Below, one piece after another: positions 1 through 64,000 of a stretch of 64,000 nucleotides of DNA. A program made the translations under genes and the position numbers. The DNA comes from Neolewinella lacunae (GTDB lineage: Bacteria > Bacteroidota > Bacteroidia > Chitinophagales > Saprospiraceae). The notes below the pieces were generated by a model. The model had not been told where the DNA came from. It saw nothing but the letters and a program-made list of their open reading frames with translations, and searched no databases. Location: assembly GCF_014349155.1 (NCBI RefSeq), contig NZ_JACSIT010000154.1, positions 1 through 64,000 on the forward strand, written 5' to 3'. Within the stretch, counting starts at the first letter, position 1; each line of letters starts with the position of its first letter.

Positions 1-18
1 GGGGCCGTCTAAAAAGTC
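1..18 (+). repeat. IS left terminal inverted repeat
   Basis: GGGGCCGTCTAAAAAGTC, exact inverted match to 1883-1900. Confidence 0.95.
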
Positions 19-88
19 TACTAGGGGGGCATTCTGGTACAAAATACGAAAAAGTAGTATTTTGAGGCTGTTCCCATCCCCGTAGCCG

Positions 89-1729
89 ATGAGCACAAAA
101 AGAGCAGTTTTCAAGCCTGACCTCCAGAACCAAGGCTTGCTATTCCCTCCACATCTTGCCGACATGGTACCGCCTCATCATAAGGCGCGGCTGATCAGCC
201 AGATTATAGATGGGATGAACATTGATTCGATCCTAAGCACCTATTTAGGAGGTGGCAGTAGCGCGTACTCTCCTCGGATGCTGCTTAAGGTGTTGGTTTA
301 TGCCTATTCTGATCGGGTGTACTCATCTCGTTCGATTGAGAAGGCTTGCTATGAGAACGTGTGCTACATGTGGCTAAGTGGGATGTCCACTCCCGATCAC
401 AATACGATCAATAACTTTCGCAAGCACCGCATGGGTGGCCGGGTAAAGGAAGTGTTTGCCCACGTTTTGTTGACTTTACATGAACAAGGCTATGTCAAGC
501 TGGATGATTACTTTTTAGATGGCACTATACTGGAGTCAGTAGCTGGCCGGTACACCTTCGTTTGGAAGTCAAACGTTGAGCGTTACAAGAAGTCGGTGCT
601 AGACCAGATAGGGATGATCGTTTCTCAGATTGACGCTTTATGTGAAAAAGCGGATAAAGAGGATGAGCAAGCTGCCGATGGGGATGATCAAGGGGACAAA
701 CTCAGCGACAGTGCAGCAGTCCAAGAAACGATTGATCGACTCAACAAAGCCTTAGAAAGTCAGTCCCCCAGCACCAAGGAGGAAGCCAAAGAGGTCAAAA
801 AGGCAAAGACAAAACTGAAAAACCTGGAGAGCAAGTCCTTGCCCAAACTCCAGGAATATGAGCGCCAGCAAGAATTACTGGGAGATCGGTCGTCTTACTC
901 TAAAACGGATCATGGTGCTACGTTCATGAGGCCCAAAGACGACCACTTGGGCAACGGGGAGCTAAAACCCGGCTACAATGCTCAAGTGGGAACGGAAAAC
1001 CACTTTGTTGTAAACTGGACAATGCACCAGACGCCTTCTGATGCGGCCTGCCTCATTCCTCATCTTGAAGACACCGAATCGATCTTAAGCCAAATCGGAT
1101 TGAACTTGCCCAAGGCCATTACAGCCGATGCGGGGTATGGCAACGAAGAGGCCTATCGCTATTGTGAGGGCAAGGAGATAGAAGCCTACCTCAAATACCC
1201 GGGCTATTACAAGGAAGAGCAAGGAGTACTTAAAGCGCCATTTGCGCCAAGCCAGTTATACTATAACGAAGAGCAAAATGTGCTGATATGCCCCATGGGT
1301 CAGCATATGACGTATTGTGGAGAGGGAGAGGAGAAAACAGCAAGTGGGTATATCCGTGAAACAAGTAAGTACAAAGCCGTCAATTGCATAGGCTGCCCCT
1401 TGCGCGGGATGTGTCATAAACAAGACGGCAACCGAGTGGTAACCATTAGCCACAAAGGTCAAAGCTATCGCCAGCAAGCCCGAGCTCGTCTGAGCACGAA
1501 AGAGGGTAGAGCAAAGTGCCTGCGCCGTAACGCAGAAGTCGAGGGCTTCTTTGGCAACTTGAAGGCCAATCTGGGAAGACGTCGGTTTACACTAAAGGGA
1601 CTTACGGGGGTTAACATTGAGATGGGCCTCCTTTCGATAGCCACAAATCTTCGTCGATTACATAAATTATCGATTGAGCAAGGGCGTAGTCTGCTTACTC
1701 CGGTCGTACAAAGGGCCCAAATGACCTAA
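89..1729 (+). CDS. IS1182 family transposase
   Basis: A 546-residue DDE transposase. The N-terminus (about residues 18-115) is the IS1182-type domain with the LLFPPHLADMVPPHHKAR segment; a charged, coiled-coil-like insert follows at about 185-265. The catalytic triad is visible as D144 (DGTILES), D347 (ADAGYG) and E485 (EGFFGNLK). A cysteine motif (CIGCPLRGMC) precedes the last acidic residue, as is common in this family. The length is normal for IS1182 and no frameshift is seen, so the element may be active. The ATG at 89 is the first in frame after the left inverted repeat. Confidence 0.95.
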   Translation: MSTKRAVFKPDLQNQGLLFPPHLADMVPPHHKARLISQIIDGMNIDSILSTYLGGGSSAYSPRMLLKVLVYAYSDRVYSSRSIEKACYENVCYMWLSGMSTPDHNTINNFRKHRMGGRVKEVFAHVLLTLHEQGYVKLDDYFLDGTILESVAGRYTFVWKSNVERYKKSVLDQIGMIVSQIDALCEKADKEDEQAADGDDQGDKLSDSAAVQETIDRLNKALESQSPSTKEEAKEVKKAKTKLKNLESKSLPKLQEYERQQELLGDRSSYSKTDHGATFMRPKDDHLGNGELKPGYNAQVGTENHFVVNWTMHQTPSDAACLIPHLEDTESILSQIGLNLPKAITADAGYGNEEAYRYCEGKEIEAYLKYPGYYKEEQGVLKAPFAPSQLYYNEEQNVLICPMGQHMTYCGEGEEKTASGYIRETSKYKAVNCIGCPLRGMCHKQDGNRVVTISHKGQSYRQQARARLSTKEGRAKCLRRNAEVEGFFGNLKANLGRRRFTLKGLTGVNIEMGLLSIATNLRRLHKLSIEQGRSLLTPVVQRAQMT

Positions 1730-1743
1730 AACGGCCCAAAAAT

Positions 1744-1762
1744 CCGTCTAGACGGCATTTTT
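1744..1762 (+). terminator. Possible terminator of the transposase
   Basis: A perfect 12-bp palindrome CCGTCTAGACGG followed by CATTTTT, 14 nt after the transposase stop. The palindrome also resembles the inner part of the IS end (CCGTCTA), so it could instead be an internal transposase-binding site. Confidence 0.4.
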
Positions 1763-1882
1763 AACTCCCTGAAGGCCCACCCAGCATGTGGGGAGGCCCA
1801 AAAAAGGAACACATATTTTTTCTTAAATGTGTCAGAACGCAACCAGCACAGCCACCGTGGCGCACCCCACAGCTTTGGGGCT

Positions 1883-1900
1883 GACTTTTTAGACGGCCCC
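1883..1900 (-). repeat. IS right terminal inverted repeat
   Basis: GACTTTTTAGACGGCCCC, the exact reverse complement of bases 1-18. Confidence 0.95.
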
Positions 1901-1921
1901 AGTCAGGATAAAGGAGCAAGG
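1901..1921 (-). repeat. Remnant of the dispersed 42-bp repeat, cut by the IS
   Basis: The arm GAGCAAGG lies at 1914-1921 and is preceded by 13 nt (AGTCAGGATAAAG) resembling the spacers of intact copies (for example GGACTAAA or GGACAAAA before the arm at 38439 and 50941 read in reverse). The core should lie immediately left of the IS, outside the window. Confidence 0.55.
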
Positions 1922-1932
1922 TAAGTCAGGAA

Positions 1933-2580
1933 CTACATCCGGATCACCTGCCCCTCGGCCAGGACGAATACCTGATCGCCCGCCCGGACTTTTACCTCCG
2001 CGCACCCGGTAAATTCGCCGAAAGCGGGGAGGATACCCTGCTCCGCTCCGAAGTAAAAGGCGGGGAGTTTCAGGCCGTTGCCCGCCGCATCGAGCAGGCG
2101 GACGCAGGGGTGAACGTGCCCGCAAAGGTTATACTTGCCAGCGGGCCGTTCCTCCTCCGGCAGCGGATGGTGGCTCAGGGCCAACGGTCCGATGCACAGT
2201 ACCTCCGGCTGCAACACCAGGCGGGATTCGGCGTAGGCGGAAGGCGGCAGGATATCGTGGTTCCCCGGGATGAGCTCAAACTGCACGCCGGGGAACTGCT
2301 CTAAAAAGCGGCAAAAGAGCGGCCAGACGTGGTTGTAGCTGCTGTGAAAGAGATCCCCCAAAAACAGGACGCGCTCCGGCAGGCAATCTTCCAACAGCAT
2401 AGTCAGGCGACGAAAATTGGCCCCGGAAATGGCGGGGGGGACGGCAATGCCCGCCCGGCGAAAGTGGGCGCTCTTGCCCAGGTGCAGGTCAGCCAGCAAC
2501 AAGGCACGCTCGGCTGGCCAATAGGCACCACGCGCGGGATGCAGCTGAAGGCGCTGCCCAAAGACCTCCACTTCTTCCAT
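1933..2580 (-). CDS. pdeM: PdeM-like metallophosphoesterase (ligase-associated DNA damage response endonuclease)
   Basis: A 215-residue calcineurin-like phosphoesterase of the kind associated with the Lhr/LigD-type repair cluster. Metal-binding motifs are in order: LLADLHLGKSAHFRRAG near the N-terminus (DxH), FLGDLFHS (GDxxH), PGNHD and, near the C-terminus, GHVHP. In related bacteria the gene usually sits beside a DNA ligase-associated helicase and exonuclease, which could lie beyond the IS to the left. The start at 2580 is preferred over 2664 because a -7 box (TACCTTCG) lies only 4 nt upstream, implying a leaderless or nearly leaderless transcript, and because family members begin near MEEVEVFGQ. 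Confidence 0.82.
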   Translation of the reverse strand: MEEVEVFGQRLQLHPARGAYWPAERALLLADLHLGKSAHFRRAGIAVPPAISGANFRRLTMLLEDCLPERVLFLGDLFHSSYNHVWPLFCRFLEQFPGVQFELIPGNHDILPPSAYAESRLVLQPEVLCIGPLALSHHPLPEEERPAGKYNLCGHVHPCVRLLDAAGNGLKLPAFYFGAEQGILPAFGEFTGCAEVKVRAGDQVFVLAEGQVIRM

Positions 2581-2584
2581 GCGG

Positions 2585-2592
2585 CGAAGGTA
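2585..2592 (-). promoter_or_regulatory. -7 box upstream of pdeM
   Basis: TACCTTCG on the minus strand, close to the Bacteroidota -7 consensus TAnnTTTG, 4 nt before the chosen ATG. Confidence 0.5.
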
Positions 2593-2748
2593 GGGAGGAG
2601 GAGTAAGGTTTGGCAGATAAATGCGATCTTGGGGGGCGGGATTTGCGCAACTTCCCTTCCACACCGGAGGGCGACCTATACCTAAGTGGAGGGTGGCGGC
2701 TAAAATATCCCCCGCCGGCTCACGTTTGTTGAACGAAAAACCAATTTA

Positions 2749-3648
2749 ATGTTCCGATTCCTGCTGTTTATCCCTTTGCTTTTTGCACAAAGCAATGCTT
2801 TTCTTTCCGCCCAGTCTCCTTCCTTTGCTTACGATCTGGACGGTCTTTTACTCATCAGTGACCTGCCCGCCGAGCTGAATGAGGTCTCCGGCCTGTCCGT
2901 AGACCCGAACCAGAAAAACACCCTCCTGATGGTGCAAGACGAACTTGGCAAGGTCTACCGCGTATCCAGCAAAACCGGCGAAGTACTCTGGGCCACCACC
3001 TTCTGGAAAGATGGCGACTACGAAGACGTCGAAGCGGTGGGCAACGACATCTGGGTCGTGAAAAGCACCGGCACCCTTTACCAGATCAGCAACGCGGGCC
3101 AACCCGAACAGCACGTCGAGAAATACAATACCCTCCTGACGGAAGACAACGACGTGGAAGGGCTGGCGTACGACCGCGCGAAGAACCGGCTTCTGCTCGC
3201 CTGTAAAAACTACTCTACCGAGAACGGGGAGAGTAAGAATGGCCGTTACATCTTCGCATTTGACCTGGCCACCAAGACCCTGGGCAGCCAACCCGCCTTC
3301 GCCATTGAGCAGCAGGCCGTCCAGAATTTCCTGAGCAAATGCGATCAAACCGCCGGCCATGCCCAACTGTGCTCCTTTTTCATGTCCCGCGCTGAATACG
3401 ACCTGGCACCTTCAGCCATCGCGGTTCACCCCTTCACCGGCCAACTCTTCATTACTTCCTCCGTTGGCAAGGTATTGATGGTGCTGGAGAGCAACGGACA
3501 AATTAGCTACCTCCACAAGTTAAACAGCGACCTTCTCCCCCAACCCGAAGGACTTGCTTTCGACGCCGAAGGGGAGCTCTACATCTCCACCGAACGCCGC
3601 AAGGACAGCCCCGCCCGTTTTTACCGTATTCCTTACCGGGCCAGGTAG
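2749..3648 (+). CDS. SdiA-regulated domain protein, secreted
   Basis: A 299-residue protein with an N-terminal signal peptide (hydrophobic stretch about 3-18, then SAQS). The rest matches the SdiA-regulated / esterase-like beta-propeller family: LNEVSGLSVDP, LLMVQDELGKVYRVS, DYEDVEAVG, DNDVEGLAYD and LPQPEGLAFDAEGELYISTE are the repeated blade motifs. Family members bind or hydrolyse unknown ligands in the periplasm; the substrate cannot be told from sequence. It is divergently arranged with pdeM and no clear -7 box was found in front of it. Confidence 0.8.
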   Translation: MFRFLLFIPLLFAQSNAFLSAQSPSFAYDLDGLLLISDLPAELNEVSGLSVDPNQKNTLLMVQDELGKVYRVSSKTGEVLWATTFWKDGDYEDVEAVGNDIWVVKSTGTLYQISNAGQPEQHVEKYNTLLTEDNDVEGLAYDRAKNRLLLACKNYSTENGESKNGRYIFAFDLATKTLGSQPAFAIEQQAVQNFLSKCDQTAGHAQLCSFFMSRAEYDLAPSAIAVHPFTGQLFITSSVGKVLMVLESNGQISYLHKLNSDLLPQPEGLAFDAEGELYISTERRKDSPARFYRIPYRAR

Positions 3649-3700
3649 AAAGCGCTTCCGGGATGTTTTCAATTTCTACTGAAAATACCCCGTCTTCAAT

Positions 3701-3708
3701 TACCTTTG
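3701..3708 (+). promoter_or_regulatory. -7 box upstream of the polyprenyl synthetase
   Basis: TACCTTTG, an exact Bacteroidota -7 box. It ends 27 nt before the ATG at 3736 and overlaps a potential upstream start at 3706, arguing against that start. Confidence 0.65.
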
Positions 3709-3735
3709 GGGCGCATCATCCTCCCCCGTCTTTAT

Positions 3736-4710
3736 ATGGGCCGTACCCTGGACCGGATCAAACAACCGATCGCCCAAGAGTTGGACGATTTCGAGAAGCG
3801 ATTCCGGGATACCCTGCGTTCGCCGGTGGCCTTGATGGACCGCATCACCTACTACATCGTCCGGCGCAAAGGAAAGCAAGTCCGGCCCATGTTTGTCTTC
3901 CTGTCGGCAAAGGCCTGTGGCGGTTTTACCGACGAAAGCTACGTAGCTGCCTCCCTGATCGAAATCCTGCACACGGCCAGCCTGGTGCACGACGACGTGG
4001 TCGACGAATCCTACGAGCGCCGGGGGTTTTTCTCGATCAATGCCCTTTGGAAGAACAAGATTGCCGTTTTGGTGGGCGATTATTTTTTGGCCAAGGGTTT
4101 GCTCATTGCGCTCAAGCATAAGCAGTACCGCATCCTGGAGATTACCTCCACGGCGGTGCAGGCCCTGAGCGAAGGAGAGTTGCTCCAGATCGAGAAAGCC
4201 CGGCGACTGGACATCGACGAGGCGATCTACTTTGAAGTCATCCGTCAAAAAACGGCCAGCCTCATTGCGGCAGCCTGCGAAGCGGGGGCGGCATCGGTCA
4301 CCCAGGACGAGACCACCCTGCGCCTGATGCACGACTTTGGGGAGAAAATCGGCATCGCCTTTCAGATCCGCGACGACCTGTTCGACTTTGGCACCGACAA
4401 CGTCGGTAAACCCCTGGGCATCGACATCAAGGAGAAGAAAATGACCCTGCCGCTCATCCACGCCCTCAACCAGGCACCGGCGGGCGAGCGCAGCCACATC
4501 ATCCGCCTGATCAAGAAGTACAGTGATAAGCCGGAGAAGGTAGCGGAGGTTATCCGTTTCGTCCACGCCAGCGCGGGTATTGCCTACGCCGAAGCGGCCA
4601 TGTACCGTTACCGCGACGAGGCCTTTGCCCTCCTGCACCAGCTGCCTTCCTCCCCCGCCCGCGAGAGTCTGGAAGCCCTGGTCAACTACGTCGTTGAGCG
4701 GAAGTATTAG
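3736..4710 (+). CDS. Polyprenyl synthetase family protein (trans-isoprenyl diphosphate synthase)
   Basis: A 324-residue trans-prenyltransferase that lengthens allylic diphosphates with IPP, probably for the quinone side chain. Both aspartate-rich motifs are intact: DDVVDE starting at D86 and DDLFD starting at D213. GKQVRPMFVFLSAK is the conserved diphosphate-binding region. Length and the RITYYIVRRKGKQ segment are typical of the octaprenyl/solanesyl-like enzyme of Bacteroidota. The stop codon overlaps the stop of the convergent glycosyltransferase by 3 nt. Confidence 0.92.
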   Translation: MGRTLDRIKQPIAQELDDFEKRFRDTLRSPVALMDRITYYIVRRKGKQVRPMFVFLSAKACGGFTDESYVAASLIEILHTASLVHDDVVDESYERRGFFSINALWKNKIAVLVGDYFLAKGLLIALKHKQYRILEITSTAVQALSEGELLQIEKARRLDIDEAIYFEVIRQKTASLIAAACEAGAASVTQDETTLRLMHDFGEKIGIAFQIRDDLFDFGTDNVGKPLGIDIKEKKMTLPLIHALNQAPAGERSHIIRLIKKYSDKPEKVAEVIRFVHASAGIAYAEAAMYRYRDEAFALLHQLPSSPARESLEALVNYVVERKY

Positions 4711-5726
4711 CCTGCGCAGGCTGCGGCGTAGACGGCCAGGTAGCCCGTCAGCATGGTCTCCACCTGAAATTCCTTTTCCACGTGGGCCCGGCAGGTCTGA
4801 CGGTCTTTGCTCCTTTCGACTTCCCCCAGCACCTGCGTCAGCGCCGCCGTATCGCGTTTGGCGACCAAAATGCCCGTGGCGGGTGTAATGATTTCGGCTG
4901 CCGCCCCGCTCGCGAAACCCGCCACGGGCGTACCGCAGGCCAACATCTCGGCGTAGGCCAGGCCGAAAGGTTCGTCCCAGACGGGCGTCACCAGTCCCAC
5001 GGCCGCCTGCCCGACCAGCGCGGCCAGCTCCGCCTGGGTGAGGTGTCCGGCGTAGTGAATGTCGCCGCCCAGTTGCGGGGCAATGGCGCGGGAAAAATAG
5101 TCCGGGTCGTACACCGGCCCGGCCAAGGTCAGCCGGTAGCCCGCCGCCCGCGCCGCAGCGATGGCGTACTCCGCCCCTTTTTCGGGGGTAAACCGGCCGT
5201 ACCAGACCGCCGTCCGGGGCGACCCTGCGGCAGAATATGGCCAGTCTTCCAGGGCCAGACCGTTGTGCACCACGGTACTCTCCCCGACGTAGGGCGCCCA
5301 CTGCCGGGCCACAAAATGGCTGATGGCCACGTAGCGGCAGCGGGCACTGGCGCGGGCCAGCCAACCCGTCAGCTGGAACGATCGGTAGGGCGGCGTATGC
5401 AGGGTGGTGACCAGCGGGGCGGGCAGGTGCCGGACCAGCAACGGCGGTAAAAAGTGAATGCTGTTGTTGTGGATCACGTCAAAATCACCCCGGCCCATGG
5501 AGCGCACGGCGGCGTAGGTGGCGCGTAAGGTGGCCAGGGCTCCCTTACCTGGGATGGCCTGTGGAACGATGCGGAAGCGGGGGTCAGAGTCGGGGTGGGC
5601 AAAGAGCGTGACGGAGTGTCCGCGGGCGCTCAGTTCGCGGGCCAGCAGGTGGGTGTGCATCTCCAGCCCGCCGTGGAAGGGCTCCCGGATGGGGTAGCGC
5701 AGGGGGGCGAGCAGGGCGATGCGCAT
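4707..5726 (-). CDS. Glycosyltransferase family 4 (GT-B fold)
   Basis: A 339-residue retaining glycosyltransferase. The N-terminal lobe has GGLEMHTHLLARELSARGHSVTLF, typical of GT4 acceptor-binding lobes; the C-terminal lobe has WYGRFTPEKG and the donor-binding EX7E region EPFGLAYAEMLACGTPVAGF. The start codon shares one base with the stop of the upstream GH57 gene (TGATG), so the two are almost certainly co-translated. With GH57 it probably works on an intracellular alpha-glucan, but donor and acceptor are not determined by sequence. Starts further upstream would run deep into the GH57 gene. Confidence 0.87.
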   Translation of the reverse strand: MRIALLAPLRYPIREPFHGGLEMHTHLLARELSARGHSVTLFAHPDSDPRFRIVPQAIPGKGALATLRATYAAVRSMGRGDFDVIHNNSIHFLPPLLVRHLPAPLVTTLHTPPYRSFQLTGWLARASARCRYVAISHFVARQWAPYVGESTVVHNGLALEDWPYSAAGSPRTAVWYGRFTPEKGAEYAIAAARAAGYRLTLAGPVYDPDYFSRAIAPQLGGDIHYAGHLTQAELAALVGQAAVGLVTPVWDEPFGLAYAEMLACGTPVAGFASGAAAEIITPATGILVAKRDTAALTQVLGEVERSKDRQTCRAHVEKEFQVETMLTGYLAVYAAACAG

Positions 5727-8158
5727 CAGGCTACACTTAGTTCGGTGGGCTGGCCTACGAAGCCGAGGGCCAGGCGGAGTTCGCGGGCAAGGGCCAGACC
5801 AACAATGTAGCGTTCGCGGGGGAGACTGGCGGCGTAGGCCTCCGTCCAACCCTCCAGAAAAGCGTTCTGGGCGCGGTAGTAGTTGGGATGGATCTTGAGT
5901 TGCTTGAGGGCCTTGGTCAGGGCCAGGGCATCTTCCCAGCGCTTGGGCAGGGCGAATGCTTCGGTGATGAGGTGGTAGATGCGGTTTTCGGCGGCCTTTT
6001 CGAGGTCGGCGGGCTCCCGCCAGCGGTGTTTCCAGTGGTGGGAGTCGGCCACGATGCGTTCCAGGCGGGCGTGGTCGAGGGCACCTTCTGTTTCGAGCAA
6101 CTCCTCCAGGCGGCGGTGCATCGTGAAGTTGATGGCCGCCTGGTAGGCATCGGGCAGGGGCATTCCGTTGGCGCGCATGGTCGACATCAGCTGGTAGTTG
6201 TCGTAGTAGACGTCGCTGAAGTTTTTGGCGGCAATTTCCATCGTCCGGTTGGTCATAAACAGCAGAATGCGCTGCTTTTCGTCCCGGAAAAGGTGCCAGA
6301 TGGAGAAGGTTTCCGAGCCGAAGTTGGCGTTCATCATGGCGATGACCTCCCCCACGTGGCCGCCGCGGAACTCCCGCTCCAGGTCAGGGGTTACCGCAGC
6401 AAAGTCCTCCAGGTTGATGTCGTCGCGGATGCTCCCGATCAGGGTTTGCTGGCCGAGGTAGAGCACGGCAAAGCTGAAATCGGTACCACTCTGGGTGATG
6501 TTGGAGTGCACCGAAATATGGCCCATGGCCAGGCGGTAGGAGCCGGCACGGAGCTGGCGCAGGGTATGGATTTCGGCGCGGTAGTTGAACAGCTCCAGTT
6601 CGGCCATATTTTTCTCAAACAGGCTGGCGGCGGCAAAGTGCATGCCCACCCGGCGGAGGCCCACCCGGGCGGTCATGACCTCCTTGCGGTAGGCTACGGC
6701 GGCGCTTTCTACGCTGTTGCTCTCAATTTTTCCCAGGCGGTCCAGAAAATCGGGGTGGTAGTCCTGGCCAGACACCACTTCGCAGAGGTGGAGGGCACGG
6801 TTGGCGTACTGGAGCACCTGAAGGGTTTCGATGCCAGTGACTTCATTGAAGAACCAGGCGCAGCTGGTGTACATCAGCATGGCGTGGCGCTGCATCTCCA
6901 GCAGGCGGAGCATCGTGGTACAATCTTCCTTGCCGGGGTTGGGCAGGCGGCTGTGGCGGTTTAAAAAAGCCCGGACATTGTCCGGAGACCGATCCAGCAC
7001 CAGTTCGATGTAGGCATCGCGGGCGGCCCAGGGGTCTTTGAAGAGGTTTGTGCCGAAGTTGGTAAAGACGGTGGCCAGGCGCTCGCGCACTTCATCCAGG
7101 GCCGCCCGCAGGGGGGCACGCCAGCGCTGGTGCCAGCCCGGTTGGCCGCCCGTGTGGCAGCCGCAGTCGCTGCGCCAGCGTTCGACGCCGTGGACGCAGG
7201 ACCAGGAGCTGTTCTCAAAAATGCGGGCCTCCCACTCCGGGGGGTGTAGTTCCAGAAACTGCCCGTAGTTGGTAATCCGGTAGTCTGGGTGTTCTTCCAG
7301 ATAATCCAGGCAGGCGGCCAGGGCCATTTCCCCCTTGCGGTGGTGGTGGCCGTAGCTTTCGCCGTCGGTGGCGATGTTGGCGAGTTGGATGGCGTCGTTG
7401 CGGTCGAGGCTATTGATCAGGCGGTTGGCCAGCAGACGGCCGTCGTTGAGCAGGCCTTCGAAGGCTACGGCCTTGGAGACGTCGCCGTCGTAAAAGAACA
7501 GGTCAATGGTCCGGCCACTGGGCAGTGGGCAGCGGTAGGCCCGCCGGGAATCCACCCCGCCGTGCACGTCGTGCCACTGGGGGTCGGCCTGGAAGCGGAC
7601 GGCCTGACATTGCCGGGGGGCCAGGACGGTGAACTTGATTCCGGCGTCCACCAGGGCTTCCAGGCAAGCGGTATCCACCGCCGTTTCCGCCAGCCACATA
7701 CCCTCGGGGGTTCGGCCAAAGCGAGCCTCAAAATCGGCAATCCCCCAGCGAATTTGCGTGCGCTGGTCGCGCGCATTGGCCAGGGGCATGATGATGTGGT
7801 TGTAGGACTGGGCCAAGGCATTGCCGTGCCCGCCGAAGCGCGCGCAGCTTTCCCGATCGGCCTTCAGCAGGCGGGCGTACGTGGCCGGGTCGTGCACCTC
7901 CAGCCAGGAAAGGAGCGTAGGACCGAAGTTCCACGACATCCGCTCGTAGTTGTTGCGGATCGTGGTGATGTGCTGCGCATTGTTGAGCACCCGGGCGGTA
8001 GCGTTGGGCGCGTAACACTCTTCGTTGATCCGCTCGTTCCAATCGTGGTATGGGGCGGCGGAATCCTGGACTTCAATGGTTTCCAACCAGGCATTTTCGC
8101 GGGGAGGCTGGTAAAAGTGTCCGTGGATACAGATAAATTTTTTCGCTTGTCCTGCCAT
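5726..8158 (-). CDS. GH57 / DUF3536 glycoside hydrolase (alpha-amylase/alpha-mannosidase-like)
   Basis: An 810-residue protein with an N-terminal GH57 (alpha-mannosidase superfamily) barrel, beginning ICIHGHFYQPPREN at residues 9-22 and including EGMWLAETAVD with E157 in the position expected for a catalytic carboxylate. The C-terminal half is the DUF3536 region. No signal peptide is seen, so it should act in the cytoplasm on glycogen-like glucan. It overlaps the downstream GT4 gene by one base. The start at 8158 is chosen because MAGQAKKFICIHGH is the usual family beginning and a -7 box (TATCTTCG) ends 5 nt upstream. Confidence 0.87.
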   Translation of the reverse strand: MAGQAKKFICIHGHFYQPPRENAWLETIEVQDSAAPYHDWNERINEECYAPNATARVLNNAQHITTIRNNYERMSWNFGPTLLSWLEVHDPATYARLLKADRESCARFGGHGNALAQSYNHIIMPLANARDQRTQIRWGIADFEARFGRTPEGMWLAETAVDTACLEALVDAGIKFTVLAPRQCQAVRFQADPQWHDVHGGVDSRRAYRCPLPSGRTIDLFFYDGDVSKAVAFEGLLNDGRLLANRLINSLDRNDAIQLANIATDGESYGHHHRKGEMALAACLDYLEEHPDYRITNYGQFLELHPPEWEARIFENSSWSCVHGVERWRSDCGCHTGGQPGWHQRWRAPLRAALDEVRERLATVFTNFGTNLFKDPWAARDAYIELVLDRSPDNVRAFLNRHSRLPNPGKEDCTTMLRLLEMQRHAMLMYTSCAWFFNEVTGIETLQVLQYANRALHLCEVVSGQDYHPDFLDRLGKIESNSVESAAVAYRKEVMTARVGLRRVGMHFAAASLFEKNMAELELFNYRAEIHTLRQLRAGSYRLAMGHISVHSNITQSGTDFSFAVLYLGQQTLIGSIRDDINLEDFAAVTPDLEREFRGGHVGEVIAMMNANFGSETFSIWHLFRDEKQRILLFMTNRTMEIAAKNFSDVYYDNYQLMSTMRANGMPLPDAYQAAINFTMHRRLEELLETEGALDHARLERIVADSHHWKHRWREPADLEKAAENRIYHLITEAFALPKRWEDALALTKALKQLKIHPNYYRAQNAFLEGWTEAYAASLPRERYIVGLALARELRLALGFVGQPTELSVA

Positions 8159-8163
8159 AAGGG

Positions 8164-8171
8164 CGAAGATA
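8164..8171 (-). promoter_or_regulatory. -7 box upstream of the GH57-GT4 operon
   Basis: TATCTTCG on the minus strand, 5 nt from the ATG, implying a leaderless mRNA. Confidence 0.5.
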
Positions 8172-8339
8172 TGCAAGCCACCGAATGGACCGTTGCAATT
8201 AATCTTCAATATTCCGGTCCGTAGCAGCTGTTGCACCAAGAAAATAGCGGCCCCGAGCCAACCTGCCGCCCCTCCCGCTGTTAGTAAAGCGAACGCTGGA
8301 GCCAATCCCAGGCCCCCTAACTAAAAAAACACAGCAAAA

Positions 8340-8945
<606 letters not shown>

Positions 8946-8969
8946 TCGCCCCGGAAAGCACCAAAGCAC

Positions 8970-9006
8970 AACGCGCACGTGGATCGTCTTCCGCGTGCGC
9001 GTTTTC
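8970..9006 (+). terminator. Intrinsic terminator after sod
   Basis: A 10-bp stem AACGCGCACG / CGTGCGCGTT with a T-run (GTTTTC), 25 nt after the sod stop codon. Confidence 0.8.
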
Positions 9007-9034
9007 ATTTTCATCCGTCGCTTCCTTCCCGCTT

Positions 9035-10009
9035 ATGTCCTTTCTCGCACGCCGCCGCGCTACTTTTGATCCGCCCCGCTTCCAGGGCTGGGGGCGGCAA
9101 CGGCGCTACTTCGAAGGCTGGTATTTCAAGATTGTAGTTCCCGAGCACAACCTGGCCTACGCCTTCATCCCCGGCATCAGTTACGATGCGGAGGGAGAGG
9201 GCCACGCCTTCCTGCAGGTTCTCGACGGAGTGGCCGCCACCTCGGCCTACCACCGCTACCCTACCGCCGATTTCCGGCCCGCCGCCGACCATTTTGCGCT
9301 CGAACTCGGTCCACACGCCTTCGCTACCGATCGCCTGCGCATTGCTTTGCCGGATTTGCAGTTGGATCTCGCATTCACCGACGTCATTGGCTGGCCGAAG
9401 CGGCCCCTGGCCCCGGGCGTAATGGGTTGGTACGGGTTCGTCCCGCGCATGCAGTGCTACCACGGGCTGGTCAGTCTTCACCACGGCCTGCGGGGCACGA
9501 TCAGCGTCGGCGGGCAAAAGTATTCCGCAGCGGGCGGCACGGGCTACACGGAAAAAGACTGGGGCAGCGGCTTTCCGGCCGCCTGGATCTGGTGCCAAAG
9601 CAACCACCTTTCCGGCACTACGGGCCCCGCCAGCCTGATGGCCAGCGTCGCCAAAATCCCCTGGTTCGGCGCATCGTTCACCGGTTTTCTGGCCACTTTT
9701 CTCCTCGAAGGACAGCTCTACCTGTTCACCACCTGGGCGCGGTCGCAGGTGCAAACGACGTTTTTGAAGAGCAAGGAAGTGCAACTCGTGTTCTCCGCCC
9801 CCGGCCAACGCCTCATCATCACCGGCCATCCCGCTCCGGGCGGCGACCTGCTCAGCCCCATCAGCGGAGCCATGAACGGAAAGATCAACGAAAGCCTCCG
9901 CGCCGAACTGGACGTAAGCCTCTACCTCAACGATCAACTCCACTATTCCGGAACCGCCAGTTGGGCCGGGCTGGAAGTGTCGGAGAATGCGGAAGGGGGG
10001 TTAGTTTAG
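9035..10009 (+). CDS. Tocopherol cyclase family-like protein
   Basis: A 324-residue protein with the hallmarks of the tocopherol cyclase-like family: RYFEGWYFKIV near the N-terminus, YAFIPGIS, GVMGWYGFVPRMQCYHG, and TEKDWGSGFPAAWIWCQSNHL (the EKDWG and WxWxQ motifs). In bacteria these proteins are thought to be lipocalin-like and are not shown to make tocopherol, so the substrate is unknown. Codons for about residues 234-248 (WARSQVQTTFLKSKE) coincide with a complete copy of the dispersed 42-bp repeat. The stop codon sits at the beginning of an 8-bp tandem repeat. Confidence 0.8.
   Translation: MSFLARRRATFDPPRFQGWGRQRRYFEGWYFKIVVPEHNLAYAFIPGISYDAEGEGHAFLQVLDGVAATSAYHRYPTADFRPAADHFALELGPHAFATDRLRIALPDLQLDLAFTDVIGWPKRPLAPGVMGWYGFVPRMQCYHGLVSLHHGLRGTISVGGQKYSAAGGTGYTEKDWGSGFPAAWIWCQSNHLSGTTGPASLMASVAKIPWFGASFTGFLATFLLEGQLYLFTTWARSQVQTTFLKSKEVQLVFSAPGQRLIITGHPAPGGDLLSPISGAMNGKINESLRAELDVSLYLNDQLHYSGTASWAGLEVSENAEGGLV
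9735..9776 (-). repeat. Dispersed 42-bp repeat, copy inside a gene
   Basis: Core GGGCGCGGTCGCAGGTGC at 9735-9752, 16-nt spacer, arm GAGCAAGG at 9769-9776. Both parts match intergenic copies at the same spacing, so chance is unlikely even though the region is coding. Confidence 0.75.
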
Positions 10010-10063
10010 TAGTTTAGTAGTTTAGTAGTTTAGTAGTTCAGTAGTTCAGTAGTTTAGTAGTTT
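10003..10063. repeat. 8-bp tandem repeat AGTAGTTT, seven full units
   Basis: Seven near-identical AGTAGTTT units (two with a terminal C) at 10008-10063 after a partial unit. It overlaps the stop codon of the tocopherol-cyclase-like gene (TAG at 10007-10009) and lies between two convergent genes. A short 7-bp repeat (GAACTAT) follows at about 10077-10096. Confidence 0.9.
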
Positions 10064-10093
10064 GCTGGTAACTAGTGAACTATGAACTATGAA

Positions 10094-11959
10094 CTACCCC
10101 TCGGACAGTTTCCCGTCGTAGCCAAAAATATCCAGGTAGCCCTCTTCGCGCAGGGCGGGTTGGAGGCCAAAGCGCCGGGCGATCCGTTGCATTTCCGCCC
10201 CTTCCAGGCTGCCGGCGCGGCTGAGGACTGCACTGAGCTCCCGCAGCAAGGGCAGATGCTGGATGAGGATCTCTTTCGTTTCGGCCACCAGGCGGCTCAT
10301 GAGCTTTTCGATGGTGGTATCGGTGACGGTCAGGTCCATGCGTAGGGGGCTGTGTTCCAGGTTATAGACCGCCTGGAAGTCTTCGTCGAAGCCGAACTTG
10401 CGGACGAACTCAATGGCCAGGCCGGTGGCCTGCTCGCGGTCGTGGCTGCGGCCCACGCTGGCGTGCTCGCGGCCAAAGACGAGCTCTTCGGCCAGGCCGC
10501 CGGCCAGGTAGACCTTAATCTTATCGAGCAGCGTCGATTTGGTGACGTGAATCTGGTGCGGAAAGGTGAAGCCCCCGGCGTAACTGCTGGCCACCTTGCT
10601 CTTTAGTTGCAGGGGCACCATCTGCGTTAAAACCATGTAAACTACCGCATGGCCACTCTCGTGGACGGAGATGTTGGCCACTGCATCGGCCTGGTTGGAC
10701 TGGCGGATTTTGTCGATGCGCCCCACGTAGGGCACCTCCACCGTCTTGCCGCCGTAAGTGGCCCGGAGGACGCGGGCGACGGGGTCGTAGCCCAGCTTCA
10801 TTTCCCTGGCCCCCAGCATGATGGCGTCGAAGAGGAACTTACTAAGGTTGGATTCGACGATGTCGACAATGGAACTGAACACCGGCCGGACGCCCTGCAC
10901 GGGAAAAACACCGTTGCGGTAGATCAACTTATTGACTTCCGGACTGATGCTCAGGGAAACCCCGACCTTCGTTTTGATGCGCCGGACGATGCGCTTGAGT
11001 TCCTGTTGGATCAGTCGTTCGAAGTCTTGCTTGCGCAGGGCGTTGTAGATCAGGTGGATGTTGCCGAAGCGGGCCACTTGCTCGGGGCGGAACTTGCGGG
11101 CCAGGGCATTTTTGATGTCTACCAGCGTGATCTTCTTGGTGAAGGCGTGGTAGATGTCGGCATCAATATCCGCTTCGCTCGTTTCGGTAGCCATGCTGAA
11201 GGCCTCGTCGAGGTTCCCGGAAATGATGATGAGGCTTTTGGAGTGGTTGACGGGTTCGTAGATCTTCTTTTCCTTTTTGGCCTTGAGGATGAACTTCATC
11301 ATCTGCTCTTCGCTGATCTCGGCCAGGTCGGCCATGCTCATATCCAGGCCCAACTGTCCTTGCAGTTGCATCGCATCCCAGGTGTTGAGGCTGTGGTATT
11401 CGATGATCTCTTCGCCGCGGGCTTTGGCCTTCTCCTTGTCGCGTTTGCTGGCGAAGAAGTTGAGCAGGAAGCGGTCCAGGTCTTCGCGGCGCTTGCGGCT
11501 CAGGCGGCCGTCGGAGAGCAACTCCCAGAAGTCGGTGAACTTGGTCTGGGGCAAGGGCGTCCCTTCGGCGTCGAGGGTATTAAAGCGTTGGATTTCGTCG
11601 AAGAGGAGAATGGCCGGCTTTTCGTCGTTCAGGCCAATGTTGTTCAGTATCTGGGCGACGGTGTTGGACCAGCTCGACTGGTCGGTATTGCTCAGTTCAA
11701 TTTCGGTGAAGCGGTCCTGAAAATCGAGGAATTTGACCAGCTTGCGGATGAGGTCCGTTTTCCCGACGCCGGTCATTCCCCAGAGGTTGACGATGACGGG
11801 GCGCTGGAGGAGTTCCGGCAGGAGGTACCAGACCTGGATGTAATCGAGCAAACTATCGATGATGTCATCAATGCCGATGAATTCCCGTTTCAGGTATTTT
11901 TTGCAACGTTCCAGCTTCTGCATTTTCTGCTGGATGGCGGCGCTATCGATGTCGATCAT
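10094..11959 (-). CDS. Clp-type AAA+ ATPase fused to an FtsH-like M41 metalloprotease
   Basis: A 621-residue protein with an unusual layout. Residues about 25-330 form an AAA+ module of the Clp/Hsp100 kind: Walker A GMTGVGKT at 61-68, Walker B ILLFDE ending at E122, and an arginine-finger-like FRPEQVARFG. Residues about 340-390 (VQGVRPVFSSIVDIVE) resemble the ClpB small domain. Residues about 425-600 match peptidase M41 of FtsH: zinc motif HESGH at 433-437, AGGLAEELVFG, and the third ligand D507 in HDREQAT. There are no membrane segments, unlike FtsH, so it is predicted to be a soluble ATP-dependent protease. Substrates are unknown. Confidence 0.85.
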   Translation of the reverse strand: MIDIDSAAIQQKMQKLERCKKYLKREFIGIDDIIDSLLDYIQVWYLLPELLQRPVIVNLWGMTGVGKTDLIRKLVKFLDFQDRFTEIELSNTDQSSWSNTVAQILNNIGLNDEKPAILLFDEIQRFNTLDAEGTPLPQTKFTDFWELLSDGRLSRKRREDLDRFLLNFFASKRDKEKAKARGEEIIEYHSLNTWDAMQLQGQLGLDMSMADLAEISEEQMMKFILKAKKEKKIYEPVNHSKSLIIISGNLDEAFSMATETSEADIDADIYHAFTKKITLVDIKNALARKFRPEQVARFGNIHLIYNALRKQDFERLIQQELKRIVRRIKTKVGVSLSISPEVNKLIYRNGVFPVQGVRPVFSSIVDIVESNLSKFLFDAIMLGAREMKLGYDPVARVLRATYGGKTVEVPYVGRIDKIRQSNQADAVANISVHESGHAVVYMVLTQMVPLQLKSKVASSYAGGFTFPHQIHVTKSTLLDKIKVYLAGGLAEELVFGREHASVGRSHDREQATGLAIEFVRKFGFDEDFQAVYNLEHSPLRMDLTVTDTTIEKLMSRLVAETKEILIQHLPLLRELSAVLSRAGSLEGAEMQRIARRFGLQPALREEGYLDIFGYDGKLSEG

Positions 11960-12052
11960 TGGGCGATGGCTGGGAGTAGGGTGGGTGTGGGTCGGCTAGG
12001 GGGATACAATGGGCGCGGGCGGACGAAAGTTGCGGTGGGCGGTCGGGACGTC

Positions 12053-12093
12053 CCCCGCTCCTTCCACCGTTCCTGGCACCTGCGCCCGCGCCC
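12053..12093 (+). repeat. Dispersed 42-bp repeat copy
   Basis: Arm CCCCGCTC at 12053-12060, 15-nt spacer, core GCACCTGCGCCCGCGCCC at 12076-12093. GGGCGCGGGCG at 12011-12021 is complementary to the end of the core and could pair with it. The copy lies between the fadD-like stop and the AAA-M41 start, both minus-strand genes. Confidence 0.85.
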
Positions 12094-12127
12094 ACTTTAC
12101 AAGCTAAAATGGTGGGCAGTTGCTGCC

Positions 12128-13798
12128 TCAGGCGTCGCGCAGGTGGCGACGGATGATTTTGCCGACGTTGCTTTTGGGCAGGTCGTCGCGGAATTCCACT
12201 TCTTTGGGCACCTTGTAGCCGGTGAGGTTTTCCTTGGCGTAGTTGATGACGTCCTCGGCCTTGAGGGATTTGTCCTTTTTGACGACGAAGACCTTGACGA
12301 CTTCGCCGGATTTCTCGTTGGGCACGCCGATGGCCGCCACTTCGAGGATGCCGGGGTGACCCGCCAGGACGTCCTCTACTTCGTTCGGGAAAACGTTGAA
12401 GCCCGAGACGAGGATCATGTCTTTGAGGCGATCAACGATGCGGAAGAAGCCGTCGGCACTCATCACGCCGATGTCGCCGGTGCGCAACCAGCCGTCGGTA
12501 GTGATGACTTCGGCGGTGGCTTCCGGGCGGTTGTAGTAGCCCTTCATGACCTGGGGGCCTTTGATGTGGATTTCGCCGCGTTCTTCGGGGCTGGCCACGC
12601 GGTTTTCCTCCTCGACCCAGATGCGCATTTCGGTGCTGGGCAGGGGGACGCCGATGGTGCCGATGCGCATTTTATCGTTGAGCGGGTTCATGCATGCCGA
12701 GGGGCTGGTTTCCGTCAGGCCGTAGCCTTCACTGAGGGGCACGCCGGTTAGTTTTTGCCAGCCTTCGGCGACGGGGCGCTGGACGGCCATACCGCCCCCG
12801 ACGGCAATTTTGAGGTGGCGGAAGTCGAGACCCTGGAAACCGGGGTCGTTGATCAAGGCATTGAAGAGGGTATTGACGGCGGTCAGGCCGGCAATTTTGT
12901 TGTCTTTGAAGGCCTTATTGATGGTGCTCAGGTCGCGGGGGTTGGTAATGAGCACGTTGCAGATGCCGTGGGAGAAGAGGGCGACGGAATTGACGGTGAA
13001 GGCGAAGATGTGGTAGAGCGGCAGGGGGCAGAGCATACGTTCGTCGCCGCCAGCCGTCAGGGCCTGCGTCATCCAGGCGCGGCTTTGCAGGGCATTGGCC
13101 ACCAGGTTGGCGTTGGTCAGCATGGCGCCTTTGGAGACGCCGGTGGTGCCGCCCGTGTACTGGAGGGCGATGGTATCCTCGGCCTGGCCGGTGAAGGCAG
13201 GCAGGCGGTGCTTGGCCCCTTCGTCAAGCGCCGTCTGGAAGGTCACGGCCCCGGGCAGGTCGTAGGCGGGCACCATCTTTTTGACGTTGCGGACCACAAA
13301 GTTGGTAATCCCGCCCTTCAGGAAGCCCAGCAATTCACCGATGCTGGTGGTAATGACGGTCTTGATGTCCGTCTCCCCGATGATCTGCTGGAGGTTGGCG
13401 GCGAAGTTTTCGGCGATCACGACGGCCTTGGCTCCGGAGTCGGCAAACTGGTGCTTCATCTCCCGCGGCGTGTAGAGCGGGTTGGTGTTGACGATGACGA
13501 GGCCGGCCTTGAGCACGCCGTGCAGTGCGATGGGGTACTGTAGCAGGTTAGGCATCATGAGGGCAACTTTGTCGCCCGGCTGCAAGCCCCGGTAGTGGAG
13601 GTAGGCCCCGAAAGCGTCCGACAGTTTATCCAACTCCGCGAAAGTGATGGTTTTGCCCATGCAGCTGAACGCCGGTTTGGGGCCAAACTGCTTGGTGGAA
13701 TCCGCTAACAGGTCCTTCAGCGTGGTAAAGCGGGTCAAATCGATGTTGGCGGGGATCCCGGCCGGGTATTGGGTAAGCCAGGGGCGCTGGTCGGTCAT
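12128..13798 (-). CDS. fadD: Long-chain fatty acid-CoA ligase
   Basis: A 556-residue ANL-superfamily enzyme that activates fatty acids with ATP and CoA. The P-loop-like motif YTGGTTGVSKGA is at 214-225; GYGLTETSP and the hinge region GWLRTGDIGVMSADGFFRIVDR are intact, followed by the C-terminal lid with KSNVGKIIRR. Length and motifs match FadD-type ligases. The start MTDQRPWL is typical. A weak -7-like TACTTTG lies on the minus strand near 13832. Confidence 0.92.
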   Translation of the reverse strand: MTDQRPWLTQYPAGIPANIDLTRFTTLKDLLADSTKQFGPKPAFSCMGKTITFAELDKLSDAFGAYLHYRGLQPGDKVALMMPNLLQYPIALHGVLKAGLVIVNTNPLYTPREMKHQFADSGAKAVVIAENFAANLQQIIGETDIKTVITTSIGELLGFLKGGITNFVVRNVKKMVPAYDLPGAVTFQTALDEGAKHRLPAFTGQAEDTIALQYTGGTTGVSKGAMLTNANLVANALQSRAWMTQALTAGGDERMLCPLPLYHIFAFTVNSVALFSHGICNVLITNPRDLSTINKAFKDNKIAGLTAVNTLFNALINDPGFQGLDFRHLKIAVGGGMAVQRPVAEGWQKLTGVPLSEGYGLTETSPSACMNPLNDKMRIGTIGVPLPSTEMRIWVEEENRVASPEERGEIHIKGPQVMKGYYNRPEATAEVITTDGWLRTGDIGVMSADGFFRIVDRLKDMILVSGFNVFPNEVEDVLAGHPGILEVAAIGVPNEKSGEVVKVFVVKKDKSLKAEDVINYAKENLTGYKVPKEVEFRDDLPKSNVGKIIRRHLRDA

Positions 13799-14117
13799 AG
13801 CATGATTGTTTTAAGCGAACGTGGGGGCAAAGTACAAAAATTAGCCATATTGTACCCGTGGTCAAGGCGGGGAAATGAAAGTATTCCTCGCTGCTTTCCC
13901 GGCGGAGGAGCCCCCCCATTTGCCCGGCAGCGGCCAGGACCAGCCCCACCGCCTCGGGGCTCAACTATCCACTGCCTGGAGACGTTTTCATGGTGTACCG
14001 CGCTTTGCCACAACGTTTCCCCACCGTACTTTGTCGCTTTGACTGATACATATCGCCCAGCCGTTATCGGTCTTTGGGTTCACAACATTCATTCGTACTA
14101 TAAACTACTTGCACCAG
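13799..14117. other. Divergent intergenic region, 319 bp
   Basis: Lies between the divergent fadD and the small nuclease-like gene and should hold both promoters. Only weak -7 candidates (TACTTTG forms) are visible. No convincing ORF or repeat was seen. Confidence 0.5.
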
Positions 14118-14507
14118 ATGGAACACGGACTTCTCACCGAGGCACAACAGAAAGACACGGAACTGATCCAACTTCTCCTCGATAAAATAGTCAAGAAAAA
14201 AGGCTTCGAAAACATTTGCGCCAATGTAGAAGGCTACGAGACCCCCGCCAAGATCCGCCGCAGCAAAGACTCCGAAGAGTACTTCATCCCCGATTGCACG
14301 GGCGAAGTCAACGGCCGCAAGTCCTACTTCGAGCTGGGCATGAAGTCGCTGGACGAGCGCGAGCTGGTCACCAAGTGGCGCCTCCTGGCCAGCCTGGCCA
14401 CCCACAAGCACGGCAAACTCTACCTGGCCGTCCCCCGCGGCCACATGGCCTTCACCACCCGCATCCTGGCCGACTACCCCATCCAGGCGGAAGTGGTCAA
14501 ACTCTGA
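14118..14507 (+). CDS. Conserved hypothetical, possible PD-(D/E)XK-like fold
   Basis: A 129-residue cytoplasmic protein I do not recognise by name. The order FIPDCTG, then YFELGMKS, then KWRLLASLATHKHGKLYLAVPRGH resembles PD-(D/E)XK nuclease-fold proteins, where an aspartate, a short beta hairpin with glutamate and lysine, and a helix with a basic residue form the site. The spacing E-L-G-M-K is not the canonical ExK, so catalysis is uncertain. A strong terminator follows directly. The start is the ATG at 14118; an in-frame TTG lies 9 nt upstream. Confidence 0.65.
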   Translation: MEHGLLTEAQQKDTELIQLLLDKIVKKKGFENICANVEGYETPAKIRRSKDSEEYFIPDCTGEVNGRKSYFELGMKSLDERELVTKWRLLASLATHKHGKLYLAVPRGHMAFTTRILADYPIQAEVVKL

Positions 14508-14529
14508 TTTTCCGGAGCAACTCCGGTTT

Positions 14530-14573
14530 GCAAAAGCCCCGATACCCTTTTCTCAAGGTGTCGGGGCTTTTGC
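14530..14573. terminator. Strong bidirectional-looking terminator
   Basis: A 17-bp stem GCAAAAGCCCCGATACC / GGTGTCGGGGCTTTTGC with one G-T wobble and a 10-nt loop. A-run and T-run on the two sides suit termination from both strands: the + gene ending at 14507 and the - lipoprotein gene ending at 14651. Confidence 0.9.
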
Positions 14574-14589
14574 GTTGGGGGGGCGGGAG

Positions 14590-14636
14590 CAGGGCGGCGA
14601 GGAGGCAAAGGCTGGTTTTGCTAATTTTCATGTGCG
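14590..14636 (-). pseudogene. Truncated copy of the neighbouring lipoprotein signal sequence
   Basis: These 47 bp match 15263-15309 with two mismatches and read on the minus strand as a start codon (14631) plus the signal-peptide beginning MKISKTSLCLLAAL, then lose homology before the terminator. It looks like the remaining 5' end of a second lipoprotein gene, or a partial duplication of the gene at 14651-15304. Confidence 0.7.
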
Positions 14637-14650
14637 CTGTGGTGAGCGGG

Positions 14651-15304
14651 TCATTCTACTACCCGGAAGGTGAATTTGCCTCCAAGAAGGTAGCCCTCAT
14701 AAGTCTGCACAAAATCACCGGCTACTTGATCCCAGGCAAGAAAATCATTGAAATTATCCATCGTTGAAAACCGGTTGATCCTATTGATAAAGACGTTTTT
14801 CCTGAGGTTATTTTTACAAGAATAGTAGGTGGGGTGGCGATAAGTACCCTGCTCCTCACCGGATATCGAGGTAGTACTGTAATCTCCGGGGGCCACTAAT
14901 ACAATACCAAAGCGAACTGCATAACCAAACTCCGTCTCTTCAAAAAGATAATCATAGCCCCCAAGCTGATTGATCTCCACCGAACCCCTTTCTACTATAA
15001 CTTGTGAAGTTGTGTAAGTCCTCAGTTGAGATTCGCTTATTAGCGAAATATAGAGCGAAGAAAAAAACTTGTGATCCACCAATTCAATATCGTTTTGGTT
15101 GCCTACGACCTTGACAAATTTAGGAAAATCCGCCACCACCCACAGAGTATCACCCACTTGGTAGATGTTTTCCCTTCGTCCTATATCTACGGGGATTTCC
15201 ATTTCAAGCACGTCTCCGAATTCGTCTTCTTCGCAGGCGCAGCTGGCGAGGGTGGTCAGGAACAGGGCGGCGAGGAGGCAGAGGCTGGTTTTGCTGATTT
15301 TCAT
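14651..15304 (-). CDS. Predicted lipoprotein, unknown function
   Basis: A 217-residue protein with a lipoprotein signal (MKISKTSLCLLAALFLTTL, lipobox LASC). The mature part is acidic after the cysteine, then beta-rich, with paired cysteines near SCACEEDEF and a single one at YYSCKNN. No family recognised. The gene is AT-richer than its neighbours, suggesting a different origin. The start at 15304 is set by the signal peptide. A 47-bp near-copy of its start lies just beyond its 3' end. Confidence 0.65.
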   Translation of the reverse strand: MKISKTSLCLLAALFLTTLASCACEEDEFGDVLEMEIPVDIGRRENIYQVGDTLWVVADFPKFVKVVGNQNDIELVDHKFFSSLYISLISESQLRTYTTSQVIVERGSVEINQLGGYDYLFEETEFGYAVRFGIVLVAPGDYSTTSISGEEQGTYRHPTYYSCKNNLRKNVFINRINRFSTMDNFNDFLAWDQVAGDFVQTYEGYLLGGKFTFRVVE

Positions 15305-15309
15305 GTGCG

Positions 15310-15657
15310 TAGAAGGCTGCCTTACCCATCTCCGACGCAATTGCTGAATCAAGAACTGGCGTCCGCTCCAATCCCCCATACGCACCAGCCCCCAAACGTA
15401 CGCCGTTCAAAAGTCTAGGGTTCATACCAAGAAGTTATGCAAAGGACGTGAAAGGTGAGGTAAAGAAACCCAAGCTAAGTCCCCACGCCCCATACTTCCA
15501 AATATTACAAACAATAAATAGGTTCCAACAAGTAAAAATCTTTATTAGGGCGTATTCATCCCGCATTTTTGGACCAGAACATCCCCTTACTGCACCACCA
15601 TTAAAAAGCCCTGGCGACAAATGAAAGGCTCACGCGGAACTATTTCCTTCGCAAAGT
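15310..15657. other. Intergenic region, 348 bp
   Basis: AT-rich spacer between gldN and the lipoprotein gene, both on the minus strand. No convincing ORF, hairpin or -7 box was seen; a 61-codon frame at 15435-15620 has no supporting feature. Confidence 0.5.
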
Positions 15658-16530
15658 TTAATGACTCCAACCATCCTGCTCCCGCGCCAGATTACCCGCT
15701 TTGATGCGTTCTGCTTCCAGCAGCCGACTGCGGCCATCGGCGTGGTAATCGGTAATGCGGCGGTTGTGGATATTGCTTTCTTTAACGATGGCGCTGTTGA
15801 AAAAACGGCTTTCAAAAAGGTCTTCCCAACTGCGGTTGCCGGCGTCATTTCCCTCCAGATAGGCCTGCTCGGTGGCCAGCATTTCCCGGGCTGCGGGGTA
15901 GTAGACCCAGAAGGCGGGGATTTCGTAGAGGTAGTTGCCCGTCTCGTCGTACACATCTTTCAGGGGCGCAATGCCCAGAATTTGGGTCCGCATGCTGCCC
16001 GCGGCCTTGTCAAAATACGTTATTTCCTGGAGGCGGTAGCGCCGGAAATCGGCCGGGTTGAAGGCGCGGGGCACCGCCCGGTAGCTCACGCTTTGGTCGC
16101 GCGGGTCGATGATGGCCACGGTATCGGCCCCGCCGTTGATGGCGGTCCGCTCCAGAGCGCTCAGCGGGGTCGTGAACTTGTCGTCGATGGTGCTGTACAG
16201 CTGGATTTTGCCCGCGTCGGCGGCTTCCACCAGAAGGCTCACCAGCGGCCGGGGCGGGTAGGCGAAGGGAAGGTTGATCTTCTCGCGGCTGTCAATCGTC
16301 CGCCAAATCCGTTTTTGCCACATCACATCGGCGGCGCGCAGGGGCGTACCGGCCAGGGCCGGGCTCTGGGTCTTTTGCCGGTCCGCCACAATATCGTTCA
16401 CCGGCGTAGGAAAGCTTTTTTCAACGGCGGGGCTGCCCGGTGCGGGCAGGGTGGCTTGCTGGGCGCGGCCGCAGGTGCCAGGAAGGGTGAAAAGCAGGGT
16501 AAGGCCAAGGGCCAGCAAACGGTAAACCAT
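15658..16530 (-). CDS. gldN: Gliding motility / type IX secretion protein GldN
   Basis: A 290-residue periplasmic protein of the GldN/PorN family, a partner of GldK in the type IX secretion ring. Diagnostic parts are VMWQKRIWRTIDSREKINLPFAYPPRPL, LYSTIDDKFTTPL, PRDQSVSYRAVPRAFNPADFRRYRLQEITYFDK and ILGIAPLKDVYDETGNYL. The signal peptide is MVYRLLALGLTLLFTLPGT, and its end plus the expected cleavage site (CGRAQ) is encoded by a copy of the dispersed repeat. gldK, gldL and gldM are not adjacent, so this is an orphan copy or the cluster is split. The start at 16530 gives the complete signal peptide. Confidence 0.88.
   Translation of the reverse strand: MVYRLLALGLTLLFTLPGTCGRAQQATLPAPGSPAVEKSFPTPVNDIVADRQKTQSPALAGTPLRAADVMWQKRIWRTIDSREKINLPFAYPPRPLVSLLVEAADAGKIQLYSTIDDKFTTPLSALERTAINGGADTVAIIDPRDQSVSYRAVPRAFNPADFRRYRLQEITYFDKAAGSMRTQILGIAPLKDVYDETGNYLYEIPAFWVYYPAAREMLATEQAYLEGNDAGNRSWEDLFESRFFNSAIVKESNIHNRRITDYHADGRSRLLEAERIKAGNLAREQDGWSH
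16461..16499 (-). repeat. Dispersed repeat copy inside the gldN signal-peptide codons
   Basis: Core GGGCGCGGCCGCAGGTGC at 16461-16478, 13-nt spacer, arm AAGCAGGG at 16492-16499. In frame it encodes the end of the hydrophobic region and the cleavage region. Confidence 0.8.
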
Positions 16531-16677
16531 AAGGCGCTGTGTTTTTGCGTGTTTGCTGGAAAAACCCCGCCAGGCCACGTGCTAGTACGGCAACCCAACT
16601 TCTTAACTTTTGGGGCTGGCGGACAGAAAAATTCACCTTAACTAAGCCATTGCAGGTATCGAGGTGTTATTCCTCTT

Positions 16678-16685
16678 TACCTTTG
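16678..16685 (+). promoter_or_regulatory. -7 box upstream of the amidophosphoribosyltransferase
   Basis: TACCTTTG, exact consensus; a TTG lies 25 nt upstream (16650-16652). The ATG follows 31 nt downstream. Confidence 0.65.
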
Positions 16686-16715
16686 CCCCCCTTCAAGTAA
16701 GGTCCAACCAACAAC

Positions 16716-18605
16716 ATGAGCGACGTAATCCACCACGAATGCGGCCTGGCGATGATTCGCCTCCGCAAACCGCTGAGTTATTACCAGGAAAAGTACGGCA
16801 CGCCCCTCCACGGCCTCAAGTGCCTGCAGCTGCTGATGCGCAAGATGCGCAACCGCGGTCAAGACGGGGCGGGCATGGCCACCATCAAGCTCGATCATCC
16901 CCCCGGGCAGAAGTTCATCAGCCGCCGCCGCTCCAACGCCAGCAACTACCTCGATGACCTCTGGGAGGCCGTCTACCGCCGCTTCGATGAATTGCCCCCC
17001 GAGCGCCTGGCCGACGGCGAGTGGCTCAAAAGCAACCTCCCCTACACCGGGGAACTCATGATGGGCCACCTCCGCTACGGCACCCACGGCAACAACGACA
17101 TCGAAACCTGCCACCCCTTCCTCCGCCAAAGCAACTGGAAAACCCGTGCCCTCATCATCGCCGGCAACTTTAACCTCACCAACGTCGATGAACTCTTCCA
17201 GGAACTCGTCGACCTCGGGCAGTACCCCAAAGAAAAATCCGACACCGTCACCGTCCTCGAAAAGATCGGCCACTTCCTCGATGATGAAGTCCAACGCATC
17301 CACACCTGGCACAAGCCCGACGGGCACTCCAACATCAAGATCAACGACATCATTGCCGATGAGCTCGACGTACAACGCCTCCTCAAACGGGCCAGCAAGA
17401 AGTTCGACGGCGGCTACGTCATGGGCGGCATGATCGGCCACGGCGACGCTTTCGTCATGCGCGACCCCTCCGGCATCCGCCCCGCTTTCTACTTCGAAAA
17501 CGAAGAGTTCGTCGCCGTCGCCTCCGAACGGCCCGCCTTGCAAACGGTGTTCGACATTCACTTCAACGAGATCAAAGAAATTGAGCCAGGCCACGCCCTC
17601 ATCATCAAAAAAAGCGGCAAGGTCACCATGGAGCGCTTCGCCCCCAGCCTGCCCCGCGCTGCCTGTTCCTTCGAACGCATCTACTTCAGCCGGGGAACCG
17701 ACCGCGACATCTACCTCGAACGCAAGGAACTCGGCCGCCGCCTCGCCCCGGCCCTGACCAAGGCCATCGACTACGATTTCGATAACACCGTCTTCAGCTA
17801 CATCCCCAATACGGCCGAGACCGCCTTCCAGGGCATGATCGAGGGCCTGGAAAAAGAACTGACCGACTGGAAAAAGAAGCAGATCAAAAAGCTTCAGAAA
17901 AAGGGCAAAAACGGCATCGGCAAAATCCTCAACACCAAAGTCCGCAACGAGAAAATCGTCGTCAAAGACGGTAAAACCCGCACCTTCATTGCCGATACCC
18001 GCAGCCGCGATGATATGGTCAGCCACGTCTACGACGTCACCTACGGCATCGTCCGCGACGAAATAGACACCCTGGTGCTGATCGACGATAGCATCGTCCG
18101 CGGCACCACCATCCGCGATTCGATCATCAAGATCGTCAGCCGTCTCCGGCCCAAGCGCATCATCATCGTCTCTTCCGCCCCCCAGATCCGCTTCCCCGAT
18201 TGCTACGGCATCGATATGTCGAAGATGGGCGAGTTCGTCGCCTTCAAAGCCATGGAAGCCCTGCTGGAAGAAAAGGGCAAGAAGAAGTTGATGAAACAGG
18301 TCTACAAAAAAGCCCTCGAAGAACTCAAGAAGCCCAAAGAGGAGATGGAAAACGTCGTCCTGGAACTCTACAACCAGTTTTCCTACGAGGAAATCAGCAA
18401 GAAGATCGCCCAGATCGTGACCCCCGTTGGGACGAAGCCGAAAATCGACGTCATCTACCAAACAGTGGAAAACCTGCGCGCATCCTGCCCCAACAACAAC
18501 GGCGACTGGTACTTCAGCGGCAACTACCCCACCCCGGGCGGCTTCCGCGTCGTCAACCGGGCTTTTGTCAATTACATGGAAGGCAGCAACGAGCGGGCGT
18601 ATTAG
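16716..18605 (+). CDS. Amidophosphoribosyltransferase-like protein (PurF paralogue, long form)
   Basis: A 629-residue two-domain enzyme. The N-terminal glutaminase domain should use C9 as nucleophile after removal of MSDVIHHE (CGLA follows); GHLRYGTHG, GNFNLTN and RDPSGIRPAF are present. The C-terminal phosphoribosyltransferase domain has the PRPP loop VLIDDSIVRGTT at 454-465. It is longer than classical PurF because of a lysine-rich insertion at about 390-430 and a longer C-terminus; this long form is common in Bacteroidota, often beside a normal purF elsewhere. It probably makes phosphoribosylamine, but a specialised role cannot be excluded. Confidence 0.85.
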   Translation: MSDVIHHECGLAMIRLRKPLSYYQEKYGTPLHGLKCLQLLMRKMRNRGQDGAGMATIKLDHPPGQKFISRRRSNASNYLDDLWEAVYRRFDELPPERLADGEWLKSNLPYTGELMMGHLRYGTHGNNDIETCHPFLRQSNWKTRALIIAGNFNLTNVDELFQELVDLGQYPKEKSDTVTVLEKIGHFLDDEVQRIHTWHKPDGHSNIKINDIIADELDVQRLLKRASKKFDGGYVMGGMIGHGDAFVMRDPSGIRPAFYFENEEFVAVASERPALQTVFDIHFNEIKEIEPGHALIIKKSGKVTMERFAPSLPRAACSFERIYFSRGTDRDIYLERKELGRRLAPALTKAIDYDFDNTVFSYIPNTAETAFQGMIEGLEKELTDWKKKQIKKLQKKGKNGIGKILNTKVRNEKIVVKDGKTRTFIADTRSRDDMVSHVYDVTYGIVRDEIDTLVLIDDSIVRGTTIRDSIIKIVSRLRPKRIIIVSSAPQIRFPDCYGIDMSKMGEFVAFKAMEALLEEKGKKKLMKQVYKKALEELKKPKEEMENVVLELYNQFSYEEISKKIAQIVTPVGTKPKIDVIYQTVENLRASCPNNNGDWYFSGNYPTPGGFRVVNRAFVNYMEGSNERAY

Positions 18606-18702
18606 GAGGGTCTTGCATCCTTCCTGCCGGGTGCACTTTAGCGGCGAATGTGGAAAGTATTTCCCCAATTCATATTGGTGCATTATTTTCCCACCTTCCT
18701 AA

Positions 18703-18710
18703 TACCTTTC
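18703..18710 (+). promoter_or_regulatory. -7-like box abutting a start codon
   Basis: TACCTTTC ends one base before the ATG at 18712. If used, transcription would begin at or inside the start codon. Confidence 0.35.
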
Positions 18711-18711
18711 T

Positions 18712-19260
18712 ATGCACCAAGACATTCTTGACGACGGCTTCCAGAACGCGGAACCTGAGTTCGACCCGAAAACCATCACCCGGATCAATGACCTTAAGAT
18801 CGAGATCAACGATCACTTGAAAAAAATGCTCCAGGGTCGCTACACACTCATCGCCCTGGTAGCGCTGTCCTTCCTGGCCATCGCCGTCACCCTGGTGGTC
18901 GGTAACCCGGCCGTAACGACTACCGATATCATTGTGGAAGGGGCCATCCTGGTGGTCTTCTACGCTGGCCTGGCCTTTCTGGTAAAGTACAATCCCCTGC
19001 TGGCTTTCAGCCTGGGCTTAGGCCTCTATATTTTGTACCAGCTGCTGACGGGCATTGTTGACCCTTCGTCCATCGTCAAGGGCTGGCTGATCAAGATCGT
19101 CGTCATCATTGCCCTGAGCCGGGCGATTCACGGTGCGGTAGAAGCCAAAAAACTCCTGCAAAAGTTACGGGACATGGGCGTTCCCCGCCGGGAAACCGAT
19201 ATCGTCTTTAACGAACTTCAACCGATTCCCCGGACGAAAAGAAAGCGCATCGAAGATTAA
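18712..19260 (+). CDS. Small integral membrane protein, unknown function
   Basis: A 182-residue protein. About 40 hydrophilic N-terminal residues are followed by four predicted transmembrane segments (about 45-65, 75-92, 98-118, 122-140) and a basic C-terminal tail with EAKKLLQKLRDMGVPRRETD and RTKRKRIED. No family recognised. It follows the amidophosphoribosyltransferase on the same strand after about 106 bp. Confidence 0.7.
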   Translation: MHQDILDDGFQNAEPEFDPKTITRINDLKIEINDHLKKMLQGRYTLIALVALSFLAIAVTLVVGNPAVTTTDIIVEGAILVVFYAGLAFLVKYNPLLAFSLGLGLYILYQLLTGIVDPSSIVKGWLIKIVVIIALSRAIHGAVEAKKLLQKLRDMGVPRRETDIVFNELQPIPRTKRKRIED

Positions 19261-19301
19261 GCTATCGCTGGGTCCATCAACCTGGGCCCGGTTCTATTCG
19301 T

Positions 19302-19309
19302 TAGCTTTG
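19302..19309 (+). promoter_or_regulatory. -7 box upstream of the transsulfuration enzyme
   Basis: TAGCTTTG, consensus TAnnTTTG, 28 nt before the ATG at 19338. Confidence 0.6.
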
Positions 19310-19337
19310 CTCTCCTTCCAATAAAACCACCGCCAGT

Positions 19338-20516
19338 ATGTCTGCCAAAAAAGACGCCGCCTTCGCTACCAAGTGCATCCACGGAGGCCTTAACCCCGAC
19401 CCCCTCACCGGCGCGGTCATGACCCCCATCTACCAAACCTCCACCTACGCGCAGTCGGCCCCGGGTGAGCATAAGGGCTACGAGTACGCCCGCACCCAAA
19501 ACCCCACCCGCGATGCCCTGCAGGCCAACCTCGCTTCCATCGAAAACGGGAAGTTCGGCATTTGCTTCAGCAGCGGCCTGGCGGCGATGGACAACGTCCT
19601 GAAACTCCTCAGTCCGGGCGATGAGGTGCTGGCCAGCGACGATCTCTACGGCGGCTCCTACCGCCTCCTCACCGCCGTCTTCGGCCGCTTCGGCATCCAA
19701 TCGCGCTTCATCGATATGCGGGACCCCGGGCACGTACTCAGCCAGCTCTCGCCGGCCACGAAGATGCTCTGGATCGAAACGCCCACCAACCCGATGCTCA
19801 ACATCGTCGATATCCAGGCCCTGACCGATATCGCCCGCTCGCGCGATATCCTCTCCGTCGTCGATAATACCTTCGCCAGCCCCTACCTGCAGCAGCCCCT
19901 GGAATTGGGCGCCGACCTCGTCCTTCACTCCGCCACCAAATACCTCGGCGGCCACAGCGACGTCGTGATGGGTGCCGTCATCACCCGCGATGAACTCCTG
20001 GCCAAGCGCCTCTATTTCCTTCAGAACGCAGCCGGTGCCGTGCCCGGTCCTCAGGATTGTTTCCTCGTTTTGCGCGGCATCAAGACCCTGCACCTGCGGG
20101 TCCAGCGCGCCTGCGAAAACGCCCGGCACCTGGTAAAAGTCCTCCAGGACAACCCCCTGGTGGCCAACGTTTATTACCCCGGTTTGCCAGATCATCCCCG
20201 CCACGCCGTCGCCGCCCGGCAGATGCGCGACTTCGGGGCCATGGTCTCCTTCGACCTCAAGGAAGACACCCTCGAGGCCGCCACGCAGGTGATGAAAAAT
20301 ACCCACTACTTCACTTTGGCCGAGTCCCTCGGCGGCGTCGAGTCCCTCATCGGCCACCCCGCCACGATGACCCACGCCAGCATCCCCCGCGAGCAGCGCC
20401 TCAGCGTCGGCCTCACCGATAGCCTCATCCGCCTCTCCGTCGGCATCGAAGATGCGGCCGATCTCGTCAAAGACCTCGAAAACGCCCTGGCCGCCGCCGT
20501 CAGCGTAGCAGGCTAA
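19338..20516 (+). CDS. Cystathionine gamma-synthase/lyase (PLP transsulfuration enzyme)
   Basis: A 392-residue Cys/Met-metabolism PLP enzyme. The PLP lysine is K201 in HSATKYLGGHSD; YEYARTQNPTRDALQ and CFSSGLAAMDN are the cofactor and substrate motifs, and SLGGVESLIGHPATMTH is near the C-terminus. This fits cystathionine gamma-synthase or gamma-lyase; the two are not safely separated by sequence alone, so no symbol is given. No methionine-pathway neighbours are present. Confidence 0.9.
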   Translation: MSAKKDAAFATKCIHGGLNPDPLTGAVMTPIYQTSTYAQSAPGEHKGYEYARTQNPTRDALQANLASIENGKFGICFSSGLAAMDNVLKLLSPGDEVLASDDLYGGSYRLLTAVFGRFGIQSRFIDMRDPGHVLSQLSPATKMLWIETPTNPMLNIVDIQALTDIARSRDILSVVDNTFASPYLQQPLELGADLVLHSATKYLGGHSDVVMGAVITRDELLAKRLYFLQNAAGAVPGPQDCFLVLRGIKTLHLRVQRACENARHLVKVLQDNPLVANVYYPGLPDHPRHAVAARQMRDFGAMVSFDLKEDTLEAATQVMKNTHYFTLAESLGGVESLIGHPATMTHASIPREQRLSVGLTDSLIRLSVGIEDAADLVKDLENALAAAVSVAG

Positions 20517-20542
20517 GCCTCCCAACAATTTGCGGAGAAAAG

Positions 20543-20584
20543 GGGCGCGGACGCAGGTGCAAAGGCAGCAATGAAGGAGCAAGG
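20543..20584 (-). repeat. Dispersed 42-bp repeat copy
   Basis: Core GGGCGCGGACGCAGGTGC at 20543-20560, 16-nt spacer, arm GAGCAAGG at 20577-20584. It starts 27 bp after the stop of the transsulfuration gene, between convergent genes. Confidence 0.9.
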
Positions 20585-20617
20585 ATTGGCAGCCCCTCTG
20601 GTCCCAGGCAGTCTGAT

Positions 20618-20773
20618 CTGGTGGTCTGTCAAATTTCCTCTGACGTCGAATCTGTAATCGGGGTATAATACCCGGTTGAGGGTGTCCCCGCCCGAATAAG
20701 AGGACCCGGTTATGGATGTGCTCACGCTCAGCCGGACGGAAGTTCGGGTGGCCATGGACTGGTGGTCTGTCAA
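20618..20773. repeat. 15-bp direct repeats bracketing about 126 bp
   Basis: CTGGTGGTCTGTCAA occurs at 20618-20632 and again at 20759-20773. The enclosed segment has no convincing gene. It may be the footprint of a small insertion, or only a local duplication. Confidence 0.6.
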
Positions 20774-20825
20774 CCGTTGGTGAATCCCAAACAGTTACTA
20801 TACATCTTAAGAGCTTGACGGACCT

Positions 20826-21938
20826 CTACTCCTCTTTTTCCGCCGGAAGCAGCGCGGGGTTGGCGACGTTCTGCATCTCCACCCGCGTTTTCGGCAGCGA
20901 ATCGCCGTGGTGTTCCTGGATCCACCTGATAAGGTGCTCCCGGGTGTTGCAACGCAGATCAAAAGTCGAAGGCGCATCCTTGGCACTCACCAGGATACGG
21001 ATGGTGACCGACTGGTCCGAATTGTCCGTAACGGCAACGCTTTTCACCCGACCGTCCCAGAGTTCCTGCGTAGGCACCCAGCGGTCCACTTCATCGCGTA
21101 GCTCCTGCACCGGGAAGGTATAGTCTACGTACATGAAGACTGTGCCGATGAGCTCCGAGTTCGTCCGCGTCCAGTTTTGAAATGTATCGTCGATGAATTT
21201 CTGGAGGGGGATGATGAGCCGGCGCTGGTCCCAGAGCCGCAGGGTGACGTAGGTGAGGGTAATTTCCTCCACCCAGCCGTATTCGCCGTTGACAATCAGT
21301 GCGTCGTCCAGCCGGATGGGCTGCGTAAAGGCAATCTGGAAACCAGCCAACAGGTTGGCGATCGACTTCTGCGCCGCCAAACCGATGATGATGCCGCCCA
21401 CCCCGGCGGAGGTCAGCAGGGTGGTGCCCAGGTTCCGCATGCTGTCAAATTGCATCATGATCAGGGCCAGCATGATGAAGAAAATGACGATGGCCGCAAT
21501 CCGCTGTACATACTGTAATTGGGTCAGGATTTTCCGCTCCCGAAGGTTGTCCTTATCATCCACGGTGTACCGGTGACGGACGGTATCGGCCCCGATCCCC
21601 ACCAGCCGGATCAGAAAAAGCCCCACAAAGAAGTAAAAAAGGGTACGGATCAGGTAAACCGCTGGCGTCAGGACGGGGTCGGGCTCCCCCTCTTCCACCG
21701 GCGGTATGCCCGACCAGAAACTGAGGGCAAGAAAGAAAGTCAGGATCCAGAACACCAGGTTGCGGGTGCGCTGCGTAAAGGCTTCCAGCGAGTAGCTGCG
21801 CACGCGCCGGGCCGTGGCCGACACCAGGGGATAGGCTACCAGGACCGTAATTGTGGCCAGCACCAAAGCAAAGCCAAAGAGCACCGCCATCCGTAGGTAG
21901 ATCGGCATCGTTTCCAGAAGGTCAAATAATTCTTGCAT
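20826..21938 (-). CDS. Mechanosensitive ion channel, MscS family
   Basis: A 370-residue channel. Hydrophobic segments at about 15-35, 58-76, 92-112 and 135-155 precede the pore helix (LLTSAGVGGIIIGLAAQKSIANLLAGFQIAF), which has the small-residue packing of the MscS TM3. The beta domain (LDDALIVNGEYGWVEEITLTYVTLRLWDQRRLIIPLQKFID) follows. It releases solutes on hypo-osmotic shock. The ATG at 21938 is used; the frame extends 6 nt further only to a TTG. Confidence 0.9.
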   Translation of the reverse strand: MQELFDLLETMPIYLRMAVLFGFALVLATITVLVAYPLVSATARRVRSYSLEAFTQRTRNLVFWILTFFLALSFWSGIPPVEEGEPDPVLTPAVYLIRTLFYFFVGLFLIRLVGIGADTVRHRYTVDDKDNLRERKILTQLQYVQRIAAIVIFFIMLALIMMQFDSMRNLGTTLLTSAGVGGIIIGLAAQKSIANLLAGFQIAFTQPIRLDDALIVNGEYGWVEEITLTYVTLRLWDQRRLIIPLQKFIDDTFQNWTRTNSELIGTVFMYVDYTFPVQELRDEVDRWVPTQELWDGRVKSVAVTDNSDQSVTIRILVSAKDAPSTFDLRCNTREHLIRWIQEHHGDSLPKTRVEMQNVANPALLPAEKEE

Positions 21939-22091
21939 ACACAAAGGGTGTTTTGGTGCCAGACGGGGTGGGTGAAGGCCAGGGCACCACTTCGTTGGGT
22001 GGCAATCAACTTCCCAACGGGTTCTGCAGGGTCAGGTTCATTGCTACCCGAAAATCCACCCCTTTTGCGGGAGTCCGCTGTTGGGAAACCA

Positions 22092-22177
22092 ACCCTCGCT
22101 CCTCCCCCTTTGGGGGTTGGGGGGCCAACACTCTCCCCCCTTCGGGGGGGCGGGGGGGAGCACCTGCGAACGCGCCC
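22092..22177 (+). repeat. Dispersed repeat, long-spacer variant
   Basis: Core GCACCTGCGAACGCGCCC (one mismatch) at 22160-22177. A CTCGCTCC arm-like sequence near 22092 is separated from it by a G/C-run spacer including CCCCCCTTCGGGGGG. The same kind of long spacer occurs in the copy inside the GNAT gene. It lies between corC and mscS. Confidence 0.65.
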
Positions 22178-22212
22178 AAAACTTTTTCATCCTTCCCGAC
22201 GAAAGGGAGGTG

Positions 22213-23475
22213 CTACTCGTTTTCTTCCGGGCCGAAGCGCAATTCCAGCACCTCAATGCGGGTATTGGAAACCTCGAGCATGCGGAGGTGGAAGCCTTTG
22301 AGTTCCAGTTCGTCGTTTTCCTCGGGCACGCGCTCGGCTTCGGTAACGACGAAGCCGGAGAGGGTGTGGTAATCCCCTTCCGGCAGGTTCAGGTTGTATT
22401 TTTCGTTGAGGTAGTCGATCTCCAGGCGGCCACTGAAGCGAAAAACACCGTCTTCGAGAACTTCTTCGACGTATTCGTCGTCGTCGTATTCATCCTCAAT
22501 TTCACCGAAGATTTGCTCCAGGAGGTCTTCCATGGTGATGACGCCCGAAATGGAACCAAATTCATCCACCACGCAGGCGATGCTGAGTTGCTCCTTGATG
22601 GAACGATTGAGCACATCGGTAACCCGGGCTACTTCGGGGACGAAGGTGAGCTCCATAACCATGCTGGCCAGGGATTCGGGCAGTTTGAGCAGTTGCTGGT
22701 GGTGCACGTAGCCGAGTACAGCGTCAATTTCACCGTCGGTCACGATGAGCCGGCTCAGGCGGGTTTCCTGAAATTTGGCCGCCAGATCATCGAGCGAGGC
22801 GGCCACGTCAATGCTCTGAATTTCAGTGCGGGGCACCATACAATCGCGAACGCGCACGTCGTGCAAATTCAGGGCGTTGCCAAAAAGTTTGGTGTCAATG
22901 CCGTTGGTCTCTTCATCGGAAGAAGCCTGGCTTTCGTTGACGAAGTTTTCCAGGTCAAGGCGGGTCAGCACCGTATCGAGTTCTTCGCCCGGCCGGTTGA
23001 AGACGAGTTTAAGCAGCCAGTTGCTCGTTTTGGTCATGATCAGACTCGGCAGGTAGAGCAACCACTGGAGGCCCCGCAGCGGAAGGGCAAAGAAGTAGAG
23101 CGCATCGTCCGCAAATAAGCGGAAGACGGTTTTGGGGACATACTCCCCGAACACCAGCACGATGAGGGTAATGAGTACGGTGCTGAGCAAAAGCTGGGTG
23201 GCCTCGCCCTCAATGCCGAGTTGGGTATTGATCAGCCAGCTCAACGGGAGGGACATCAAGGTGGTAAAGGCCACCAGGGCGATGTTGTTGCCCACCAGCA
23301 TGGTACTCAGAAACTCGGCGGGTTGATCAAACCAGCGGGCCAGGATGCGGCTGCGGCGGGTACCACGTTTTTTCTTCAGTTCTACCCGGAGCTTATTGGC
23401 CGAGACGTAAGAAATCTCCGCGCCGCTGAACAGGGCGGAAAGGACCAAAGAAAGGAGGATGAGCACGGTCTGCAT
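22213..23475 (-). CDS. CNNM/CorC-HlyC family membrane protein
   Basis: A 420-residue protein with a DUF21 transmembrane domain (about 1-190, beginning LLSLVLSALFSGAEISYVSAN), two CBS domains (about 205-325, RDCMVPRTEIQSID, ACVVDEFGSISGVITMEDLLEQIFGEI) and a CorC_HlyC C-terminal domain (about 335-415). An acidic run sits between CBS and the C-terminal domain. Family members are linked to divalent cation export. It starts 9 bp after lptC, so they share an operon. Confidence 0.9.
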   Translation of the reverse strand: MQTVLILLSLVLSALFSGAEISYVSANKLRVELKKKRGTRRSRILARWFDQPAEFLSTMLVGNNIALVAFTTLMSLPLSWLINTQLGIEGEATQLLLSTVLITLIVLVFGEYVPKTVFRLFADDALYFFALPLRGLQWLLYLPSLIMTKTSNWLLKLVFNRPGEELDTVLTRLDLENFVNESQASSDEETNGIDTKLFGNALNLHDVRVRDCMVPRTEIQSIDVAASLDDLAAKFQETRLSRLIVTDGEIDAVLGYVHHQQLLKLPESLASMVMELTFVPEVARVTDVLNRSIKEQLSIACVVDEFGSISGVITMEDLLEQIFGEIEDEYDDDEYVEEVLEDGVFRFSGRLEIDYLNEKYNLNLPEGDYHTLSGFVVTEAERVPEENDELELKGFHLRMLEVSNTRIEVLELRFGPEENE

Positions 23476-23484
23476 AAAGTAGAT

Positions 23485-24057
23485 TTACTCTTCCGGACGG
23501 TTGAGCGGGATGCGGCCGTCCACTTGCAATACCCTGGCGTTGGCAAAGCTTTGGTCGGCCTCCAGCCCATAGCCAGTGATCAGGTAATCGGGCTGGCGCA
23601 GGACGACGAATTTGCTCGTGTAGATGCGCTGGGTGTTCTCCTGCCAGTTAAGTTCTTCGGTTTCGAGGCGTTGCAGGTCGACCGATTCCCAGATGACGCT
23701 GTCGCGGACCGTAATCTCGTTGACCCGCCGGCGGTAGACCCCCCACTGGGCAATGAGGGTACTGCTGGTATCCTGGTGCTCATCGAAGAAAGTAACGTGC
23801 AGGCCCGCAGGAAACTCCTGCCGCTGGTCGGCATTGTCCAGATAATTGAGCATGATGGGTGCGGTGGCGATGACGCGGATGCGGGCGGAATCGCTCCAGA
23901 GGATTTCCACGTTTTCGGCAACTTCCACGCCGGCTTCCATGCGTTCCGCCAGCTCGGCTACCTCAGCGGGGTCATTGATGCAACCCGCAAGGGTGCTCAG
24001 TAAAAAGACAGCGATTGCCGCAGCGCGCCATGCCTTTTGTTGCCCCGAACCGTCCAT
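23485..24057 (-). CDS. lptC: LptC-like periplasmic LPS-transport lipoprotein
   Basis: A 190-residue protein with a lipoprotein-like signal (AAIAVFLLSTLAGC) and an LptC-type beta-jellyroll: ENVEILWSDSARIRVIATAPIM, FPAGLHVTFFDE, TLIAQWGVYRRRVNEITVRDSVIW and LETEELNWQENTQRIYTSKFV are characteristic. LptC takes lipopolysaccharide from LptBFG and passes it to LptA. Being lipidated is usual for Bacteroidota LptC. It sits between a small membrane protein and corC in one operon. Confidence 0.85.
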   Translation of the reverse strand: MDGSGQQKAWRAAAIAVFLLSTLAGCINDPAEVAELAERMEAGVEVAENVEILWSDSARIRVIATAPIMLNYLDNADQRQEFPAGLHVTFFDEHQDTSSTLIAQWGVYRRRVNEITVRDSVIWESVDLQRLETEELNWQENTQRIYTSKFVVLRQPDYLITGYGLEADQSFANARVLQVDGRIPLNRPEE

Positions 24058-24069
24058 AGGCAACTGGGC

Positions 24070-24249
24070 TTAAGCGAGTTGGGCCTCCACCGTATCGAGC
24101 AGCAATTGGCCGTAATACTCGGGACTTTCGGGTACACCGCTGTTGTTGGCCTTGTAAATGTATACCACCAGGAATACGAACAGCAGGAGCGCAATGGCGG
24201 CACCCATAACAACGTATCCTTTGGTACCGGAAGATTTAATCTCAGACAT
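24070..24249 (-). CDS. Small single-pass membrane protein
   Basis: A 59-residue protein with one transmembrane helix (about residues 11-30, VVMGAAIALLLFVFLVVYIY) and an acidic C-terminus. It ends 12 bp before lptC. No family is recognised; location suggests an envelope role. The ATG at 24249 is preferred to the in-frame GTG at 24267, and a -7 box lies 27 nt upstream. Confidence 0.6.
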   Translation of the reverse strand: MSEIKSSGTKGYVVMGAAIALLLFVFLVVYIYKANNSGVPESPEYYGQLLLDTVEAQLA

Positions 24250-24276
24250 AGCTAGGGCAATTTTCACTTGCGGGGG

Positions 24277-24284
24277 TAAAGATA
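24277..24284 (-). promoter_or_regulatory. -7-like box for the small protein-lptC-corC operon
   Basis: TATCTTTA on the minus strand; because a terminator lies just upstream (after ppiD), this operon needs its own promoter. Confidence 0.5.
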
Positions 24285-24378
24285 AGGACTAAAAGGCGGT
24301 AAAATGCACCCTCAGCACCACAAAGCAGCGCAATCGTTAAATCGGCGCAAAACCAGCGTGGAGTCCTTGGCAGCACCC

Positions 24379-24420
24379 GAAAAAACGGCGGCGCGACCAA
24401 CCCGGGGTTGGCCGCGCCGC
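24379..24420 (-). terminator. Intrinsic terminator of ppiD
   Basis: On the minus strand the stem GCGGCGCG-C-CAACC-type arms (24388-24420, one A-C mismatch, 3-nt loop) are followed by TTTTTT. It lies 28 nt after the ppiD stop. Confidence 0.85.
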
Positions 24421-24447
24421 AGCGTGGAATGCGCAGGGGCTGCCGGG

Positions 24448-26586
24448 TTAGCGGCAGTCGGTTGCAGCGCGTTCGTCTTCAATCTTGGCTCCCACGCGCA
24501 GGGCGGGCAGGATGCTGTTGGCGGCCTGCAGGCGGATAGAAGTGTGGATCTGGTTGCGGGCGCCGGGCAAATTGCCGCTCGTGGCACCGCTGGGGTTGGA
24601 AACGGCAACTACCACGTACACGCCGGTATTACCGACGACGGGCTTGGAAGGCACGCCGATTTCCGACATGGCGGCAGCAGCAACCACTTTGGGCTCGCGG
24701 CCCAGGCCGGGCAGGTTCACCAGGGTGGGGTTGCTGAACAGCGTATCCACTTCCACTTCGTACTGGGCGGCGATGGCGCTGAGGTCTTTGCCCGCCAGCA
24801 TTTCGGCCAGTTTCTTGCCCTTGGCGCGGTCGCGCAGGGTGGTGGCGAGGGCTTCCTTAACGGCGGCAACGGGAGCGACGCCGGCGGGGATGACGTCTTC
24901 CAGACCAACCAGAACGTAGTTGTTTTCGTAGAACAGCTGGGGATCGGAGAAGGTGTACACCACCCCGCTCACGTCGCCCTCACCGGCGGAAAAGGCCCAG
25001 CACATCATGTCCTTCACCTCTTGTCCGCCGCCCAGGCCGGGCAGCGTATAGTTGCTGATGGGGAGGGGGTTGGTAGTGGTGATCTCCATTCCGGCAGCTT
25101 CGGCGGCGGCTTTCAGGTCGGCCAGTTTGTTTTTGCCGTTCAGGAAAGTCTGGGCTTTGGCCAGGGTGGCATCTTCCGTTTCGTTGCTGGGCAGGATGGG
25201 CTCAACGAGGTAAGCCACCTTCGCCCGGGGGCTCGTGCTGGCGCTGCGGCTCATGACTTCCACGAGGTGGACGCCGAAAGAGGTACGGACTTTGTACAAC
25301 TTGCCAACCTCCCCGGTAACGAAGAGCACATTGTCAAAAGGCTTAACGAACTGGCCGGGAGTTACTTTTTTGTACACGCCGCCTTCGGAAGCGGAGCCGG
25401 GGTCTTGGCTGAAGGTTTCGGCCAGGCTGGCAAACTTGCCCCGGTTGGCTTGCAGCACGTTCATCAGGCTGTCAATCACCCGGTTCGCTTCGGTGAACTG
25501 GGCGGGGGTAGACGCTTCGCGCAGGATGTGGCGGGTACTGGCCGAGTCTGACATCGTCCGGCGGTCAACCAGCTTGAGCAGCTTCATGGCATTCCCTTCT
25601 ACGTACGGGCCGTAGATCGCACCCTTTTCCAGTTGGTTGAGCACTACGTCGGAAATGACGGGGCTGAGGGCAGATTCGGCAACGAAAGTACCGTTGTAGC
25701 TGCCGCGGTTGGCCAGGGCGAAGAGGCTATCGCCGCTTTCCGTGGTTTCTTCGCGCCACTCAGCGGCCAGTTCCTGCAATTGCGTACGGATGGCGGCCGA
25801 GTCTTCTGCCGTCGGCTCTACCTTAAAGCTGACGTAGCTCAGCAGGCGGGTTTCCTCGGGGTTGTTGAAAACACTGCGGTTTTCGTCGATGTAAGCTTGT
25901 ACGTCGGCATCTTCCACCGTCACTTCGGTATCGGCAATCTTATCGAAGGGAACTTTCACGACGGCAAATTGCCGGCTCTTGATCTGCTCATCGGCGTAAG
26001 CCTGGGCCTGCCAGGACGGGGCGTACATGGCCTTGCTGACCAGCGCGCCCATCTTCTCTTGCAGGCGGGTGGCCACCACTTCCCGGCGCTGGTATTTCCA
26101 GATGGTGCGGATGTTGGGGTTGAGCGTACCGTCGTTGATGGCGTCGTCGAGGGTATTGTTGTCGATGTGGCCCTGGATCTGGCTCAACAGGTTGCGGTTG
26201 AGCTGGCCCGTGTTGGGGTCCGTGAGGTTGCGGGCAACAACGGGGCTGGGGTTGGGGCCGAACTCCAGATCGGTCAGCTCTTCCTCCGTTACGGCCAGGC
26301 CAATGCTTTCGGCCTCTTCGGCTACGAGACCTTCGTTGACGTAAAACTGCCAGAGGTTATCCCGGTTCTGGTAGGCATCGCCACCGTTGAAGGCCCCACT
26401 GAGGGTACGCTCGAATTCGGCACGGTCAATTTCCCGTTCGCCCACCCGGCCCATGGCTTGTTCAACGGGGCCGATGGGGCCGTTGGCGCCGGAAGTCATT
26501 TCCGAGAGGATGAACAACGCGATGCCACCACCGATGAAGAGGAGGACGATGGCGGTATTTTCCCTGATTTTCCCGATCAATGCCAT
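24448..26586 (-). CDS. ppiD: PpiD/SurA-like peptidylprolyl isomerase, membrane anchored
   Basis: A 712-residue periplasmic folding factor. One N-terminal transmembrane anchor (about 10-30, TAIVLLFIGGGIALFILSEM) is followed by a SurA_N-like chaperone domain (about 45-240) and a parvulin PPIC domain at about 340-440 (STRHILREAS, LAETFSQDPGSASEGGVYKKVTPGQFVKPFD, VRTSFGVHLVEVM). The C-terminal part is chaperone-like. It probably handles outer-membrane proteins together with the downstream envelope genes. The start MALIGKIREN at 26586 is usual for the family; the upstream extension adds only 9 residues. Confidence 0.9.
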   Translation of the reverse strand: MALIGKIRENTAIVLLFIGGGIALFILSEMTSGANGPIGPVEQAMGRVGEREIDRAEFERTLSGAFNGGDAYQNRDNLWQFYVNEGLVAEEAESIGLAVTEEELTDLEFGPNPSPVVARNLTDPNTGQLNRNLLSQIQGHIDNNTLDDAINDGTLNPNIRTIWKYQRREVVATRLQEKMGALVSKAMYAPSWQAQAYADEQIKSRQFAVVKVPFDKIADTEVTVEDADVQAYIDENRSVFNNPEETRLLSYVSFKVEPTAEDSAAIRTQLQELAAEWREETTESGDSLFALANRGSYNGTFVAESALSPVISDVVLNQLEKGAIYGPYVEGNAMKLLKLVDRRTMSDSASTRHILREASTPAQFTEANRVIDSLMNVLQANRGKFASLAETFSQDPGSASEGGVYKKVTPGQFVKPFDNVLFVTGEVGKLYKVRTSFGVHLVEVMSRSASTSPRAKVAYLVEPILPSNETEDATLAKAQTFLNGKNKLADLKAAAEAAGMEITTTNPLPISNYTLPGLGGGQEVKDMMCWAFSAGEGDVSGVVYTFSDPQLFYENNYVLVGLEDVIPAGVAPVAAVKEALATTLRDRAKGKKLAEMLAGKDLSAIAAQYEVEVDTLFSNPTLVNLPGLGREPKVVAAAAMSEIGVPSKPVVGNTGVYVVVAVSNPSGATSGNLPGARNQIHTSIRLQAANSILPALRVGAKIEDERAATDCR

Positions 26587-26713
26587 ACTGCTAATGCTTT
26601 TCGTTGGCCTCACACGGGGGAGGCACTATCTTGGTATTGTAATGTCTGTTGTCTCCCAGCAAAAACGGCCTCACCAGGGGCAGAGGGCCCGGACCGCTGT
26701 TCGTTGGGGCGGC

Positions 26714-26721
26714 GAAGATAC
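26714..26721 (-). promoter_or_regulatory. -7-like box upstream of ppiD
   Basis: TATCTTCG on the minus strand, about 130 nt before the ppiD ATG. Confidence 0.45.
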
Positions 26722-26782
26722 GACTTTTTGAAAAAGGTGGGCAAGCTAAAGAAAAAGACCCCGCTTTTTAAGCACAGCCATT

Positions 26783-26822
26783 GGGCGCGGCCGCAGGTGC
26801 CCGCAACGTTGGAGGAGCAAGG
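26783..26822 (-). repeat. Dispersed 42-bp repeat copy
   Basis: Core GGGCGCGGCCGCAGGTGC at 26783-26800, 14-nt spacer, arm GAGCAAGG at 26815-26822. It lies upstream of ppiD. Confidence 0.9.
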
Positions 26823-27435
26823 CAGCCCCACCAAAGACTTCCCCGGCAGAAGGTACCCTGCCCCAAAACGGAGGGAAGCAATGGCCCGCTCCGCCAAAGG
26901 GACAGGATCGCAAAAAGAGAAGTCCCGTCGCCCAACGGGAAGGAGAGGATATTAAGTACGTTGCCCAAAAGGGTAAAAAACGGGTTTTAGGTGTTTTCTC
27001 CCCGGGCGCAAGGAAGGGGTTGCCCGGGAAAAAAATGATCAGGTGTTTACTTCTGGTCTCGAAATGGTCTAATCTTTCCGGGCTGTCGCTTCATCCGGCG
27101 GCCGGGGGTGTCCCAAATTTAAAACAGGGTGGCGACGTAGGGAAGCCAGCACCTGTGGCAGGAAGACGGACGATTGCATTTACGGCCTCCCATCCTCCGA
27201 AATCTTAAAATCCGTTAATAGAATGCCGAAGCCAAGGAATTTGGTGGGCAGCTCCGGCGGAAATTCGATGGATTTCCTCAACATAACGCGGGGGGCCACC
27301 CCGTGGTATGGCCTTAATTCTCTTAACATTTGGAGCGAAGCAGCCGGAAAAAGCTGGATAAAACCGCCCGAAAAGGAAGGAAAATGCCGCTGATTTAAAG
27401 ATAAGTTAAGGCCTGAAAAAGGCTTCCTTTTTGCG
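26823..27435. other. Gene-poor region
   Basis: About 600 bp between the ppiD promoter region and the MITE-like element. It contains a hairpin CCCGGGC...GCCCGGG at 27001-27028 next to seven A residues, and short stretches of low GC. No ORF here has a recognisable product and no tRNA was found. Confidence 0.5.
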
Positions 27436-27445
27436 GGTTTAAAGT
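27436..27445 (+). repeat. Putative target-site duplication, left
   Basis: GGTTTAAAGT, repeated exactly at 27640-27649 on the other side of the 194-bp element. Confidence 0.7.
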
Positions 27446-27639
27446 TAGGCTGTCTAATTCATTGGGGTTAACCCGTACTCCCCCAAGGGGCTGCATTTTT
27501 CCGCTGCGCGGGTTTTTCACCACTAAGGCATTAAGGGCACTGAGTTGCACTAAGGGTTTGGCAAAGTTGAGCCTCTCTCAGCCGATGATCCCATTGGCGA
27601 AAATTCGCACGGCTTTGACCTTGCTAATTCGACAGCCTA
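27446..27639. mobile_element. MITE-like element, 194 bp
   Basis: The ends are inverted repeats: TAGGCTGTCTAATT on the left, and on the right a sequence reading TAGGCTGTCGAATT on the minus strand (one mismatch in 14). It is flanked by the exact 10-bp direct repeat GGTTTAAAGT. No ORF fits inside. The end GGCTGTCTAA resembles the IS1182-type end at the left of this window (GGCCGTCTAA), but a 10-bp duplication is not typical of that family, so the mobilising transposase is unknown. Confidence 0.72.
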
Positions 27640-27649
27640 GGTTTAAAGT
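27640..27649 (+). repeat. Putative target-site duplication, right
   Basis: GGTTTAAAGT, exact copy of 27436-27445. Confidence 0.7.
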
Positions 27650-27665
27650 CCCTGCTCCTGACTTC

Positions 27666-27706
27666 CCCTGCTCCTTTGTCGGGGGGGAGCACCTGCGTCC
27701 GCGCCC
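27666..27706 (+). repeat. Dispersed 42-bp repeat copy
   Basis: Arm CCCTGCTC at 27666-27673, 15-nt spacer ending in a G-run, core GCACCTGCGTCCGCGCCC at 27689-27706. A second CCCTGCTCC lies just upstream (27650), touching the MITE target duplication. Confidence 0.9.
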
Positions 27707-27740
27707 CTGGCCGCACTTTCAGCTATTCCCCGCCGCCGCT

Positions 27741-27748
27741 TACCTTTG
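27741..27748 (+). promoter_or_regulatory. -7 box upstream of the MORN-like lipoprotein
   Basis: TACCTTTG, exact consensus, ending 6 nt before the ATG at 27755 and 21 nt before the ATG at 27770. Confidence 0.65.
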
Positions 27749-27754
27749 CGGGAA

Positions 27755-28360
27755 ATGCTGCCCACCGCTATGCGCTACCTGCTTCCGATCCTGCTCTTCC
27801 TGTTCCTGTTCCGTTGCCAAAACGCCCCAGCCCCCGTGGCGGTGGAAACGGCCGTAATTGACAGCCTGGAGTACGTCATCAGCCCCATCCCTGGCACGAC
27901 GACGCTGCGGGCGGAGAAAAGAGACCCGCTGGGTGCCCTGGTGGAAGCCGGTTTTGTGTTAAATGGGCTGAAGCAGGGCACGTGGACGACCTACGACGGC
28001 GGCGAAGCAGCCCCCCGGAAAATCGTGAGCTACGTCGACGGAGCACTCAATGGCCCTTACCTGGAACTGGACGAACTGGGACGCATCGCGGTGCTGGCCA
28101 ACTACAAGGCCAACGTTTTGCACGGCAGCTACGGCAAATATAAGATTGGCCGGCCCGAGCTGACGGCCAGCTACATCGACGGTCAACTGGACGGCACGAT
28201 GGCGGAATTTGACTACCGCAACAACAAAATCAAGCAGGAAGCAACCTACCGCATGGGCGTCTTACACGGCCCTTTCCGCTACTTCAACGAAGAAGGAAAA
28301 ATCACCCTGGAGTACGTCTACCAAAACGGGGAGCGGGTAAGCGGCGGCATCGTCGAATAA
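27755..28360 (+). CDS. MORN/YwqK-like repeat lipoprotein
   Basis: A protein of about 201 residues with a lipoprotein signal (RYLLPILLFLFLFRC) and a chain of MORN-like beta-hairpin repeats: NGLKQGTWTTYDGG, DGALNGPYLELDE, ANVLHGSYGKYK, DGQLDGTMAEFD, MGVLHGPFRYFNEEG. Such proteins are common in Bacteroidota, usually on the cell surface or in the periplasm, with unknown partners. The ATG at 27770 is an equally possible start; the frame extending to 27746 is excluded because it overlaps the -7 box. Confidence 0.7.
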   Translation: MLPTAMRYLLPILLFLFLFRCQNAPAPVAVETAVIDSLEYVISPIPGTTTLRAEKRDPLGALVEAGFVLNGLKQGTWTTYDGGEAAPRKIVSYVDGALNGPYLELDELGRIAVLANYKANVLHGSYGKYKIGRPELTASYIDGQLDGTMAEFDYRNNKIKQEATYRMGVLHGPFRYFNEEGKITLEYVYQNGERVSGGIVE

Positions 28361-28362
28361 GC

Positions 28363-29127
28363 TTATTGTTCATTCGCCGTTGCTTCTTCAGCAACGGGCA
28401 TCGACTCTACAAAAGCTTTGGGCGTTTGGCCGAGGGCGTCGCGGAAAGCCTTATAAAAGGTACTCTTGTTTTTGAAGCCGCAGCGCTGGGCGATGCCGAA
28501 GAACGTGCGCTGCTGAAACTCCAGGGCTTCGAAGCGGCGCTGCACCTCCGCAATCCGGAAGCCATTGACGAAGGTGAGGAAGTTGCAATTCGCGTGGCGG
28601 TTGATCACCTGGCTGAGGTATTTGGTGTTGGTGTCCAGGCGGAGGGAGAGCTTGCGGAGGGTGAGGTCGGGGTCCAGAAAAAGCTGCTCGTTGTTCATTA
28701 CCGTGTTGATGCGCTCGTAGAGGCGCAGCTCGTCGGTCCCCTGCAAACTGCTGGTGCGGTAGCGGGCTTCGAGACTGAGCAGGGAGTGGCCGCCAGCGTG
28801 GTGCTTCTTGCTGCAGTCTACCTCGAAGGCCAGGTAATTCACGATGGCTCCCTCCTTATTATGGATGGGGTGGATGACCAGCTGGCAGCGGTACGAATCC
28901 CCGCTTTTGCGGTAGTTGGTAATGGTTTCCTTGAAGGGTTTCTCGCTGGCCAGCCCCTGCCGGATGCGTTCGAGCACGTCGGGCTCCGTTTTTGGGCCGT
29001 GGAGAAACTCGGCGGGGGAACAGCCCAGCACTTCTCCCAGGCTGTAGCCGGTGATCGCTTCAAAGTCGTGGTTTACCCACAGGATGCGGCGGTGGGCGTC
29101 GGTTAGGATGACTGCAATTTGGTTCAT
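28363..29127 (-). CDS. PAS (LOV-like) sensor with AraC-type DNA-binding domain
   Basis: A 254-residue one-component regulator. Residues about 5-115 are a PAS domain very like a LOV photosensor (ILWVNHDFEAITGYSLGEVLG, FLHGPKTEPDVLERIRQGL, ITNYRKSGDSYRCQLVIHPI), but the GRNCRFLQ flavin-cysteine motif is replaced by GCSPAEFLHG, so LOV photochemistry is doubtful. Residues about 150-245 are an AraC-type double helix-turn-helix (LSLRLDTNTKYLSQVINR, FFGIAQRCGFKNKSTFYKAFRDALGQTPKAF). Target genes are unknown; the divergent large ORF is a candidate. The start at 29127 begins directly with the PAS domain. Confidence 0.83.
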   Translation of the reverse strand: MNQIAVILTDAHRRILWVNHDFEAITGYSLGEVLGCSPAEFLHGPKTEPDVLERIRQGLASEKPFKETITNYRKSGDSYRCQLVIHPIHNKEGAIVNYLAFEVDCSKKHHAGGHSLLSLEARYRTSSLQGTDELRLYERINTVMNNEQLFLDPDLTLRKLSLRLDTNTKYLSQVINRHANCNFLTFVNGFRIAEVQRRFEALEFQQRTFFGIAQRCGFKNKSTFYKAFRDALGQTPKAFVESMPVAEEATANEQ

Positions 29128-29429
29128 ACGTAAAGACAGGTGTGATAACTTCAAAAGTAGTAATGCGGGCAAAGGCGGGCTGCTATAAAAGCCTCCCGGA
29201 GTGCGCGCCCTGGACATACTCATGCCCAGTAATAATGGTTATCGGTATTGATCCCGCCCAGCGCAGTGGTGAAGTAAAATCAGGAGTGAGCTGGGGGGGC
29301 ACACCGGATAACCTTATAAATCTAGGCCAAATTTCCGGCATTTGCAATTCCGGCACGCAAGAATTCATACTTCTGTATCAAAAATGGCAAAATTTAGATG
29401 AAAAGCGCGGGCTTGGCGGCCTTTGGGTT
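29128..29429. other. Divergent intergenic region, 302 bp
   Basis: AT-richer than the genes on both sides and probably holds promoters for the PAS-AraC regulator and the large ORF. The plus-strand frame of the large ORF is open through it back to 29142, but its composition and lack of similarity suggest non-coding DNA. Confidence 0.4.
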
Positions 29430-31784
29430 ATGTTTGTCTTTCAAGAATGCCGTTGGGTCCATCCGCCGGGCCCGGAAAACAGCAGGCAATACCGAACTAC
29501 CGTGGAGCCACAAACAGTTACCCGCTGGTCTTTGGGGGGGATTCCGTACGGCGGGGCAACTCAGCCGGCGGGGCTCCTGCGCCTCCGGGGCCCGGGGGCG
29601 GCTACGCACATCAGCCTGGCCCTGCACGCTGCCCTGGAGCAGGGCCTGGCGGTATGCCTGCGTTGTTTATCCGCGCAGCAGGCCGCCCTGCTTACTGCCG
29701 GGCTGGCCAAGCCCCCCCGCTTCCCCGCCGCAGCTTTGCTGCGGGCCGCAGCAACGGAGGACAGCGGCGTGTTTGGGCCCTACGGATTTGCCGAAACGGT
29801 GGGTTTGTGGTTAAAAAATGGCCTTTCCCCGGCGGCGGCGCTGCTCAATCCCTTCATTTCTACGGATAGTTTCGAGTTTACGCCCGCCGAGTTCCTGGAG
29901 CTTAAGGAGCGCTTGTTGCAGACGCTGCGGAAGTACGAAAAGCTCCCCCGCGTTTCCAAAGGGCTGGAAGACCTCAACACCGGTTTTTTCCGCCACCGCA
30001 GCCTCACCGAGAGCCAGCAGTTCATCACCCAGCACGTGGAGCAATATTTGGCGGAGGGCAGTGCCCTGTACCGCGACTTCCTCCTGGCCATCCACGGCCA
30101 CGCGCGGGCGGCGCTGTTTGCGGGCCAGCGGAACTTGCGCAGCCGGCGGGATACCCTCACTGCCTTTACCGACCGCCTCGCAGAAATTCCTGCCGCCAAC
30201 GCACGCCAGCAACGCAAAAGCCTGCCCCAGCTTCGCGAAGACTGGGCGGCGTACCACCTTTTGCACTACGGCACCCCACCCGCCACCGAGAGCACCGCTG
30301 GCCCGGAAGCCCTGGCCAAGGCTTTTGCCGCCGAAGCCAGTGCCCTCACCCAGGCCCGCGAACAGCTGGGGCGGGAGTTGCAGGCCAATTCCCTTTCCCT
30401 CAACGCCGTTACGGTTGACCCCAGCCTGGGCGACCCGGAAGTTTTCCGGCGCCTGGCCGACCGCCTCACCGAGCTGCTCAGCAAAATGGACGAGGCGGGG
30501 CTCTACCAACTCCCCATCGGGGGAAACAACGCCGCAACCGCCCCCCGGCAACTGCAGCTGCTGGAAAACACCCTGGAAAAATTGCGCAACACCCAGCGCC
30601 ATCTCGGGGAATTGCCTGACTTTTACGCGCGCCGCCACTTCTGGTACGCCCAGCCCGCCCGCCTGCGCCGGCTGATGGCTCCGCTGCTGGACCTGCCGGC
30701 CGACGACTGGGAAATTGCCTTCACCAGCTGGTACTTCGAACGCTGCCTGCAGCGGGTGGAAGTCCCCGGAGCCCATCGCCTGGACCCCGCCGCACTGGCC
30801 CGGCTGGCCGACGAACTCCTCACCACCGCGCGCAACGGGCGGGCGGGTGCGGACGCCTCCGCGCTGCGCATCGTCTTGCCCGGCCAGCCAGTGCCGCCGC
30901 CCACCGGCGCGGCCGATGTGTTGATTGACCTGACGGACGAGGCAGCTGACCCCGCCTGGAAAAAAAATACGGTCTACCAACTCGCACCCTTGCAGGATGC
31001 AACGGCGCGGTACCTGACCTTGGCGGGCTGCCTCGCGCCGGCGCTGGCCCTGACGCAGCCCTTTGCGACCCTGCGGCCGCCGGAGTGGACGGCCGTGTAC
31101 GTAGCGGAAGCGCCCCCGCGCACGGGTGCCGGAGCGGGTTTCCAGCTGGGCGAAGGGCCCTGGAAAACCCTCCCCCAGTGGCCGGGGGCCAGCGCCGGGC
31201 ACCTCCGGCTTTTTTTCCCGGATCAACTGAGTGCCGACGATGGGGCGACGGTCCTGCGGCACTGGGAAGACTGGCTGCTGTGCGCGCCCCGCCTCAGCAT
31301 TTTCCACCGCTGGCCCTCCGATCGCATCACACAGGCTCTGCTCAGCGACGGCTTCGGGGCCGATTTCCTCGTCGCAGCCCTCATCCGCAGTGCCGAGGCT
31401 GCCGCCGCCGTTCCTTTCGACCGCGAAACGCTGCTGGCGATGGGCCGCGAAGTCCGGACCCGCTGCGGCTTGCAGGATCCCGGCCCCCACCCGCTGGCGG
31501 AGCACCTGGTACCGCTCCTGCAAGACCGGCTGCCCCAGCATTTTTTCGAGGTGCACGTGCCCTGGCGCGACACTTTTTTGCCCCTTCTGGTGATGGCCCC
31601 CGACGGCAAAAAAACCGTTTTACTGCCCGACGGCCGTCTCCCCGGCCAGGCCCCGGCGGAGGTGGAAGCCCTGCGGCAGCGGGAGCTAAGCACCGTGGGC
31701 TTGCGGTGTCTGGCCATCGATGCGGAAGGGATCTGGGGCGCGTCCGCAGGTGCAACGGAAGCCTTAAGGCAAAGTTTGAGATAG
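29430..31784 (+). CDS. Large unrecognised protein, possibly a decayed SF1 helicase-nuclease
   Basis: The frame is open from 29142; 29430 is the first ATG near protein-like composition, giving 784 residues, but the start is uncertain. No intact catalytic motif is seen. Three features echo the large SF1 helicases with a C-terminal MTES_1575-type nuclease: LLRLRGPGAATHISLALHAALEQGLAVCLRC in the place of a P-loop, VLIDLTDEAADP in the place of a Walker B DEAS box, and a C-terminal VEALRQRELSTVGLRCLAI like the nuclease tail. This comparison is tentative. The last codons (WGASAGATEA) lie in a dispersed-repeat core. GC at third codon positions supports the plus strand. Confidence 0.55.
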   Translation: MFVFQECRWVHPPGPENSRQYRTTVEPQTVTRWSLGGIPYGGATQPAGLLRLRGPGAATHISLALHAALEQGLAVCLRCLSAQQAALLTAGLAKPPRFPAAALLRAAATEDSGVFGPYGFAETVGLWLKNGLSPAAALLNPFISTDSFEFTPAEFLELKERLLQTLRKYEKLPRVSKGLEDLNTGFFRHRSLTESQQFITQHVEQYLAEGSALYRDFLLAIHGHARAALFAGQRNLRSRRDTLTAFTDRLAEIPAANARQQRKSLPQLREDWAAYHLLHYGTPPATESTAGPEALAKAFAAEASALTQAREQLGRELQANSLSLNAVTVDPSLGDPEVFRRLADRLTELLSKMDEAGLYQLPIGGNNAATAPRQLQLLENTLEKLRNTQRHLGELPDFYARRHFWYAQPARLRRLMAPLLDLPADDWEIAFTSWYFERCLQRVEVPGAHRLDPAALARLADELLTTARNGRAGADASALRIVLPGQPVPPPTGAADVLIDLTDEAADPAWKKNTVYQLAPLQDATARYLTLAGCLAPALALTQPFATLRPPEWTAVYVAEAPPRTGAGAGFQLGEGPWKTLPQWPGASAGHLRLFFPDQLSADDGATVLRHWEDWLLCAPRLSIFHRWPSDRITQALLSDGFGADFLVAALIRSAEAAAAVPFDRETLLAMGREVRTRCGLQDPGPHPLAEHLVPLLQDRLPQHFFEVHVPWRDTFLPLLVMAPDGKKTVLLPDGRLPGQAPAEVEALRQRELSTVGLRCLAIDAEGIWGASAGATEALRQSLR
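31736..31753 (-). repeat. Dispersed repeat core at the 3' end of the large ORF
   Basis: GGGCGCGTCCGCAGGTGC (one mismatch to consensus), with a weak arm-like GGCAAAGT 15 nt further. It forms an inverted pair with the copy at 31797-31836. Confidence 0.7.
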
Positions 31785-31796
31785 GGGGAGCACTTC

Positions 31797-31836
31797 CCCC
31801 GCTCCCCGTCCATTTTTGGCACCTGCGTCCGCGCCC
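31797..31836 (+). repeat. Dispersed 42-bp repeat copy
   Basis: Arm CCCCGCTC at 31797-31804, 14-nt spacer, core GCACCTGCGTCCGCGCCC at 31819-31836. It is just upstream of the gcvP promoter. Confidence 0.9.
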
Positions 31837-31864
31837 GAACACAACACTTTTGCCCAGCTTGGGT

Positions 31865-31872
31865 TACCTTTG
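31865..31872 (+). promoter_or_regulatory. -7 box upstream of gcvP
   Basis: TACCTTTG, exact consensus, 37 nt before the gcvP ATG. This marks gcvP as a separate transcription unit although the reading frame is open far upstream. Confidence 0.65.
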
Positions 31873-31909
31873 CGCCGCGATTTCATTACCCCCTAACCAA
31901 GCCTGCGCC

Positions 31910-34807
31910 ATGCCCGCACTTACCCCCCGCTTCGATCAATTTCGTGACCGCCACCTGGGCCCCGACGCGGCCGATACCGAGGCGATGCTGCAAGCCATCG
32001 GGGTGCAGTCGCTCGACGAACTGATCGACCAAACGGTACCCGCCAACATCCGCGATCATAAGGCGCTCAACGTACCGCCTGCGGTCAGTGAATACTACTA
32101 CCTGCAGCACCTCAAGGGCATTGCCCGGCGCAATAAAGTGCTCCGGTCCTTCATCGGGATGGGATACTACAACACCGTTACGCCGAGCGTGATTTTGCGC
32201 AACGTGTTCTCCAATCCCGGCTGGTACACCCAGTACACACCCTACCAGGCGGAGATTGCCCAGGGCCGGCTGGAGAGCCTGCTGAACTACCAGACGATGG
32301 TGGCCGACCTGACGGGCCTGCCCATTGCCAACGCCAGCCTGCTCGACGAAGGCACCGCTGCGGCCGAGGCCATGACGATGCTCCACGCCGTACGCAACAA
32401 GCGGGTGCGCGAGGAGGCCGTGAGCACCTTTTTGGTCTCCGACCAGGTGCTGCCCCAGACCATTGCCGTATTGCAAACGCGGGCCGAGCCCCTGGGCATT
32501 ACCATTGACGTGCGTCCGGTGGAGGCTTTCGACTTCCCCGCCGATAAAGTCTTCGGGATGCTGCTGCAGTACCCCGGGGCGGACGGGCTCATTTTCGACC
32601 CCCGCGAGTTGGTGGCCCGCGCCAAAGCGGCCGGTGCCTTTACCGTGGTGGCCACCGATTTGCTGGCGCTGACCATGCTGACCCCGCCCGGAGAATGGGG
32701 AGCCGACGTGGTGGTGGGCAATTCCCAGCGTTTTGGGGTGCCGATGGGCTTTGGCGGACCGCACGCCGCCTTCTTTGCCACCCAGGATGAGTACAAACGG
32801 CAGATCCCCGGCCGCATCATCGGCGTCAGCCAGGACCGCCACGGCCACTACGCCCTGCGCATGGCCCTGCAAACCCGCGAGCAGCACATCCGTCGGGAAA
32901 AAGCCACGTCCAACATCTGCACCGCCCAGGCGCTGCTGGCCAACATGGCCGCCTTTTACGCCGTCTACCACGGGGCACAGGGTCTCAAGGCAATTGCGCA
33001 GCGGACCCACCATTTCACCGTCATTCTGGCCGATGCCCTGCGCGCGGGCGGCTTTACGCTGGCCGGCGACGCTTTCTTCGATACCCTCCACGTGGCCGTG
33101 AGCCCGGAAAAAGCCCGCGAAATCCGCGACCGCGCCGAAACCGAAGGCTACAACTTTTTCTACCCTGGCGAGGGGGGCATCCGCCTGAGCTTCGACGAGA
33201 GCGTGGCGACCACCGATTTGCAGGCCGTATGCCGCATCTTCGGAGTGGCCCTCGACTATGCTGGTGCGGAGCTGACGCCCGAAGGAGGCGTGGCGGGCAT
33301 CAGCGACCGCATTCCGGCCAGCCTGGTGCGGCAGTCGGCCTACCTGACCCACCCTAACTTCAACAGCTACCGTACGGAGACCACCATGATGCGCTACATC
33401 AAGCGCCTGGAGAACAAAGACCTTAGCCTCGTCCACTCCATGATCCCGCTCGGCAGCTGCACGATGAAGTTGAATGCGGCTACGCAGTTGATTCCCGTCA
33501 GCTGGCCGGAATTTGCCGACCTCCACCCCTTCGCGCCGATTGAGCAGGCCCAGGGCTACCAGCAAATCTTTGCCGAACTGGAGCGTGACCTGGCCGAAAT
33601 CTGCGGCTTTACCGCCTGCAGCCTCCAGCCCAACAGTGGGGCCAGCGGTGAGTACGCCGGTTTGCTGGTCATCCGGGCTTACCACCACGACCGGGGCGAC
33701 TTCCACCGCAACGTAGCCATCATCCCCGAATCGGCCCACGGTACCAACCCCGCCAGCGCCGTGATGGCCGGCATGCAGGTGGTGGTCGTTAAGTCCGACG
33801 CCGCTGGCAACATCGACCTGGCCGACCTCAAAGAAAAGGTAGCGGCCCACCGCGAAAACCTCTCCTGCCTGATGATTACCTACCCCAGCACCTACGGGGT
33901 ATTTGAAACGGGCGTCACGGAATTTTGCGAGCTCGTCCACGCAGCGGGCGGCATGGTGTACATGGACGGGGCCAACATGAACGCGCAGGTGGGCCTGACC
34001 AGTCCGGGCCGCATTGGTGCCGACGTTTGCCACCTTAACCTGCACAAGACCTTCGCCATCCCCCACGGCGGCGGTGGACCCGGTATGGGCCCAATCTGCT
34101 GCAATGAAAAGCTCGCCCCCTACCTGCCTGGCCACCCGCTGCAACTCACTGGCGGCCAGAAGGCGACCCAAGCCGTAGCGGCAGCGCCCTGGGGTTCGGC
34201 CTCCATTCTGCTCATCAGCTACGCGTACATCCGCCTGCTGGGTGCCAAAGGCCTCAAAGCCGCCAGCGAATACGCCATCCTGAACGCCAACTACATCAAG
34301 GCGCGGATTGAAGCCCACTACGACGTCTTGTTCACCGGCGAAAAAGGCCGCGCCGCGCACGAGCTGATCCTTGACCTGCGCCCGTTCAAGACGGTGATGA
34401 GCGCCGGCGACCTGGCCAAGCGCCTGATCGACTACGGCTACCACGCTCCCACCCTGAGCTGGCCCGTGGCGGGTACCGTGATGATTGAACCCACCGAAAG
34501 CGAAAGTAAGGAGGAACTGGACCGCTTCTGCGACGCCCTGATCGCCATCCGGGCCGAAGCCGACGCCATTGCCCGCGGCGAGGCGGATGCTCACGACAAC
34601 GTGTTGGTCAACGCCCCCCATACCGTTGCCGAAATCACCGCCGACGCCTGGAGCCACCCTTACGGAAGGGAAGCTGCCGCCTACCCCCTACCCTACCTGC
34701 GCCAGGGCTACAAATTCTGGCCCTCCGTTGGCCGCGTAGATGATGGCTACGGCGACCGGAATTTCGTCTGTACCTGCCCGCCGGTAGCTGCTTACGCGGA
34801 GGAATAG
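31910..34807 (+). CDS. gcvP: Glycine dehydrogenase (decarboxylating), P-protein
   Basis: A 965-residue single-chain P-protein of the glycine cleavage system, which decarboxylates glycine and loads the aminomethyl group on lipoyl-GcvH. The PLP lysine is K713 in NLHKTFAIPHGGGGPG. RHLGPDAADTEAML at the N-terminus and ESAHGTNPASA in the C-terminal half are diagnostic. The length matches fused GcvPAB. No gcvH or gcvT is adjacent. The start is the ATG after the promoter; upstream frame is not homologous. Confidence 0.96.
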   Translation: MPALTPRFDQFRDRHLGPDAADTEAMLQAIGVQSLDELIDQTVPANIRDHKALNVPPAVSEYYYLQHLKGIARRNKVLRSFIGMGYYNTVTPSVILRNVFSNPGWYTQYTPYQAEIAQGRLESLLNYQTMVADLTGLPIANASLLDEGTAAAEAMTMLHAVRNKRVREEAVSTFLVSDQVLPQTIAVLQTRAEPLGITIDVRPVEAFDFPADKVFGMLLQYPGADGLIFDPRELVARAKAAGAFTVVATDLLALTMLTPPGEWGADVVVGNSQRFGVPMGFGGPHAAFFATQDEYKRQIPGRIIGVSQDRHGHYALRMALQTREQHIRREKATSNICTAQALLANMAAFYAVYHGAQGLKAIAQRTHHFTVILADALRAGGFTLAGDAFFDTLHVAVSPEKAREIRDRAETEGYNFFYPGEGGIRLSFDESVATTDLQAVCRIFGVALDYAGAELTPEGGVAGISDRIPASLVRQSAYLTHPNFNSYRTETTMMRYIKRLENKDLSLVHSMIPLGSCTMKLNAATQLIPVSWPEFADLHPFAPIEQAQGYQQIFAELERDLAEICGFTACSLQPNSGASGEYAGLLVIRAYHHDRGDFHRNVAIIPESAHGTNPASAVMAGMQVVVVKSDAAGNIDLADLKEKVAAHRENLSCLMITYPSTYGVFETGVTEFCELVHAAGGMVYMDGANMNAQVGLTSPGRIGADVCHLNLHKTFAIPHGGGGPGMGPICCNEKLAPYLPGHPLQLTGGQKATQAVAAAPWGSASILLISYAYIRLLGAKGLKAASEYAILNANYIKARIEAHYDVLFTGEKGRAAHELILDLRPFKTVMSAGDLAKRLIDYGYHAPTLSWPVAGTVMIEPTESESKEELDRFCDALIAIRAEADAIARGEADAHDNVLVNAPHTVAEITADAWSHPYGREAAAYPLPYLRQGYKFWPSVGRVDDGYGDRNFVCTCPPVAAYAEE

Positions 34808-34926
34808 GTCGCCCGGGGAAAGCAGGGGACGGCACGAAGGACGCAACACCTCCGTCTGCCGGGAATCCCTGCCCGGCAAACAAAAACGCAAATCTCCCAC
34901 GCAGGATAAACCCTGTGGCCAGGCCG

Positions 34927-34934
34927 TACCTTTA
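34927..34934 (+). promoter_or_regulatory. -7-like box upstream of a lipoprotein gene
   Basis: TACCTTTA, 7 nt before the ATG at 34942. Confidence 0.45.
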
Positions 34935-34941
34935 CCGAGTT

Positions 34942-35484
34942 ATGAAATACTTGATTCCTGCCATTTGCCTCCTCCTTGGAGTTTGCTCCTGCGGTGCCGA
35001 GGGTCCGACCGACCCGGCGGTACGCCCTTCTTTCTTTGACCTGAAGGGGTACTTCGACGCGGAAATCGAGCGGCTGGAAGGGTATCCGCTCACCGTCACC
35101 AAAAGCATCCAGCTCAACGGGGAAACGGAAACCAAGCAGCTGACCGACCTTAACTTCTCCAATGACCTTCGCCTCTTCCGCGAATCCGACATCAACAAGC
35201 CCGCCTGGCAGGACAAATACCGCAGTGAAGTCCAACAACTTTCGGGTCAGCACCAGCTCACCACTTATACTGCCCTCGACAGCAGCCTCCAAACGAGGGT
35301 GCTTACCGTGGAGGAAGACCTGGGGGTAGTAACCCACGTCAGTATCCGCCGCAAAACGGGCACGGTGCTCTCGAAGGGAGACCACCAACTGGAATACGAC
35401 CCCGCCACAGGCTACCGGGTGCGCACCCTACAGATCAATCGCTTGGGTAAAGACGTCGATGCCCTCATCGAAGTGAGCTGGTGA
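34942..35484 (+). CDS. Predicted lipoprotein, unknown function
   Basis: A 180-residue protein with lipoprotein signal MKYLIPAICLLLGVCSC. The mature part begins with a hydrophilic linker followed by FFDLKGYFDAEIERLEG, which looks helical, and then beta-rich segments (LTVTKSIQLNGETETKQLTDLNFSNDL has the pattern of a Bacteroidota periplasmic family). No function recognised. The start is set by the signal peptide and the -7-like box. Confidence 0.68.
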   Translation: MKYLIPAICLLLGVCSCGAEGPTDPAVRPSFFDLKGYFDAEIERLEGYPLTVTKSIQLNGETETKQLTDLNFSNDLRLFRESDINKPAWQDKYRSEVQQLSGQHQLTTYTALDSSLQTRVLTVEEDLGVVTHVSIRRKTGTVLSKGDHQLEYDPATGYRVRTLQINRLGKDVDALIEVSW

Positions 35485-35510
35485 TCTGGTATTATTGCAA
35501 TGGCCACAAT

Positions 35511-35543
35511 AAAAAAGAGGTAGTGCCACCACGGCACCACCTC
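35511..35543 (-). terminator. Intrinsic terminator of a candidate small RNA
   Basis: On the minus strand the 11-bp stem GAGGTGGTGCC / GGCACTACCTC with a GTGGT loop is followed by TTTTTT. On the plus strand no T-run follows, so it serves the minus strand. Confidence 0.85.
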
Positions 35544-35604
35544 AGCCCTAACCAAATAAAACCAAATTAAAGTCTGCCTACAGAAATTGTCTTTCTGATT
35601 GGCT
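35511..35604 (-). ncRNA. Candidate small RNA, about 94 nt
   Basis: A -7 box (TACCTTTG, minus strand 35618-35611) is followed by about 60 nt of unstructured, AT-rich sequence containing ATTTGGTTTTATTTGGTTAG, then a strong terminator hairpin with six T residues. No start codon opens a plausible ORF, and no minus-strand gene lies downstream before the convergent lipoprotein gene. Promoter, short body and terminator together suggest an independent small transcript. The exact 5' end is a guess of about 6 nt past the box. No known RNA family recognised. Confidence 0.62.
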
Positions 35605-35610
35605 TGGCTT

Positions 35611-35618
35611 CAAAGGTA
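35611..35618 (-). promoter_or_regulatory. -7 box of the candidate small RNA
   Basis: TACCTTTG on the minus strand, exact consensus, in an intergenic region where no minus-strand gene needs it. Confidence 0.6.
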
Positions 35619-35869
35619 GGGGCTAAAATTCGAAAAATTCATACTCTTACCCCACTTTAGCCCGCCCTTCCACAATTCATCCTTTGGGGGCATCGTAAAA
35701 TATTAGCTGGAAAAAAGCCTCTCAAGAGAAACAATCCTTTGCAAAATTTACGCTCCGTAAAATTTACTATTTCTCATTTATTCCCCTTAATTCCTATTTT
35801 CGCCGCAAACGTAAAATATTGTTCCATAAACACGCCTCGCCGCAAATTAAGATTCTGAAATAGTAGCCT

Positions 35870-37315
35870 ATGTTTCTATACTCTCCTTTGGCAGCTTTGT
35901 CCCGTGGCTTATCCGGGTTCATTTATAGCGTCGTAAAAAGCGTGATTTTGTGTGCGCTATTTCTGGCCCCGGCGGCGAACCTGCGGGGGCAGTCGGACGA
36001 TGCCTTCGTGCTGAAGAAGATTTACGACCTGGCCCTGACGGAGGGCGAATGCTACGATTGGCTGCGGCATCTTTCGAAGGATATTGGTCCGCGCCTGGCC
36101 GGCAGCCCCGGTGCGGATGCAGCCGTAGCCAGCATGCAGCGGCTGATGGATACGTTGGGCTTCGACACCGTTTACCTCCAACCCTGCCTGGTGCCCCGGT
36201 GGGAGCGGGGCGGGCCGGCCAGCGGTCGCATCATCAACAATGCCATTGTTGGTACCGAAAGCCTCAACGTCATTGCCCTGGGCAACACGAAGGGTACCGG
36301 GCCCGACGGCGTAACTGCGCCGCTGGTGGAAGTCTTCAGCCTCCAGGAGGTAGAAAAACTGGGCCGGGCGGGGGTGGCCGGGCGCATCGTCTTCTTTAAC
36401 CGGCCCATGGACCCTACCCAGGTCAATACCTTCGCCGCTTACGGAGGGGCCGTAGACCAGCGGGGAATGGGGCCCAGCATCGCTGCCCGCTACGGCGCGA
36501 AGGCGGTATTGGTCCGGAGCATGACGACGGGCCTGGACGATGTCCCACACACGGGTGCAGTGGCTACGGTTGACTCCGTCCCCGCCATCCCTGCCCTGGC
36601 CGTAAGCACCAACGACGCCGAAAAACTCAGCCGTTTACTCCGGCACGGGGAAGTCCGGGTACACCTCCAATCCGACGGCCGCATGTTGCCGCCCGTGCGC
36701 AGCTACAACGTAATTGGGGAAGTGCGGGGCACAGAATTTCCGGAGGAGATCATTCTCGTTGGCGGTCACCTTGATAGCTGGGACGTGGGGGAAGGGGCGC
36801 ACGACGACGGGGCGGGCATCGTCCATTCCCTCCAGGTTTTGCCCCTGCTGCAAAAAATTGGCCACCGCCCCCGGCGTACCTTCCGCTGCGTCCTGTTCAT
36901 GAACGAAGAAAATGGCTTGGCCGGCGGCCGCGCCTACTGGGAGGCCAGCAACGCCATGGGAGAGTTCCACCTGGCGGCCCTGGAAAGCGACAGCGGCGGA
37001 TTTACCCCCCGCGGCTTCAGCGCCCAGGCGGAGAACGAAGTTTTTAAAGATTTCTTTGCCCGCATCAATACCTGGCTTCCGCTGCTGGAGCCCTACGGAC
37101 TGGCCTTTTTCACCGGAGGCAGCGGTGCTGACATCAGCGGCCTCAAATCCCAGGGCGGCCTGCTGCTGGGTTTCCGCCCCGACTCCCAGCGCTACTTCGA
37201 CTTTCACCATACTGGTACCGACGTATTCGAGAATGTCAACAAAAGGGAACTTGAAATGGGGGCCGCCGCCATAACTTCGCTGCTTTACCTAATTGACCGC
37301 CATGGACTCCGGTAA
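35870..37315 (+). CDS. M28 family zinc peptidase (carboxypeptidase Q-like), secreted
   Basis: A 481-residue peptidase with a signal sequence (VVKSVILCALFLAPAANLRGQ), a PA-like insert (about 125-270) and the M28 catalytic core: GGHLDSWD (H300, D302), HDDGAG (D312/D313), NEEN (E346/E347), ESDSGG and the late HHTGTDVFE histidine. All zinc ligands appear present. It resembles plasma glutamate carboxypeptidases that remove amino acids from small peptides. A GTG start about 60 nt downstream, directly before the hydrophobic stretch, is possible. It overlaps hpt. Confidence 0.87.
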   Translation: MFLYSPLAALSRGLSGFIYSVVKSVILCALFLAPAANLRGQSDDAFVLKKIYDLALTEGECYDWLRHLSKDIGPRLAGSPGADAAVASMQRLMDTLGFDTVYLQPCLVPRWERGGPASGRIINNAIVGTESLNVIALGNTKGTGPDGVTAPLVEVFSLQEVEKLGRAGVAGRIVFFNRPMDPTQVNTFAAYGGAVDQRGMGPSIAARYGAKAVLVRSMTTGLDDVPHTGAVATVDSVPAIPALAVSTNDAEKLSRLLRHGEVRVHLQSDGRMLPPVRSYNVIGEVRGTEFPEEIILVGGHLDSWDVGEGAHDDGAGIVHSLQVLPLLQKIGHRPRRTFRCVLFMNEENGLAGGRAYWEASNAMGEFHLAALESDSGGFTPRGFSAQAENEVFKDFFARINTWLPLLEPYGLAFFTGGSGADISGLKSQGGLLLGFRPDSQRYFDFHHTGTDVFENVNKRELEMGAAAITSLLYLIDRHGLR

Positions 37316-37862
37316 GACCGACCGCATCATCCTCCACAACCTGCCTTTTAAGCCGATGCTGACGGAAGCCGCCATCCAGCAGCGCGTCGGGGAACTGGGT
37401 CAAACGCTACGGGAACGCCTGGCGGGGGGGCAACCCAGCTTCGTGGTTATGCTCAAGGGGGCTTTCGTTTTTGCCGCCGACCTCATCCGGGCCTCCCGGC
37501 TCAACGGCGAGGTTTGCTTTGTACGCACCAGCAGCTACCGCGGTACGGCTTCGGAGGGGAAGGTCCGCCTCCACCTGGCCCCCGACCCCGCCGAGATTAC
37601 CGGCCGCGACCTGGTATTGATCGAAGACATTGTGGACAGCGGCTACACCATGCAGGCTTTTCTGCCGGAGCTGGAGCGCCTCCAGCCCCGGTCGATCACC
37701 CTGGTTACCTTGCTCCACAAGCCCGAAGCCCAGCAAGTTCCGCTGAAAATCGACCTGGTTGGCTTCGTCATTCCTCCTCATTTTGTGGTAGGCTATGGCC
37801 TGGATTACGACGGGCTGGGCCGCCACTTACCCGCCATCTACCAACTTGACGAGCAGTACTAA
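37302..37862 (+). CDS. hpt: Hypoxanthine phosphoribosyltransferase
   Basis: A 186-residue purine-salvage enzyme forming IMP or GMP from base and PRPP. The PRPP loop is VLIEDIVDSGYT; MLKGAFVFAADL and the flexible-loop region SSYRGT are in place. It overlaps the end of the M28 peptidase gene by 14 nt and its stop overlaps the GNAT start (TAATG), forming a tight three-gene operon. Confidence 0.92.
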   Translation: MDSGKTDRIILHNLPFKPMLTEAAIQQRVGELGQTLRERLAGGQPSFVVMLKGAFVFAADLIRASRLNGEVCFVRTSSYRGTASEGKVRLHLAPDPAEITGRDLVLIEDIVDSGYTMQAFLPELERLQPRSITLVTLLHKPEAQQVPLKIDLVGFVIPPHFVVGYGLDYDGLGRHLPAIYQLDEQY

Positions 37863-38401
37863 TGCATCCCATGCGCATTCGCCCCATCACTTCTGCGGAT
37901 AACCGCGCCGTAGCGCAGGTCATCCGCACCGTCATGCCCGAGTTCAACTGCGTTGGGGAGGGCTTTTCCATCAACGACCCGGAGGTGGACGATATGGCTG
38001 CCCACTACAATTCTCCGGGGGCCACTTTTTTTGTTTTGGAAACGGGCGCGGCCGCAGGTGCTCCCCCCCGCCCCCCCGAATGGGGGGAGTTAGGACGAGG
38101 AGCAGAGATTGTCGGGTGCGCCGGCTTTGCTCCTCTGACGGGCAGCGACGGAAAAACCTGCGAACTCCGCAAGATGTACCTTCTACCTTCCGCCCGGGGC
38201 CAGGGCGGTGGCAAAATGCTGATGACGGCCTGCCTGGAAGGGGCCCGGCAAGCGGGGTATACCCAGATCTACCTGGAAACCGTCACGGCCATGGAAACGG
38301 CCCAGCAAGTCTACCTCCGCAGCGGCTTCCGCTACATTGAAGGTCCGCTTGGCGCAACGGGGCATTCGGGATGCGACCGTTTCATGATTCGGGATTTGTA
38401 G
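37862..38401 (+). CDS. GNAT family N-acetyltransferase with an in-frame repeat insertion
   Basis: A 179-residue acetyltransferase. The acetyl-CoA site is LRKMYLLPSARGQGGGKMLM (RGQGGG loop), and the C-terminal part AQQVYLRSGFRYIEGPLGATGHSGC is typical. Between FFVLE and EIVGCAGF, adjacent strands in normal GNATs, about 21 extra residues rich in A, G and P (GAAAGAPPRPP...) are encoded by a long-spacer copy of the dispersed repeat. The frame is kept, so the enzyme may still fold with an extended loop. The ATG at 37871 is an alternative start. Confidence 0.85.
   Translation: MHPMRIRPITSADNRAVAQVIRTVMPEFNCVGEGFSINDPEVDDMAAHYNSPGATFFVLETGAAAGAPPRPPEWGELGRGAEIVGCAGFAPLTGSDGKTCELRKMYLLPSARGQGGGKMLMTACLEGARQAGYTQIYLETVTAMETAQQVYLRSGFRYIEGPLGATGHSGCDRFMIRDL
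38044..38107 (-). repeat. Dispersed repeat, long-spacer variant, inside the GNAT gene
   Basis: Core GGGCGCGGCCGCAGGTGC at 38044-38061, a 38-nt G/C-run spacer containing CCCCCGAATGGGGG, and arm GAGCAGAG at 38100-38107. The total of about 63 nt is a multiple of three and matches the extra peptide. Confidence 0.85.
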
Positions 38402-38438
38402 CGTTTCCCATTGCAGGAAGGGCTGGGGGCGGGCCAAA

Positions 38439-38480
38439 CTTTGCTCTTTAGTCCCATTCCCAGCACCTGCGGCCGCGCCC
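38439..38480 (+). repeat. Dispersed 42-bp repeat copy
   Basis: Arm CTTTGCTC at 38439-38446, 16-nt spacer, core GCACCTGCGGCCGCGCCC at 38463-38480. It lies between the convergent GNAT and leuB genes. Confidence 0.92.
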
Positions 38481-38500
38481 AAAATGGCTCATTTGCGGTG

Positions 38501-39562
38501 TCAGGCCCCGAGGGCGTCGGCAATCAGATCGCCCATGGCGTTGGTGCCCACTTTGTGCTGCGGGTGGAGGTCTTCGGTGCCCACGCCGGATTCGAGAGTG
38601 GTATTGACGGCGTGGCGAACGGCATCGCCCTCCGCCACCAGGCCCAGGTGATCCAGCAGCATGGCCGCCGAGAGGATGGTGGCGACCGGGTTGGCACGGT
38701 CTTGCCCCGCCCCTTCCGGCCAGGAGCCGTGGATGGGTTCAAACATTCCCACTGCCGCACCGACGCTGCTGGAAGGCAACAGGCCAAGCGAGCCCGCCAG
38801 GACGCTGGAGGCATCGGAGAGGATGTCGCCAAACAGGTTGTCAGTAACGATGACGTCAAACTGGGCGGGATTCAGGATGAGCTGCATGGCGGCGTTGTCC
38901 ACGAACATGTAGTTGAGCGCCACATCGGGGTTGTTAGCAGCCATTTCCTGGGTCACTTCGCGCCAGAGGCGGGAGGATTCCATGACGTTGGCCTTATCGA
39001 CGAGCGTGAGTTTGCCCCGGCGGTTCCGGGCTGCCTCGAAGCCCACCTGGACAATGCGCTCCACTTCGGCGCGGCTATAAATGCAGGTATCGTAGGCGGT
39101 GTTGCCCCCGTCGCGGCGGCCTTTTTCACCGAAGTAGGTGCCGCCGGTGAGTTCACGTACGATGAGCATATCGACCCCGACCATGCGTTCCGGGCGCAGG
39201 GGGCTCAGGTGGGTCAGCTGGGCGTAACCCGCCACGGGCCGCAGGTTGGCGTAGAGGCCCAGCTCCTTGCGCAGGCGCAGCAGGCCCTGCTCGGGGCGCA
39301 CCTTCAGCGTGGGGTCATTATCGAAACGGGGGTGGCCGATGGCTCCGAAAAAAATGGCGTCAGATTCCTTGCACAGCGCCAGGGTTTCTGGCGGCAGGGG
39401 ATCTCCCGTCTGGTCAATAGCTACCGCCCCAACGGGGGCAAAGTGGTAGTGAAAAGTGTGGCCGAAGCGGACACCTACCCGATCCAGGACTTTGATGCCC
39501 TGTTTGATGACTTCGGGGCCGATGCCGTCGCCGTCCAGCACGGCAATTTTGAATGATCCCAT
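38501..39562 (-). CDS. leuB: 3-isopropylmalate dehydrogenase
   Basis: A 353-residue NAD-dependent oxidative decarboxylase of leucine synthesis. KIAVLDGDGIGPEV opens the protein; LRKELGLYANLRPV, the DKANVMESSRLWREV region and VTDNLFGDILSDASSVLAGSLGLLPSSSVG are diagnostic. It follows leuD by 56 bp on the same strand and is the last gene of the leu cluster. Confidence 0.95.
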   Translation of the reverse strand: MGSFKIAVLDGDGIGPEVIKQGIKVLDRVGVRFGHTFHYHFAPVGAVAIDQTGDPLPPETLALCKESDAIFFGAIGHPRFDNDPTLKVRPEQGLLRLRKELGLYANLRPVAGYAQLTHLSPLRPERMVGVDMLIVRELTGGTYFGEKGRRDGGNTAYDTCIYSRAEVERIVQVGFEAARNRRGKLTLVDKANVMESSRLWREVTQEMAANNPDVALNYMFVDNAAMQLILNPAQFDVIVTDNLFGDILSDASSVLAGSLGLLPSSSVGAAVGMFEPIHGSWPEGAGQDRANPVATILSAAMLLDHLGLVAEGDAVRHAVNTTLESGVGTEDLHPQHKVGTNAMGDLIADALGA

Positions 39563-39618
39563 AGCGGAGATAACAATGAGAGTGAAGAAAAAATGCGCGG
39601 GAAGGGGCGTAGCTCTTC

Positions 39619-40221
39619 CTAGCGCAGGGAAAAATCCCGGCGGCTGCGTTCAAAAGCCTCGATTTGCGCTTTCTGGCTCAGCAGAAAATCGATGTCGTCG
39701 TAGCCATTGATCAGGCAGGTTTTTTTGTAGCCATCGATTTCGAAGGAGGAGACGGTGCCCGTGTTTTCATTGCGCAAGGTCTGTGCTTCGAGATCGACGG
39801 TAAACTTCGCAGCGGGGTCAGCCTCAATGGTCCGGAAAATTTCGTCGAGCAAGGCCGGGCTGACCACCAGCGGAAGAATGCCGTTGTTGAGGGCATTGCC
39901 GCGGAAGATATCGGCGAAGTAGCTGGAGATGACGACCCGGAAGCCGTAGTCGCCCAGCGCCCAGGCAGCGTGTTCCCGGCTGGAGCCGCAGCCGAAGTTG
40001 GCCCCGGCCACCAGGATTTCACCGGTGTAGCGGGGGTTGTTGAGCACGAAGTCGGCCTTGGGCTGGTTGAGCTTGTCGTAGCGCCAATCGCGAAACAGGT
40101 TTTCGCCAAATCCTTCGCGGGTCACGGCCTTGAGGAAGCGCGCGGGGATGATTTGGTCGGTATCGACGTCCTCAATGGGGAGTGGGACGGCGGAGGAGCT
40201 TATTTTTTCTAGTGGCCTCAT
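39619..40221 (-). CDS. leuD: 3-isopropylmalate dehydratase small subunit
   Basis: A 200-residue swivelling-domain subunit that pairs with Leu[51 protein letters not shown] and [10 protein letters not shown] are diagnostic. Its ATG overlaps the stop of the PIN toxin gene by 4 nt (ATGA), so its translation is probably coupled to a gene foreign to the pathway. Confidence 0.95.
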
Positions 40222-40664
40222 AGTATGTTGTGTTTTTCTTTCAGTTCTTGAAAGGTGATGACTTTGAAATATCCTTTGCTGACCAGGCCGTCGTACAATT
40301 TCAGGTCTCCCGTAAGAAGATACTCGTCCTTATAGCTACTTAAGGCGACAAAGTTGAGGTCACGATCGTCTATATCATGTACCAAGTTGGCAGCACGGGC
40401 GTAATGAGGAATAGGGATAAGATCGTCGCTAATAAACTCTACTTCCCTATACAGTAAATTTAAGCCCGTCCGAACGGCCGTTGAAGCCACCTTAGTCAAC
40501 TCGACGATGCGAGTAAAGTGCTGATCCATTTCTAGCTGTAGATACAAGGGGGCAATTAGCCTTATATCATATTTCTGCCTATTAAAAACGAATTGGGAAA
40601 TACTACCCTCCGGTTTCAATAGCGCTGAAAAAATTATGTTGGTGTCAACGATGTATACAGTCAC
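40218..40664 (-). CDS. PIN-domain protein, putative toxin of a toxin-antitoxin pair
   Basis: A 148-residue PIN nuclease-like protein. Acidic residues fit the family: D7 in [12 protein letters not shown], an acidic cluster at 97-102 (DIDDRD) and D120 in [15 protein letters not shown] toxins usually cut tRNA or mRNA. It overlaps its upstream partner and downstream leuD by 4 nt each. The segment is clearly AT-richer than leuC and leuD, which suggests acquisition by transfer into the leu cluster. Confidence 0.8.
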
Positions 40665-40909
40665 TCCTCTTCGTTTGACATTAAATGCTCAAAACCAGGC
40701 TCTTCCTTCAGCAGCAACTTAGTACGTTCCCAAATTCCGTTTCGTACGTCATCCACCAAACTGTCTATTTCGGAAGGTGTCGCTTGGCTCTTGGACATGA
40801 CTTCCGTAAACTGGAAGTGTTCCAGTGCTTTTTTGATGGACTCCCCAGTCATATCATTCGGAAACCGAAAAATGATCTCTTCATCCGTCCGTTCAATCGT
40901 GTAGTTCAT
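40661..40909 (-). CDS. Putative antitoxin partner of the PIN protein
   Basis: An 82-residue acidic protein with helical C-terminal part (EIDSLVDDVRNGIWERTKLLLKEEPGFEHLM). No known DNA-binding domain is recognised, so the antitoxin role rests on size, order and the 4-nt overlap with the PIN gene. It starts 34 bp after the leuC stop. The ATG at 40909 avoids overlap with leuC, unlike longer versions of the frame. Confidence 0.65.
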   Translation of the reverse strand: MNYTIERTDEEIIFRFPNDMTGESIKKALEHFQFTEVMSKSQATPSEIDSLVDDVRNGIWERTKLLLKEEPGFEHLMSNEEE

Positions 40910-40943
40910 CTCATCAATGTTTGAAGGATTAACGATCAACCCA

Positions 40944-42344
40944 CTAGGCGGGTTGCATGAGTTCCCGCACATCCGTAACCCGCCCAGTAAGCGCAGCAGC
41001 TGCAGCAGTAAGCGGAGACGCCAGGATCGTCCGCGCTCCAGGTCCCTGGCGACCTTCGAAGTTGCGGTTGGAAGTGGAGACGCAGTATTTGCCGGAGGGG
41101 ACCTTGTCTTCGTTCATGCCCAGGCAAGCGGAGCAACCGGCTCCGCGGAATTCAAAACCCGCCGCTTCGAGCACTTGATCGAGCCCTTCGCTGATGGCCT
41201 GCCGGGATACCTGCTGGGAGCCCGGAACTACGATGGCCGTCACCGAATCGGCCACCCGCTTGCCGGCAACCATTGCGGCTACGGCGCGGAGGTCTTCGAT
41301 CCGGCTGTTGGTGCAGGAGCCGATGAAAACGTAGTCGATGGGCAAATTTTCCAGTGGCTGCCCGGTTTCCAGGCCCATGTACTGCATGGCTTTGGCCAGG
41401 CCCGCGTCGCCGTGAATTTCGCTGGTAACGGGAATACGCTCTTTTACGCCCATCCCCATGCCGGGGTTGGTGCCGTAGGTGACCATCGGCGTGATGTCGG
41501 AAGCGGCGAAGTTGATTTCGCGGTCGAACACCGCGTCAGGGTCCGAAGGCAGGGTTTTCCAGTAGGCCACCGCGTCTTCCCAGTCTTGGCCCTGGGGACT
41601 GAACTGCCGCCCAAGGAGGTAATCGAAAGTCGTCTGGTCGGGCGCAATCAAGCCCCCGCGGGCCCCCATCTCGATGCTCATGTTGCACACCGTCATGCGG
41701 CCTTCCATGCTGAGGCTGCGCACGGCCGAGCCGGCGTATTCCACGAAGTAGCCCGTGCCGCCGCCGGTGCCGAGCTGGCTGATGATGTAGAGGATGAGGT
41801 CTTTGGCCGTTACGCCGGGGGCGAGTTCTCCCTCGACGTTGATGCGCATCTTCTGGGGCTTGGTCAGCAGCAGGCACTGCGTAGCCATTACCTGCTCCAC
41901 CTGGCTCGTCCCGATGCCGAAGGCCACCGCCCCGAAGGCGCCGTGGGTGCTCGTGTGGCTGTCTCCACACACCATCGTGATGCCGGGCCGGGTGATGCCG
42001 AGTTCGGGGCCGATGACGTGAACGATGCCCTGGTAAGGGTGGCCGAGGCCGTAGAGTGCTACCCCGAATTCGTTGCAGTTGTCCGTCAGCATTTTCACCT
42101 GCTTCCGGCTCAGGGGTTCGGTAATGGGTTTGTCCTGGTCTTTGGTTGGTACGTTGTGGTCGGCCGTCGCCACAATGCGGTCGGGGCGGAAAAGTGGCAG
42201 TTCGCGGGCGCGCAGGCCGTCAAAAGCCTGGGGGCTGGTCACTTCGTGAATCAGGTGACGATCGATGTACAATACCTGGTTGCCACCCGCCACTTCCGTG
42301 ACTACGTGCGCGTCCCAAACCTTGTCAAATAATGTTTTTCCCAT
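40944..42344 (-). CDS. leuC: 3-isopropylmalate dehydratase large subunit
   Basis: A 466-residue aconitase-family subunit carrying the 4Fe-4S cluster. The ligand regions are [27 protein letters not shown] and GCSACLGMN. The length equals that of typical LeuC. The start [15 protein letters not shown] at 42344 is the family beginning; a -7 box lies 27 nt upstream, so leuC has its own promoter, separate from leuA. Confidence 0.96.
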
Positions 42345-42371
42345 GTTGCTCGGGGCTAATTCTTGTTCTGG

Positions 42372-42379
42372 CAAAGATA
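42372..42379 (-). promoter_or_regulatory. -7 box upstream of leuC
   Basis: TATCTTTG on the minus strand, exact TAnnTTTG consensus. Confidence 0.65.
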
Positions 42380-42443
42380 ATGCGCCCGGGCTTGGCGGCC
42401 AGACCGCATATCCGGGGATTTACGGTGGCGGGAGGGTTTTAGG

Positions 42444-42485
42444 GGGCGCGGCCGCAGGTGCCGGGGAAAGGATTGTGGAGCGGGG
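42444..42485 (-). repeat. Dispersed 42-bp repeat copy
   Basis: Core GGGCGCGGCCGCAGGTGC at 42444-42461, 16-nt spacer, arm GAGCGGGG at 42478-42485. It lies between the ATPase stop and the leuC promoter. Confidence 0.9.
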
Positions 42486-42501
42486 GAGGTCTGGCCTCCC
42501 A

Positions 42502-43752
42502 TCAGTACAAAAACCCAAATAGCCAAAGCGGTATCCGGAATTTGTCATCCGTCACGTCAGTATCCACCACTGCAAAGGCATTGTCTTGCTGCCCAATTTG
42601 CTGCCGTGTTTTTCCCGCCCCGCCCACCTCAAAGAGGTAAGACTGGTCTCGGTACTGCAACAAGAAGTCTCCGGCGGGGGGCAACCTGAGCTCCGTACGT
42701 ACTACGTGCGTATCATAAGTCAGGTAGTTGAGCTGATTGATGAAGAAGGTTTCCCGGATGGTCCCCAAGTTGGCTTCGTTGGGAGCCAGCGCGTACAACA
42801 AATTAGGATTGTTGAGATATATTTTATCTGGTTTTGCCAGTGCACTTATCCCCTTGGCCGCGGAGCGGAGGTTGATCAACAGATTGGCATCTTCCAATAG
42901 GTCGAGGTAACGCACGACCGTCTCCCTGCTCATGGAAAGTCGCTCCGCCAATTTTGTAATGTTTGGCTTAAAGGGCACGGAGGAAGCGACGGCATACAGT
43001 AAGCGGCCTAGTTTGGCATAATCAGCCTCACCGGAGGGAATTACCGCTGGGATATCGCTCTCCAGCACCAGTTGGACCGATCCATTCAGCCGCGATAGAT
43101 ACCCACTGGTACCTTCCAAACTATAGGGATAGTAGCCAGATTGGGTGTAAGCCGCAAAGTGCGCCAGTGGCTTGATGTCCCAACGCTCCGTAAGCTCCCG
43201 TACGATTTCCGTTGAGTGTTCCAGCACGTCCAACACGTCATAGACTGGTAGTCCAGCCAAGCCCAACTTCAAACTCAGGTACTCCCGAAAGGACAGCCCC
43301 GGCACGCGGTGCTGGAGGACCCGGCGGCTCAAATCAGCCTTCTGCTGCAAAATATGGATGGCCGACGAGCCCGTGAACGACACCGTTAAATCCTGCCGGT
43401 AAAGATCATATACCTGCTTCAACTCCTGCGCCCAATCCGCACCGTAGCCATAGCGGTGAACTTCGTCAATCAGCAGATACCTACCGCCGAGCGCACGGAA
43501 TTCCTGCGCAAAGTCCAGAAGGCGCGTCGCTTGAAAGTAAACGTCCCCCAAATCCACGTACATGGCCTGCTCTGGCCCCATTCCGAGCGACTTCAATCGC
43601 TGCAACAGCAGGGTTGTTTTGCCTACCCCCCGGGTTCCCAGTAGAGCAGACAGTGGGTAATCCCAATCTATTCCATCATAGAGCGGCCGAACGAAGGTGG
43701 TAGGTACCGACGCAAGTGCATCCTGGCTAATCCGTTGAAGACGAGTAATCAT
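42502..43752 (-). CDS. AAA ATPase with C-terminal DUF4143 domain
   Basis: A 416-residue protein of the AAA_14/DUF4143 family. Walker A is GTRGVGKTT at 39-47, Walker B RYLLIDEVHRY at 91-101, followed by a sensor-like TGSSAIHIL. A winged-helix-like segment (KLAERLSMSRETVVRYLDLLEDANLL) is followed by the nuclease-fold-like C-terminus (FLLQYRDQSYLFEVGGAGK). The biological role is unknown. It interrupts the leu cluster between leuA and leuC. Three 32-bp repeats lie directly before its ATG. Confidence 0.85.
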   Translation of the reverse strand: MITRLQRISQDALASVPTTFVRPLYDGIDWDYPLSALLGTRGVGKTTLLLQRLKSLGMGPEQAMYVDLGDVYFQATRLLDFAQEFRALGGRYLLIDEVHRYGYGADWAQELKQVYDLYRQDLTVSFTGSSAIHILQQKADLSRRVLQHRVPGLSFREYLSLKLGLAGLPVYDVLDVLEHSTEIVRELTERWDIKPLAHFAAYTQSGYYPYSLEGTSGYLSRLNGSVQLVLESDIPAVIPSGEADYAKLGRLLYAVASSVPFKPNITKLAERLSMSRETVVRYLDLLEDANLLINLRSAAKGISALAKPDKIYLNNPNLLYALAPNEANLGTIRETFFINQLNYLTYDTHVVRTELRLPPAGDFLLQYRDQSYLFEVGGAGKTRQQIGQQDNAFAVVDTDVTDDKFRIPLWLFGFLY

Positions 43753-43753
43753 A

Positions 43754-43841
43754 TTTTTGCAGTCAGTCAGCTGCAAAAATAAGATATTTTGACGTCAGCC
43801 AACTGCAAATTCAGCGAATTTTGACGTCAGCCAACTGCAAA
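43754..43841 (-). repeat. Three 32-bp iterons upstream of the ATPase gene
   Basis: Units begin at 43754, 43786 and 43818, exactly 32 bp apart. The 24-bp conserved part is identical in two units and 19 of 24 in the third, with 8-nt variable spacers. Two units contain the palindrome TGACGTCA followed by GCCAACTGCAAA. The first unit ends 1 nt from the ATPase start codon and the last lies 15 nt from the leuA stop. Confidence 0.88.
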
Positions 43842-43855
43842 ACCCTGATTTGACC

Positions 43856-45010
43856 CTAGTGGGCCATCTCGCTCACCAGTTCTTTCAGGTCTTTGTCCTC
43901 TACCTCCTTTTTGCGGTCGGCCACTTCAAGGAAGTCTTTGTAGAGCTCATCGAGTTGCACCTTGGTGATGTCGTAACCCAGGTTTTTGAAGCGGTAGGCC
44001 AGGGCTGCACGGCCACTGCGGGCGGTAAGGACGATTTTTGAAGCGTCCACGCCGACTTCGGAAGGGTCGATGATTTCGTAGGTATCGCGCCGCTTGATAA
44101 CGCCGTCCTGGTGGATGCCCGAGGAGTGGGCAAAGGCATTGTCGCCCACGATGGCTTTGTTGGGTTGGACGACCATGCCCATGCTTTCGCTCACCAGGTG
44201 GCTGGTTTCGAGGAGAAGTTTGGCGTTGACGTTGGTGTGGAGGCCGAGGTGGGGGTGCTGGCGCATGATCATCACGACTTCCTCCAGGGCGGTGTTGCCC
44301 GCCCGCTCGCCAATGCCGTTGATGGTACACTCGATCTGCCGCGCGCCGTTACGGGCCCCGGCGATGGAGTTGGCCGTGGCCAGTCCCAGATCGTTGTGGC
44401 AGTGGGTGCTCAGGATGCAGCGTTCGATGCCGATGACGTTATCGCGCAGGTAAGCAATTTTTGCCCCGTATTCATCGGGCAGGCAGTAGCCGGTAGTATC
44501 GGGGATGTTGAGCACGGTGGCTCCGGCGTTGACTACGGCCTGGATGACGCGGGCGAGGAACTCGTTGTCCGTCCGGCCCGCATCTTCGGCGTAGAACTCA
44601 ACGTCTTCGACGAAGCTTTTGGCGTACTTCACGGCGGCTACGGCCCGCTCGATAATCTGATCGGGCGTGGTACGGAGTTTATATTGGATGTGGCTGTCGC
44701 TCGTCCCGATGCCGGTATGAATACGGGGGCGCTTGGCCGTGGAGAGGGCCTGGGCGGCCACCTCAATGTCTTTCATCACCGCACGACTGAGGGCGCAGAC
44801 GATGGGTTCGGTAACGGCGCGGCCGATTTCCTGGACGGACTTGAAGTCGCCGGGGCTGGAAATGGGAAAACCCGCCTCGATGATGTCTACCCCCAGCAAC
44901 TCAAGCTTGCGGGCAATGACGAGTTTTTGCTCGGTATCGAGCTTACAGCCAGGAACTTGCTCGCCATCGCGCAGCGTAGTATCGAAGATTTGAATTCGGT
45001 TAGTGCTCAT
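43856..45010 (-). CDS. leuA: 2-isopropylmalate synthase, short form
   Basis: A 384-residue enzyme condensing acetyl-CoA with 2-oxoisovalerate. The catalytic barrel is complete: [28 protein letters not shown] (metal-binding HxH), and [12 protein letters not shown]. The protein ends shortly after the barrel accessory helices ([33 protein letters not shown]) and lacks the C-terminal leucine-binding regulatory domain of the long form, so leucine feedback on this enzyme is not expected. No clear promoter box was found upstream. Confidence 0.93.
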
Positions 45011-45041
45011 ATCTGGTTGGGCCCGTAACGATGGGCGTGTA

Positions 45042-45049
45042 TATCTTTG
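45042..45049 (+). promoter_or_regulatory. Possible -7 box upstream of the helical-repeat gene
   Basis: TATCTTTG on the plus strand, about 210 nt before the ATG at 45259; it would give a long leader. Confidence 0.35.
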
Positions 45050-45258
45050 TAGCCGCAGGTGGCAGAACTTTCGTCCGGTCCCCCACTAAAAGGGGCCCAA
45101 AATTGCGGCAAATTTGGTCAGGGACCTAAAATTAAGGCATCTGCCGCCAATCCCGGCACCCAAATTGCAACTTAAAAGAGTGGGTTTGCTATAACAACTC
45201 CGCCCCAAAATAGTTGGAAATTCCTGTCTACCAGCCAATTACCCCAAGACTTTATACA

Positions 45259-46824
45259 ATGCCAAAGCAAAAGACCGATGATCTCCTAAAGTTGGTGGCT
45301 TCGCTCAATCGGGCGGAGAAACGACACTTTCGCCTCTTCGTCAAGCGCAACCAGCACGCGGATGCCGACATTTTGTTCTTGCAGCTGTTCGACATTCTGG
45401 AGCGCACGGGGGAGTACGACGAGGAGTACCTGCTCAAGCGCATCGAAGGCATCAAAAAGAGCCAGCTCTCCAACCTCAAGGCCCATCTCTACAAGCAATT
45501 GCTCACCAGCCTCCGCCTGCTCAATCGCAACAAGGACGAAGAGATTACCCTGCGGGAGAACCTGGACTACGCACGCATCCTCTACAACAAGGGGCTTTAC
45601 CGTCAGGCTTTAGACATTCTGGACAAAACGAAGAAGCGCGCGCTGGAGATTGAAGTCAACAACATCGCCCTGGAGGTCGCCCAGTTTGAAAAACTGATCG
45701 AGGGGCAGTACATCACCAACAGCCTGGCCAACCGGGCCGAAGAACTCAGCCTGGAGTGCATCGCCCTGGCCAACAAGCTCTCGGCCACCGACGCCTACTC
45801 CAACCTCGCCCTGCGCCTCTACGGCCTCTACCTCAAGACGGGGCTGGTGAGCAACGAACAGGAGTTCTTCATGGTCAAGACCTTTTTTCGCAGCCAATTG
45901 CCGGCGGTGACCTACGAAGACCTCGACTTCTGGGGCAAAATCTACTACTGCCAGTCGTACACCTGGATGCACCTAATGTGCCATGAATACCCCCTCTGCT
46001 ACCGCTACACGCAGCGCTGGGTGGAGCTGTTCCGCGACAACGAGCAGATGATCCAGGTCAACCCGCCGCTGTACCTGAAGGGCATCCATAACAACCTGGC
46101 CACGCTCTTCAATATGTGGCAGTACAACAAATTTACCGAGCAACTCCACCAGCTCGATCTGTTCCCCCACCAGTTTGACCTGACCAACAACACCAACGTC
46201 GAAGGGCTCTATTACCTCTACCAGTTCGACCACCAGATCCGGAAACACTACATGGAAGGGACTTTCAAGGAAGGACTCGGCCTGGTGCCCCAGATCATGG
46301 AAGTGATTGCCGCCGATAATTACAACTGGGACGATCACCGCATCATGATCTTCCACTACCGCATCGCCTGCCTTTACTTTGGCAGTGGAGATAACGATAC
46401 GGCCATTGATCACCTCAACGAGATCATCAACCAGCGGACGCCCAACTACCGCTCCGACATCCAGGCCTACGCCCGCATCCTGAGCTTGATTTGCCACTTC
46501 GAGATGGGCAACGTCCAGCTGGTCGAATACCAGGTAAAGTCCGTTTACCGCTACCTGGCCAAGGTGGAGCACCTGCAGGAAACCCAGCAACTCATCTTCC
46601 GCTTCCTGCGCCGCATCCCCCGCATCCGGGAGGATCAACTGAAGGAAGAGTTCCGCAAACTGAAAGTCAAGCTCGACGCCGTAGCCGCCAAACCCTTCGA
46701 GAGCCGTCCCTTCACCTGGCTGGACATCCCGAGCTGGCTGGAGTCGAAAATCGAAGGTGTAACGGTGCAGGAGGTCATCCGCCGCAAATTCGAAGAACGC
46801 AAGCTGGAAGAAGCCGCAGGGTAG
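45259..46824 (+). CDS. Conserved hypothetical, TPR-like helical repeat protein
   Basis: A 521-residue soluble, almost wholly alpha-helical protein with tetratricopeptide-like stretches (ENLDYARILYNKGLYRQALDILDK, IACLYFGSGDNDTAIDHLNEI). No signal peptide or enzyme motif. Similar long helical proteins of unknown role occur widely in Bacteroidota. The ATG at 45259 (MPKQKTDDLLKLVASLNRAEKRHF) is preferred to 45214 because the preceding 15 residues look non-coding. Confidence 0.7.
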   Translation: MPKQKTDDLLKLVASLNRAEKRHFRLFVKRNQHADADILFLQLFDILERTGEYDEEYLLKRIEGIKKSQLSNLKAHLYKQLLTSLRLLNRNKDEEITLRENLDYARILYNKGLYRQALDILDKTKKRALEIEVNNIALEVAQFEKLIEGQYITNSLANRAEELSLECIALANKLSATDAYSNLALRLYGLYLKTGLVSNEQEFFMVKTFFRSQLPAVTYEDLDFWGKIYYCQSYTWMHLMCHEYPLCYRYTQRWVELFRDNEQMIQVNPPLYLKGIHNNLATLFNMWQYNKFTEQLHQLDLFPHQFDLTNNTNVEGLYYLYQFDHQIRKHYMEGTFKEGLGLVPQIMEVIAADNYNWDDHRIMIFHYRIACLYFGSGDNDTAIDHLNEIINQRTPNYRSDIQAYARILSLICHFEMGNVQLVEYQVKSVYRYLAKVEHLQETQQLIFRFLRRIPRIREDQLKEEFRKLKVKLDAVAAKPFESRPFTWLDIPSWLESKIEGVTVQEVIRRKFEERKLEEAAG

Positions 46825-46859
46825 TACCGCCGGAGGGAACCCTCCCCCTCCGGCAGTAC
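46824..46859. terminator. Hairpin between convergent genes
   Basis: GTACCGCCGGAGGG pairs with CCCTCCGGCAGTAC (one mismatch), 8-nt loop. No T-run on the plus strand, so terminator strength is uncertain. Confidence 0.55.
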
Positions 46860-46867
46860 CGACCGGT

Positions 46868-49800
46868 TTAGCGCTTAACGATCCGGAGCACCCGGCGGTA
46901 ATTTTCCGCCCCGCTGATCTCCAAATGGTACAGGGCCGGCGGAAGACCCTCCAGGCTGATCGTCGGCTGTCGTTCCACCATGCGGCCCCGGCGGACTTCC
47001 TGCCCCAGGGCATTCATTACGCGGAAGTCCAACTCCTGAGGGACGCCCTCCCCTACGCTCAGCGTCAGCAGTCCAGTAGTTGGGTTGGGAAAGGCCGCGA
47101 TCTCTGCTCCGCTGCGCAGGAAACTCACCGCCCGCAGGGAAGAATAAGCAATTCGCCCATCCACGTCTTCCTGCCGAAGGCGGTATAAGTAGGTATTGCC
47201 TTCTGCCACTCCGGGGTCATTGTAGGCGTAGGCCGCTGTGCCATCTGGTCCACTGCGCGGTAAGTAAGCCAGGGCGGACCAATCGCTGAGGCCCTCCAAA
47301 GATCGCTCAACGGTAAATCCAGCGTGGTCGGCATCCTGCTCCACGGCCCATTCCAACTGTGCCGATTTGCCGAGCGGCCGGGCCGTGAAGGTGAGCCAGG
47401 ATACCGGCAATACCGTCGTGCGGGCAACGAAGCTGCGTTCGCAGCTGCGCACCGTGCCTCCACTGGCCAACTGAGCCTCCACTACGTAGGTGAACACCTG
47501 GCCATCGGTGGCGCAGTAACCGCGGTTATTCGTGACGTTGGGCGTAATCGCCGCAGGCATGAAGTTGAATCCATTGGTGCTTACCAGCAGGTTATAAGCT
47601 ACCACCCCGCCACCGGAATAGGGCAGGATATTGAAGCCGAGGAAAACAGCCCCTTGAGAGCACTGCACGTTAGGCTCAATTTCGATTTCTTCGGGGTCTT
47701 GGGCGGGGGAGATGAAAGTGATGGCGTCTTCCAGGATGCGCAGGGTAAGGTCAATATCTTCCGTCGCACCGCTGCCGTCGGTCGCCCGCACCGTGATGGT
47801 ATAATCACCGGGAGAGAGGCTGGCCTCCCCCGTCAGATTGACCGTTGCGGATTGTCCGTTATTCAGCGTGGTGGGGTTCAGACTAACGTTCAGTCCCGGG
47901 GGAGCCGATTGAACGGCGAGGGATGCGGGGCCCACCAGGTCACCCGTGAAGAAGTTCACCTGCATGGTCGTCTTCGCCGTTTGCCCTTCACAAATCTCCA
48001 GGGGAGAACCGTTGGCCGAAAGCGAATTGCCCGCCGGCGGGGCCGTGCCGTAGGTGACCATAAAGGTGGCCGACTGGGCTTGCGCGACGGGGCTGCAAGT
48101 CTCATCTTCCGCAATCACGAACCAGGGGAATGGTCCGCTCCCGTTGGTGATGAATTCAGTAATGTCTCCGTTCAAACTGGTATTGGGGGTGGTGAACACC
48201 ACGTTGGCCGAACAAGCGGCGTTGCGGCACAAGACCACCCGGTAGCGCGTAGCGTTGGGCACGAAAGTCCAGGCAAAGTTCGTCGCAGTAGCGTCCGTAA
48301 AACCGTTGTTGGCCGGAGAGAGCAACACGGGAGCCTCCAGTGGCGGTTTGACGGTGAGGGTGAAGTCTTCCGATTTGGTGGTTACCCCCCCGTCATCGGT
48401 GGTGATGACCTGAAAGACGTAAGTGCCTGGCGCAACGGACCCCAAATTGCCGAGGGTGAAATTTACCGTGCGGGTGACGTTGGCGGTCAGAACCTGTGAG
48501 GAGGGAGAGAAGGTGGCACTGGCCATGCCCGGTAAGCCGCTGGCCGAGTAGGTGATCGTACCCGTGTATCCCTGGAGACTTTCCAAAGCAAACTGGTAGC
48601 CCCCGATTGATGTCACCCCATTACAGGCCAAAGCCGTACTGCTGACGGGCCGAAAATCGTAGTCTTCCTGCTCAATGCGAAAATTGGCGTTGCTGATGTC
48701 GAAGAAGATGTTGCCATTACACCGCACCATAATGCGGGCGCTGGTAGTGGTAACGGAGGGAGCGGCCACGGTTGCACTTCCATTATTGGGCACCGTGGCC
48801 AAAAGCTGATCGAAGGTATTGCCACCGTCGGTCGATAGGACAATGTCCACCATTCCGCAACTGATGGGGGCGGTACTGGTTCCCGCCACGTTCCAGGTGA
48901 CGGAAACGTTGTTGCCCGCTTGCCACGATTCTCCGCCGTTGGGTGCCGTTACGGCGTACTGGCTGCCGGTGTTGACGACGTTGATGTCCGTTTCCCGCTG
49001 GACCGGACAGCCATAGCCCGCCGCCCCGAAGTCGCGCAAGGTTACGATGAAGGTCATTCCCCGCGTCACCCGGGGCAACACTTCCCAGGGGCTCACCGTG
49101 CCCGCTGCCAGGTCGGCAAGATCGGGGAAATAGCGCGTGGGCTCCGGAGAAGGGGGCCTGGAGCGGAACAGCGGTCCGGTAGTGGCGGTGCCCGTCGGGA
49201 ACCCCGTCCGCGCGGGGCCTAGATCAAATTGTTCCCAGCAGTAGGACAGGTCATCTCCGTCGGGGTCCGAACCGGCGGCCGTAAGGAAGAAGGGCGTATT
49301 GGCGGGAATGGTGAAGGAACCCAGCGGCGCCAGGGCCGGGGCCGTATTGGTGGTGATGGAGGATACGGCACAGCCCGCCCCGGCGCCCAGCTCCATGTAA
49401 TTGGCAATTTCTATGATGCTCGCCGCGTGGTAATATGCATCGCTGCTCACCTGAATGTTGTCCGCAGCGCTACAGATTCCGGCGTAGGCCATAATGGTTG
49501 TCCCGCTGCCTGGCTCGTAGGCGGTACTGGCGTTGCGGTTGTCGCAGTTCGGTGTACCCCCGGCATTGAAGGTGTGATCGGCCCCAAACTGGTGCCCCAT
49601 TTCGTGGGCGACGAAATCAATGTAGAAAGGATCGCCCGTGGGGTTGGGCAAACCCGTAACGCCCCGGGCCTTACGGGTGGAAGAGCAGGGACTGCCCAAA
49701 GAAGCCACACCGCCACCGTTCGTGCTGAAGACGTGCCCAATGTCGTAATTGGCCGTGCCGATCACCGCATCCACCGTCGCCTGGTTTTCGGCCAGCATGG

Positions 49801-50638
49801 CAAAAGAGTCGTCGTTGGTGTAAGGGTCAGATGCCGGATTATTGTACACCAGTTGCACGCCATTGCCGGGCGTTGGCAGGTTGATGATGGTCAGTTGCAG
49901 CGATAAATCGGCCATGTAGACCTGGTTGACGCGGTTGATGGCATTCATCATCTCGGCAATAGCCAGCGCTTCGGTCCCCCCCACGGCATTGAAGTACTCC
50001 CCCGTACAGGCCAGGGCCAGGCGGTACTCGCGCAGCCTGCAATCGCCTACGGACTTTTCCGGCGTCATTCCGGCCAGTTCTTCGAGGGCGTCTTGGTCGG
50101 GGACGAAGCCGCAGGCCTCCTTCCGGTCTTCGCCCTGGGGATAGTCCCGGGTGAAGTAACTCTGGTAACGGTCGTTTTGCTTCCAGTACAGTGGGTCCAC
50201 GTACCAGCGCCCCTCGGGGCCGCCGCTGACGCTGGCGTGGAAGCCCAGTGAGGTCCAGCTGACCACCACCCGGCGGTGGGGTGCAGCTACGTCCCAGCCA
50301 AAAGCCGTAACGTAGCCCGGGAAAGCAGCCTCCAGCTCAGGCGTTACCATGCGGTAGCGGGTCAGCTGAAAAGTGGCCTTGCTTCCGTCGGGAGCGGGGA
50401 GCACGAGCTTTGGCGCAGGGCCGGGGGCAGCGGCGTCGCGCAGTGGGGCCTTGGCCAGTAGCGTAGCCAGCCCAGTGGGGTCGGCCAAGCGGAAGTAGCC
50501 CGCCGCATTGGGGGTAATCCGTCGCTCCAAACCTAGCGCAGCGGCTTGCTTGGGGACGAAAGGCGTAAAAGGGTCCGACTGGGCCACCAGCCCGGCTCCC
50601 GTAAACAGGAGCAGGAAAGCAAAAAAGAGGGTCCGCAT
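46868..50638 (-). CDS. Secreted reprolysin-like zinc metalloprotease with T9SS sorting domain
   Basis: A 1256-residue secreted protease. Signal peptide MRTLFFAFLLLFTGAGLVAQ; propeptide-like region about 25-200; M12B-like catalytic domain with zinc motif HEMGHQFGADH at residues 345-355. Repeated Ig/fibronectin-like domains follow (about 430-1130, with TAPNGGESWQAGNNVSVTWNV and several cadherin-like segments). The last 75 residues (FPNPTTGLLTLSVGEG to YRRVLRIVKR) are a type A C-terminal domain for type IX secretion. It should be exported through the system to which GldN belongs. The start at 50638 gives the complete signal peptide. Confidence 0.9.
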   Translation of the reverse strand: MRTLFFAFLLLFTGAGLVAQSDPFTPFVPKQAAALGLERRITPNAAGYFRLADPTGLATLLAKAPLRDAAAPGPAPKLVLPAPDGSKATFQLTRYRMVTPELEAAFPGYVTAFGWDVAAPHRRVVVSWTSLGFHASVSGGPEGRWYVDPLYWKQNDRYQSYFTRDYPQGEDRKEACGFVPDQDALEELAGMTPEKSVGDCRLREYRLALACTGEYFNAVGGTEALAIAEMMNAINRVNQVYMADLSLQLTIINLPTPGNGVQLVYNNPASDPYTNDDSFAMLAENQATVDAVIGTANYDIGHVFSTNGGGVASLGSPCSSTRKARGVTGLPNPTGDPFYIDFVAHEMGHQFGADHTFNAGGTPNCDNRNASTAYEPGSGTTIMAYAGICSAADNIQVSSDAYYHAASIIEIANYMELGAGAGCAVSSITTNTAPALAPLGSFTIPANTPFFLTAAGSDPDGDDLSYCWEQFDLGPARTGFPTGTATTGPLFRSRPPSPEPTRYFPDLADLAAGTVSPWEVLPRVTRGMTFIVTLRDFGAAGYGCPVQRETDINVVNTGSQYAVTAPNGGESWQAGNNVSVTWNVAGTSTAPISCGMVDIVLSTDGGNTFDQLLATVPNNGSATVAAPSVTTTSARIMVRCNGNIFFDISNANFRIEQEDYDFRPVSSTALACNGVTSIGGYQFALESLQGYTGTITYSASGLPGMASATFSPSSQVLTANVTRTVNFTLGNLGSVAPGTYVFQVITTDDGGVTTKSEDFTLTVKPPLEAPVLLSPANNGFTDATATNFAWTFVPNATRYRVVLCRNAACSANVVFTTPNTSLNGDITEFITNGSGPFPWFVIAEDETCSPVAQAQSATFMVTYGTAPPAGNSLSANGSPLEICEGQTAKTTMQVNFFTGDLVGPASLAVQSAPPGLNVSLNPTTLNNGQSATVNLTGEASLSPGDYTITVRATDGSGATEDIDLTLRILEDAITFISPAQDPEEIEIEPNVQCSQGAVFLGFNILPYSGGGVVAYNLLVSTNGFNFMPAAITPNVTNNRGYCATDGQVFTYVVEAQLASGGTVRSCERSFVARTTVLPVSWLTFTARPLGKSAQLEWAVEQDADHAGFTVERSLEGLSDWSALAYLPRSGPDGTAAYAYNDPGVAEGNTYLYRLRQEDVDGRIAYSSLRAVSFLRSGAEIAAFPNPTTGLLTLSVGEGVPQELDFRVMNALGQEVRRGRMVERQPTISLEGLPPALYHLEISGAENYRRVLRIVKR

Positions 50639-50940
50639 GGGTCGTAATTTGAAACAGGTTAAGTTGAACAAGACACAAAATGGTTAAGCCCCTGCCCGTG
50701 CTAAGACAGAAGGAAGTAGTTGGCGCATAGCAAACGGCAGTAAGGAATGCGGACAGATTCCTTCCCAAATTGAGTAATTCAACCTTGAAAGCACGTTGGG
50801 GATTCGATCAGAAAATCAAAATCCCAACCCGCTCCTTTTTCACCAGGACAGCTAGCAAGGGTAAAAATACGCACTGCCTGGCCAGATTGAAGCACCGGGA
50901 AGTGATCTTTAAACCAGATTTTTTTCTATTGCTCCCCTTA

Positions 50941-50982
50941 CTTTGCTCTTTTGTCCTGCCCATTGCACCTGCGACCGCGCAA
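50941..50982 (+). repeat. Dispersed 42-bp repeat copy
   Basis: Arm CTTTGCTC at 50941-50948, 16-nt spacer, core GCACCTGCGACCGCGC then AA instead of CC at 50965-50982. It ends 4 bp from the stop of the minus-strand gene at 50987. Confidence 0.85.
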
Positions 50983-50986
50983 AAAA

Positions 50987-51526
50987 TCAGCGAAAGCGCA
51001 GCGCAACCTGTCGGCCTTCGAGCGTGTCTGGTGCCTCGTCAAAAAGGAGGACGGTGTAGGCCATGCCACGGCCCACGCGGTAAATGGCCACCAGTTGGGC
51101 CTGCCGGTAAGTGCTGTAGCTGCGCTTGGGCCGGAAGGTGTACATGCGCGCCCAGTCGGCATTAAAAACCGCCATTTCTTCGGCATCAAAAGAGTGTACG
51201 GCGGTGACGGCGTCTTCCTCATTACTGCCCAGATTGAGCGCCAGGTGCCCGGCCTGGAGGTGGGGCCGCCCCGCAAAGGGGTGGTCGGGGCGCTCCAGGG
51301 CCAGGTGAAAACGCAGCTCCAGTTTTTCCCGTTTGCTGTGCAGGGTCAGTTGGCTTTCCAGATAGTCATTGGCCGCGTTGGGCAATTGACGAAAATCGCT
51401 TTCCAGGGGGTGATTGACGCGCACCTCCAGGCTATCCAGCAGGTCGCTGAACGCAGGGGTAAGCGGGAACTGGGCCCCGATGCCGAGCGAAAGCGCCGTA
51501 AAAAAAACGAAAAGGAGGGTGCGCAT
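50987..51526 (-). CDS. Predicted secreted protein, unknown function
   Basis: A 179-residue protein with signal peptide MRTLLFVFFTALSLGIGAQ. The mature part begins FPLTPAFSDLLDSLEVRVNHP and continues with beta-rich segments. No family recognised. It lies 51 bp downstream of the small hypothetical at 51578-51955 on the same strand. The ATG at 51526 is preferred to 51532. Confidence 0.6.
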   Translation of the reverse strand: MRTLLFVFFTALSLGIGAQFPLTPAFSDLLDSLEVRVNHPLESDFRQLPNAANDYLESQLTLHSKREKLELRFHLALERPDHPFAGRPHLQAGHLALNLGSNEEDAVTAVHSFDAEEMAVFNADWARMYTFRPKRSYSTYRQAQLVAIYRVGRGMAYTVLLFDEAPDTLEGRQVALRFR

Positions 51527-51577
51527 AGACAAGAAACGCCCGACCGACCGGGCATATTTTGTGGCCCGGAGCGGTCC

Positions 51578-51955
51578 CTAAACCCGCCAATCGACCGAAT
51601 GTAAGCGCTCAACGAGCAGGTTGGTGATGCGGCGGTTGGCGTCTTCATCGTGGGCAAGGAAAAATTCAAATTCGGCGGCGGTAAACTGCCCGATCACCAG
51701 GCCAAAGAGCATGCCCCGCAGGTGTTTATCGCGGGTGACGACTTCTTTGATCCGCGCAAACCGGTCTTTGACGGGCACCTGCAGGAGGTTGATTTTGCGC
51801 TTGGCCAGTGCAAAACGGAAGAGGCCCAGCAGCAACTCGTGTTGCATTTTCAGGATGGGCCGCAGGGTCTCGTTCTGAAAGTTTTCGGTGGGCGCGGTCG
51901 CAGGTGCAAGGGAAAGAACGGGGCGCAGGGCAAGGCGGGCAGCGTCGTTGGTCAT
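51578..51955 (-). CDS. Small hypothetical protein with repeat-derived N-terminus
   Basis: A 125-residue cytoplasmic protein; the C-terminal 90 residues (LRPILKMQHELLLGLFRFALAKRKINLL ...) are regular and helical. Residues about 9-22 (ALRPVLSLAPATAP) are encoded by a copy of the dispersed repeat, which suggests that the present N-terminus was formed by repeat insertion. No function recognised. Confidence 0.55.
   Translation of the reverse strand: MTNDAARLALRPVLSLAPATAPTENFQNETLRPILKMQHELLLGLFRFALAKRKINLLQVPVKDRFARIKEVVTRDKHLRGMLFGLVIGQFTAAEFEFFLAHDEDANRRITNLLVERLHSVDWRV
51890..51930 (-). repeat. Dispersed repeat copy inside the small hypothetical gene
   Basis: Core GGGCGCGGTCGCAGGTGC at 51890-51907, 15-nt spacer, arm GCGCAGGG at 51923-51930. 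Confidence 0.85.
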
Positions 51956-52156
51956 AGCAAAAGGATGAAGGGGCAGACACCGTCTTTGGTCGGCCTGAAT
52001 AGGCGGTCAGTCGATGGCCTGAGCGGGGTTTTGCCGAAAATCAGGTACTTCCGCAAACGATTCTACTCTTTTTCGGTTCAGTTTGCTGGCGCCCTTTGAT
52101 TTGGTTGGCGGACGCGTTCTGCCCGTCAGCGGACCAGGGCCCTTTATATACTACCT

Positions 52157-52164
52157 ACCTTGCG
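52157..52164 (+). promoter_or_regulatory. -7-like box upstream of the M16 operon
   Basis: TACCTTGC, one base from consensus, 24 nt before the ATG at 52189. Confidence 0.4.
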
Positions 52165-52188
52165 CAACCTTAAAAACGAAGTCGCACT

Positions 52189-53520
52189 ATGCTTACCAAA
52201 AGAATTAGCACCATGCTGATCCTCAGTACTATGGTACTGGGTCTATCCGCACAAAAGACCAACATTGAGTTTACCAGGTACACGCTGGACAATGGGTTGA
52301 AAGTCATTCTCCACCAAGACAATACCACGCCCATCGTTGCCGTCTCGATCATGTACGAGGTAGGGGGCAAAGACTCCTACGAGGGCCGCACGGGTTTTGC
52401 CCACTTCTTCGAGCACCTGCTGTTTGAGGGAAGCGAAAACATCGGTCGGGGGCAGTTTGCCAAGTACGTGGAAGACGCTGGCGGCGTGCTTAACGCCAAT
52501 ACGAGCCAGGACCGGACTTACTACTACGAGATCCTGCCCAGCAACCAACTGGAGCTGGGCCTCTGGCTGGAAAGCGAACGCCTCCTTCACGCCAAGGTAG
52601 AGCAGGAAGGCGTGGACACCCAGCGCGAGGTCGTAAAAGAAGAACGCCGGCAGAGCTACGATAACCGCCCCTACGGCCAGCTGCTTTATGAGCTTTTCCG
52701 CCACGGCTTCTCCCAACACCCCTACAAGGACCCCAACATCGGGTACATGGAAGACCTCAACAGTGCGGAGGCGGAAGATTACGTCAAGTTTTACAAGACT
52801 TACTACGTACCCAACAATGCCGTGCTTTCCATTGCCGGGGATATTGAGCTGGCCAGCACCAAGCGCCTGATCGAAAAGTACTTCGGCGACATCCCCCGGG
52901 GTGCGGAGCCTCCCCGCGTCAAGGTAGTGGAGCCCAAGCTGGCGGGGGAGGTGCGGGACACCATCTACGACGCCAAAGCACCGCTGCCCGCCCTGGTGAT
53001 GGGCTACCGGACTCCCGAGCGCAACCACCCTGATTACTACGCCATCAGCATGTTCAACCAGGTCTTGAGCCAGGGCCAAAGCTCCCGCCTCAATAAAGTG
53101 TTGGTGGACGAAAAACAGCTGGCCGTGCAGGCGGGCACTTTCCCTTCTTTCACCCAAGACCCCGGCCTGGCCATTGCTTTTGCCATCCTGAAGCCCGGTG
53201 CGGAGGTATTACCCGCAGAGGAAGCCTTTAACGCCGAAGTAGAAAAGCTGCAAACTGAACTCATCAGCGAGCAGGAATTCCAGAAGCTGCGCAACCAGGT
53301 AGAAGCGGACGCCATTTCCGGGTACGGCTCAATGGCCGGCATCGCCGAAAGCCTGGCCAACTACGAAATGTACCAGGGCGACGCCAACCTGATCAATACG
53401 GAAACGGAGCGCTACCTGGCCGTCACCCGGGAAGACATCCGCCGCGTAGCCCAAACCTACTACCGCCCTGAGAACCGCGTAACCCTCTACTGGCTGCCTG
53501 GCGAAAAGCCCAGTAAGTAA
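52189..53520 (+). CDS. M16 zinc peptidase, catalytic
   Basis: A 443-residue pitrilysin-family peptidase with a signal peptide (ILSTMVLGLSAQ). The inverted zinc motif HFFEH is at 72-76, with further ligand glutamates near residues 151-152 (VVKEERRQ). The two M16 half-domains (about 25-230 and 235-440) are normal length. It is expected to degrade peptides in the periplasm together with the next gene product, as in two-subunit M16B peptidases. Confidence 0.9.
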   Translation: MLTKRISTMLILSTMVLGLSAQKTNIEFTRYTLDNGLKVILHQDNTTPIVAVSIMYEVGGKDSYEGRTGFAHFFEHLLFEGSENIGRGQFAKYVEDAGGVLNANTSQDRTYYYEILPSNQLELGLWLESERLLHAKVEQEGVDTQREVVKEERRQSYDNRPYGQLLYELFRHGFSQHPYKDPNIGYMEDLNSAEAEDYVKFYKTYYVPNNAVLSIAGDIELASTKRLIEKYFGDIPRGAEPPRVKVVEPKLAGEVRDTIYDAKAPLPALVMGYRTPERNHPDYYAISMFNQVLSQGQSSRLNKVLVDEKQLAVQAGTFPSFTQDPGLAIAFAILKPGAEVLPAEEAFNAEVEKLQTELISEQEFQKLRNQVEADAISGYGSMAGIAESLANYEMYQGDANLINTETERYLAVTREDIRRVAQTYYRPENRVTLYWLPGEKPSK

Positions 53521-53623
53521 GTCGTTCGCCATTTCGTCCGCCGGCCGTTCTGGTTATTCGCGGATCGGTTCCCTTAACCCGTTCCAACGCGATCTTTTAC
53601 GATCCACCCAAAAATAAGCTACA

Positions 53624-55720
53624 ATGCAACGCATTTTTCTCAGCCTTTTTGCGCTCCTGCTGCTGGCCGCTTGTTCGGCCCCTAAAACGAGTGCTCCCAC
53701 CACTGCGATGACCAACGACAATTTCCGCGCCAAAGCGCCAGCACCCGGTCCTGCGCCAGAAATCCAGCTCGGTGATTTCCAGGATTTCAAGCTGGACAAT
53801 GGCCTGCAGGTCGTGCTGGTGGAAAACCACAAGCTTCCCCGCGTCAGCTACCAGCTCTTCGTTGACGTGCCCCCGCACCTGGAGGGCGAGTACGCGGGCG
53901 CTGGCGACCTGATGGGGCAAATGCTGCGCCGCGCCACCTCCACTATGTCCAAGGAGGAAATTGATGAGTCCGTAGACTTCATTGGTGCCTCCCTTTCCAC
54001 CAGCAGCAGCGGTGCCTTTGCGGCAACCATCAGCAAGTACAAAGAGCAGATGGCCGAACTGATGGCCAAGGTGGTGCTGGATGCCAAATTCCCACAGTCG
54101 GAATTTGAGAAAGTGAAGTCGGATGCCGCCGCTGGCCTCAAATCCGAACTCAGTGACCCCGACGCGATTGCCTCCCGGGTGCGCCGGGTGCTGGTTTACG
54201 GTCCTGACCATCCCTTCGGCGAACTGACCACGGAAGAAAGCCTGGCCAACATCGATCTGGCGGCCATCGAGAAGTATTACCAAACCTACTTCGTGCCCAA
54301 CCGCAGTTACCTCGTACTGGTGGGCGACCTGACCCGCGCGGAAGCCGAAAACCTGGCCAGGAAGCACTTTGGTGCCTGGCAGCGCAAGGAAGTATCTACG
54401 CCAGCACTCACTACGCCCGAGCGCCCAACAGGCGTGGTGGTTAATTTCGTCCCCCGCGCTGGTTCCGTACAGTCCAACATCATCATCAGCCACCCGGCCC
54501 GCGTAGAGCCCGGCACCAAAGAAGCCATCCGCGCTGGCATCGTCAACAGCATTCTGGGCAGTGGTTTCAACGGCCGCTTATTCCAGAACCTGCGGGAAGA
54601 CAAAGGCTACACCTACGGCGCTTATTCGAATATCGCGAACAGCGAAGTGATCGGTAGCTTCCAGGCCAACGCGAACGTACGCAACGAGGTGACGGATTCT
54701 GCGGTGACCCAGTTCATGATCGAGTTGGCTGAAATCAGCAGCGCACCGGTCACCGACGATGAACTCAAGCGAGCCAAAAGCCAACTGGCGGGTTCCTTCG
54801 GACGTGCCCTGGAAAGCCCGGAACGCATCGCCAGCTACGCCCTGAACACCGTACGCTACGGCTTAGACCGCGATTTCTACCCCACCTACCTCAAAAAGGT
54901 AGAAGCCACGAGCCAAAATGACTTACTGGAAGTGGCGCGCGACATCATTACCCCGCAGAATACCCACATTATTGTCGTCGGGGAGAAATCCGTAGCCGAA
55001 AAACTGGCCCAGTTTGCTACCAATGGCAAAGTCAACTACTACGACGAAAACGGACGCCCCATGAATATGGAGGAGATGGCGGCCCCGAGTGATCTCACGG
55101 CGAAAGGGGTGCTGGAAGGCTACGTCAGGGCCATCGGCGGAAAGGAGGCGGTTGCCGCTGTTAAATCAATGTCCTCCACCATGGAGGCCAGTGTCCAGGG
55201 GCAGACCATCACCCAGACCATCGCTAAGGAGGGTGGCGATAAGTTCAGCAGCCAGACCGTAATGATGGGCATGGTGATGGCCGACCAGCGCTACAACGCC
55301 GGCACCGCCAAAATGACCCAGCAGGGCCAGGCCGTCCCCGCCAGTCCGGAAATCACCGCCGCCCTGGCCCAACAGAGCGCGCTTTTCCCCGAGGTGGATT
55401 TGCTCAACGACCTGGAGAAGGTGAGCCTGGAAGGCGTGGAAACGGTCAACGGGAAAAAAGCTGTAGTCCTGGCCGTGCAAGGCCCCAGCGGAACGGCCCG
55501 CCACTACTTCGACCAGGAAACCATGCTACAGATCCGGCAGGTAAGCACGCAGGGTGGACAAACGGTAACCATAGATATGGGCGATTACCGGGAAGTAGAG
55601 GGTGTGAAAATCCCCCATCTCCTCACGATAAGTGGGATGCTGCCCTTCCCCCTGGAAATGAAGGTAAAGGAAGCCAAGATGAATGCTGATCTGGACCAGT
55701 CTCTGTTCACTGTCGATTAG
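53624..55720 (+). CDS. M16-like lipoprotein, probably non-catalytic partner
   Basis: A 698-residue lipoprotein (signal MQRIFLSLFALLLLAACS). Residues about 45-450 are an M16 fold, but the HxxEH motif is replaced by GAGDLMGQMLRRA, so zinc binding is lost; the R/Y region (ENLREDKGYTYGAYS) is retained. This matches the active/inactive pairing of M16B peptidases. Unlike usual partners it has about 220 extra C-terminal residues (VLEGYVRAIGGKEAVAAVKS onwards) resembling LolA-like outer-membrane lipoprotein-sorting folds. It starts 103 bp after the catalytic gene. Confidence 0.87.
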   Translation: MQRIFLSLFALLLLAACSAPKTSAPTTAMTNDNFRAKAPAPGPAPEIQLGDFQDFKLDNGLQVVLVENHKLPRVSYQLFVDVPPHLEGEYAGAGDLMGQMLRRATSTMSKEEIDESVDFIGASLSTSSSGAFAATISKYKEQMAELMAKVVLDAKFPQSEFEKVKSDAAAGLKSELSDPDAIASRVRRVLVYGPDHPFGELTTEESLANIDLAAIEKYYQTYFVPNRSYLVLVGDLTRAEAENLARKHFGAWQRKEVSTPALTTPERPTGVVVNFVPRAGSVQSNIIISHPARVEPGTKEAIRAGIVNSILGSGFNGRLFQNLREDKGYTYGAYSNIANSEVIGSFQANANVRNEVTDSAVTQFMIELAEISSAPVTDDELKRAKSQLAGSFGRALESPERIASYALNTVRYGLDRDFYPTYLKKVEATSQNDLLEVARDIITPQNTHIIVVGEKSVAEKLAQFATNGKVNYYDENGRPMNMEEMAAPSDLTAKGVLEGYVRAIGGKEAVAAVKSMSSTMEASVQGQTITQTIAKEGGDKFSSQTVMMGMVMADQRYNAGTAKMTQQGQAVPASPEITAALAQQSALFPEVDLLNDLEKVSLEGVETVNGKKAVVLAVQGPSGTARHYFDQETMLQIRQVSTQGGQTVTIDMGDYREVEGVKIPHLLTISGMLPFPLEMKVKEAKMNADLDQSLFTVD

Positions 55721-55794
55721 GCAACTGCTGTGTTGCTCGGCTGAGGGCCCTTCGATGGGACATTGGACAATCCCCCCACCCGGGTGCGAAAAGA

Positions 55795-55866
55795 AAAACC
55801 GGAAGGCCTTACCCAACCCTGATTTGGTTCCGAAAACCAGGCGGGTGGGTAAGGCCTTCCGGTTTT
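55795..55866. terminator. Perfect 21-bp inverted repeat, bidirectional terminator
   Basis: Arms at 55795-55815 and 55846-55866 are exact complements, beginning AAAACCGGAAGG and ending CCTTCCGGTTTT. It lies between the convergent M16-like and GT2 genes, with A and T runs at the two ends. Confidence 0.92.
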
Positions 55867-55875
55867 ATTTTGCCC

Positions 55876-56583
55876 CTAGCGGAATAAGCCGTATTTGACG
55901 ATGCAGTAGATGGCGCGTACGCCGTCTTTCCAACCAATCTTTTTGCCTTCTTCGTAGGTTCGGCCGTAGTAGCTGATGCCCACTTCGTAAATGCGAACAT
56001 TGGGGATTCGGCTGATCTTGGCGGTCACTTCCGGCTCGAAGCCGAAGCGTTTTTCCTCGAGGCGGAGCGACTGAATCATTTCCGTCCGGAAGAGTTTATA
56101 GCATGTCTCCATATCCGTCAGGTTCAGGTTCGTGAAGATGTTGGAGACGGTGGTGAGAAATTTATTGCCAATGGTATGCCAAAAGAAGAGGATGCGGTGG
56201 GGCTTACTTCCCTGAAAGCGGCTGCCGTAGACAACGTCAGCAAAGCCATCCAGAACGGGGCGCAGCAGGTCGTTGTATTCTTCGGGATCGTACTCCAGGT
56301 CCGCGTCCTGAATGATGAGATACTGGCCCGTGGCGCGGGAGATGCCGGTGTGCAGGGCAGCGCCTTTGCCCATGTTCACGTCGTGGGCGAAGTACTGAAT
56401 GTTTAGGTCGGGGTGGGCGGCACGGTAGCGGGTAACGGCGCCGGCGGTATCGTCGGAAGAGCGGTCGTTGACGATGATGATTTCCTTGTTCAGCCCGCCG
56501 ATCAGTTCCACCTTCCGCACCTTATCGAGGATCAGGTGAATGGTGCGTTCTTCGTTGTAGGCAGGGATGATGATGGATAACAT
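55876..56583 (-). CDS. Glycosyltransferase family 2 (dolichol-phosphate mannosyltransferase-like)
   Basis: A 235-residue GT-A enzyme: [14 protein letters not shown] at the N-terminus, [12 protein letters not shown], and the metal motif [12 protein letters not shown]. It lacks C-terminal membrane helices, so it is a soluble or peripheral enzyme, probably moving a sugar from a nucleotide donor to a polyprenyl phosphate. The start at 56583 ([10 protein letters not shown]) is the family beginning. Confidence 0.88.
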
Positions 56584-56611
56584 AGGCACAGGCTTATGGA
56601 TAAGTGCGCGG

Positions 56612-56619
56612 CGAAGGTA
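56612..56619 (-). promoter_or_regulatory. -7 box upstream of the GT2 gene
   Basis: TACCTTCG on the minus strand, 28 nt before the ATG and just downstream of a terminator. Confidence 0.5.
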
Positions 56620-56632
56620 AGGGCCAAGCCCT

Positions 56633-56671
56633 AAAAAAAACACCCCAAACCGGCGGTGCCGGGTTGGGGTG
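56633..56671 (-). terminator. Intrinsic terminator upstream of GT2
   Basis: On the minus strand a 14-bp stem (one mismatch, 3-nt loop, CACCCCAA...TTGGGGTG) is followed by eight T residues. Confidence 0.88.
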
Positions 56672-56746
56672 GCTGTACAATGGGATTAAAACGGGAACTT
56701 CTTGAGACGATAACTACGGGTAAATAGCCGTAGGTGGTTTTGGGGA
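56633..56746 (-). ncRNA. Candidate small RNA, about 110 nt
   Basis: The segment lies between two minus-strand terminators, so it needs its own promoter; TAATTTTTG at 56760-56752 is a -7-like candidate. The body contains a CTACGG / CCGTAG hairpin (about 56715-56734) and ends in a strong hairpin plus U8. No ORF is evident. It could instead be leftover 3' UTR. No known family recognised. Confidence 0.42.
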
Positions 56747-56769
56747 CCGGACAAAAATTACGCCCGAAG

Positions 56770-56804
56770 AAAAAATCCCCCGCTGGTGCTTTGTCCGGCG
56801 GGGG
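56770..56804 (-). terminator. Intrinsic terminator of the DUF4382 gene
   Basis: On the minus strand the stem CCCCCGC / GCGGGGG is followed by ATTTTTTC, about 73 nt after the DUF4382 stop. Confidence 0.75.
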
Positions 56805-56876
56805 AAGAGTTGATGCAGGGGCCTGCTGCGCCTTTAAAGAGCCTCGGTGGGGAAACCACCTCTCCCGGCTGCCGCA

Positions 56877-57818
56877 CTAGGGAAGTAGGGCCGACAGGGT
56901 AAAGTTGGCGGAAGTATTGGAGTTGACACCAACGGAGATGTTGAGTAAGTTAATGCTCAGGCCAGCAGTCAGGCGAAATTCGCCGGCCAACTCAAGTCGG
57001 CCGTCGTTGTCCTCATCCTGGTAGGAGAAGGCAACCAGTTCATAGTCACCCGCCTCCAGAAAGGCGAACTGGTAGTCGCCACTTCCAGATAGGCGCGTTG
57101 AGGATACGGCGTTGAGGAATAAGTTGTTTTCGTCGCCTTCTGCTTCAGTGTCCGTGTAGGTACCAGCAGCATAGGCGTAGATGACGACCTCTCCTTCTTC
57201 GCCGGTAGCGTTGGTCACGGTACCAGACAAGGTACCTACTTCATCTTTTTCGACGTAGCGGAGGCTACTTTCTAAGCGGCTTTCGCCCGCAAAGGCGTAG
57301 CTGCCTCCGGAACGCAGGAGAGCTTTGCGTAAGTCGAAGTCGATTACGGCTTCCGTGGTGGTTCCCTGCTCGATGTCAACCGACGTATTTTCTACCCGCA
57401 GTGCACCATCACCAGCTACGGTCAGGGCAGTTTTGGCACCGTCCATGGTACGGACGTAGGCACCGGGGGAGTTGCCAGCGGCGTCGGTAGCATCGTCTAG
57501 GACGATTTCCAGGGTGTTGTAGGTCTTAGCCTCCAGGTCAGTCGTGAAGAGCATTTCGGTGACGCCATTCTGGAGAGCGGAAAGTTCCACGGTGGTCTTT
57601 TGGAAACCGGATATTGGCTCTCCATCCAGGCGAACCTCGGCAATGGTCACAAAAACAGCAGAAACGTTGGGGTCGTCAATGGGTGCATCGGTAATTTCAA
57701 GGGAAAAAGTACCCTGGTCGGTACTGATGTTGTTGCCGTCATCGTCGCCACAACCAACAAAAAGGGCAAGGACGAAGAAGGCCGCCAGGAGGCGGGTGGG
57801 GAAAAGAATAGACTTCAT
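56877..57818 (-). CDS. DUF4382 domain lipoprotein
   Basis: A 313-residue lipoprotein (signal LLAAFFVLALFVGC, then an acidic DDDG run that in Bacteroidota can act as a surface-export signal). Residues about 35-190 are DUF4382 (GTFSLEITDAPIDDPNVSAVFVTIAEVRL, LEAKTYNTLEIVLDD), and about 195-310 is a carboxypeptidase-regulatory-like beta domain (VGTLSGTVTNATGEEGEVVIYAY, LEAGDYELVAFSYQDEDNDGRLE). Probably a surface-exposed structural or binding protein; the ligand is unknown. Confidence 0.82.
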   Translation of the reverse strand: MKSILFPTRLLAAFFVLALFVGCGDDDGNNISTDQGTFSLEITDAPIDDPNVSAVFVTIAEVRLDGEPISGFQKTTVELSALQNGVTEMLFTTDLEAKTYNTLEIVLDDATDAAGNSPGAYVRTMDGAKTALTVAGDGALRVENTSVDIEQGTTTEAVIDFDLRKALLRSGGSYAFAGESRLESSLRYVEKDEVGTLSGTVTNATGEEGEVVIYAYAAGTYTDTEAEGDENNLFLNAVSSTRLSGSGDYQFAFLEAGDYELVAFSYQDEDNDGRLELAGEFRLTAGLSINLLNISVGVNSNTSANFTLSALLP

Positions 57819-58131
57819 GTCAGGAATGTTTAGGTTGAAAAGATGGTTTAGGGGTTCGCCGAACCGTGCAAGGACGGCGAAAAAATTGATGGGTTAAGTA
57901 AAGTCAAATCATCGCGATCGAAGGATTTGTGGGGATTAGTTCTTGCGGTAATCATCTACGCAATCATTGATCTAACGGATCAACGGATTCCCAACTGCGG
58001 ATGTTCGGATAATCTCTGACAGCGGCGTGAACATTACCTGTTACGCGGAAGCCCTTTCTCAGGGGCTGTTGTGGCGCAGACAACTGAGTGCAGGCCTTTT
58101 TGCATGGTAGAGTTGACCGCGTGTGGACTCT
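57819..58131. other. Intergenic region, about 310 bp
   Basis: Divergent spacer between the DUF4382 gene and the phosphorylase-like gene. No ORF, clear -7 box or strong hairpin was seen. Confidence 0.45.
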
Positions 58132-58173
58132 CCCTGCTCTTTCGTGCCGACCAAGGCACCTGCGGCCGCGCCC
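58132..58173 (+). repeat. Dispersed 42-bp repeat copy
   Basis: Arm CCCTGCTC at 58132-58139, 16-nt spacer, core GCACCTGCGGCCGCGCCC at 58156-58173. It lies 67 bp upstream of the ATG at 58241. Confidence 0.92.
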
Positions 58174-58240
58174 TATTTTCCTACTCCCTGCTTAAACCAG
58201 TTTTGGTTGTCAGGTGTCTTTAGCCGAAGGACTTCACTTT

Positions 58241-59932
58241 ATGACCATACCCATCCGTACCCGCGCCCAGGAAAGCCGCACCGCCGTTCAACGCCTCTAC
58301 ATTGCCATGCGACATTTGCTGATCCGCGGCAGCTACAAGCCCGTGGGGATGAGTGGCAAGACGCTGATGGACAATCTGATGGTCTTGCGGCCGGAAATTT
58401 ATGGCTCCATTGCCGATGAAGAACGGGTGGAGCTCAATGGCCTCCACTACGTGCTGAACCGCCTACCCAAGGGCATCGAGGAATGTCGCTTCGTTAAACT
58501 CATTGCCCGGGAGGGATACGAGAAAAGTCATTTTGAGCCCATCATTGCGCCGGCCCGGCGGCGTAGTGCCTACCGGATCGACGAAAATGAGATGTACATC
58601 GAGATGACCAGGGGGCGCTCCGACATCTACGACATTCTAACGCACCTGACCTTCCTCTACGCGGAGGCCACCAAGATTTACCGCAACAGCCTGGACAGCA
58701 AAGGACGCCCCATCCGGGAGTGGGGCCTGCTGGAACAAATCGTCAAAGACGAAGAAATGGGCCGCGATTTTAAACTGGAAACGGCCTACACCTATCTGAG
58801 TACCCTACTGGGGCGCACCTACGAAGAAGTAGTGGGGGCCTCGCGGCGCTTTGCCCAGTCGGAAGACGTCAACTCCCTTTTTCACGTGGCCTACTGGCTG
58901 GGACGGATGGCAAAAGAAGAAGCCGAGCACAAGCAGGATCGGGAAATCACCTTCAGCAGCAGCCTGCGCGAGCAAACCGGGCACCATTACTACGGAGAAA
59001 TCTGGGCCCTCAACATTAAGGCCGTGTTGTTGGAGCGCAAGCTCATTGAACGCCCCTTACACATCATCAGTGCCAACCTCCACAGTGTAGCCAATAGCCT
59101 TTTTGCCCCCGCAGCCCTGGGCAAAAAATTGCGCAACCACAAAAGCTTATACGATTTTGCGCGGGCCATGAGCGAAGCTGAATACAAGCACCTGCGGCCG
59201 GAGGTATTTCAGATGGCGGCCAAAAATGGCCTCATTGAACTGACGGACACCAGCGGGGCCAACCTGGGGGTACAGATCTACGATACTGCCGCATTCGACC
59301 CCAAGGTGATTTCTCCTGAGCTTAATTTCCAGCCGACCAGGTCGCCCGACCAGGCACCGGTTTTGCTGGTGATGGACTACGCCTTCGGGGAACAGGCTTA
59401 CGAGAGCATGGACGAGTTGCTGCGCCCCTACCACGATCCCGAAACGGGGCGGGTGTACGATATGCCTGTGGAGAGCATCAACATCATGGGCAAGGCGGGC
59501 ATTCTGGAAGGCAAAAAGGGAGACATTATGGTGCCCGATGCCCACATATTTGAGGGGACGGCGGATAATTACCCCTTTGAGAATGACTTCAGTATGGAGG
59601 ACTTTACGGGCCAGGGCCTGGGCGTTTACGGCGGGCCGATGGTGACGGTATTGGGGACCAGCTTGCAGAACATCCCCATCCTGGATTACTTTCTGACCAG
59701 CAGCTGGCGGGCCGTTGGTTTAGAGATGGAGGGAGCGCACTACCAAAAGGCCATCCAGGCGGCGACGCACATTCGCCGCTCGGTCAATCCCCACCTGAAG
59801 CTCCGTTACGCTTATTACGCCAGTGACAACCCGCTGGTAACGGGGCATACCCTGGCTTCGGGGCCGTTGGGAGCCGACGGGGTAAAGCCTACCTACCTGA
59901 TTACTGCGAAGATTCTGGAGCGGGTGCTCTAA
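58241..59932 (+). CDS. DUF6909-like protein with nucleoside phosphorylase-superfamily C-terminus
   Basis: A 563-residue cytoplasmic protein. The N-terminal half (RTRAQESRTAVQRLYIAMRHLLIRG, LNGLHYVLNRLPKGIEECRFV, TRGRSDIYDILTHLTFLY) matches a Bacteroidota family I place as DUF6909. The C-terminal 200 residues (LVMDYAFGEQAYESMDELL, MGKAGILEGKKGDIMVPDAHIFEG, AVGLEMEGAHYQKAI) look like an AMP nucleosidase/PNP-type fold, with the EMEG ribose-binding motif. A purine-nucleotide glycosidase role is likely but not proven. The ATG at 58241 is preferred over the GTG at 58214. Confidence 0.8.
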   Translation: MTIPIRTRAQESRTAVQRLYIAMRHLLIRGSYKPVGMSGKTLMDNLMVLRPEIYGSIADEERVELNGLHYVLNRLPKGIEECRFVKLIAREGYEKSHFEPIIAPARRRSAYRIDENEMYIEMTRGRSDIYDILTHLTFLYAEATKIYRNSLDSKGRPIREWGLLEQIVKDEEMGRDFKLETAYTYLSTLLGRTYEEVVGASRRFAQSEDVNSLFHVAYWLGRMAKEEAEHKQDREITFSSSLREQTGHHYYGEIWALNIKAVLLERKLIERPLHIISANLHSVANSLFAPAALGKKLRNHKSLYDFARAMSEAEYKHLRPEVFQMAAKNGLIELTDTSGANLGVQIYDTAAFDPKVISPELNFQPTRSPDQAPVLLVMDYAFGEQAYESMDELLRPYHDPETGRVYDMPVESINIMGKAGILEGKKGDIMVPDAHIFEGTADNYPFENDFSMEDFTGQGLGVYGGPMVTVLGTSLQNIPILDYFLTSSWRAVGLEMEGAHYQKAIQAATHIRRSVNPHLKLRYAYYASDNPLVTGHTLASGPLGADGVKPTYLITAKILERVL

Positions 59933-60011
59933 AGCAGCTTGGAGGTTGCGGGGAGCAGGGCAGAACATCATCAGCTGGCCCCGGCACCTGCCCCCCGGAA
60001 CGGTCAGGCGT

Positions 60012-60605
60012 TTAAAGCGGCGTAGCGGCCTGCTCTTTGTAAATCACGTAGGTTTTGGCCAGGGTATCGTGGGCGGCCTGCTTGCGCTGGTTACCGAGCA
60101 TAAAGAGGGCTGAAACGAGGGGCAGGAAGCCCAGCAGCTGGCCCAGGTAGGCCATAACGCCCATTTCTGCCATGTATTCTTGCTGGTACATGGCGAACTC
60201 CATATAGCCCGTGATGCCTTCGGCTTCGGCACCGGAGATCAGGGAATACTGCAACCAAACGCTGAAAATAGTCCCCACGAAGAAGGGAATCCAGCGCATG
60301 AAGGCCTGCTCGGGGGTGATGGGCACCCCTTCGGCCCCGACGACTTTGATTTTGGTTGCCATCTTGCCCACCGTAGCCCCGTACTGCATCTCCATGATGG
60401 GTTTGTAGAGGGACGTCAGCAGGGCGATGCCCAGGTAAGCCAGGGCGTTGGGGTTGAAAGAGGAGAAGTAGACGCTGGCCCCGATGAAGGGAATAAGTAC
60501 CAGCATATCGATGATGTAGGCGCCCAGCCGCACGCCGAAGCCAGCAAAGCGGGGTGCGTAAATATTGTCGTTGAAGCCAACGCTATCGAGGGTATCACTA
60601 GTCAT
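60012..60605 (-). CDS. RDD family membrane protein
   Basis: A 197-residue protein with the RDD pattern: FAGFGVRLGAYIIDMLVLIPF (R and D of the first helix), YGATVGKMATKIKVV between helices, and RKQAAHDTLAKTYVI at the end. Three or more transmembrane segments are predicted at about 27-48, 58-75, 103-122 and 150-168. Transport function is assumed for the family but the substrate is unknown. Confidence 0.87.
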   Translation of the reverse strand: MTSDTLDSVGFNDNIYAPRFAGFGVRLGAYIIDMLVLIPFIGASVYFSSFNPNALAYLGIALLTSLYKPIMEMQYGATVGKMATKIKVVGAEGVPITPEQAFMRWIPFFVGTIFSVWLQYSLISGAEAEGITGYMEFAMYQQEYMAEMGVMAYLGQLLGFLPLVSALFMLGNQRKQAAHDTLAKTYVIYKEQAATPL

Positions 60606-60628
60606 AACAGTATGGTTTGGTTACGGTG

Positions 60629-60636
60629 GAAAGATA
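60629..60636 (-). promoter_or_regulatory. -7-like box upstream of the RDD gene
   Basis: TATCTTTC on the minus strand, 23 nt before the ATG. Confidence 0.45.
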
Positions 60637-60736
60637 AGTTGGGCCGGGTCGACTTTGGGTAAATCCTAGATTAATTACGGGCGGGGGTCGACGGAGGGGT
60701 AAGTTAAGCCGGGCAAAACGGTTGACCAGCTCCTCT

Positions 60737-60779
60737 AAAACGCCACCGGGCACCCTGCATCGTTGCAAGGCGCCCGGTG
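60737..60779 (-). terminator. Terminator of the susC-susD operon
   Basis: Stem CACCGGGC / GCCCGGTG at 60744-60779 followed on the minus strand, after GGCG, by TTTT. It lies about 40 nt after the susD stop. Confidence 0.65.
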
Positions 60780-60819
60780 TACTATTGCAGCAGATTAAAC
60801 CGCTGCCATCATCCCTCTA

Positions 60820-62301
60820 CTAAGGGTTTTGGGTGATGTTGGGGTTTGCGTCAATTTCTGCCATAGGGATCAACCACTGCCAGCGGCTATCGCCAGCGGG
60901 CACTTGCAGCAGGTTGCCCAGCAAAGCAGGAACGTGGTTGGAGCCCGTGCGGTCCAGCGCAGCATCCGTACGCTTAAGGTCGAAAAAGCGGAAGCCTTCG
61001 CCCCACAGTTCCCAACGGCGTTGCAGCAGAATCTCGTCAATGAGGGCCTGCCCCGTGTTGGTGGAGAGCGTGTAGGCAGCGTCGCGGTTTTGGGCCAGTG
61101 GCAGCAAAGCTTCAGCCCCGCCCGTGCCCATACGGGCTTTGGCTTCGGCCTCAATCAGGTACATCTCGGCGGCGCGCATGTAGGGGACGTCGCCCCGGCT
61201 GTCTCCCGTATCAAAAGACAAAAACTTCTGGCTGGTGTAGGGGAAGCGGGCAAAGTTGGAAGGAATGACGTACCCAGCCGGGAGGTTCGGGTGAGAACCA
61301 TCGGGGCTGAAGACGAGCGAGCGCACATCGGTAGTGGGAATCTGATCGTGCAGCACTTTGCTGATGGACTTAGGATTGCCCCGGATGTTGGTGGAGTTGA
61401 AGTTGCGGCTCATCCAGGCACCGAAGTTGGTGAACAGGGAGCCTTGTTCTTCATTGTAAAAACCACCCCACATCCATTCGCGATTGCTGTAATCGTTGAA
61501 GCCAGCCAGGTATTCGTCGTTACTCATCAGTTCGAAATCGGCGCGTGCCTGAATGGCGAAATCTGCGGCGACTGCCCAGTTGCCCTGCACCAGGTTTACC
61601 CGTGCTTTGAGGCCTTTGGCGACGAATTCATCGATGTGCGAGTTGTTGGGCCGTACGTAACCCTCCAGGTTGGCGATGGCGTCGTCCAGGTCTTGGTTGA
61701 TCTGGGCGTATACCTCTTCAACGGTGGCGCGGGACTGCCCTTCGGTGGTCGCCGTCAACACCAGTGGAATCCCGGGTTGGGTATTGTTTCCGCCCGGTGT
61801 GTAGCGGATGGCGTGCCGTTGCACCAGGGTAAAGTGAGCAAAGGCCCGGTAGGCCAAAGCCTGCCCTACGGCTGCTTTGCGCTGGGCGTCGGGGCCGGTA
61901 GCCTCATCCGCGCCTTCGATGACAATATTGGCGTTGTTGATGATTTTGTACAGCACCCGCCAGCCGAAGCGGTTGTCGCTGTCGGTTGCGTTGGTGTGGT
62001 CATTCCAACTCGCCATACTGATCCACCAACCGTTAGAGCGGGCGTTCATCACCAGATCTTCCCCCAGCGCATCGTGCTGGATCATCATGGCGGAATAGCC
62101 GCCTTCACCGTTGGAACCCTGGCGCTCGTACATCAGGCGGTGGATGCCGTTGACGACGAGAAAGAGGTTATCCGTAGTGGAGACGGCAGAACTGGCCGCA
62201 ACGCCCGTAGTGGGTACTTCGTTGAGAAATTCTTTCTCGCAGCCCGTCAACACCAGCAGTAGCAACAGCGGAAGGCTGATAAATTTCAAGATTTGTTTCA
62301 T
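60820..62301 (-). CDS. SusD/RagB family nutrient-binding outer-membrane lipoprotein
   Basis: A 493-residue surface lipoprotein (signal LKFISLPLLLLLVLTGC, then EKEFLNEVPTTG). The SusD fold is shown by the TPR-like core (AYRAFAHFTLVQRHAI, IPLVLTATTEGQSRATVEEVYAQINQDLDDAIANL) and the C-terminal RWELWGEGFRFFDLKRTD. It caps the SusC channel and captures the nutrient, which cannot be identified because no enzyme gene is next to the pair. It is 12 bp downstream of susC. Confidence 0.93.
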   Translation of the reverse strand: MKQILKFISLPLLLLLVLTGCEKEFLNEVPTTGVAASSAVSTTDNLFLVVNGIHRLMYERQGSNGEGGYSAMMIQHDALGEDLVMNARSNGWWISMASWNDHTNATDSDNRFGWRVLYKIINNANIVIEGADEATGPDAQRKAAVGQALAYRAFAHFTLVQRHAIRYTPGGNNTQPGIPLVLTATTEGQSRATVEEVYAQINQDLDDAIANLEGYVRPNNSHIDEFVAKGLKARVNLVQGNWAVAADFAIQARADFELMSNDEYLAGFNDYSNREWMWGGFYNEEQGSLFTNFGAWMSRNFNSTNIRGNPKSISKVLHDQIPTTDVRSLVFSPDGSHPNLPAGYVIPSNFARFPYTSQKFLSFDTGDSRGDVPYMRAAEMYLIEAEAKARMGTGGAEALLPLAQNRDAAYTLSTNTGQALIDEILLQRRWELWGEGFRFFDLKRTDAALDRTGSNHVPALLGNLLQVPAGDSRWQWLIPMAEIDANPNITQNP

Positions 62302-62313
62302 TGTTGATTGGCT

Positions 62314-64000
62314 TTAAAAGGTAGTGTTAATACCAAAGGTGACGACCCGCGATGGCGTGAAGCGGTTGGAGGTGGTGCCATTGAAGTTCTGGTTCACGTC
62401 CATTCCCTTCCGCGCCGTGTCCAGGAAAAGGTTTTCGGCGTTGGCGTAAATGGTGAAGTTGCTCATGCCCAGCCGGGACATCAACGCATCGGGGATGTTG
62501 TAGGAGATGTTTGCCTGACGAATGGCCAGGAAATCGGATTTCACCAGGAAGCGGCTGGAAGCAGCACCGAAGTTATTGGTCTGGGAAGCGTCCAGGCGGG
62601 GCACCAGCGTGACGTCCCCGGGCTGCTGCCAACGGTCGCGAATGTCTACGCTGAGGGCAGAGCCAAAGTTGCCGTTGCTCAGCAGATTGGCGTGGTTGGT
62701 GTCGTAAGTCTGTCCGCCAATCTGGTAGGTGACCAGGAAGCCGAAACGGAAATTGCCGATCTGGAATTTATTGGTAATGGCACCGAATAAATCCGGAACC
62801 GCCGTGCCTACGAAGTCGAATTTGGCGTTATTGAAGTTCGTGGTCAGGGTATCTCCGTTCAATATGCGGACGCTGGCATCGGTGGCACTTACCTCTGGAT
62901 TGAGGCGGTAAAGTGCAGCACCATCGGCGGGGTCTACACCGTAGTAATCGCGCAGCCAGTAATCGTAGATCGAGCCGCCCACTACCAGCTTCTTCGTGCC
63001 GGTAATGATTTCCTCCTGTGGCAGTTCCGTGAACTCGTTACGGATGGTCGAGCCATTCACGTCAAGGGTCCAGGTAAATTTCGGGGTGCGGATGATGTCA
63101 CCGCTCAAGTTCAGTTCGATGCCCCGGTTGAACATCGAGCCGATGTTGGCCAGCACGTTGTCGTTGCCCGTAGACAGCGGCAGGGGTACTTCGAAGATGA
63201 GGTTATCGGTGTTGCGGTTGTAGTACTCAATGGTACCGTTGAGGCGGTAGTTGAACAGGCTGAACTCCAGGGCAACGTCCGTTTGCGCGTTCGTTTCCCA
63301 TTCCAGGTTTGGGGCACCGAGCGAGCCCACCAGGATGCCCGGCTCAGAAGCGTTGTTGAAGCCGAGGCTGAACAAGGCCTGGCTGGCGTAAGCACTCAGC
63401 GCGCCGAAGTCGAGATTGGAGTCATTGCCCACTTCCCCGTAAGAGGCCCGCAGTTTCAGCAAGTCTACCCAGGGTAAGTTGTCGATAAAAGCCTCCTGGT
63501 CCAGACGCCAGGCACCGCCGACGGAGTAGAACTGTCCCCACCGAACGTCTTCCGCAAAGCGCGAAGAGCCGTCTGCGCGGAAGGAAGCCGAAAGGAAGTA
63601 GCGGCCATCAAAGTCGTACTCCGCCCGCGCCAGGTACCCTTCGGTGGTGTAGCGCGTGGTATTGGAAGTCGCATCTTCCAGCGTAGCGAAATTGATCAGT
63701 TCGTTGTTGCCCGTAGCGATTTGGGAGGTACGGAATGCATACAGGTAGTTGTTTTCGTACTCGAAGCTTTCGTGGCCTACCAGCAAAGACAGGTTGTGGA
63801 TGCCAAAGTCTTTTTTGTAGTTCAGCAGCTGGTTAAAGCTCAGGGAGTTCGTAACTGTGTTGGTCCGGAAAGCCCGTCCGTTCGGGGCCGCGTCACCCAC
63901 GATGGTGTTGCCGTAGCCCACGTTGTTGAAGGCGCGGTTATCGTAGCCAGCGTTTACCGTCAGCGTCAGTTCCGGGAGGAAAGTGAGGTCCACAAAAGCC
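62314..64000 (-). CDS. SusC/RagA family TonB-linked outer-membrane transporter, partial (C-terminal part)
   Basis: The frame is open to the right edge; the 5' part, with signal peptide, carboxypeptidase-like and plug domains, lies outside. The 560 visible residues are the beta-barrel: LTVNAGYDNRAFNNVGYGN, GYLARAEYDFDGRYFLSASFRADGSSRFAEDVRWGQFYSVGGAWRLDQEAF and RLNGTIEYYNRNTDNLIFEVPLPLSTG are typical, with the final RVVTFGINTTF strand ending in phenylalanine as for Bam substrates. It should import the SusD-bound nutrient using TonB energy. Confidence 0.93.
   Translation of the reverse strand, partial: AFVDLTFLPELTLTVNAGYDNRAFNNVGYGNTIVGDAAPNGRAFRTNTVTNSLSFNQLLNYKKDFGIHNLSLLVGHESFEYENNYLYAFRTSQIATGNNELINFATLEDATSNTTRYTTEGYLARAEYDFDGRYFLSASFRADGSSRFAEDVRWGQFYSVGGAWRLDQEAFIDNLPWVDLLKLRASYGEVGNDSNLDFGALSAYASQALFSLGFNNASEPGILVGSLGAPNLEWETNAQTDVALEFSLFNYRLNGTIEYYNRNTDNLIFEVPLPLSTGNDNVLANIGSMFNRGIELNLSGDIIRTPKFTWTLDVNGSTIRNEFTELPQEEIITGTKKLVVGGSIYDYWLRDYYGVDPADGAALYRLNPEVSATDASVRILNGDTLTTNFNNAKFDFVGTAVPDLFGAITNKFQIGNFRFGFLVTYQIGGQTYDTNHANLLSNGNFGSALSVDIRDRWQQPGDVTLVPRLDASQTNNFGAASSRFLVKSDFLAIRQANISYNIPDALMSRLGMSNFTIYANAENLFLDTARKGMDVNQNFNGTTSNRFTPSRVVTFGINTTF

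Follow-up and report, generated by a model that had tools for sequence, protein, structure and literature searches.

To our knowledge, only two proteobacterial families are known to have uptake sequences. The USS of the Pasteurellaceae consist of a core with accessory segments downstream. For the neisserial DUS, the part of PMC2397512 drawn on here gives a conservation of 97% against a background of ~85% and a mostly intergenic location in permissive regions; many recent copies look gained by recombination, not by point mutation. Eight DUS dialects, which follow the phylogeny, are distinguished within the Neisseriaceae in the cited portion of PMC3630211, and gene-internal uptake sequences with an orientation bias are known from PMC2346458 (in excerpt). 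Rickettsia palindromic elements (RPE), of ~150 bp, insert in frame into unrelated genes, as stated in the section of PMC10969869 used here. Within the Bacteroidota, Riemerella columbina prefers its own DNA, and the k-mer table of that study, in the part considered (PMC7965970), holds A-rich or T-rich words only; transformation of R. anatipestifer needs ComEC, DprA, ComF and RecA together with proteins of unknown function (excerpt of PMC8459023). In the open-licence literature searched we found no uptake sequence established in Bacteroidota, and among the matches listed for Lewinella or Neolewinella repeats and for uptake sequences of Bacteroidota or Saprospiraceae, the motif reported below is undescribed as judged by title and start of abstract. 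We know of no case of natural competence in Neolewinella.

Here we report a dispersed motif of the genus Neolewinella, one copy of which lies within a GNAT acetyltransferase gene of N. lacunae. With a probability of roughly one half, the GNAT segment is one copy of a DNA signal that occurs throughout the genus, is spelled in dialects that differ between species and functions in the manner of a DNA uptake sequence. It seems an even call whether a DNA uptake-sequence system has evolved independently in Neolewinella (Bacteroidota), one whose core is new, which comprises at least four dialect groups and whose sites include protein loops and linkers. Like the DUS of the Neisseriaceae, the motif comes in hundreds to thousands of copies with a near-invariant core and phylogeny-consistent dialects; above-flank conservation, a location mostly between genes, permissive in-gene sites and some block-like gains are likewise shared, as far as the cited parts of the DUS studies go. 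It differs from the DUS in its longer 18-bp core with a free position, in a right box and in C/G hairpins nested in the spacer, and its density of approximately one copy per 5 kb is below that of the DUS in most of the Neisseriaceae genomes listed in the cited portion of PMC3630211. With the USS it shares the core and accessory downstream segments and the presence within coding sequence. From both DUS and USS it differs in sequence and phylum. As with the RPE, an in-frame extra peptide is found inside unrelated protein genes, but compared with the RPE (~150 bp and palindromic by name) the element is only ~45–60 nt long, its core is no long palindrome, it tends to be kept in place and it has dialects. 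REP/RAYT sequences resemble the element in being short, abundant, mostly intergenic and sometimes arranged in inverted pairs; however, 31 of 114 sampled N. lacunae copies lie inside predicted genes and are not extragenic, and the presence of Y1_Tnp does not seem to track the copy number.

The window analysed is a stretch of 64,000 nt of N. lacunae DNA (contig NZ_JACSIT010000154.1, positions 1 to 64,000 of the forward strand). The GNAT gene (37862..38401, + strand) is an open reading frame of 179 aa that was assigned by Pfam (Acetyltransf_1, E 9.1e-15), by its orthologues and by a fold model with a mean pLDDT of 89.8, which matches GNAT structures in the PDB. As the preliminary description had reported, the gene carries a repeat in frame; both core and right box are present. 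The whole element (38044..38107, +) is recognized from its sequence and is composed of the 18-bp core GGGCGCGGCCGCAGGTGC (38044..38061, +), supported by genome-wide matches and column conservation, a C/G hairpin directly after the core (38062..38089, +), which has a fixed offset and is absent from the GNAT copies of the relatives, and the right box AGGAGCAGAG (38098..38107, +; consensus AAGGAGCAANG), identified in a right-anchored alignment of copies. An Rfam scan of the window returned no family at gathering score. In the predicted structure the insert falls in a loop at the surface: blocks 61–70 and 71–80, which correspond to the element segment, have pLDDT values of 66 and 57, and confident strands (55–61 and 82–91) flank them. 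Since the segment lies in a low-confidence loop between confident strands, it reads as a tolerated extra loop in this model.

In the N. lacunae genome (5.82 Mb) the 14-mer core yields 1204 matches with one mismatch allowed, compared with 31 for the pattern read backwards, and 819 exact copies, compared with two for the control; the orientation of the ~1,200 copies is balanced (611/593). The repeat consists of an 18-bp core (GGGCGCGGNCGCAGGTGC), a spacer and, in the copy-rich clade, the right box. For a closer description 114 copies were taken from 464 kb of the genome, allowing one mismatch in the 14-mer and including chance hits; such chance matches (e.g. 59201 on the − strand, which lacks the GGGC start) remain part of the counts of gene locations, alignments, pairs and arms. 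In these copies the 18-bp core is near-invariant with one free position, the spacer is otherwise variable and a G is frequent four bases after the core. The search itself demanded 13 of the 14 core positions; the GGGC start, which lies outside the search, is conserved too. A right box with a score of at least 9 was found in 51 of 114 copies versus 5 of 114 after shuffling (right-anchored alignment), and in 50 of these 51 it is located 11–14, 34–35 or 53–55 nt after the core, with the longer distances occurring where hairpins intervene. The C/G hairpins are largely confined to the elements (27 of 29 in the 464 kb), at offsets of 15, 49 or 28. Since these offsets are fixed in many copies, some elements seem to have been duplicated as whole units; a pure uptake signal needs no such copying.

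Gene locations rest on a home-made gene caller, according to which the three sampled contig stretches are 75–86% coding: of the 114 copies, 74 fall between genes, 31 are contained entirely within predicted genes and nine extend over a gene edge. The left box is nearer to the gene than the right box in 45 of 63 intergenic single copies, a bias that uptake does not predict. Ten of the 11 close pairs are head-on inverted and 69–138 nt apart. A hidden second arm that would make each copy a MITE was considered and rejected, as downstream scores of the 94 unpaired copies equal those of the shuffled control; upstream of single copies, three strong opposite matches turned out to be neighbouring copies. 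Copies are spaced more evenly than random (CV 0.70, KS p 0.0175, n 104), and the strands are balanced along the three stretches (+25/−26, +18/−17 and +15/−17), showing no polarity.

Within the window, a second copy lies between the GNAT gene and leuB (38463..38480, −). Further intergenic copies were found at 12076..12093 (−), 20543..20560 (+), 22160..22177 (−, with two hairpins in its spacer), 26783..26800 (+), 27689..27706 (−), 42444..42461 (+), 50965..50982 (−, a TTGC start variant) and 58156..58173 (−). Three copies lie inside predicted genes: 9735..9752 (+) in a gene at 9035–10009 (+), 16461..16478 (+) in a gene of the opposite strand (15658–16530, −) and 51890..51907 (+), again in a gene of the opposite strand (51578–51955, −). 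An inverted pair with a spacing of 92 nt is formed by a left arm at 31736..31753 (+), which overlaps the 3′ end of a predicted gene (29532–31784, +), and a right arm at 31819..31836 (−). Two further observations were made in the same stretch. Positions 9994–10071 contain a tandem array of an 8-nt unit (TAGTTTAG type) in seven registered copies, and two 60-nt stretches (14577–14636 and 15250–15309), 673 nt apart and 90% identical, are perhaps duplicated gene starts.

Across 21 genomes of the genus the exact 14-mer occurs between 0 and 819 times and the relaxed pattern GCGNNCGCRGGTGC 4–1164 times (controls 1–17); the relaxed pattern has 0–11 copies in the 39 genomes taken from the rest of the family and order, and among the genomes searched its abundance is restricted to the genus. 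Only 4–59 copies were counted in G001, G010, G004, G017 and G006, and the number in G001 does not exceed its control. EM motif discovery over the whole sequence drifted to codon-periodic patterns in many genomes, and unseeded counts of intergenic words were used instead. In 11 of the 16 genus genomes sampled, the 9-mer CGC[A/G]GGTGC is among the twelve top words. The top intergenic word of G001 is GAGCGCAGG, a part of GGCGGAGCGCAGG, which has nine copies in 100 kb; the small samples of G004, G006, G017 and G020 gave nothing clear in these counts. Read by eye, the spelling of the copy-rich species is GGGCGCG(G/A)NCGCAGGTGC, G013 and G019 use GGGCGCTGCCGCRGGTGC and GGGCGCGGTCGCGGGTGC, G008, G011 and G017 (and G004, with few copies) use GGGCGGGGYCGCRGGTGC, and G012 and G016 have a GGCGGCGGAGCGCGGGTGC-like form to which that of G001 is close. 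A variant with an extra A (GGATGC) has 0–131 copies. By eye these spellings group by the clades of a two-protein TyrRS+HisD tree, and the dialects appear to follow the phylogeny broadly. The copy-rich species sampled have a clear right box; none was seen in the copy-poor species, which offer few copies to judge. Y1_Tnp hits are present in 20 of the 21 genomes regardless of copy number, with none in G018 (765 copies, a fragmented draft) and four in G001 (four copies); Y1_Tnp/RAYT was set aside as the driver, as no relation to copy number was seen. As a separate observation, G013 contains an array of ~104-bp units with inverted GTCCGACGACTT motifs (L086 12594–13492), and related GTCGGAC words recur in G006 and G017.

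Alignment of GNAT orthologues, which were found in 19 of 20 genus relatives (G009, in which none was found, is a 55% complete genome), revealed both filled and empty sites. Judged by eye on alignment and DNA, the element occupies the same place in eight relatives, and hence in nine species including N. lacunae: G014, G007, G003, G002, G018, G005, G013 (a diverged copy) and G019 (frame shifted). The site is empty in 11 (G001, G004, G006, G008, G010, G011, G012, G015, G016, G017 and G020), and no repeat-free orthologue with the same segment occurs among the aligned genus sequences. The loop measures 23 residues in N. lacunae, 18 in five filled relatives, 22 in G013 and 29 in N. aurantiaca, where it holds a further nested insert. 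In eight empty members measured by script it has 5–8 residues; the empty G011, G012 and G015 fall outside the script's measurement and are visibly short in the alignment. The preliminary description had expected FFVLE and EIVGCAGF to be adjacent in the GNAT fold and let the insert add 21 residues. The empty orthologues have the loop of 5–8 residues between the two segments, so that the net gain is ~15–18 residues. That the repeat moves or has moved, as was also proposed, agrees with the existence of empty orthologues as far as a past gain is concerned, but a recent move is unsupported: the copy occurs in nine species, and by eye the seven sequences of the rich clade have identical GGC, GCA and GGT codons in it, so that it provides no evidence for such a move.

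Because the same place is filled across species, the GNAT copy is old and maintained and not a recent jump. In the TyrRS+HisD tree, ten of the eleven empty-site species form one clade (support 0.998) and the remaining one, G010, sits on a long branch next to G003; depending on the root of the tree, the history may comprise a single gain or a gain followed by a loss. What happened recently at this locus is the nesting of the hairpin in the spacer, and the C/G hairpin is the only feature here that is special to N. lacunae. By eye, the spacer measures 36 nt in N. lacunae versus 15 nt in the five relatives with 18-residue loops, a difference of +21 nt, which is accompanied by −6 nt before the core. 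In N. antarctica (G019; L049 5187–5202) the GNAT gene goes out of frame at a 16-nt palindrome, CCCGATAGCTATCGGG, within the element; this palindrome has six counts over both strands (three places) in 100 kb of that genome. The earlier proposal that the insertion can be tolerated as a new loop is supported by the loop position between strands, but does not extend to N. antarctica, whose gene is broken at this site.

Retention of the motif in place was determined between sister-species pairs with 75–82% DNA identity, with reciprocal occurrences counted twice. Same-genus DNA is ~75–82% identical at best, which makes target-site duplications unreadable; very short high-identity alignments to G010 and G034 were ignored. 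Of 75 aligned occurrences of the core with a GGCG start, 55 are retained, versus 2046 of 9934 for shuffled words, and none of 291 shuffled words reached this value. The bare 9-mer is retained in 86 of 147 cases, and shuffled words behind the same GGCGNNNN in 7 of 54. When each site is counted once, both sister species have the motif at 31 of 50 (16/33, 6/6, 5/7 and 4/4 per pair, figures that have no matched control), and 17 of 33 sites in the pair G008/G011 have it in one species only. Among 17 printed differences between sister species, 13 are substitutions without a gap in the core, and in four the core lies in a gap. Large-scale synteny of N. lacunae with G013, G014 and G002 was too local to survey empty sites in bulk, with homologues in the sampled stretches for 5 of the 31 gene-internal copies.

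Synonymous sites gave a second view of conservation. In HisD, where the core sits at a position without length change in the alignment, comparing fourfold sites of the core among copy-rich species gives 140 identical pairs out of 161 versus 2267 of 5239 in the rest of the gene, and none of 242 windows is as high; in the 12 other species the effect is weak (159/264 versus 5320/11588; 22 of 270 windows as high). For TyrRS of the copy-rich species we found 67 of 85 versus 1223 of 2697, with 1 of 220 windows as high. Synonymous sites in the HisD and TyrRS cores show 1.7–2 times the conservation seen elsewhere in these genes. The same test on GNAT is weak (48/84 versus 569/1413; 8 of 125 windows as high), and because the gap is misplaced in most rows of that alignment we relied on HisD and TyrRS instead. 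In the linker of an ABC transporter, a recognizable spelling was observed by eye at the orthologous position in many species. The spellings differ, and several are in the species' own dialect, among them the G001 form in G001; a GGATGC form occurs in several copy-rich species. There is no motif in this linker in G010 and G015, and damaged forms exist in G013 and G016. In G016 (L315) the motif is broken by a CCCGATCGCTATCGG-like palindrome, the second case of a small palindrome inside the element after the N. antarctica GNAT gene. A CoaBC linker holding the motif, in some cases degenerate, is present in the copy-rich species and in G013, G015 and G019; it is nearly absent in the remaining species.

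Retention in place, dialects at orthologous sites and synonymous conservation together argue for a signal that is read by the cell and against a mobile, decaying sequence. Among cell-read signals, DNA uptake sequences appear to match best, and we infer that a preference in uptake or recombination is the driving force. In Neolewinella, a component of natural transformation, located at the cell surface or belonging to recombination, would prefer DNA bearing the core, spelled GGGCGCGGNCGCAGGTGC in N. lacunae and differently elsewhere. Fragments with the core would be taken up and recombined more often, and copies would accumulate and be kept by molecular drive where they are tolerated, which would be mostly between genes and, for about a quarter of the sampled cases, inside them. 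The species with the GNAT copy may have inherited it from an ancestor in which it entered, as one block, the loop between strands 55–61 and 82–91; the core would then have been largely retained, and the C/G hairpin would have joined the spacer later, in frame, in N. lacunae. A member of the ComEC family is present in all 21 genus genomes, which says little since 10 of 14 control genomes have one as well. If the uptake reading is true, the motif would be a candidate for a self-DNA tag of the kind hinted at by the Riemerella competition experiments, and its dialects would make sequence-specific uptake in Bacteroidota directly testable. It would suggest convergent evolution of a DNA tag resembling a mating barrier, and would mean that a signal at the level of DNA can shape the loops and linkers of proteins throughout a genus.

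Among the alternatives, binding or modification by a chromosomal protein (a nucleoid or segregation factor, a regulator or a DNA methylase), with the core kept for binding, is a serious rival, albeit a doubtful one. It would fit a core that is near-invariant apart from one free position, the accessory right box and the G often found four bases on, together with retention in place, regular spacing and the closeness of copies to gene ends. Chi and KOPS are strand-polar signals, whereas the three sampled stretches show no strand polarity; moreover, selection on each of ~1,200 sites, also deep in unrelated enzymes, would be hard to sustain, and a change of dialect within one genus would be less expected. 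It is very improbable that ordinary variation in loop length together with GC-rich low complexity merely resembles a repeat. Outgroup loops do vary, e.g. with 13 residues in one Labilithrix MAG, but the segment matches the full core and the right box, the 1204 genomic matches stand against 31 in the control, the same place is filled in nine species, and the 4–1164 copies of GCGNNCGCRGGTGC in the genus contrast with 0–11 in 39 other genomes.

An unlikely alternative is that of a mobile, non-autonomous repeat (MITE, REP or RPE-like) which inserts in trans, at times in frame within genes, with the GNAT copy as one such insertion. This would explain the blocks gained by GNAT and by the CoaBC linker, where an extra in-frame segment relative to empty orthologues is seen as in RPE or MITEs, as well as the inverted pairs and the many copies with near-identical, hairpin-bearing spacers; Rickettsia elements, too, enter unrelated genes in frame (cited section of PMC10969869), and for the four printed differences with the core in a gap insertion or deletion is possible. 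Terminal inverted repeats or a palindrome over the element, as in RPE or MITEs, were not found in the 94 unpaired copies, whose downstream second-arm signal does not rise above the shuffled control. Furthermore, the core is near-invariant and the spacers are variable, old copies are retained more often than the controls, the HisD copy lies where no length change occurs, 13 of the 17 printed differences are substitutions, and Y1_Tnp hits do not seem to track the copy number.

Finally, two observations were made beside the motif itself. A further dispersed sequence, TTTTgaACCACtAAga, is hit 74 times over 344 kb in the C136 and C22 samples of N. lacunae. In IMG/VR, 83 stretches hold the 18-mer, many of which may be chance matches; among the matches listed, contig 3300009467_000002 (44.6 kb; L239, L253, L268, L297 and L302) bears seven exact cores, a density approximately that of a host chromosome, and may represent either a Neolewinella provirus or a mis-called host contig.
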